A DNA stretch of 32,135 bases, taken from assembly GCA_021776675.1 (NCBI GenBank), contig JAJFFM010000048.1:1-32135 (forward strand). Direction: 5' to 3'. Each line of letters starts with the position of its first letter. The stretch's first letter is position 1. Under the pieces are notes generated by a model. The model saw only the letters and a list, made by a program, of their open reading frames with translations. It ran no database searches and was not told the origin of the DNA. Positions 1-32,135 of the stretch are shown here, piece by piece. The stretch comes from Robiginitomaculum sp. GTDB taxonomy: Bacteria > Pseudomonadota > Alphaproteobacteria > Caulobacterales > Maricaulaceae. The position numbers and the translations under genes were made by a program.

Positions 1-1753
1 GAAGATGCAAAATGGCATGTTCAACACCGCCGATATATTGGTCAACAGGCAGCCACTGGCTGGCAATTTTATTATCGAACGGTTTATCATCAGTGTTTTT
101 CCCTTTTTTGGCACCAGCAAATCGCGCGAAATACCAAGAGCTATCAATGAATGTATCCAGCGTATCCGTCTCGCGGGTCGCAGGCTTGCCGCAGCTCGGA
201 CAATCCTCATGTTTCCACGTAGCATGACGGTCAAGTGGATTGCCGGGAATATCAAAGCTGACATCATCCGGCAGCTCAACGGGTAGGTCGGCTACGGGCA
301 CAGGCACGGCACCGCAAGCCTCACAATGAATAATCGGGATAGGACAACCCCAATACCGTTGCCGCGATACACCCCAGTCTCTCAATCTATAAGTGATTTG
401 TTTGGTGCCAGCCTTAAGTTTTTCTAACTTTGTAATCGCCGCAGAAATACCGTCCTCAACACCCATGCCGTCAAGGAAATGAGAATTAAACAATTTACCG
501 GAGCCAACATAAGCTTCATTTTCGACTTGATATGTATCCGGGTTTTCGCCTTCAGGCAGAACAACAACAGGCACAGGCAAACCATATTTTCGGGCGAAAT
601 CTAAATCCCGTTGGTCGTGCGCAGGACAGCCAAATATCGCGCCCGTACCATAACCCATCAAAACAAAATTAGCCGCATAAACGGGTAGGGTGATACCATC
701 ATCAAATGGATGTTTAACCCGCAAGCCCGTATCAACACCGAGCTTTTCAGCTTTTTCCACGGCTTCCGCGGTGCTGCCCATTAGAGTGCAGGCTTTAGCT
801 AATTCTTCGAGCGCAGCATTATCTGGCGTTAATGATTTAATGAGTGGATGGTCATAGGCTAGGGCTACAAAGCTGGCACCGAACAAAGTGTCGGGCCTTG
901 TCGTGTAAACTTCTATGTTTTTTATATCGCTCACGGCAATTGAGCTTTGCTCAACGCCTCCGCGAGGGCGCGCCATTGGGCGCGACGGGCGGTCGCCCTT
1001 GCCTCGCTGAAACTCGGTATCCGGTGATGCGTCCACCACGGCGAAACTAAACTGCGCACCCTCAGAGCGGCCAATCCAGTTTTTTTGCATGGTGCGGACT
1101 TTGTCTGGCCACTGGTCAAGCGTGTCTAGTGCCTTGTCCAAATCTTCGGCGTAATTGGTGATTTTGAAGAACCATTGGTTTAACTCTTTGGTTTCGACCT
1201 CTGCGCCAGAGCGCCAGCCTTTACCGTCTATCACTTGCTCATTGGCCAGAACGGTCATATCCACCGGATCCCAATTGACCTTGGCTGTCTTGCGGTAAAC
1301 CAAACCGTTTTCCATGAATTTCAGGAAAATAGCTTGCTGTTGTTTGTAATAGGCCACATCGCACGTAGCAAATTCGCGGCTCCAATCCAGTGCAAACCCG
1401 AGCCTTTGTAGGGGTGCTTTCATGGCGTCGATATTGCCGTAAGTCCATTCTTTGGGGTGGCCTCCCCCAGAATCCATATTGGCCATGGCGGCGTTTTCGG
1501 CCGGCATTCCAAATGCGTCCCAACCCATCGGGTGCAGCACTTCAAAACCGCAAGCCCGTTTGTAGCGCGCAATCACATCACCCATAGCGTAATTGCGCAC
1601 ATGACCCATATGGATGCGGCCAGACGGGTAAGGGAACATTTCTAGGGCATAATATTTAGGCTTAGAGGAATTGTCATCAGCTTCAAACGAACACGCCGCA
1701 TCCCATGCGGCCTGCCACCTGGGCTCTACTTCCGCCGCATTATATCTGGACAT
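1..1753 (-). CDS. leuS: Leucyl-tRNA synthetase (N-terminal part; gene runs off the left edge)
   Basis: Direct minus-strand translation from ATG at 1753: [18 protein letters not shown]...[25 protein letters not shown]...NWIGRSEG...[13 protein letters not shown]. The HMGH and TTRPDT motifs are typical of bacterial LeuRS. Frame is open to position 1. Confidence 0.97.
920..1017 (-). repeat. Palindromic repeat element, copy 1, inserted in frame within leuS
   Basis: Minus strand reads CCGAGTTTCAGCGAGGCAAGGGCG...CCCTCGCGGAGGCGTTGAGCAAAGCTCAATTGCCGTGAGCGATATAAAA. Shares two exact 15-mers and hairpin architecture with 18503-18613. Confidence 0.8.
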
Positions 1754-1785
1754 GCTTTATCCTGTATGAAAGTTTTTTCGTCGCC

Positions 1786-2268
1786 TTATTCGTCAACAGT
1801 GGCGATATAAAGCTGACGGGCGCGGGTCAGGATTGAGTTTTCAATGGACCTGGCCGTGTCACCGTCTACTGAAGCATCGCTCCAACCAATATCACTACGG
1901 ACTTGTTTGAAGATAGAAACCTTCAGAGCGTCCGCGCGCAGGTTCGTGTCCAAGATATAGACATTAGCCTTGAAACGCTCATTTGGCGCTTGTGGGCTGG
2001 CATACCAGTCTGTGATAACAACGCCGCCGAACGGATCGACTTCAGAGAGCGGCATAAATTCGAGAGTTTCCAGAGAAGCGCGCCACAAGAACTGATTGAC
2101 GCCCATGCGCGGTGCCGCACGTTTTACTTTGGAATAATTGCCTTCATCAGAACTACTTGATGAACCAACACCCGGTAAAATACTCGTGGCTTTTTTCACG
2201 GTTTGACACCCTGATATGCCAACAACAAGGATTGTACCCATAACAATTTTAGTCAAAATAGACGACAT
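1786..2268 (-). CDS. DUF3576 domain-containing putative lipoprotein
   Basis: ORF of 160 aa with lipobox-like VVGISGC; next to leuS as in many alphaproteobacteria. Confidence 0.75.
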   Translation of the reverse strand: MSSILTKIVMGTILVVGISGCQTVKKATSILPGVGSSSSSDEGNYSKVKRAAPRMGVNQFLWRASLETLEFMPLSEVDPFGGVVITDWYASPQAPNERFKANVYILDTNLRADALKVSIFKQVRSDIGWSDASVDGDTARSIENSILTRARQLYIATVDE

Positions 2269-2398
2269 ATATATTCTCCAATTGGCACTAAATTAACCAT
2301 CAGCACCTAAATTTAGCCCGCGTTATAACACGTAAGTTTCACAGGGATAGTCCCTATACGACAAAATTCACACTTCAAGCTATAAATTTCCGTAAGGT

Positions 2399-2480
2399 GT
2401 GCCTGAAGGTCTGCGTGGAGGTCTACCTGAAGGTTTGTCTGAGCGTAAGTGAGTTTATATGAGCGTAAGTGAGCCTATAT
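2399..2480. repeat. Compound short tandem repeat: about four 12-nt units then two 20-nt units
   Basis: gtgcctgaaggt/ctgcgtggaggt/ctacctgaaggt/ttgtctgagcgt, then gagcgtaagtgagtttatat/gagcgtaagtgagcctatat (18/20 identical). Confidence 0.8.
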
Positions 2481-2511
2481 ATTTAAATGCGACATCAGAA
2501 TGCAACTCAGC

Positions 2512-5241
2512 TTAAAACCGTTCTAGCAATCTATCTAGGTATTCGCGTTCGGTTTCGCCTCGATCGCGCTCACCGGAGCGGCGGCGTAACTCTTCCAAAA
2601 GCTCTCTTGCTCTTTGTTGGTCCGTTTTATCAGATATGTCCGTATCAGCCTCACCTAAGCTATCACCTTGTTCACGGCCAAAAGGATCAGATGGGCCTTG
2701 GCCTTCTTCATTAGTAGCTTGGCCACCTTCTTCTTCAAGCCGTGCCGCTTCTTGTGCGAGCAAGCCTTCGCCCGCTTGGCGCAGGGCGTCTATGGCGTCT
2801 GATTGGGCTCGGCCTGCGCCGTAAAATTCACCGTCTTCGAGCGCTTGTTCGCTCCGTCCCATGGCACCTTTCGCATCTTCTAAAGCTTGTTTTATATCAC
2901 CGCTACCAATGCCGTCTTCTTCTCCGCCTTCACCACCCGCACCGCCCTCTTGTGGCTCACCTGTGCCTGCCTGACCATTGGCGGCGTCTTCAAGTTTTTT
3001 GAGCATGTCAGCGATTTGCCCTTGCTGATCTGCAAGCTCTTCACCGGAGGGCTGGTTTTTGCTCGGATTGTTCGGTTCGCCGTTTTGTGTATCGCCTTGC
3101 CCTTGCATGTCGCCCTGTCCTTGCATGCTATCCGCCTCAGCACGCCCTACATCTTGGGTTTCGTCGCGTAGACGGCGTTGCTCGCCGAGGATATCATTTA
3201 AATCTTCTAGGGCTTCTTTCAGCTCCTCGCTCATGCCGCCGCCAACGCCACTCCCAGAGCCGCCCCCTCCTTGAGCCAATTGAATTTTCATATTTTCCAA
3301 TAATTCCGCTAATTGTGCCAAAGCTTTACGCGCGGCGACCGTATCGCCCATGCGGTTGGCTTCTTCGATAGCATCTAATAAAGCCTGTATTTCGTCAGTG
3401 TTGAAATCGGCACCACCACCTTGGCCGCCTTCGCCGTCTGCGGATTTTTCTTGGGCGTTCTTGGCTGCTTCTAACATCAAAAATTCCATATAACGGTCAA
3501 CGGCTTCATTATAGCGGTCAAACAGAACGTCGACCTCGCGTTGGGGTGCGCGTCTTGCCATGGCATTGTTAAGCGCCCGCTCGGCCCGTTGCATGTCTTC
3601 TTTCGCATTGCCGAGGCGGCCAAATTCTGCGCGCATGGCAATGGCCCATAAGTCTTCGGAAATGCCGCCCAGCTCATCTGTTCCCCTTGCGGTTTGCAAA
3701 CGGCGATAGATATTGCGCAGTCCGAGATAAACACTTGGGTCTTCGAAAATGCCGACGGGTTTGTCCGTAATAGCTTCGATCAATAGTGCGGTGCGCCTTA
3801 CATCCACAGGGGCGCGGTCAATGGCTAGCTCGGGTCTGTCTACCGCAAAGAGCGGTTTGGCTGCGGGTTTGGTGGTTTGTATTCTCGGATAAGACGCATA
3901 TTGATATTTGCCCGCTTCTGTACCAGCTAACATTAGCTGACGTTGTTCGGCGACCGCTTTGGCCAATGGCTCGACGAATATTTTATCGGGGGCAACAAAA
4001 TTGTACATGGCGGTTGAACCGACTTGGCGTTTGCCGTCTACGGCTAATAAGCGCCCTTGCACTTTTTTGCCGGCCCATTTGTGCTTGGTCATATCAATGC
4101 CGCCCGGTTCTTTGGTGGCCGAGCGCACTGACGAACCGGGTAGGGTGATATTGATTTGCTCGGTGGTATCGGGGTCGCTTTCTAGAGCCAGCGACAAGAG
4201 TAAGCTCTCGACGCCGTAATCATCTTCGAGGGAATAGCTAAAAATCAAACGATCGCGTTTACCTGCTTTTGGGGCTTCGTCGAACCTGACCAAAGGAAAC
4301 CGATCTGTGTCTACATTGAGGACCCATATTTTTTCGCTCTCACCAATACGGTAGCTAGCAACAGTGCCCCTATTGACAACAGCTCTGGCTTCGAAGCTTT
4401 GTGGGCCGAGCCGTTTGGCGGTGATACGTCGTGTGCTGTTGCCTGCGCGTAATATCAGACGGGGTGCCGATTTAACACCGGATATGCGAGCAACAAATTC
4501 GGAACCTTCTGGTACATTTTTGCTGGGCGCGTCCATGTTTTGCTGTTCTTTGAAATAACTTGGCGGTCTACCCGTGTATGCGGGCGGGTCTATCCAAGCC
4601 TCATAGTGGGCGGTTTTAGCTGACATGCCATATATCCAACCGGGCGTTAGACTGGCCCGTAGACGCTCATAATTATCACCGGCGCCGACCATAAAGGCCA
4701 ACATCAGCATTATCGGTGTGGTGATGCGCAGGAAATATTTATCCATAGGCGCAAGTGTTGGTCGCAAAGATGATGTACCTGCGCGCTGAATTTGTGCTTG
4801 CGCATTGGCTAAATGGTTTTGCCATGCCGTATTAGAGGTGGCTAGCTCGGCACTATCATTTAGCGCAGGCGTGTCGTCCAATGTGTCCAAAGGACGGTGG
4901 GATAACCCGCTATCCAGTTCAACTCTGCGCCGTGCTTGTGATTGTGTCGGTCGTAATTCCTGCCGTGCGGCGTGCCCGCTTATGACAACAAAATAAGTGG
5001 CAATAATCAGTCCGATGAGACGCCAAGGGTCGCCGATTTTCTGCCACACGCCAAAAGCTGCTGCCGTGGTAAATAACAGCACAAATAACACGCCCATCGC
5101 CAAAGTAGGCGCATAGGTTTCCCACAACAAATGCCCATAAGCCCGTTTAGTCAGGCTGCCTGCACGCTTGCTCAAATTAATGTGGCGCTTAGTCAAAATA
5201 TCTTGTGTTGGGTCCGGATCCATAATGCCTTTATAAGCCAT
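2512..5241 (-). CDS. DUF4175 / TIGR02302 family membrane protein
   Basis: 909-aa ORF with N-terminal TM segments, a long coiled/charged region, and a Gly/Gln/Glu-rich C-terminal half ending ERDRGETEREYLDRLLERF. Confidence 0.8.
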   Translation of the reverse strand: MAYKGIMDPDPTQDILTKRHINLSKRAGSLTKRAYGHLLWETYAPTLAMGVLFVLLFTTAAAFGVWQKIGDPWRLIGLIIATYFVVISGHAARQELRPTQSQARRRVELDSGLSHRPLDTLDDTPALNDSAELATSNTAWQNHLANAQAQIQRAGTSSLRPTLAPMDKYFLRITTPIMLMLAFMVGAGDNYERLRASLTPGWIYGMSAKTAHYEAWIDPPAYTGRPPSYFKEQQNMDAPSKNVPEGSEFVARISGVKSAPRLILRAGNSTRRITAKRLGPQSFEARAVVNRGTVASYRIGESEKIWVLNVDTDRFPLVRFDEAPKAGKRDRLIFSYSLEDDYGVESLLLSLALESDPDTTEQINITLPGSSVRSATKEPGGIDMTKHKWAGKKVQGRLLAVDGKRQVGSTAMYNFVAPDKIFVEPLAKAVAEQRQLMLAGTEAGKYQYASYPRIQTTKPAAKPLFAVDRPELAIDRAPVDVRRTALLIEAITDKPVGIFEDPSVYLGLRNIYRRLQTARGTDELGGISEDLWAIAMRAEFGRLGNAKEDMQRAERALNNAMARRAPQREVDVLFDRYNEAVDRYMEFLMLEAAKNAQEKSADGEGGQGGGADFNTDEIQALLDAIEEANRMGDTVAARKALAQLAELLENMKIQLAQGGGGSGSGVGGGMSEELKEALEDLNDILGEQRRLRDETQDVGRAEADSMQGQGDMQGQGDTQNGEPNNPSKNQPSGEELADQQGQIADMLKKLEDAANGQAGTGEPQEGGAGGEGGEEDGIGSGDIKQALEDAKGAMGRSEQALEDGEFYGAGRAQSDAIDALRQAGEGLLAQEAARLEEEGGQATNEEGQGPSDPFGREQGDSLGEADTDISDKTDQQRARELLEELRRRSGERDRGETEREYLDRLLERF

Positions 5242-5300
5242 GTTTCCTAATAAGGTGCAATTAATTCATTAAAATTTCGCGAGGTTGCGCAAACCTTACT

Positions 5301-5339
5301 TACGCAATTTCTTTACGCTATCTCTTTACGCGATTTCTA
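5301..5339. repeat. Three 13-bp tandem units at the 3' end of the thiolase gene
   Basis: tacgcaatttctt / tacgctatctctt / tacgcgatttcta. Confidence 0.8.
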
Positions 5340-6537
5340 GCGCAATCGCAGTTGCTTCGCCGCCGCCTATACATAAGCTTGCCATACCTTTTTTAGCGCC
5401 GCGTTTTTCCATGGCTGCGATTAAAGTTGCCATAATCCGCGCACCAGATGCGCCGATAGGGTGACCAAGAACACAAGCGCCGCCGTTTACATTGACCTTG
5501 TCGTGGTCGAGCTTCATGTCGCGCATGGCAATCATAGGCACAACGGCAAAGGCTTCGTTAATCTCCCACAGATCAACATCCCCCGTGTTCCAACCCGCTT
5601 TGCTTAGGCATTTTTCCATAGCTTTAACGGGAGCAGTGGTGAAATATTTTGGCTCGTGGGCATGGGCAGCGTGTGCTTTTATCTCGGCCAGGATTTTAAT
5701 GTCGCGGTTTTCAGCCTCGGACTTGCGCATCAAGACAAGCGCTGCCGCGCCGTCATTAATTGAACTAGCATTGGCGGCCGTAACCGTGCCGTCTTTGTTA
5801 AAGACGGGGCGTAAATTTGGGATTTTCTCAGGGCGGGCGCCTTCGGGGCCTGCGTCGGTGGAGACTACGATATCGCCTTTGCGGTTTGGCACAGTGACAG
5901 GGGTTATTTCGCGGTTAAAATCTCCGGTTTCTGCCGCACGTTTGGCGCGGTTGACGCTCTCAATAGCATAGGCGTCCTGCTCTTCGCGGGTAATTTGGTA
6001 TTCTTGGGCAATCATGTCCGCAAATACGCCCATTGGTTTATGATCATAAGCGTCCGTAAGCCCGTCGTGCATCATGGTGTCGATCATGACGCCATTGCCC
6101 ATACGGTATCCGCCGCGCGCCTCGGGGAGCACATAGGGTGCGCCTGTCATGCTTTCCATGCCGCCTGCAACAATGATATCTGCAGAGCCAGCCTTAATTG
6201 TGTCGTGTGCCATGATGGCGGCTTGCATGGCCGAGCCACACATTTTGTTAATGGTGGTGGCTTCGCAGGTCAGAGTTAACCCGGCCTTCAAACCTGCCTG
6301 TCTGGCCGGGGCTTGACCTTGGCCTGCGGGTAAAACACAGCCCATTATGACTTGCTCTACGTCACCAGTTTCAATGCCGCTTTCGGACAAAGCTGCGCTA
6401 ATAGCCGCCGCGCCAAGCTCAGGTGCTGATAATGTGCTAAATGCACCTTGAAAAGCCGCCATAGGGGTACGGGCAAGGCCTACGATGACAACAGGATCAG
6501 AGGTGGGGTCAGAAGAAGAGGACATAGTTTTTTCCAT
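5326..6537 (-). CDS. Acetyl-CoA C-acetyltransferase (thiolase)
   Basis: KMCGSAMQA active-site Cys, NVNGGACVLGHPIGASGARI, and C-terminal SLCIGGGEATAIALE are classic thiolase motifs. Confidence 0.95.
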   Translation of the reverse strand: MEKTMSSSSDPTSDPVVIVGLARTPMAAFQGAFSTLSAPELGAAAISAALSESGIETGDVEQVIMGCVLPAGQGQAPARQAGLKAGLTLTCEATTINKMCGSAMQAAIMAHDTIKAGSADIIVAGGMESMTGAPYVLPEARGGYRMGNGVMIDTMMHDGLTDAYDHKPMGVFADMIAQEYQITREEQDAYAIESVNRAKRAAETGDFNREITPVTVPNRKGDIVVSTDAGPEGARPEKIPNLRPVFNKDGTVTAANASSINDGAAALVLMRKSEAENRDIKILAEIKAHAAHAHEPKYFTTAPVKAMEKCLSKAGWNTGDVDLWEINEAFAVVPMIAMRDMKLDHDKVNVNGGACVLGHPIGASGARIMATLIAAMEKRGAKKGMASLCIGGGEATAIALEIA

Positions 6538-6645
6538 TTATGTTTTAATTTCGCGCCAATATATTTCCCCCAATATATTCCTGTGGGCATAGATTGCAAT
6601 GCGGTGTTTAGGGTTTAGGTCAAATAGTTGTGATTGGGTCGAGTA

Positions 6646-7821
6646 TTACTCCGCCGATACAATCCAGCCGCCACCTAGGACTCGTGACGGCACATCTGCA
6701 TCATAGAACACGCAGGCTTGGCCGGGGGCTATGCCTTCTTCGGGTTCTGCTAGGTCTACGACGATTTCGTTGCCGACTGCTGTGAATCGTGCGGCCACCG
6801 GCGGGCGCATGGAGCGGGTTTTTACCATTATGCTGCGTCCGTCTAATGCGTGCTCGAACAATCCAATATCGTTCAAGCTGCCGAGCCAATTGATATCCTT
6901 TAGATATATGCGGGTCTTTTTAAGCCTAATTCTTGGCCCGACGATGACTTGTTTTTTGGCGGCGTCCAATCTGAGTACATAGAGCGGGTCTTGACCGCTT
7001 CCGTCCGGAATGTTGAGCCCGCGCCTTTGGCCGATAGTATAATGCATAATGCCTAGGTGTGTACCAAGCACCGTACCGTCCACATGGACTACCTCGCCGG
7101 GGTCCGCGGCGTCCGGTCGTAGCTTCTTGATGACATCGGTATATTTTCCGGTCGGGACAAAACAGATATCTTGGCTATCAGGCTTGGCGGCAATGGAGAG
7201 GCCGAGCTCGACCGCCAATGCACGGGTTTCGGCTTTATCATAGCCGCCCAAGGGAAAACGCAGAAAATCCAGCTGTTCTTGGGTGGTGGTGAACAGAAAA
7301 TAAGACTGGTCTTTGGTGCTATCAACGGCGCGGTGCAGCTCTGCCCCTAATTTACCGTCTACGCGGCGCACATAATGCCCTGTCGCCATACAGTCTGCAC
7401 CCAAATCTTTGGCGACTTGGAGCAAATCGCGAAATTTGACGGTCTGGTTACAGCGTACACAGGGGATAGGCGTCGCACCCTTCAGATACGTATCGGCAAA
7501 GTCGTCCATAACCGCATTTGAAAATTTGCTTTCATAGTCGAGCACATAATGGGGGAAATTGCACATCTCTGCCACGCGCTTGGCATCATAGATATCTTGA
7601 CCTGAACAGCAGGCTTTAGCCTTTTGAATAGCTGCACCGTGATCATAGAGCTGTAATGTGATGCCGATGACTTCATACCCTTTTCTGGCAAGCATGGCTG
7701 CACAGACAGAGCTATCCACGCCGCCGGACATAGCCACAACCACACGGGTATCGGCGCAAGTTTTAGCGAAGCCTAAGGAATTTAAGGTTTGGGCGTTATT
7801 TTTGCTCTTAGTATCGTTCAT
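6646..7821 (-). CDS. mnmA: tRNA-specific 2-thiouridylase MnmA
   Basis: [20 protein letters not shown]-loop, [47 protein letters not shown]. Confidence 0.97.
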
Positions 7822-7950
7822 AGCTGCCTAAATAGGGAGCATATGTTCATAAGTCGAGATGCGAAGATATATTTCTTTGGGGTAAATGTTAATAATTGAG
7901 TGCAGAAAAACGCAATAGAATCAAAACCTTATAAAAACCGCAATAATTTC

Positions 7951-7973
7951 TTAACACTATTTGTTGGTGTTAA
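7951..7973. promoter_or_regulatory. Inverted repeat TTAACAC-N9-GTGTTAA upstream of sciP
   Basis: Perfect 7-bp arms 7951-7957 and 7967-7973 within the AT-rich upstream region; regulatory role is inference. Confidence 0.4.
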
Positions 7974-8112
7974 CCTTTGTAAACGTATGTTTTTATTGTG
8001 TTTTTTCTGCTTTTGTTAGGGTGTTTTTAATAAACTGGCCCTACAACAACAATATAAGAAAACACGGGGCCCACGTAATTACACATTGGGTCGATAACAG
8101 TGGTGCGAAATA

Positions 8113-8370
8113 ATGATTAGAGAGAATGTTGTAATTGGACCGGAGGGCACGCCACTTACGCTGGCTGACCTACCGAAACCTGATACCGTACGGTGGGTTA
8201 TACGACGTAAAGCCGAAGTTGTTGCTGCAGTGCGCGGCGGCTTGTTGACATTGGACGGCGCTTGTGACCGTTATGGTTTGTCGGCAGAGGAATTTTTATC
8301 TTGGCAGCGGTCCATTGAATCCCACGGGATTTCAGGCCTACGGACCACGCGGATACAAGCTTACCGCTAA
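8113..8370 (+). CDS. sciP: DUF1153 protein, CtrA inhibitor SciP family
   Basis: 85 aa; RWVIRRKAEVVAAVRGGLLTLDGACDRYGLSAEEFLSWQRSIESHGISGLRTTRIQAYR is the characteristic DUF1153/SciP sequence. Confidence 0.92.
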   Translation: MIRENVVIGPEGTPLTLADLPKPDTVRWVIRRKAEVVAAVRGGLLTLDGACDRYGLSAEEFLSWQRSIESHGISGLRTTRIQAYR

Positions 8371-8390
8371 TCAGGCTCTCCAACAAATTA

Positions 8391-8425
8391 AAACCACCGC
8401 AGCGCAAGTTGGCGGTGGTTTTTTA
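8391..8425 (+). terminator. Rho-independent terminator after sciP
   Basis: AAACCACCGC-loop-GCGGTGGTTTTTTT; 10-bp perfect stem followed by T tract. Confidence 0.88.
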
Positions 8426-8545
8426 TTGTCTAAATCTTTGATTTATATGGTTACTTTTATTAATTTTAGCGTTTTTTTAAAGTTTTAAAGTTAGAGTTAC
8501 TCCATAATAAAAGCACAAAATGTGCATGATCATTAGGTGGAACAT

Positions 8546-9253
8546 ATGTCCAATATGAACAACCGGCCCGAAGGTCGGCTGATACCTGTATTTGCAGTTG
8601 ATGATGGTTTGCGAAATGCAGATTTGGTGCTGGCTTTGTCCAAAACAGCGGCAGCACGCGGCGAAACTGTGTTAATGCTCGATCAAATGCAGGGCCATTT
8701 GATGGATAAGGCGGGCATAATGGTCGGCGCGACTTTGGCCGATGTATTAGACGGAAGCGCATGCATGTCTGATGCAAAATACATAAACCATAATGAGCAT
8801 TTTACTGCCGTTAGCACGGGCGGTGCCGATTTGGATGTCATACTGGGTTCGTTGGCGGCAATGTCTCTTAGTTACGATTGGGTGTTTATTGGTGCGAAAC
8901 CGGGATGTACGCCAGCCCATATCAGGCTTGCAGGCGCAGCTGATGCGGCGCTTATGTTGTATGATTGCGGCGGTGATAAATTTATGCGCGCCTATTGGAT
9001 GCTCGAAGCCATTCGAGCACGTGTGCCAAAATTTGACCCATTAATAATTGCGCAGATAGACAATGAAGGGTGTGAAGCCGAGGGTTTTGAAACTTTCGAC
9101 TTACTGGCCGGCACGGTTCGAGATTTTCTGGGTGCGGCTCCGGCTTTGGGCGGTATTTTGGAAGATGCTGGTTCTGCCGTAGAATTGGCACCGGCATTAT
9201 TAGAAGCCTTACGTCAGGATAGCGACGACATACAAAAATGTGCATCTGCATAA
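8546..9253 (+). CDS. ParA/MinD/CpaE-like protein lacking a recognisable Walker A motif
   Basis: GRLIPVFAVDDGLRNADLVLALSKTAAARGETVLMLD...ADVLDG...YDWVFIGAKPG...: fold-like pattern of the MRP/MinD family, but GKGGxGKT replaced by DDGLRNAD. ATG at 8546 preferred over GTG at 8537 because AGGTGG lies upstream. Confidence 0.6.
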   Translation: MSNMNNRPEGRLIPVFAVDDGLRNADLVLALSKTAAARGETVLMLDQMQGHLMDKAGIMVGATLADVLDGSACMSDAKYINHNEHFTAVSTGGADLDVILGSLAAMSLSYDWVFIGAKPGCTPAHIRLAGAADAALMLYDCGGDKFMRAYWMLEAIRARVPKFDPLIIAQIDNEGCEAEGFETFDLLAGTVRDFLGAAPALGGILEDAGSAVELAPALLEALRQDSDDIQKCASA

Positions 9254-9353
9254 ACTTAAGTAAAATTAGCTTACGAAATTGTAATCATAAAGTGCGACGG
9301 AAAAGTCATCTCGGGGCGTTTAACCTATATAAACACCTCAATAGGAGACTAAA

Positions 9354-9992
9354 TTGTCAAAATTATTTACACATATACTCACTTCAACAGCCATAATTTC
9401 CACTCTCAGCGTTTCGGCATTTGCCAGTAATCCTATGCTGGATAAAGTGGACGCCAATAAAGACGGCCTCATTCAATTGTCCGAATTTACCATTACGGCG
9501 GAGCTAAAATTTGCCGAAATGGATGCGGACGGAAATGGCCTGGTTACCAAGGAAGAACGCAAAGCTCATCGGGCGCAAAAGGGCGAAGTTCGCGCTAAAG
9601 CAAAATTCGCGAAACTTGATAGCAACAGTGATGGTTCTGTCTCCGAGGCAGAATTTATGGCGGCCAAGGATGCACGTAAGGAACGCGCTATGAAAAGACG
9701 CGATGTGAACGGCGATGGTCAAGTTGACCAAGAAGACAGAGATGCCCGCAAAGCTAAATTCAAGAAAAAGCACAAAAAAATGTCCAAGGAGATGAAAGCC
9801 CACAAAGGTCAACATGCAGGTAAACGTGCAAAAGTAGATACCAATGGTGATGGTGCCGTCGATTTGGCTGAACACCAAACTGCTGTTCTAGCGCGCTTTG
9901 AACGTATGGATAAAAATGCCGACGGTGTCCTCAGTGCTGATGAACAACGCAAGCCTAGTGGCAAACGTCATGGTAAAAAAAGACATGGATAA
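9354..9992 (+). CDS. Exported multi-EF-hand protein
   Basis: TTG start after AGGAG; signal peptide; about six EF-loop-like motifs (DANKDGLIQLSE, DADGNGLVTKEE, DSNSDGSVSEAE, DVNGDGQVDQED, DTNGDGAVDLAE, DKNADGVLSADE); Lys/Arg-rich C-terminus. Confidence 0.9.
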   Translation: MSKLFTHILTSTAIISTLSVSAFASNPMLDKVDANKDGLIQLSEFTITAELKFAEMDADGNGLVTKEERKAHRAQKGEVRAKAKFAKLDSNSDGSVSEAEFMAAKDARKERAMKRRDVNGDGQVDQEDRDARKAKFKKKHKKMSKEMKAHKGQHAGKRAKVDTNGDGAVDLAEHQTAVLARFERMDKNADGVLSADEQRKPSGKRHGKKRHG

Positions 9993-10088
9993 AACAAGAT
10001 GGCCAAAAACAAGATAAAATGCGCCAGTAAATAGTGTATTCTTGGGCGATTATAGCAGACCCCCTCGCTGCCCAAACTTAAAAGGGAA

Positions 10089-10736
10089 TTGCCCACAGGA
10101 CATACTATGAACGGCACACATTCTGCATCCGGATCAAATGATCCCCCAGATATAACTTTGGGCCTCCATAAGACTGATCCGGATGCAGATATTTTACCAG
10201 ACCTTGCACACGGCAAGCCCGCCGCGCTTAGCGCTTTGATGGACCGTCATTTAAAGGCGGTTAAGGCAACAGCGCACTATATGCTAGGGGACGAGATAAT
10301 GGCTGAAGATATAGCACAAGAAGTATTTTTACGAGCATGGAAACACGCGCCGAATTGGCAACCGGGCCAAGCTAAGTTTTCTACATGGCTTCACCGTGTT
10401 ACTCGCAATTTATGCTATGATCGTTTGCGCAAGAAAAAAGAAATTTACCGGGAAACTGTTCCGGATATGGTCGACGAGAGCCCTGAGGCTTCACAGGTTT
10501 TACAAGACCAACAGAACCACAGTGCGCAAAAATCAAAGATTGAAAACGCGTTGGCTAACCTGCCTGAACGGCAACGCATGGCGATTACCTTGTGCCATTT
10601 CCAAGAATTGTCACAGATTGAAGCGGCAGATATATTGGAGGTCAGTGTACGTGCCTATGAAAGTTTATTGGCGCGGGCACGCAAGAATTTAAAAGAACAA
10701 TTGCAAAGTCACAAATCAGAATTATTGGAGAGCTGA
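10089..10736 (+). CDS. RNA polymerase ECF-type sigma factor
   Basis: ATAHYMLGDEIMAEDIAQEVFLRAWKH (region 2) and ALANLPERQRMAITLCHFQELSQIEAADILEVSVRAYESLLARARKNL (region 4). The actual start may be an ATG downstream of 10089. Confidence 0.9.
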   Translation: MPTGHTMNGTHSASGSNDPPDITLGLHKTDPDADILPDLAHGKPAALSALMDRHLKAVKATAHYMLGDEIMAEDIAQEVFLRAWKHAPNWQPGQAKFSTWLHRVTRNLCYDRLRKKKEIYRETVPDMVDESPEASQVLQDQQNHSAQKSKIENALANLPERQRMAITLCHFQELSQIEAADILEVSVRAYESLLARARKNLKEQLQSHKSELLES

Positions 10737-10737
10737 T

Positions 10738-11217
10738 ATGTCAAAAATAAATAAATCGAAAGTGTTAGAACTGGTGAGTTTTTACGGCGCTGACCTTAAG
10801 CGTTGGCCATCAACACAACGGCAGGCGGGTCAAATATGGCTCGACAAAAACCCCGCCTTAGCGCAAGAAATATTGGCGGATGCAATCATTTTGGAGCAAG
10901 CGCTCAATACCATATCTGCGCCCGCGAGTAATACGATATTGCTGCAGGCGCGCATTCTAAGAGAGGTCACACATACGGCGCAAGAAGGCATACCATATGA
11001 GATTGCCGCTAATGATACCGCACCCACTTTACAAGCTCTTACCGTATTTTCTGCTTGGAAAGCTGTGGCTGCTACATTGTTGCTGACCACTGGTATGGGT
11101 TTTGGCATCGGACAAGTAGCAGCAGCAGATACGTCTTACGTCTCCGCCGAAGCTTTGCTTTCCATCAGTATGCAAAGTGGTTATGCTGAAACGGACTTAT
11201 ATGGAGACGGGGTATGA
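10738..11217 (+). CDS. Putative anti-sigma-like single-pass membrane protein
   Basis: Begins directly after the sigma stop; YGADLKRWPSTQR motif and one TM (AVAATLLLTTGMGFGIGQVAAA). Confidence 0.55.
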   Translation: MSKINKSKVLELVSFYGADLKRWPSTQRQAGQIWLDKNPALAQEILADAIILEQALNTISAPASNTILLQARILREVTHTAQEGIPYEIAANDTAPTLQALTVFSAWKAVAATLLLTTGMGFGIGQVAAADTSYVSAEALLSISMQSGYAETDLYGDGV

Positions 11218-11756
11218 GTGCGAATACAGAAAAATCTAAAGCTAAAACACAAAATACCAGAACACGGAATACATGGATCATAGCTTTGTTGGTGTCTATG
11301 GCGGTCAACGGACTGTTGATTGGACTTTTATTATCCAAACACGTCAAGCCTGATATAGCAAAGTCAACATATCCACCTGCCCATAACACAAGACAGGTTA
11401 TGCCCAATAACCCGCGCCATCTCGTGCGTACATTATCTCCCGAGCGGCGCAAGCAAGTCATGACAACGGCGATGAAAAACCTTGAAACACAGAATGCAGA
11501 ACATCCGCGTAAACTGTTCAAGAGTTTGCGCCAAGCAAAGTTAAAAACTATGCGCCTGATGAACGCTGATGCGTTAGACACAGCGGCTGTTGAGCAATCT
11601 CTGGTCGAAATTCGAGAGATTAATCAAAAGCTAGCAGTTTCCGGTGATGCCCTCATGGTCGAAGTGCTTGCTCAGTTGAGCCCCGAAGAACGCAAAACCG
11701 CCAGAGAAGCTCTAAGAAAACGTAAAATACGCCACCGCAAACCTGAACGGCACTAA
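11214..11756 (+). CDS. Periplasmic heavy-metal-sensor-like protein (Metal_resist / CnrX-Spy type)
   Basis: 4-bp ATGA overlap with preceding gene; N-terminal TM then a helical periplasmic domain with SPERRKQVM and LSPEERKTAREALRKR. Confidence 0.65.
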   Translation: MSANTEKSKAKTQNTRTRNTWIIALLVSMAVNGLLIGLLLSKHVKPDIAKSTYPPAHNTRQVMPNNPRHLVRTLSPERRKQVMTTAMKNLETQNAEHPRKLFKSLRQAKLKTMRLMNADALDTAAVEQSLVEIREINQKLAVSGDALMVEVLAQLSPEERKTAREALRKRKIRHRKPERH

Positions 11757-11759
11757 GTT

Positions 11760-12587
11760 TTACTTGTGCTTATCTAGAAAAGCCCAGACGGTTGCCCAAG
11801 TTGGTTCCACGTCGCCTTTTGCACGGGATGGGTCTAGCATTGAGGAGCCGTGGACACCATCTTTGGCGACATAGTAATCTAGGCCTTGTTCGGTATAAAG
11901 CTCACGTTGTTTTTGCCCCCCTTTGTTTATGTCATTACCCATTTCGCTTTCTGGCCGCAGGCCGAGGGCTGGGATGGTGACGTCTGCGATAAAGTTATTG
12001 GCATTACACGCGCCCATGGCTCTACCAGTTGCAGGGGAGAAGGATAGAACGCCCGCGAGACCATCGCCGTGTACCGAAGCCAGTTTTAGGACAAGAGCAG
12101 CGCTATAAGATGAACCCCATGCAAATACCTTACCGCCGCCGCTTTTAGTTTGTGCGTAGGAGAGGGCGGCCTCCATATCGGGGTAGGCTGCGCAGTATTT
12201 GGTCTTGCCGCCGCGGGCTTTCACCGTGCGGTTTTCGTGTCCGAAATACCCACCGCCTGAACGTTGGTCGACAACGAGCAAGTTATAGCCCTTTGCGCGT
12301 AATTTAGGAATAATACTAGCGTATTCTCCGCGCCCGTTTGAGCCTGCTTGATGGAACAGGACAATAAAGGGTTGGCTCTCATTTTGTTCTGATACTTGGC
12401 CGGGTACTGGCTCAGAAAAGAGTAAATCCGCATATATAGTGCCGCCGTCTGATGCCGTGAAGTTAACCTCTGTGCTTTGTGATGCGGGTATAATTACGGC
12501 CTCGGTAGAGTGCACTTTCTGTGCGCTGCCAGCCGCAAAGCCAATTGCCAGAATTGCGTATAAAAGCCCTAATTTGTTCATTTTCAT
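11760..12587 (-). CDS. Exported alpha/beta hydrolase (dienelactone hydrolase-like)
   Basis: Signal peptide; VLFHQAGSNGRGEY, VVDQRSGG, FAWGSSYSAALVLKLA nucleophile-elbow region, late VHGSSML. Confidence 0.75.
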   Translation of the reverse strand: MKMNKLGLLYAILAIGFAAGSAQKVHSTEAVIIPASQSTEVNFTASDGGTIYADLLFSEPVPGQVSEQNESQPFIVLFHQAGSNGRGEYASIIPKLRAKGYNLLVVDQRSGGGYFGHENRTVKARGGKTKYCAAYPDMEAALSYAQTKSGGGKVFAWGSSYSAALVLKLASVHGDGLAGVLSFSPATGRAMGACNANNFIADVTIPALGLRPESEMGNDINKGGQKQRELYTEQGLDYYVAKDGVHGSSMLDPSRAKGDVEPTWATVWAFLDKHK

Positions 12588-12654
12588 TTCCCTCTAAAAT
12601 CCGTACAAACATGATAATAGAGCAGCGAGCCGTCAATTCACGTTTTTGTGCGGC

Positions 12655-12678
12655 AAAAAAACCGCGCCCTTGCGGTTT
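12655..12678 (-). terminator. Minus-strand intrinsic terminator-like hairpin
   Basis: Minus strand AAACCGC-AAGGGC-GCGGTTTTTTT; 7-bp stem followed by T7. Confidence 0.6.
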
Positions 12679-12754
12679 CAACTGTTGATAGACTTAAAAA
12701 GCGGTCTTATAAGGCAGGCTGATTTTATGTGGTAATTTAACTGGATACAGAAAA

Positions 12755-13948
12755 ATGAATATACACGAATATCAAGGCAAAGCAGTTCTTAAATCTATCG
12801 GTGCTCCGGTTTCCGACGGTGTGGCTATTTTCAACGCAGGCGAGGCGGAAGCTGCCGCCAAGCAACTCGGCGGACCGCTCTGGGTGGTTAAATCTCAAAT
12901 CCATGCAGGCGGACGCGGCAAGGGTAAATTTGTCGAAGACAGCGCCGGCGAAGCGGGCGGTGTGCGTTTAGCTTGGTCGGTGGATGAAGTGGTCGAAAAC
13001 GCTAAGCAAATGCTCGGCGCACATTTGGTCACGGCGCAAACTGGCGAAGACGGTAAACAGGTCAACCGTTTGTATGTCGAACATGGCTCTGACATCGAGA
13101 AAGAGTTTTACTTGTCTTTGTTGATTAACCGCGAGACATCACGGGTTTCATTTGTGGCATCGACCGAAGGCGGCATGGATATCGAAGCCGTAGCCCACGA
13201 TACACCTGAAAAAATCATCACATTTGATATTGATCCGGCCACGGGTTTTATGCCCCATCACGGCCGTACATTGGCACGGGCTTTGGAGCTTTCCGGCGAC
13301 CTTGCCAAGCAAGCTAATAAGCTAGGCCGCACGCTGTATAACGGGTTTGTTGCTAAAGACATGGCCATGATGGAAATTAATCCGCTCATCGTCACCAAGG
13401 ATGCAAAACTACATTGCCTTGATGCCAAGATTAGTTTTGACGGCAACGCACTGTTCCGCCATCCCGACATCAAAGACTTGCGCGATACGACCGAAGAAGA
13501 CGAAAAAGAAGTGGCCGCTGCTGATTACGGCCTATCTTATATTGCACTTGACGGTACTATCGGTTGTATGGTCAACGGTGCGGGCCTGGCTATGTCGACA
13601 ATGGATATTATCAAGCTTTACGGCGAAGAGCCAGCTAATTTCCTTGATGTTGGCGGTGGGGCGACAACTGAAAATATCATTCAGGCTTTCAAAATCATCA
13701 CATCTGATGAAAATGTCAAAGGCATACTCGTCAATATTTTTGGCGGTATTATGAAATGTGATGTCATTGCCCAAGGTATCGTCACGGCAGTTAATGAGGT
13801 TGGCCTTAAGGTGCCGCTCGTTGTGCGCCTTGAAGGCACCAATGTTGCCAAAGGTAAAGCCATCATCAATGATAGCGATGTCGACGTCATCGCTGCGGAC
13901 GATCTGGACGACGCCGCCCAAAAAATCGTAGCGGCGGTACGGAGATAG
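12755..13948 (+). CDS. sucC: Succinyl-CoA synthetase beta subunit (ADP-forming)
   Basis: [68 protein letters not shown]. Confidence 0.98.
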
Positions 13949-13951
13949 TCA

Positions 13952-14575
13952 GTGCGCAAGCTTGTTGGCATATTGGCAATTATCACGGTCGCAATTTTTA
14001 GCACCAATGTTGCGGCCAGCTCACAGTTTGAGCCAGAACCTGCTCCAAAATCTGGGCCAACTGTTTCTGGTGTTTGGCAACTTAGTTGTCTGAGCGAATA
14101 TCAAGACATCGTCTCGACCATGAACCCGGACTGGATTCCGGATCAGCTTAAAAACGGTTTTGAAGTTATGGAAACAACACAGGAGGTTCGTTTGGGAGGG
14201 TCTCCAACCGTACCTTGGTTGACCATTTATAATAACGACCTCAAGCCTATCTACCATGCCGTTGGTTTCAACAGCCGTTCGGATGTGCTCTGGCAATTGG
14301 TGCTAGACCAAAACACGCCAACAAACTTTGCGCCCAAGCTTTACGAAATCGAACCTTATACGGGTGTGCGCGCCGTCGACTTACCGGACGCTGATTTTAC
14401 CTTTGTCGAATATGAGGCAAAATGGTGTACCAATTGCAAATTGGTGCAAGGGGCCATGGCCGAGTTTATTGCGTCCCATCCAAATTTGAAAATAAACCAC
14501 GTCCAAATCGAAGCCGACACGGCTAAAATGCAAAAGAAAAAATACACATCTCAAACTTGTCCTGTCACAACTTAG
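13952..14575 (+). CDS. Exported thioredoxin-like protein with CxxC (WCTNCK), between sucC and sucD
   Basis: GTG start, signal peptide (LVGILAIITVAIFSTNVAAS), C-terminal FVEYEAKWCTNCKLVQGAMAEF... Confidence 0.65.
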   Translation: MRKLVGILAIITVAIFSTNVAASSQFEPEPAPKSGPTVSGVWQLSCLSEYQDIVSTMNPDWIPDQLKNGFEVMETTQEVRLGGSPTVPWLTIYNNDLKPIYHAVGFNSRSDVLWQLVLDQNTPTNFAPKLYEIEPYTGVRAVDLPDADFTFVEYEAKWCTNCKLVQGAMAEFIASHPNLKINHVQIEADTAKMQKKKYTSQTCPVTT

Positions 14576-14587
14576 GAACTAAAAACT

Positions 14588-15472
14588 ATGTCAATACTCA
14601 TCAATAAAAACACCAAAGTGATAACTCAAGGCATGACCGGCAAGACCGGAACGTTTCACACTGAGCAGGCGCTTGAATACGGCACACAGATGGTTGCGGG
14701 TGTAACACCGGGCAAAGGTGGAACAACCCATATTGGGCTGCCTAATTATAATACGGTGGCAGAAGCCAAAGCGGCTACGGGTGCTACGGCTACGGTTGTC
14801 TATGTCCCGCCGCCGTTTGCAGCCGACGGTATCCTCGAGGCTATCGACGCCGAGATGGAACTAATTGTTGCCATTACCGAAGGCGTTCCCGTCCGTGATA
14901 TGGTCGCAGTCAAACGCGCATTGTGTGGATCAAAATCGCGTCTCATCGGGCCGAACTGTCCGGGCGTATTGACCCCAAATGAATGTAAAATCGGCATCAT
15001 GCCCGGTAAAATTTTCAAAAAGGGTTCTGTCGGCGTTGTCTCGCGCTCTGGCACTTTGACCTATGAAGCCGTCTACCAAACCACACAGGTTGGCCTTGGT
15101 CAAACTACGGCTGTCGGTATTGGCGGCGATCCGGTTAACGGCACTAATTTTATTGACGTACTGGAATTATACTTGGCGGACGACGAGACAAAATCTATTA
15201 TTATGATCGGTGAAATCGGTGGTTCGGCCGAAGAAGAAGCGGCGGAATATCTGGCGCACCAAGCCAAAAAAGGCCGTTCTAAACCAATGGTCGGGTTTAT
15301 CGCAGGCCGTACCGCACCTGCGGGCCGCACAATGGGTCATGCGGGCGCAATTGTATCGGGTGGTAAAGGCGGCGCGGAAGACAAAATTGCTGCACTTGAA
15401 GCTGCTGGCGTGACAGTGTCGCCATCTCCAGCGAAATTGGGCGTGACATTGATGGACGTTTTGAACGGCTAA
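14588..15472 (+). CDS. sucD: Succinyl-CoA synthetase alpha subunit
   Basis: [75 protein letters not shown]. Confidence 0.98.
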
Positions 15473-15475
15473 ATA

Positions 15476-15504
15476 AGAACGGACAATACTTAGAACGGAC
15501 AATA
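15476..15504. repeat. Two copies of AGAACGGACAATA just upstream of sucA
   Basis: 15476-15488 and 15492-15504, 13/13 identical. Confidence 0.85.
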
Positions 15505-15506
15505 TA

Positions 15507-18473
15507 ATGAGCGAAAAACAACGTTCAGAGCAAAATCAGGACTTTTTGGATACGGGGTATCTGGACGGTGCCAATGCTGGATACCTTGAACAAATGCAGG
15601 CCAAATATATGGCTGACCCGCATTCCGTAGATGCTAGTTGGCGCGCTTATTTCAGTGCGCTTGGCGAAGATGCGGATAATGCAAAAGCCAATGCAGACGG
15701 TCCAAGTTGGGAGCGTGGTGATTGGCCGCAAGATGATAGCAGTGATTACACCGAAGCACTTAATGGGTTTTCGGCGAGTTATACTTTAGAAGCAGACCTG
15801 CAAAGCAAAATAGAAAAGGCTTCGCCAATTGCTTGCGCCGAAGACGTAAGGCAAGCCACTAAGGATAGTCTGCGCGCATTGATGCTGATCCGCGCATACC
15901 GTATACGCGGACATTTAATAGCTGAACTTGATCCGCTCGGCATGATGCAGCGCGTGCCCCACCCCGATTTGAAGCCCGCGACTTATGGGTTTAGCGCAGC
16001 GGACTATGACAGACCTATTTTCATTGACGGCGTATTGGGGTTGGAAAGCGCCAGTTTGAACGAAATACTTGCCATATTAACCCGCACATATTGCTCTACA
16101 TTCGGTGTGCAATATATGCATGTTTCGGACCCGGCGGAGAAGTCCTGGCTACAAGACCGTATCGAAGGCCCGGATAAAGAGATTAGTTTCTCCCCCGAAG
16201 GCCGCAAAGCCATATTGCAAAGATTGATCGAAGCTCAAGCGTTCGAAGATATTTTGCAGCGCCGTTATCCCGGCACCAAACGCTTTGGTCTGGACGGCGG
16301 AGAAGCCCTTGTTCCTGCCTTAGAGCAAATTATCAAACGTGGTGGTGCGCTTGGTTTAAAGGATATTAACTTTGGTATGCCGCACAGGGGTCGATTGAAC
16401 GTATTGGCTGCCGTCATGGCCAAGCCTTACCGTGCTATTTTTTATGAATTTCTCGGCGGAGTAAGCTCAGGAGTTGACAATTTTGGCTCAGGTGATGTGA
16501 AATACCATCTCGGCGCGTCCAGTGACCGCGAGTTTGACGGCAATAAAGTACATCTATCCCTTGCCCCCAATCCCTCACATCTTGAGGCCGTAAACCCCGT
16601 CGTGATCGGCAAGGCCCGCGCTAAACAACAAATGTTTGATGACACCCATCATAGCGTCAATCACAATGCAGTAACGGCAGTGCTTTTACACGGCGATGCA
16701 GCATTTGCAGGACAGGGTGTTGTCACTGAATGTTTTGGCATGTCGGATATAAAGGGTTATAAAATTGGCGGCACTATTCATGTAGTAGTCAATAACCAAA
16801 TTGGCTTTACTACCGCGCCGCATTTCTCACGTTCAACCCCTTATCCTACGGACGTAGCCATGATGGTGGAAACACCAATCTTTCATGTAAATGGCGACGA
16901 CCCTGAGGCCGTGGTTTTTGCGGCCCGCGTTGCCACAGAATACCGCCAAAAGTTTGGTAAAGACGTTGTCATTGATTTGATTTGTTATCGCCGTTACGGC
17001 CATAATGAGGGGGACGACCCGTCTTTCACCCAGCCATTAATGTACAAAGTCATTAAAGGCAAAAAATCCACGCGCGATGTTTACGGCGAGCGCTTGGTTG
17101 CCAACGGCACGATTACTGCCAATGAATTTGAGGCCATGAAAAACGATTTTAGGAAATTTATCGAGAACGAATTTGACACCGCCGAGAGCTATACAACCAA
17201 AGCTCCTGATTGGCTCGATGGGGTTTGGTCGGGCATTCAGTTGCCTGATGATGATATTAAGAGGCGCGGTAATAAACCGCTTGCAGCGCGCACATTGAAA
17301 ATTATTGGTAAAAAGATTACGGAAATACCCAAGAATGCGAACCCGCATCGCACGTTGAAAAAATTAATCAATGCGCGGCGCAAAAAAATTGAAGACGGCA
17401 TAAATGTTGATTGGGCATTGGCGGAGTCTCTGGCTTTTGGCTCGCTCTTGGTCGAGGGTCATTCGGTGCGTTTGTCGGGGCAAGATTGTGGACGCGGAAC
17501 GTTTTCACAGCGGCACAGCCACATTATTAACCAAGAGACAGAAGAACGTTACACGCCGCTGAATAATATCCGCGACGGCCAAGAATATTATCAGGTCCTG
17601 GATTCCATGTTATCGGAAAATGCCGTGCTCGGATTTGAATATGGTTTCTCTTTGACAGAACCCAAGGCTTTGGTTCTCTGGGAAGCACAATTCGGTGATT
17701 TTGCTAACGGCGCCCAAGTGATGGTTGATCAATTTATCTCTAGCGCCGAACAAAAATGGCTGCGCATGTCTGGTTTGGTGATGCTGCTGCCACACGGTTA
17801 TGAAGGCCAAGGGCCGGAGCATTCTTCGGCGCGTCTTGAACGGTATTTGCAACAATGTGCCGAAGATAATATGCAGGTTTGTAATTTGACCACACCGGCT
17901 AATTATTTTCATGTCCTGCGCCGCCAAGTGCACCGTTCTTTCCGCAAACCTCTTATCATTATGACGCCTAAATCTTTGCTACGGCATAAACGTTGTGTCT
18001 CGACCCTCGAAGAAATGGGACAAGGGTCTTGGTTTCACCGTGTGTTGTGGGATGATGCTGATTACAATCCTTTGGAAGGCGAAGTACATTTGCAGGCGGA
18101 TGCAAAAATAAAACGGGTAATATTGTGTTCTGGTAAGGTTTATTACGATCTGTTTGAGCACCGCGAAAGTCTAAAGTGCGACAATGTTTACATCATGCGC
18201 ATCGAACAGCTCTTTCCTTATCCCGGTGATAGGTTGGAAAAAGAGCTGTCTCGTTTCCCCAACGCTGAGATTATATGGGTGCAAGAAGAACCTCAAAACA
18301 TGGGCGCTTGGGCTTATATTCGTGGTTTCTTGGAACAGACATTTGAAAAAATAGACAGCAAGACCAAATTATTGCGTTATGTAGGCCGCAAAGCCAGCGC
18401 GTCAACAGCCACCGGCATTGCCAGTAAACACAAGGCCGAAGTTCAGGCCATTATGGACGAAGCTTTTGAGTAA
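15507..18473 (+). CDS. sucA: 2-oxoglutarate dehydrogenase E1 component
   Basis: 988 aa; FGMPHRGRLNVLAAVMAKP, HLSLAPNPSHLEAVNPVVIGKARAKQ, DLICYRRYGHNEGDDPSFTQPLMY, LLPHGYEGQGPEHSSARLERYLQ. Confidence 0.98.
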   Translation: MSEKQRSEQNQDFLDTGYLDGANAGYLEQMQAKYMADPHSVDASWRAYFSALGEDADNAKANADGPSWERGDWPQDDSSDYTEALNGFSASYTLEADLQSKIEKASPIACAEDVRQATKDSLRALMLIRAYRIRGHLIAELDPLGMMQRVPHPDLKPATYGFSAADYDRPIFIDGVLGLESASLNEILAILTRTYCSTFGVQYMHVSDPAEKSWLQDRIEGPDKEISFSPEGRKAILQRLIEAQAFEDILQRRYPGTKRFGLDGGEALVPALEQIIKRGGALGLKDINFGMPHRGRLNVLAAVMAKPYRAIFYEFLGGVSSGVDNFGSGDVKYHLGASSDREFDGNKVHLSLAPNPSHLEAVNPVVIGKARAKQQMFDDTHHSVNHNAVTAVLLHGDAAFAGQGVVTECFGMSDIKGYKIGGTIHVVVNNQIGFTTAPHFSRSTPYPTDVAMMVETPIFHVNGDDPEAVVFAARVATEYRQKFGKDVVIDLICYRRYGHNEGDDPSFTQPLMYKVIKGKKSTRDVYGERLVANGTITANEFEAMKNDFRKFIENEFDTAESYTTKAPDWLDGVWSGIQLPDDDIKRRGNKPLAARTLKIIGKKITEIPKNANPHRTLKKLINARRKKIEDGINVDWALAESLAFGSLLVEGHSVRLSGQDCGRGTFSQRHSHIINQETEERYTPLNNIRDGQEYYQVLDSMLSENAVLGFEYGFSLTEPKALVLWEAQFGDFANGAQVMVDQFISSAEQKWLRMSGLVMLLPHGYEGQGPEHSSARLERYLQQCAEDNMQVCNLTTPANYFHVLRRQVHRSFRKPLIIMTPKSLLRHKRCVSTLEEMGQGSWFHRVLWDDADYNPLEGEVHLQADAKIKRVILCSGKVYYDLFEHRESLKCDNVYIMRIEQLFPYPGDRLEKELSRFPNAEIIWVQEEPQNMGAWAYIRGFLEQTFEKIDSKTKLLRYVGRKASASTATGIASKHKAEVQAIMDEAFE

Positions 18474-18502
18474 ATGACAGTAAATAAAGCGAACAAGATG
18501 TG

Positions 18503-18613
18503 CCGAGCTAAGCGAGGCAAGGGCGCCAAAAAAATGTAGAATGGGCCGTCGGCACTTATGTGCCGCGCTCGCGCAGACGTGCGTTCTTACGCATTGTCGT
18601 GAGCGATATAAAA
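18503..18613 (+). repeat. Palindromic repeat element, copy 2, in the sucA-sucB intergenic region
   Basis: CCGAGCTAAGCGAGGCAAGGGCG...CGGCACTTATGTGCCGCGCTCGCGCAGACGTGCGTTCTTACGCATTGTCGTGAGCGATATAAAA; shares both ends and hairpin architecture with the leuS copy. Confidence 0.8.
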
Positions 18614-18626
18614 TAGGAGAAGAGTT

Positions 18627-19820
18627 ATGATTGATATTAAAGTGCCAAATGTCGGCGAAAGTGTTGCCGAAGTGACTATCGCCGTCTGGATGAAACAGGT
18701 TGGGGATACGGTCAAAAAAGACGAACCGATTGTCGAGCTTGAAACTGATAAAGCGGCACAAGAATTAGTTGCGCCAGAAGACGGTGTGCTTTCGGAAATA
18801 TTGGTACCTGAAGGTGAAAACGCAGAAATCGGTGTGATTATTGCGCGTCTAAAACCTGGTAAGGTGGAAGCAGGCACGGAGCCTGTTGCCGATGTGCCTG
18901 CCGCAAAGACGGAAGTTCCAAAAACGGCAACAGCTAAAGACCCAATGCCGTCCGCTAAACGCGTCATGGCTGAAAAAGGTCTGGATGCTGGCACGATTGC
19001 AGGTAGTGGTAAGGATGGCCGGATTACCAAAGGTGATGCCCTCAAAGCAGAGAAACCCGCGAAAGCTGCCCCTGTACCCGCTCCATCTGCACAAAGAGAT
19101 ACAGGACCCAGAAAAACAGAAGAAAGAGAAGAACGTGTGCGCATGTCGCGTCTGCGCCAAACCATTGCCCGCCGTTTGAAAGATGCGCAGAACACTGCCG
19201 CAATGCTGACCACTTATAATGAAGTGGATATGACCGAGGTCATGGAAATGCGCAAAAAATACAAGCAGGTGTTTATCGACAAACACGGCGTCAAATTAGG
19301 TTTTATGAGCTTCTTTATCAAAGCGTGTGTGACAGCCTTAAAAGACGTGCCGAGCGTAAACGCCGAAATCGACGGTACAGATATCATCTATAAAAATTTC
19401 TATGACATGTCCGTTGCTGTTGGTACCGATAAAGGTCTCGTGGTTCCTGTTCTACGGGATGCGGATCAGCTTTCTATGGCAGGTATCGAAAAAGGTTTGG
19501 GCGCACTGGCCAAAAAAGCCCGTGACGGCGATTTGTCTATGGATGATATGAGTGGGGGTACATTTACTCTGTCTAACGGCGGCGTTTATGGTTCGTTGAT
19601 GTCTTCACCAATCTTGAACCCACCGCAATCCGGCATTCTTGGTATGCACAAAATTGAGAAACGCGCCGTGGTTATAAATGATGAAATTGTTATCCGCCCA
19701 ATGATGTATCTAGCACTGTCCTATGATCACCGTATCGTAGACGGAAAAGGCGCGGTTACATTCTTGGTGCGTGTAAAGGAATGCCTAGAAGACCCAGAGC
19801 GGATGTTGCTGGATTTGTAA
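18627..19820 (+). CDS. sucB: 2-oxoglutarate dehydrogenase E2 (dihydrolipoyl succinyltransferase)
   Basis: Lipoyl domain ([18 protein letters not shown]), peripheral-subunit-binding domain, catalytic [23 protein letters not shown]. Confidence 0.97.
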
Positions 19821-19840
19821 TCCCGTTTGCAAAGCAAACC

Positions 19841-20314
19841 TTAGCCCATTAAAAGCGCTTTAACGGCTGCGCCCGCTTTGCCCATATCCATGCGGCCTGC
19901 GTATTCGGATTTTAGCCTGCCCATGATTTTGCCCATGTCTTTAAGGCAGGTGGCGTCTATGTCGTTGACGGCTTTTTTGACGGCCAGTTGTAGCTCTTCG
20001 TCAGTGAGGGACGTTGGCATATATGTTTTGATAACATCAATCTCGCCGCGTTCTCGTTCAGCCAGTTCCGGGCGGCCATTCTCATCATAAATACTGGCAC
20101 TTTCGGTGCGTTGCTTAACCATTTTTGCCAACAGGGACAGGATTTCTCCGTCGTCAATACCACCGGGGTTATCACTAGCGCGAGCCGCTATGTCGCGGTC
20201 TTTAACCGCCGCATTGACCAGCCGTAAAGTTGACAATGTTAATTTGTCTTGGGCTTTCATGGCCGTCTTGATGCCGTCCGTAATGTCTGTTCTTAAGCTC
20301 ATATCCGTATCCAT
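19841..20314 (-). CDS. GatB/YqeY domain-containing protein
   Basis: MSLRTDITDGIKTAMKAQDKLTLSTLRLVNAAVKDRDIAAR...GKIMGRLKSEYAGRMDMGKAGAAVKALL. Confidence 0.93.
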   Translation of the reverse strand: MDTDMSLRTDITDGIKTAMKAQDKLTLSTLRLVNAAVKDRDIAARASDNPGGIDDGEILSLLAKMVKQRTESASIYDENGRPELAERERGEIDVIKTYMPTSLTDEELQLAVKKAVNDIDATCLKDMGKIMGRLKSEYAGRMDMGKAGAAVKALLMG

Positions 20315-20370
20315 AATTCTTTGAAGTGGGGCTTATAGCCGTTAATTTTTGTTTGTGCACCTAAAAATTC

Positions 20371-20399
20371 TTGACCCTTACCGCTCACCTGCCTAACTA
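20371..20399 (+). promoter_or_regulatory. Candidate sigma70-like promoter for carA
   Basis: TTGACC-N17-TAACTA; the -10 match is weak. Confidence 0.3.
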
Positions 20400-20455
20400 G
20401 CGGGTGCATAGATTCTGTGTGCAGTCAAAACAGCGGGCCCAAAGAGCAGGTAAAT

Positions 20456-21628
20456 ATGGTCGAACAGCCGAAAAATCAAGCTTCAATGACAAAAAAGCCT
20501 ACAGGCGTATTGGTACTAGCGAGCGGTGAAGTATTTTACGGCAGCGGCACTGGCGCAACTGGTGATGCACTCGGTGAGGTTTGTTTTAACACCGCCATGA
20601 CCGGATACCAAGAAATCCTAACCGACCCGTCATATGCCCAACAAATCGTCATGTTCACTTTCCCACATATCGGTAATACGGGTACTAATGGCGAGGACGA
20701 AGAAGCCGCTTGCCAAGCCGCGCAAAAAGCAGCGCGCGGAGCGATATTTCGTGAAAACATCACCAAGCCGTCCAATTACCGGGCGGAATCACCGCTAAAT
20801 GAGTGGTTGGTGGAGCGCGGCATTGTTGGCCTCAGCGGCATAGATACACGCGCGCTCACATCCCATATCCGAGAAACAGGCATGCCGAGCGGCGTCATAG
20901 CACATGCCCCAGACGGAGTTTTTGATATCAATGCTCTAACTGCCAAGGCGCGCGGTTGGAACGGATTAGAAAATGCAGATTTAGCCAAGGATGTTGGCAC
21001 TAAAGATAGTTATAAATGGGACGAGACGGGTTGGCAGTGGTCAGATGGTTTTGGCAAATTGGATAAAGCTGCGAAACATGTAGTGGTGATAGATTACGGC
21101 ACTAAACGAAATATTTTGCGCTGTCTGGCCGATGCAGGTATGCGTGCAACGGTCGTGCCTGCTGATATGTCCGCTGCAGATATTCTCGCTTACCACCCAG
21201 ACGGCATTGTCCTGTCGAACGGTCCCGGCGATCCGGCCGCTACGGGTGAATATGCGATACCTATTGTTCAAGAATTAATCGACAGCGAATTGCCAGTATT
21301 TGGTATTTGTTTAGGGCACCAAATCATGGCGTTAGCGCTGGGTGCGAAAACCATAAAAATGCCGCAGGGCCATCACGGTGCTAATCATCCTGTTATGGAC
21401 TATGATACCGGTAAAGTTGAAATAGTCTCCATGAACCACGGTTTTGCCGTTGACGGTGCTAGCCTCCCTAATGGTGTGGTAGAAACGCATAAATCATTAT
21501 TCGATGGTAGCAATTGCGGACTGCGCCTCAAAGATCGTCCAGTGTTCTCCGTGCAACACCACCCAGAAGCTAGTCCGGGTCCGAGAGATAGTTTTTATAT
21601 CTTTGAGCGTTTTGCGGGCCAATTATAA
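20456..21628 (+). CDS. carA: Carbamoyl-phosphate synthase small subunit
   Basis: [96 protein letters not shown] at 20456 preferred over 20417 because GAGCAGG lies upstream. Confidence 0.97.
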
Positions 21629-21644
21629 CCGTCTTCTTTGCGGT

Positions 21645-22493
21645 TTAGCTCTGTGTGATAGTAATATCCCTTAACTTGACCACAGCTTTGAAAAAGCTGA
21701 TTTTGTAAGTCAATTTCACGGGAATATACAGGCCCACATCCTCATTTTTACTCAAATAAGCTATGACAGGCGTGCTGGCTTCTTCCTCGCTGGGAAGGTC
21801 TTCCGGATCAAAGCCTGACACGGGCACATAATAAATTTTACACCTAATGGTCTCACCTTTGAAGCCTTTTTGTTTGATCTTTTTTGAACCTGCCCGTTCT
21901 AGGCGTAAGAGATAATGCTGTTTGGAATCAAATACTGGTACGGAACCCGTGCATGGTTCGTCGGTAAATTTGAAGCCGCGCATGGCCATGTCCAAAACCG
22001 CAGAAAGGGTATCGTCGCTCTCAAATCTTTGCTTCTTTGTTGCGGGAGGTTTACCTTGAGAGCCAAGGGGTGGCACAATAATGATATCAAGGGTGTCTGG
22101 GCCGTAATTCATTTCGACACGGCGATTTTTCTTATCCGTGTTTTGCTGAATATGTTGAATGGGGTACAAACGATCGTCGGTGATGCGGCCCGTAGTGGTT
22201 GCCCAAATTTGAAATTTCTTGAGAAATGCGCCGACACCGGACGTGTATAAATCGGCGCGAATTGCATAGGCATCGTGGGTTAAGGAGCCAGAAACATTGA
22301 CCTTAATAACACGCAGGCCAAATACATATCCCTTTAGCTTAGCGGTAATTTTTGTCGTGCTAGATGTTGCCGTTTCGGCAGATGTTTTATTTGGTGCCTC
22401 AACTTGCTGTGCAGCAGATGTCATAGGCGTGCTCAGGCATATGAAAATGAGGCCAGCACTTGCCAGTATGTTTTTTGTCTTTATCAATTTCAT
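21645..22493 (-). CDS. DUF3108-family exported protein
   Basis: Signal peptide; KLKGYVFGLRVIKVNVSG..YAIRADLYTSGVGAFLKKF..; RCKIYYVPVSGF; C-terminal KLTYKISFFKAVVKL. Confidence 0.65.
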   Translation of the reverse strand: MKLIKTKNILASAGLIFICLSTPMTSAAQQVEAPNKTSAETATSSTTKITAKLKGYVFGLRVIKVNVSGSLTHDAYAIRADLYTSGVGAFLKKFQIWATTTGRITDDRLYPIQHIQQNTDKKNRRVEMNYGPDTLDIIIVPPLGSQGKPPATKKQRFESDDTLSAVLDMAMRGFKFTDEPCTGSVPVFDSKQHYLLRLERAGSKKIKQKGFKGETIRCKIYYVPVSGFDPEDLPSEEEASTPVIAYLSKNEDVGLYIPVKLTYKISFFKAVVKLRDITITQS

Positions 22494-22637
22494 ATTGTTC
22501 TCCTTCAGCCCTTATATATGCGGCCTAATTTGAGAAACACATGAATATAACAGCAAATAACGTGAAACCTTGGTAAGATAATATGTTGACAAGGCGGCTG
22601 AATAACCACCAATTTTATGACCTAATTAGTGACCTAT

Positions 22638-24401
22638 TTAATGGCCCATGCGCACTAAACGTCCAGGTCTTGCTTCTGTCACTTCATCGTTATTGATAAC
22701 GGCCTGCCCTGCAACCAAAGTCATTTTGTAACCGTTTACAGGTTGTAGCAAACGCTGACCACCTGCTGGTAAATCTTTGACCATTGTTGGGACTTTTAAC
22801 TCCAAATTGTCATAATCAATAATATTGATGTCTGCTTTTAAGCCGACCTTAATCCGGCCTCTGTCGCTTAATCCCAAGAAATCAGCAGAGTCGGCACTGA
22901 GCATTTGGACGGCTCGGGCGAGGCTTATTTTTTTACTGGTGCGGTCTCGTGTCCAATGGGACAGCAAATAGGTTGGGAAACTGGCATCGCAAATATACCC
23001 CACATGGGCGCCGCCGTCCGTCAGACCGGGCAATGCAAGAGGATGGGTCATCATGGTGTGAACGGCATCATAATTCATATCGGTGTAATTATAAATCGGG
23101 AAGTAAATCAGCGCTTTGCCGTCCTGTTCAAGCATCCAATCATAGAGAACGGACCAGACGGTTTCGCCTTTACGCTGAGCTTCTGCATGAGCGGAGCTTT
23201 CATAACCTTGTTCATAATTAGCCTTGCCCGAGCCATCTGGAGACAGTTTAAACATTTTGGCAGACACCATTTCCGTCAGGGCAATCATGGTGTCCGTCAT
23301 GGGCGGCACGCCGTTTTTACCAGCAAGCTTAACCGGCGTCTCGGCCAGCATTTTATCCTTTAATGCATGGTCACGCATTTTTTCTACGCGCTGTTCGAAT
23401 GATAAATTTGCAATTTCAATATAGCTTGGGAATGCCATCAAAGGATGGAAGGTGGATTGCAGGCCAAGGAACAGACCAATGCCGCGCGGTGCTGCTTGCA
23501 GGCGCAGATCAACACCGTCTTTTTGCAAATCTTCGGCTCGGGCAATAATCTTTCGCCAATGATCCGGTACAAGGTCGCGCTGCATTAATGTCATGCTGGC
23601 TTTGTGACCTGGAGCCGCGCGAAAATAGGTTTCTAAAATATCAAACTCTTGGTCGAATTGATCGCCGGGTCGTTCTTGGTCAAAATCATTGACCGCATGC
23701 AAGACACCGTAATCAAGTCCGTTAAATGCGCTGGCAATACCGGCAAGTTCTGACGGGTGTGCTTCGCTGGTCGGTGTCCAGTCGCCATCTGATGTGCGGT
23801 GGGCGTCTGAACGTCCGGTGGAAAATCCAACGGCACCCGCCTCCAAAGCTTCGCGGGTCAATTTACGCATCTCACCTATGTCAGCCTTCGTAGCTTGTTG
23901 ATCAAATACGGCACGGTCGCCCATGACGAAAACCCGCAGGGGATCATGGGGCATCATGGCTAGGAAATCTATGGTATGCGGGATAGCATCCAATGCATCC
24001 ATATATTCAGGAAAACTCTCCCAGTCCCATGTCAAACCTTCGGCCAATGCTGTGCCCGGAATATCTTCAACCCCTTCCATCAAGCGGATTAATTTATCAT
24101 GGTCATCTTTGCGGCACGGCGCAAAACCAACACCGCAATTGCCCATAATAATGGTCGTAACGCCGTGATTGACAGAAGGTTTCATTTCTTGATCCCAAGA
24201 AATTTGGCCGTCGTAATGCGTGTGTAAATCGATATAACCTGGCGTGACAATCATACCTTTGGCATCAATAGTTTTTTCAGCCCTATCCAAATTTTCACCG
24301 ATGTTAGCAATGACGCCGTCCTTAATGCCAATATCAGCTGCATATGCTGTGCCGCCGTCGCCGTCATAAATAAGTCCGTCCTTAATTTTAACATCAAACA
24401 T
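22638..24401 (-). CDS. Amidohydrolase family protein, N-acyl-D-amino-acid deacylase-like
   Basis: GMIVTPGYIDLHTHYDGQISWD, TTIIMGNCGVGFAP, LTDGGAHVGYICDASFPTYLLSHWTRDR. Confidence 0.88.
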   Translation of the reverse strand: MFDVKIKDGLIYDGDGGTAYAADIGIKDGVIANIGENLDRAEKTIDAKGMIVTPGYIDLHTHYDGQISWDQEMKPSVNHGVTTIIMGNCGVGFAPCRKDDHDKLIRLMEGVEDIPGTALAEGLTWDWESFPEYMDALDAIPHTIDFLAMMPHDPLRVFVMGDRAVFDQQATKADIGEMRKLTREALEAGAVGFSTGRSDAHRTSDGDWTPTSEAHPSELAGIASAFNGLDYGVLHAVNDFDQERPGDQFDQEFDILETYFRAAPGHKASMTLMQRDLVPDHWRKIIARAEDLQKDGVDLRLQAAPRGIGLFLGLQSTFHPLMAFPSYIEIANLSFEQRVEKMRDHALKDKMLAETPVKLAGKNGVPPMTDTMIALTEMVSAKMFKLSPDGSGKANYEQGYESSAHAEAQRKGETVWSVLYDWMLEQDGKALIYFPIYNYTDMNYDAVHTMMTHPLALPGLTDGGAHVGYICDASFPTYLLSHWTRDRTSKKISLARAVQMLSADSADFLGLSDRGRIKVGLKADINIIDYDNLELKVPTMVKDLPAGGQRLLQPVNGYKMTLVAGQAVINNDEVTEARPGRLVRMGH

Positions 24402-25338
24402 CTATTGTATTTCCTTCTTTTTTACTTTGTTTTTTGTCCGCTCGCCTAAAAAGGCCAACCATTGTCCATCCGCCGATTAAATGCCACAAACCCCACATGC
24501 CGACTAGAACTGCTGCGCCCCCAAGCCCATCTAATTGGGTCACCAAAATTACAAAACCAAGGGCTGAATTTTGAATGCCAACCTCAAAGGTCAAAGCGCG
24601 TCTTGTCGGTATATCTGCACGTGTCAATAAACCACTTAAATATCCAAGTGCCAAGGCGCAAGCATTATGAATGACCACCAAAGGGATAACCAGTCCAGCC
24701 GTCAGCGGAATGAGTTCACGGTATTTATAAAACCCGATAACTATCACTACCATCATCACTATTACAGCACTAATGGCCAGCGGTTTTCGGATTTTTGCCG
24801 CTAGGGCAGGTGCCTTAAATGCGACCAACATACCGAGAACAATTGGCAGGGCTAGAATGAAAAGCGTTTGTAATAAAAATGCACCAACATCAAAATTAAT
24901 GCTGGTCAATAGCGCACGGGTTGGTGGATATAGAGACAACCAAAATAAAATTGATACGGGCGTGATAAATGCAGCCGCAAGGCTAGAGGTTGCCGTCATA
25001 GAGACTGATAGAGCCGTATTGGCACGCCCGAACATAGACATGATATTGGAGATATTCCCGCCGGGGCAACAGGCAACTAATATCATGCCCAATGCAAGGC
25101 TAGGCAGAGGATTGAGCATATAAACCAGTCCGAGCGTGAGCAGGGGAAGGCCAATAATTTGTGCGAATACGCCCGCTAGATAATGTTTGGGGTCAGTTTT
25201 GAAAAATGAAAATTGATCAGGCTTTAAGCCTAATGCAACAGCAAACATCATCAACGCTAACATTAAGGCCAGAACGGTTTCCCAAGGTCCTCCCATATCC
25301 AGATTGATATTATTAAGTACCTCTACGTCCATGTTCAT
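24394..25338 (-). CDS. Bile acid:sodium symporter (BASS) family transporter
   Basis: Multi-TM; MMFAVALGLKPDQF, LVACCPGGNISNIMSMFGRANTALSVSMTATSSLAA, EVGIQNSALGFVI. Confidence 0.88.
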   Translation of the reverse strand: MNMDVEVLNNINLDMGGPWETVLALMLALMMFAVALGLKPDQFSFFKTDPKHYLAGVFAQIIGLPLLTLGLVYMLNPLPSLALGMILVACCPGGNISNIMSMFGRANTALSVSMTATSSLAAAFITPVSILFWLSLYPPTRALLTSINFDVGAFLLQTLFILALPIVLGMLVAFKAPALAAKIRKPLAISAVIVMMVVIVIGFYKYRELIPLTAGLVIPLVVIHNACALALGYLSGLLTRADIPTRRALTFEVGIQNSALGFVILVTQLDGLGGAAVLVGMWGLWHLIGGWTMVGLFRRADKKQSKKEGNTIDV

Positions 25339-25403
25339 CCTATCTCAACCCTTGAAAAAGCGAGCTTAGCCCATCGTTTGTCTGCGGGAAATAGCTATTA
25401 TTT

Positions 25404-25437
25404 TTTACCTATAAACAAACTTTACCTATAAACAAAC
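25404..25437. repeat. Perfect 17-bp tandem duplication
   Basis: TTTACCTATAAACAAAC twice, head to tail. Confidence 0.95.
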
Positions 25438-25556
25438 AAGGGGGGGTGAGTTGATAAAAGTGTCACAGCTTTTCTGTATCTAGCTTAAAATGACATAGAT
25501 ATACGCGTTCTACAAACTGAGAACTATGCTAGATATTTGAACAAATTTGGTGTTAG

Positions 25557-26495
25557 CTAGCCGCGGGCTACACGTCTCTTACGGCGACGTGGTTCGGTTT
25601 GGACTTCCCCCTCAACCTCAAGGTCTAAATTGCGCCATGCTTTGACATGTTCTCGAACAGATTTTGAGTAACGACCCTTAGGTTTCAACACGCCCGCCGG
25701 TTTGCCGGTATTAATGGCTATGCGCAATGTCTCATCATCAACACTAATTTGCGAACAGGTCTCCCTCTCTAGTACTTTATGTACGTCTCGCAGACTGAGA
25801 CCACCGCTCAATGGGCGCCTCTCATATTTATTTATGATGATGTCGGGTAAGTTGTCGAGAGACATAGCCTCACTAATATCTTCGGCTAATTTTTTGGCAA
25901 GATGCAAAGCGGGTACACGGGATTCAACTACCAACGCAAATTTATCTGCCGCCCCAATAACCGCTTGCGTCCATGTGCGCCACATGGGCGGCACATCGAG
26001 AATGACAAAATCAAATTGGCTGCTAAGGACGTCTAATAGCGATAACAACGCATTTGTAGATAGGAGATCATTGCCGCCCATCTGTGAACCAGCACTCAGT
26101 AATGATAGGTTTGTGTTAATTGGCCGAATAAAGGTCTCGGCCAAATTTTCGTCCATACGGCCTTCCGTTTCGTTGAGCTCGTCCAAGCTTATGCTTGGCT
26201 CTGTGTCAAGATAGGCCGCACAATCACCGCGTTCAAAATCCAGATCCACCAAAAGCACTTTTGCTAATTCGCCGTCTGTTTCCATGGAAGACAATTCCCA
26301 AGCGGTTTGCACAGCAAGGCTAGTGACACCTGCACCGCCAACGACGCCAAGATATGCCCATATTTTGGCTTCCTTTGGCGTGTTAGTTTCATCACTCTGA
26401 GGATTTTCAGAGCCAGGTGAGGGAGTAGGTATGTCCATTTCATCTTCTGCAATCATGTGCAATTCCAAAATATTATTTTCGGCAATGTTGTCCAT
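25557..26495 (-). CDS. cpaE: Tad pilus assembly ATPase-like protein, CpaE/TadZ family
   Basis: AKIWAYLGVVGGAGVTSLAVQTAWEL (atypical Walker A), KVLLVDLDFERGDCAAYLDTEPSISLDEL, FDFVILDVPPMWRTWT; downstream of cpaB/cpaC. Confidence 0.8.
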   Translation of the reverse strand: MDNIAENNILELHMIAEDEMDIPTPSPGSENPQSDETNTPKEAKIWAYLGVVGGAGVTSLAVQTAWELSSMETDGELAKVLLVDLDFERGDCAAYLDTEPSISLDELNETEGRMDENLAETFIRPINTNLSLLSAGSQMGGNDLLSTNALLSLLDVLSSQFDFVILDVPPMWRTWTQAVIGAADKFALVVESRVPALHLAKKLAEDISEAMSLDNLPDIIINKYERRPLSGGLSLRDVHKVLERETCSQISVDDETLRIAINTGKPAGVLKPKGRYSKSVREHVKAWRNLDLEVEGEVQTEPRRRKRRVARG

Positions 26496-26780
26496 TTAGT
26501 TACCGCTATTTTCTTGATTGATGGCAATCGGGTCTTTTACAGTACCTTCGCGGTAATTTTTAAGGGCTAAAGCTGCCCGGTTAGGGTCGGACGGAATATA
26601 GGTATTTGCTTTTTGCGCAAGTGTAGGCTCAACGGCATGGGCCTGAGCATTTGCTTTAACGGCACTTCCAAAATTTGCGTCCAAACGACCTTCAAGCGCA
26701 GGTTTTGCTGAAACGCATCCACTTAACACCAAGAGGCTTAGCGCAGCAAAAGCGATAGTTTTTGTATTTTTGATAATCAT
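26496..26780 (-). CDS. Small putative lipoprotein at the cpaD position
   Basis: 94 aa with lipobox LVLSGC; directly abuts cpaE. Confidence 0.6.
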   Translation of the reverse strand: MIIKNTKTIAFAALSLLVLSGCVSAKPALEGRLDANFGSAVKANAQAHAVEPTLAQKANTYIPSDPNRAALALKNYREGTVKDPIAINQENSGN

Positions 26781-26789
26781 TGTATTTCC

Positions 26790-28274
26790 CTAATTAATGA
26801 CATGGCCATAGCGTGCAGATAGACCGGCGGTGGCTTGGGTTTTTGCAGGTTTTTCAGCCAATTCTTCATCGCCATTCTGGGTGTTCTGTGCCTGACTATT
26901 ATGTTCTTGGTCTTCTTGTGCAAGGAGATGTTGGCGTGCCCCCGTAGAAGTTAGCGGGTCGCTCAAGAAAAAACCTTCATCGCCCGGACTGAATTTATGA
27001 TCCAAAGGTGTAGAGAGCATGCTGATATCAGAGACGGGTTGCACTAACTTTGGTGTAACAATGATAACTAGCTCGGTTTCATTGTTTTTGAAACGCGTAG
27101 ATTTAAACAATGTACCGATTATAGGTATATCTCCAAGCCACGGCACTTGCGCTTTTCTGTTGGTTTCTGTGTTTTGTAACAAACCGGCAATGGCAAAACT
27201 TTGCGAATTACGCAGCTCAACCGTTGTATCCGCGCGGCGAATGGTTAGGCCGGGAACCTCAACGCCGCCGACCCTTACGGAATTTGTCGGGTCCAATTGG
27301 CTCACTTCCGGCTTAACTTTCAAATTGATAAGACCGTCGTCTAAAACTGTTGGCGTAAAGGCTAATCCTACACCAAATTGACGATATGTGATAGTAACTT
27401 CGCCGTTTTGCCCTGAGATCGGAATAGGAAATTCACCGCCCGCTAGAAAGCTAGCCGTCTCGCCGGACATAGATATAAGATTTGGCTCGGCTAGAGTGCG
27501 AATAGTGCCGTTTTCTTCTAGAGCATCGATTTGAACATCGATATTAGTTGGCCCGAACGAATCTTGTAAAAGTGCCGATGCAGCAGAACTACCGCCAATA
27601 CTACCAACACCGCTTGAGAATGAAAATTGTCCTGCTTGTTGTATGAGAAGACCAACACCTAACTCTTTAATTGCTGAGCGGGTGGCTTCTACAAAACGAA
27701 CTTCCAACATAACCTGATGACTGTCGCGAATAATGAGCCCGTTAGTCACATCTTGCTCACTTGAGAAAGCTTGTGCAATTTTTTCGGCCTGTTCGGAAAC
27801 TCGTGAATTGGTTACATCACCTGACAAATACATTTTACCGGCAAGACGACGGACTTCGATTTTCTCTTTTGGAAAGGTTTCAAACAAGCTTTTTTTCAAG
27901 CCCTGAATATCTAAATTTACCTCAACATTTACGACGTCCATAAGACGTTTGTTGTTGTCATAAATCATGACGCTGGTTTTGCCGCGTGTCTTGCCTGTCA
28001 CCAAGAAAGAACGGTTGGTGAGGATAACCACATCAGCAATACTGCTTTCTGCGACACGCACTTCTGAAAACGGCGTGTCAGATTTAAGCGTAATATTCCC
28101 GTCTTTAACCACTTTGGCGTTAACAGATACACTTTCTACGCTGGCCTCAACCCATGCCTTGGCATTGGCCGGAATATTGATCGCCATAAACACAGCTAAC
28201 AGGGTAGATGACAGCAAAGTTTTACTGATGCTCGCTGGTTTGGTGCTTGCTGGTTTCTTTAAAGAATATCTCAT
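26790..28274 (-). CDS. cpaC: Tad/type II secretin, CpaC/RcpA family
   Basis: BON-like N-terminus; GEFPIPISGQNGEVTITYRQFGVGLAFTPTVLDDGLINLKVKPEVSQLD; PWLGDIPIIGTLFKSTRFKNNETELVIIVTPKLVQPV. Confidence 0.95.
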   Translation of the reverse strand: MRYSLKKPASTKPASISKTLLSSTLLAVFMAINIPANAKAWVEASVESVSVNAKVVKDGNITLKSDTPFSEVRVAESSIADVVILTNRSFLVTGKTRGKTSVMIYDNNKRLMDVVNVEVNLDIQGLKKSLFETFPKEKIEVRRLAGKMYLSGDVTNSRVSEQAEKIAQAFSSEQDVTNGLIIRDSHQVMLEVRFVEATRSAIKELGVGLLIQQAGQFSFSSGVGSIGGSSAASALLQDSFGPTNIDVQIDALEENGTIRTLAEPNLISMSGETASFLAGGEFPIPISGQNGEVTITYRQFGVGLAFTPTVLDDGLINLKVKPEVSQLDPTNSVRVGGVEVPGLTIRRADTTVELRNSQSFAIAGLLQNTETNRKAQVPWLGDIPIIGTLFKSTRFKNNETELVIIVTPKLVQPVSDISMLSTPLDHKFSPGDEGFFLSDPLTSTGARQHLLAQEDQEHNSQAQNTQNGDEELAEKPAKTQATAGLSARYGHVIN

Positions 28275-29251
28275 TATTGTGTACCCCCGGCGAGTTTTTG
28301 TAATTTTGGCTGTTCGCGGTAAACTTTAACCAGACGAGGTTCACCATTACGAACGACAACGACTTGTGCCGTCTGGTTTTTTGGTTTTGGTTTTGCCGTA
28401 CGCACAGAACGGCGCGGCTTCGGTTTGCCAGTAAGTTTAGCACTTTGCGTAAGGTCTTTTTCCTGCAGTGTCCTTGCAACCAATTTTTGGTTAGTGCCAG
28501 CAGAACGAATAGCAAGGGATAATGTGCCGACAGATTTACCCAGAGCTAGCTTTTGTGCCTGTTCTGGCGTCACTTCTAATGTGATGGTTTTTGCCAATGC
28601 AGGTGCATCACTACCCGTTCCGAAAACTTGGTCAGCACCTAGAACTTTGATATCTTGTAATAAAATTGCGGAAGAAAATGCTAATTTGTTGCCACCGCCC
28701 GGTTTTTGTTTGGCATAGCGTTTTATATTGGCAGGTTCTATTTCGCGGGTCAGCAATACATCTACATAATCATCAGGTCTGACAAACCCCGCTACACCCG
28801 AGACATCATTGACCCGAATTGATACGGCGCGCATATTGTCGCTCAGCTTTGCGGAAAGGGATGCCCTTCCACCCGGAGCACTTAGTTTAAAAGCTAAAAT
28901 TGGCTCACCCTGTGCTATCGGTGTTAGAACTACTGATGGGTTATTTGGCTCCAAAAATAAGGTCTCGTAAGATTTATAACTGCCTTTGGGAACAGATTTG
29001 GCAGGAAACGGCACAAGATTGACGGACTGCTCGGTCAAGGGTGTGCCCGGCATTAACTTCATATCTGCAACCATAACAGAAACGGTTTTGAGTTTTGCTG
29101 TTTGCTTCGGAGTTTTGACAGCTTCGGCCCGTGCCTGCTCATATTGCGTAGTGATGGCAGTATTGATAAAGCCCCGCGCTAACACAATTGCTAAAACGCC
29201 AAAAGCCGCGGACGCACCTAACGTAATTATAGTACCTTTTCTCACACTCAT
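28274..29251 (-). CDS. cpaB: Flp pilus assembly protein CpaB (SAF/RcpC domain)
   Basis: VMVADMKLMPGTPLTEQSVNLVPFPAKSVPKGSY; SDNMRAVSIRVNDVSGVAGFVRPDDYVDVLLTRE; ILLQDIKVLGAD; TLEVTPEQAQKLALG. Confidence 0.94.
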   Translation of the reverse strand: MSVRKGTIITLGASAAFGVLAIVLARGFINTAITTQYEQARAEAVKTPKQTAKLKTVSVMVADMKLMPGTPLTEQSVNLVPFPAKSVPKGSYKSYETLFLEPNNPSVVLTPIAQGEPILAFKLSAPGGRASLSAKLSDNMRAVSIRVNDVSGVAGFVRPDDYVDVLLTREIEPANIKRYAKQKPGGGNKLAFSSAILLQDIKVLGADQVFGTGSDAPALAKTITLEVTPEQAQKLALGKSVGTLSLAIRSAGTNQKLVARTLQEKDLTQSAKLTGKPKPRRSVRTAKPKPKNQTAQVVVVRNGEPRLVKVYREQPKLQKLAGGTQ

Positions 29252-29422
29252 CCCCTACATTCACAATGAAGCTAAATATCTCAGATACCAAAAAAACACA
29301 TTCTCATGAAAACGCGATGAAAAGACGCCGTTAATTATTGGTCGAAATAAAGGGTTAGCAAATCGCTAATTTGGTGATAATGGCGCTTAGTTCAGTAGGA
29401 TAAAGATAGTGGGATAAATATA

Positions 29423-30370
29423 ATGGCACGACGCAGAAAAGGCAATCCGGTGCATGGCTGGGTCAATTTTGATAAACCATTGGGTATGACCTCAACCCAA
29501 GCGGTTGGTAAAGTGCGCTGGATTTTTGGCGCACAGAAAGCTGGCCATGCGGGAACATTGGATCCGCTAGCCAGTGGTGTATTGCCCATCGCGCTCGGAG
29601 ATGCCACAAAAACCATGCCTTATCTGGTGGAAGCCAAAAAAACCTATGAAGTTGAGATTAAGTGGGGTGAACGCACGGATACATTAGACGCAGAAGGCGA
29701 TATAATCGCCGTATCAGACGTGCGACCAACTGAGCAGGCAATTACAGATATATTACCTGAATTTATTGGCGAGATCAGCCAAATACCACCTGCGTATTCT
29801 GCCATTAAAATAGATGGTAAGCGGGCATATGATTTGGCGAGAGCTGGGGCTGTCCCCAAAATGATACCGCGCCCCGTTCAAATAGATGATCTCGAAATTC
29901 TCGCGGTATATAAAAATAGCGCAAAATTACGCGTTGATTGCGGTAAAGGCACATATATTAGGTCTTTGGCCCGCGATATGGCTTTTGTGCTCGGCACCGA
30001 AGGATCGGTTAAAACCTTACGCCGTACACGGGTTGGCGCCTTTATAGAGGATGCGTCTTTTTCACTAGACGCGCTAGAAGAATTGCGCCATAAGGCGCGC
30101 GCAACAGAGGGATTGCTCCCGCTTTCGACCGCACTGGACGACATCCCGGTGCTGGCCGTGAACGAAAATGAGCAATTTGATTTGAAGCAAGGACGAGCAA
30201 TTGTCCTACACCCTTCAATTTTTACAAGTTTGAAGGCCTCGTTTCGTCCCCGTATTATCGGAGATAGGGATGCAAGCCGGATGGTATTGGCAAAGTTTGA
30301 GGGCGTAGAAATTGCTCTATGTGAGGCGCGGGCCGGGCAGTTAAGTCCGAAACGCGTATTTAATTTGTAG
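29423..30370 (+). CDS. truB: tRNA pseudouridine(55) synthase TruB
   Basis: [82 protein letters not shown]. Confidence 0.98.
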
Positions 30371-30390
30371 TCGTTTAATAGGAGAATACG

Positions 30391-30660
30391 ATGTCGATTA
30401 CACCAAAGCGCAAAGCTGCGCTCGTTAAAAAATATGCCCAATCAGAGGGCGATACCGGTTCACCAGAAGTGCAAGTTGCTATCCTTACGGAACGCATCGT
30501 CAATCTGACTGAGCACTTCAAAACAAATAAAAAAGATAATCATTCCCGTCGCGGTCTGCTTGCTATGGTGAGCTTACGCCGGACACAGCTTGATTACCTC
30601 AAGAAAAAAGATGAGGGTCGTTATAATGACCTTATCAAAAGTCTGGGGCTGCGCCGTTAA
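30391..30660 (+). CDS. rpsO: 30S ribosomal protein S15
   Basis: 89 aa, [69 protein letters not shown]. Confidence 0.99.
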
Positions 30661-30679
30661 GCGCATCACCAAAAATAAG

Positions 30680-30709
30680 CCGTCTCCTAATTCTGGGGGA
30701 CGGTTTTTT
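30680..30709 (+). terminator. Rho-independent terminator after rpsO
   Basis: CCGTCTCC-loop-GGGGACGG followed by TTTTTT. Confidence 0.8.
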
Positions 30710-30720
30710 AATTATGTAAG

Positions 30721-30792
30721 GGCTCTATGAAAGAGCCAAAACTAGGGGCAAAATAGCCCAAGGAGCTACATCAATATTGGAAGATGTGCTCC
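30721..30792 (+). promoter_or_regulatory. Multi-hairpin leader of pnp
   Basis: Three consecutive hairpins: GGCTCT/AGAGCC (30721-30737), GGGC/GCCC (30746-30759), GGAGC-U-ACAUC/GAUGU-GCUCC (30762-30792). Confidence 0.6.
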
Positions 30793-30813
30793 ATGTATGT
30801 GAAAGACGAAAAT

Positions 30814-32135
30814 ATGTTTAATAAACAATCTGTAGAAATCGAATGGGGCGGAAAAACCCTTAAATTAGAAACTGGCGGCATGGCTCGCCAAGCCGACGGC
30901 GCAGTTCTTGCGACTTACGGTGAAACTGTATTGCTCGCAACTATTTGTGCGGCACGTTCAGCCAAACCGGGACAAAGCTTTTTCCCGTTGACTGTAAATT
31001 TCCAAGAAAGATTTTATGCTTCCGGCAAAATTCCGGGTGGCTATTTCAAACGTGAAGGTCGTCCAACCGAACGCGAAACTTTAATCTCCCGCTTGATCGA
31101 CCGTCCGTTCCGTCCTTTGTTTGCCAAAGGCTTTATGAGCGAAACTCAGGTTATCATCACTGTGCTTCAGCACGATCTTGAATGTGAGCCTGATGTGCTT
31201 GGCATGATCGCAGGTTCTGCAGCAATTACCTTGTCCGGTGTTCCGTTCATGGGCCCAATTGGAGCGGCACGCGTTGGCTTCATCGACGGTGAATATGTCC
31301 TACAACCAAGCATTCAAGAAATGGAAGATAGCACACTAGATCTCGTTGTTGCTGGTACGTCTGGCGCCGTCATGATGGTGGAAAGTGAAGCTAAAGAATT
31401 GACCGAAGCAGAAATGCTTGGCGCTCTTGAGTTTGCTCACGAAAGCTATCAACCTGTTATCGATGCGATTATCGAACTGGCAGAGAAAGCCGCCAAAGAG
31501 CCTTGGGACTTCCAAGCTCCTGATTTTGCGGACGAGAAAAAATCTGTTGCTAAACTCCTCGAGAAAGACATTGCTAAAGCTTACAAGAAAACTGACAAAA
31601 TGGAACGTCAAGCTGCGCTTTCGCAAGCCCGTGATAAAGGTGCGGAACTCATCGCATCTGATGACAACCCTGAGGGTATGAACGGCGGCGTATTTTCTGA
31701 TGCGTTTAAATCTGTTGAATCCAATGTTGTGCGTTCAAGCGTTATCAAAACCAAGAAACGTATTGATGGCCGTAAACTTGACCAAGTTCGTCCAATCGTT
31801 TCCGAAACTGGTATCCTACCGCGTACACATGGTTCTGCTCTGTTTACACGCGGCGAAACGCAAGCGCTTTGCGTGACGACTTTGGGTACGTCAGATGATG
31901 AGCAATTTGTTGATCAGCTAACGGGCACGATTAAGAACAAATTTATGCTTCACTATAATTTCCCGCCTTACTCTGTTGGTGAAGCCCGCTTTTTGCGCGG
32001 CACGTCTCGCCGCGAATATGGTCATGGTAAGTTGGCTCAGCGTGCTCTTGCTGCTGTTCTGCCAAGCGACGAAGAATTTCCGTACACAATCCGTTTAGTA
32101 TCTGAAATTATGGAAGCGAACGGCTCATCATCTAT
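30814..32135 (+). CDS. pnp: Polyribonucleotide nucleotidyltransferase (N-terminal part; runs off the right edge)
   Basis: Direct translation from 30814: [103 protein letters not shown]. Confidence 0.97.

Follow-up and report, generated by a model that had tools for sequence, protein, structure and literature searches.

What is the palindromic sequence that occupies the gap between sucA and sucB in the Robiginitomaculum DNA analysed here (the window, 32,135 nucleotides), and what keeps it there? A preliminary description had proposed a dispersed family with maintained base pairing, and the many copies and the covariation reported below bear this out. The explanation that we favour, with a probability of roughly 0.6, is that of a mobile palindromic repeat, non-autonomous and about 98 nt long, which is carried in operon mRNAs, in this clade mostly lies against the Shine-Dalgarno (SD) sequence and has its fold kept by selection. 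The features concerned, all numbered on the window, are:

18500..18613, plus strand: sucA-sucB copy of the repeat (match to the covariance model R1 at 18500-18612, 97.3 bits, E 2.4e-25)
18503..18517, plus strand: 5' hairpin CCGAGC-TAA-GCGAGG, near-invariant, with a possible tandem G.A core
18521..18548, plus strand: hairpin 1, with a long A-rich loop in this copy
18550..18565, plus strand: hairpin 2, CGGCAC-TTAT-GTGCCG, double changes at 4 of 6 pairs
18576..18598, plus strand: hairpin 3, GAC-G-TGCGT-TCTT-ACGCA-TT-GTC, double changes at 5 of 9 pairs
18599..18613, plus strand: A/U-rich tail GTGAGCGATATAAAA, conserved and predicted to be mostly unpaired
18498..18539, plus strand: short open frame ATG TGC CGA ... 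TAG running into the element (read from the sequence), probably not a gene
18615..18629, plus strand: AGGAG Shine-Dalgarno and ATG of sucB
921..1020, minus strand: second copy in the window, in frame within leuS, where it adds about 30 residues

The 15-mer GTGAGCGATATAAAA occurs exactly twice in the window, at 18599-18613 (+) and 920-934 (-), each time sense to its host gene (sucB and leuS, respectively), in agreement with the sequence, shared ends and orientation first described for the two copies. The 3' end at 18613 was also correctly placed and lies 13 nt before the sucB ATG (about 14 nt had been given), but the unit begins at about 18500 and not at 18503. Alignment of the own-genome copies defines a unit of about 98 nt with four hairpins, comprising GTACCGAGC-nnn-GCGAGGCAAGG, hairpin 1 (GGGC-GACC-GCCC or a longer loop, the long A-rich version of the sucA-sucB copy being found in three further own-genome copies), hairpin 2 (CGGCGC-N4-GCGCCG), a linker, hairpin 3 (GGC-G-TGCGC-N4-GCGCA-CT-GCC) and the tail GTGAGCGATATAAA. 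Directly before GTACCGAGC, copies at unrelated genes have a 5' extension in common, TTANTAGGATCG (e.g. L136, L138, L174, L177, L133, L027, L034), as if the mobile unit carried a variable 5' module.

The preliminary description had proposed a genome-wide search with a structure-based model and a comparison of sucA-sucB spacers, and both were informative. In the Robiginitomaculum-like (Alphaproteobacteria) genome that contains the window, an assembly of 2.36 Mb in 239 contigs and 82% complete, blastn with the sucA-sucB copy as query returned other copies at E-values down to 7.5e-27, and R1 detected about 16 strong copies. Nine other genomes of the genus hold 4-17 copies each and four hold none; copies were gathered by model searches, by which weak ones may be missed. 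The set of 84 copies used below comes from nine genomes of the genus. Five genomes (G000, G002, G003, G004 and G007) have a copy in the sucA-sucB gap, and in nine others of the genus (G001, G005, G006 and G008-G013) the gap is short and empty, a pattern that needs about four gains or losses on a partly unresolved sucB tree. The leuS site is likewise filled in G000, G006 and G007, with some 30 additional residues. Nine genomes of the genus have no copy there, and in G002 the position is taken by a longer, unrelated loop. Neither of the outcomes that had been named as contrary to a mobile repeat, a lack of further copies or a spacer conserved with no empty sites, was thus obtained.

Copies are also arranged in tandem and apparently nested (L136, L156, L024, L177). 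When the 45 nt on each side of the 84 copies were compared with each other, 8 scored 11 or more, compared with 0.87% of mismatched pairs, a significant excess that is clear in a minority of the copies; in most of the 84 a clear flanking repeat is no longer visible. Seven of the eight matches begin exactly at the 3' junction. The best direct repeats each span the SD and the ATG; they match over 24/24 nt at pdhC of G006, 20/20 at sufB of G008 and 16/16 at rsmG of G004. At pdhC of G006 the duplicated stretch also contains the end of the upstream gene, so that both genes are intact. Taken together, the dispersed copies, the filled and empty sites, the tandem and nested arrangements, the flanking repeats and the maintained pairing argue for a mobile repeat.

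The element also lies in frame, in sense and always in the same frame within leuS (three genomes), ubiD (two), glyS and one short gene, where it reads ...GKGDRPS...VSDIK or nearly so; the identities of ubiD and glyS were assigned by reading. This shared frame is forced, since stop codons close both remaining sense frames of the tail, and it does not constitute evidence for a peptide. A role as a short peptide gene, with coding selection on the intergenic copies, was rejected by inspection, given the single-base changes in loop length and the fact that the in-gene frame is the only stop-free frame of the tail. The in-gene copies bear directly on the proposal that the element is not mobile and serves as a cis-regulatory leader of particular operons, either riboswitch-like or a protein-binding RNA. 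Such a leader would be expected to have a conserved fold, a fixed distance to the start codon and orthologous copies kept across species, all of which are found here, but it would not be expected at many unrelated genes, with clear empty sites, tandem or nested copies and flanking repeats, or in frame within leuS, ubiD and glyS. In addition, no Rfam family reaches its gathering threshold over the element in the whole window and six loci. The empty sites and the in-gene copies strongly weaken this proposal, and we consider it improbable.

With respect to the fold, 96% of cells pair in the structure-based alignment of the own-genome copies, double changes occur at 11 pairs, and the alignment has a covariation score of 0.362, compared with 0.152 after shuffling; none of 500 shuffles reached the observed value. 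Across 104 distinct sequences we counted 340 double-change cells against 90 in shuffles, in an alignment fitted to the model, which favours the proposed structure. Hairpin 3 has the layout first described, with G opposite TT, and the difference between GAC:GTC here and GGC:GCC in leuS is truly compensatory and recurs across the family; the score of an alternative helix, in which the same GGC pairs with an upstream CNCC, came close to that of the base of this hairpin. Two other details of the preliminary description did not hold. CGGCAC-TTAT-GTGCCG, said to be missing from leuS, is the family's hairpin 2, among its best-covarying helices, and leuS has CGCGCC-CAAT-GGCGCG at the same place. Covariation gives no support to the outer stem GCGAG/CTCGC, in which GCGAG hardly varies but the proposed partner does; GCGAGG lies opposite CCGAGC in the small 5' hairpin, whose strict motif, with its possible tandem G.A core, is present in 63/84 copies and is so nearly invariant that covariation says little about it.

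Same-site copies share 82% identity, compared with 77% for other pairs, and the comparison of copy identities showed no homogenisation within genomes; between the same genomes, 4-fold sites of sucB are 34-63% identical. Comparison of 24 orthologous pairs yielded 44 compensatory changes, 25 single changes that preserve pairing and 21 broken pairs, 5 of which come from the coding leuS copies, and a control with slid partners gave 0-1 compensatory changes. The 5' flanks are unrelated between some same-site copies (rpoC and coaX of G002), which may be independent insertions, and for this reason constraint and re-insertion are not fully separated by these counts.

Among the 84 copies, a gene start lies within 70 nt in sense for 68 and in antisense for 9, 8 of the latter having both. 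For sense copies near an ATG, 43/59 end 11-15 nt before it, abutting the SD, and 51/59 are at operon junctions with a same-strand gene ending no more than 150 nt upstream, mostly 10-50 nt. The downstream genes include, by Pfam, rpoC, gltB, sufB, lptE, rsmG, ilvC, tgt, an acyltransferase, a YbjQ gene and a radical SAM gene and, named by reading, sucB, pdhC, leuA, coaX, rplS and rsmD. Other distances are found at ilvC (30-52 nt), tgt (18-24 nt) and one transporter gene (0 and 42 nt). At rsmD (L024, L169, L186) the repeat extends into the start codon (ATATAAATG), and some of these copies have GGGAG or GGAG in place of the tail's GTGAG, as though the tail had been turned into a Shine-Dalgarno. This docking, the flanking duplications with SD and ATG and the wide, patchy distribution in the class are points that the preliminary description did not contain.

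Docking could also arise if the repeat were purely selfish and neutral, with SD sites being those tolerated in compact operons and the fold inherited from folded mobile sources. The short gaps between these genes offer few harmless sites, insertion also occurs away from SD sites, as the in-gene copies demonstrate, and same-site copies with different 5' flanks may have inserted independently, all of which such a repeat would accommodate. Longer non-operonic gaps should tolerate insertions too, yet a minority of the clade's copies are there, and the orthologous copies keep their pairing by compensation at the divergence seen in sucB 4-fold sites. We regard neutrality as a possible but doubtful account.

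In the favoured explanation, a mobile repeat under selection for its fold, trans-acting machinery would insert the unit at or near translation-initiation regions; alternatively, insertion would be wider and selection would leave the copies in initiation regions. In the clearest cases, duplication of a flank with the SD and start codon leaves the upstream gene its end and the downstream gene a complete initiation region. It is conceivable, though on the unlikely side, that the machinery itself recognises initiation regions, sets the 3' end against the SD in core operons and duplicates the SD and start codon. If true, targeted insertion would let the element spread within essential operons, from one intercistronic gap to another, with both neighbouring genes left intact. 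What is observed is that the family has entered core operon junctions (rpoC, sucB, pdhC, sufB, gltB and others) with an almost constant spacing to the start codon, and that its fold is maintained by compensatory change. The hairpin cluster and the A/U-rich tail before the SD might modestly alter cleavage, decay or ribosome loading between cistrons, and selection would keep the fold either for such an effect or because mobility is confined to well-folded copies. The element may plausibly influence sucA/sucB expression, most likely, by analogy with ERIC, through cleavage or decay between the cistrons (PMC2229807). Folding leaves the tail mostly open by prediction, and the predicted unpaired probability of the SD is 0.59 with the element and 0.54 without it (p = 0.22), no significant change, on which ground a role in hiding or freeing the SD was rejected. 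The filled and empty sites provide a natural series for measuring the effect of an intercistronic hairpin on operon stoichiometry.

As to what moves the unit, two known mobilisers were considered, namely a RAYT (Y1 tyrosine transposase) acting on a REP and a reverse transcriptase of the same genome acting on a SINE-like element. The hairpin units resemble REPs, and a precise 3' junction with duplications of variable length resembles target-primed reverse transcription as generally known. Y1_Tnp is nevertheless absent from the copy-rich complete genomes G002 and G006, the second of which has the perfect 24-nt duplication, and RVT_1 is absent from G000, G003 and G006 but present in the element-free G012 and G013. 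Both mobilisers were rejected, their genes being absent from copy-rich genomes; neither explains the mobility, and an element of either type is very improbable here.

By its dispersed copies, filled and empty sites and hairpins kept by covariation, the element is one of the mobile palindromic repeats in the broad sense, which include REP, RPE and ERIC, and works like them. The RIME elements of Rhizobium, a family cited in PMC2873474, are intergenic palindromic repeats of about 100 bp in the same class. Against pSymB of S. meliloti, the replicon searched for this kinship, R1 gave only weak and unconvincing matches (best 22.4 bits, E 0.002). The closest in behaviour are the Rickettsia palindromic elements (RPE; reviewed in PMC2229807 and PMC3733652), compared here by their published description, which are also palindromic, about 100-150 bp long, alphaproteobacterial, and both intergenic and in frame within conserved protein genes; unlike them, the present element is docked at the start codons of operon genes. 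RPE are credited with terminal inverted repeats (PMC2229807), a feature also of MITEs; none were found here, the complementarity between the ends being shorter than in shuffled copies, and the target site duplication expected of a MITE is seen as the above significant excess, clear in a minority of copies. ERIC, which alters mRNA stability in an orientation-dependent manner, and YPAL, with target duplications of 3-26 bp that resemble the 16-24 nt repeats here, are likewise small folded mobile repeats in operon mRNAs, but they are enterobacterial (an unrelated group), have longer units and have no fixed start-codon distance reported (PMC2229807).

GTAG and CGTC REPs are also GC-rich hairpin repeats, and the latter are common in Alphaproteobacteria without a dedicated transposase (PMC3733652). 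The present unit differs in having four hairpins over 98 nt, and its insertion pattern is unusual, since REPs were surveyed near the end of the upstream gene at a varying distance to the downstream gene (PMC3733652), whereas here the distance from the downstream start is nearly fixed. CGTC occurs in 71/84 copies, but is followed by the two A/T that start the stem of a CGTC REP in only 2; the Y1 transposase that accompanies GTAG REPs is the one lacking in G002 and G006. The CIR repeats of Caulobacter and Brucella resemble the element as intergenic repeats of about 110 bp with hairpin arms in the same class and carry GANTC methylation sites (PMC2229807), which are present in 0/84 copies. In the open papers, docking against the ribosome-binding site of core operon genes is undescribed for the known bacterial repeats compared.

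A pattern scan of the species-genome collection returned 30 stretches. Robiginitomaculum MAGs accounted for 24 of them and a single alphaproteobacterial MAG from the same genus group for 4; the remaining 2 lay elsewhere and are probably due to chance. At E 1e-5, R1 matched 17/289 other sampled Alphaproteobacteria, with up to 14 copies each, and in a second, wider draw of genomes all matches listed were again within Alphaproteobacteria; blastn of the consensus against plasmids found nothing. Related repeats are thus patchy across the class and generally without SD docking, and since those of G009, G022 and the distant sampled Alphaproteobacteria are generally undocked, docking is a property of this clade.

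Some of the related repeats lie beside RNA genes. In three loci from large genomes of another family of the class (L295, L296 and L297, at about 1500-1600 of each), R1 matches are located in the 23S-5S rRNA spacer, antisense to the rRNA, and in G022 (L195, L201, L206, L209) related repeats start 0-14 nt past the 3' ends of tRNA genes, also antisense. These cases suggest that the 3' tail often adjoins the boundary of a functional RNA. In other Alphaproteobacteria (L250, L251, L286, L287, L288) the repeat tail is directly followed by a long separate inverted repeat, e.g. CTAGATCTGTTTCGAT...ATCGAAACAGATCTAG, which is absent from the window's clade. Within the window, a short tandem of CTCACTTACGCTCA spaced by TATAAA is found at 2430-2475 (-), before a lipoprotein-like gene at 1786-2268.
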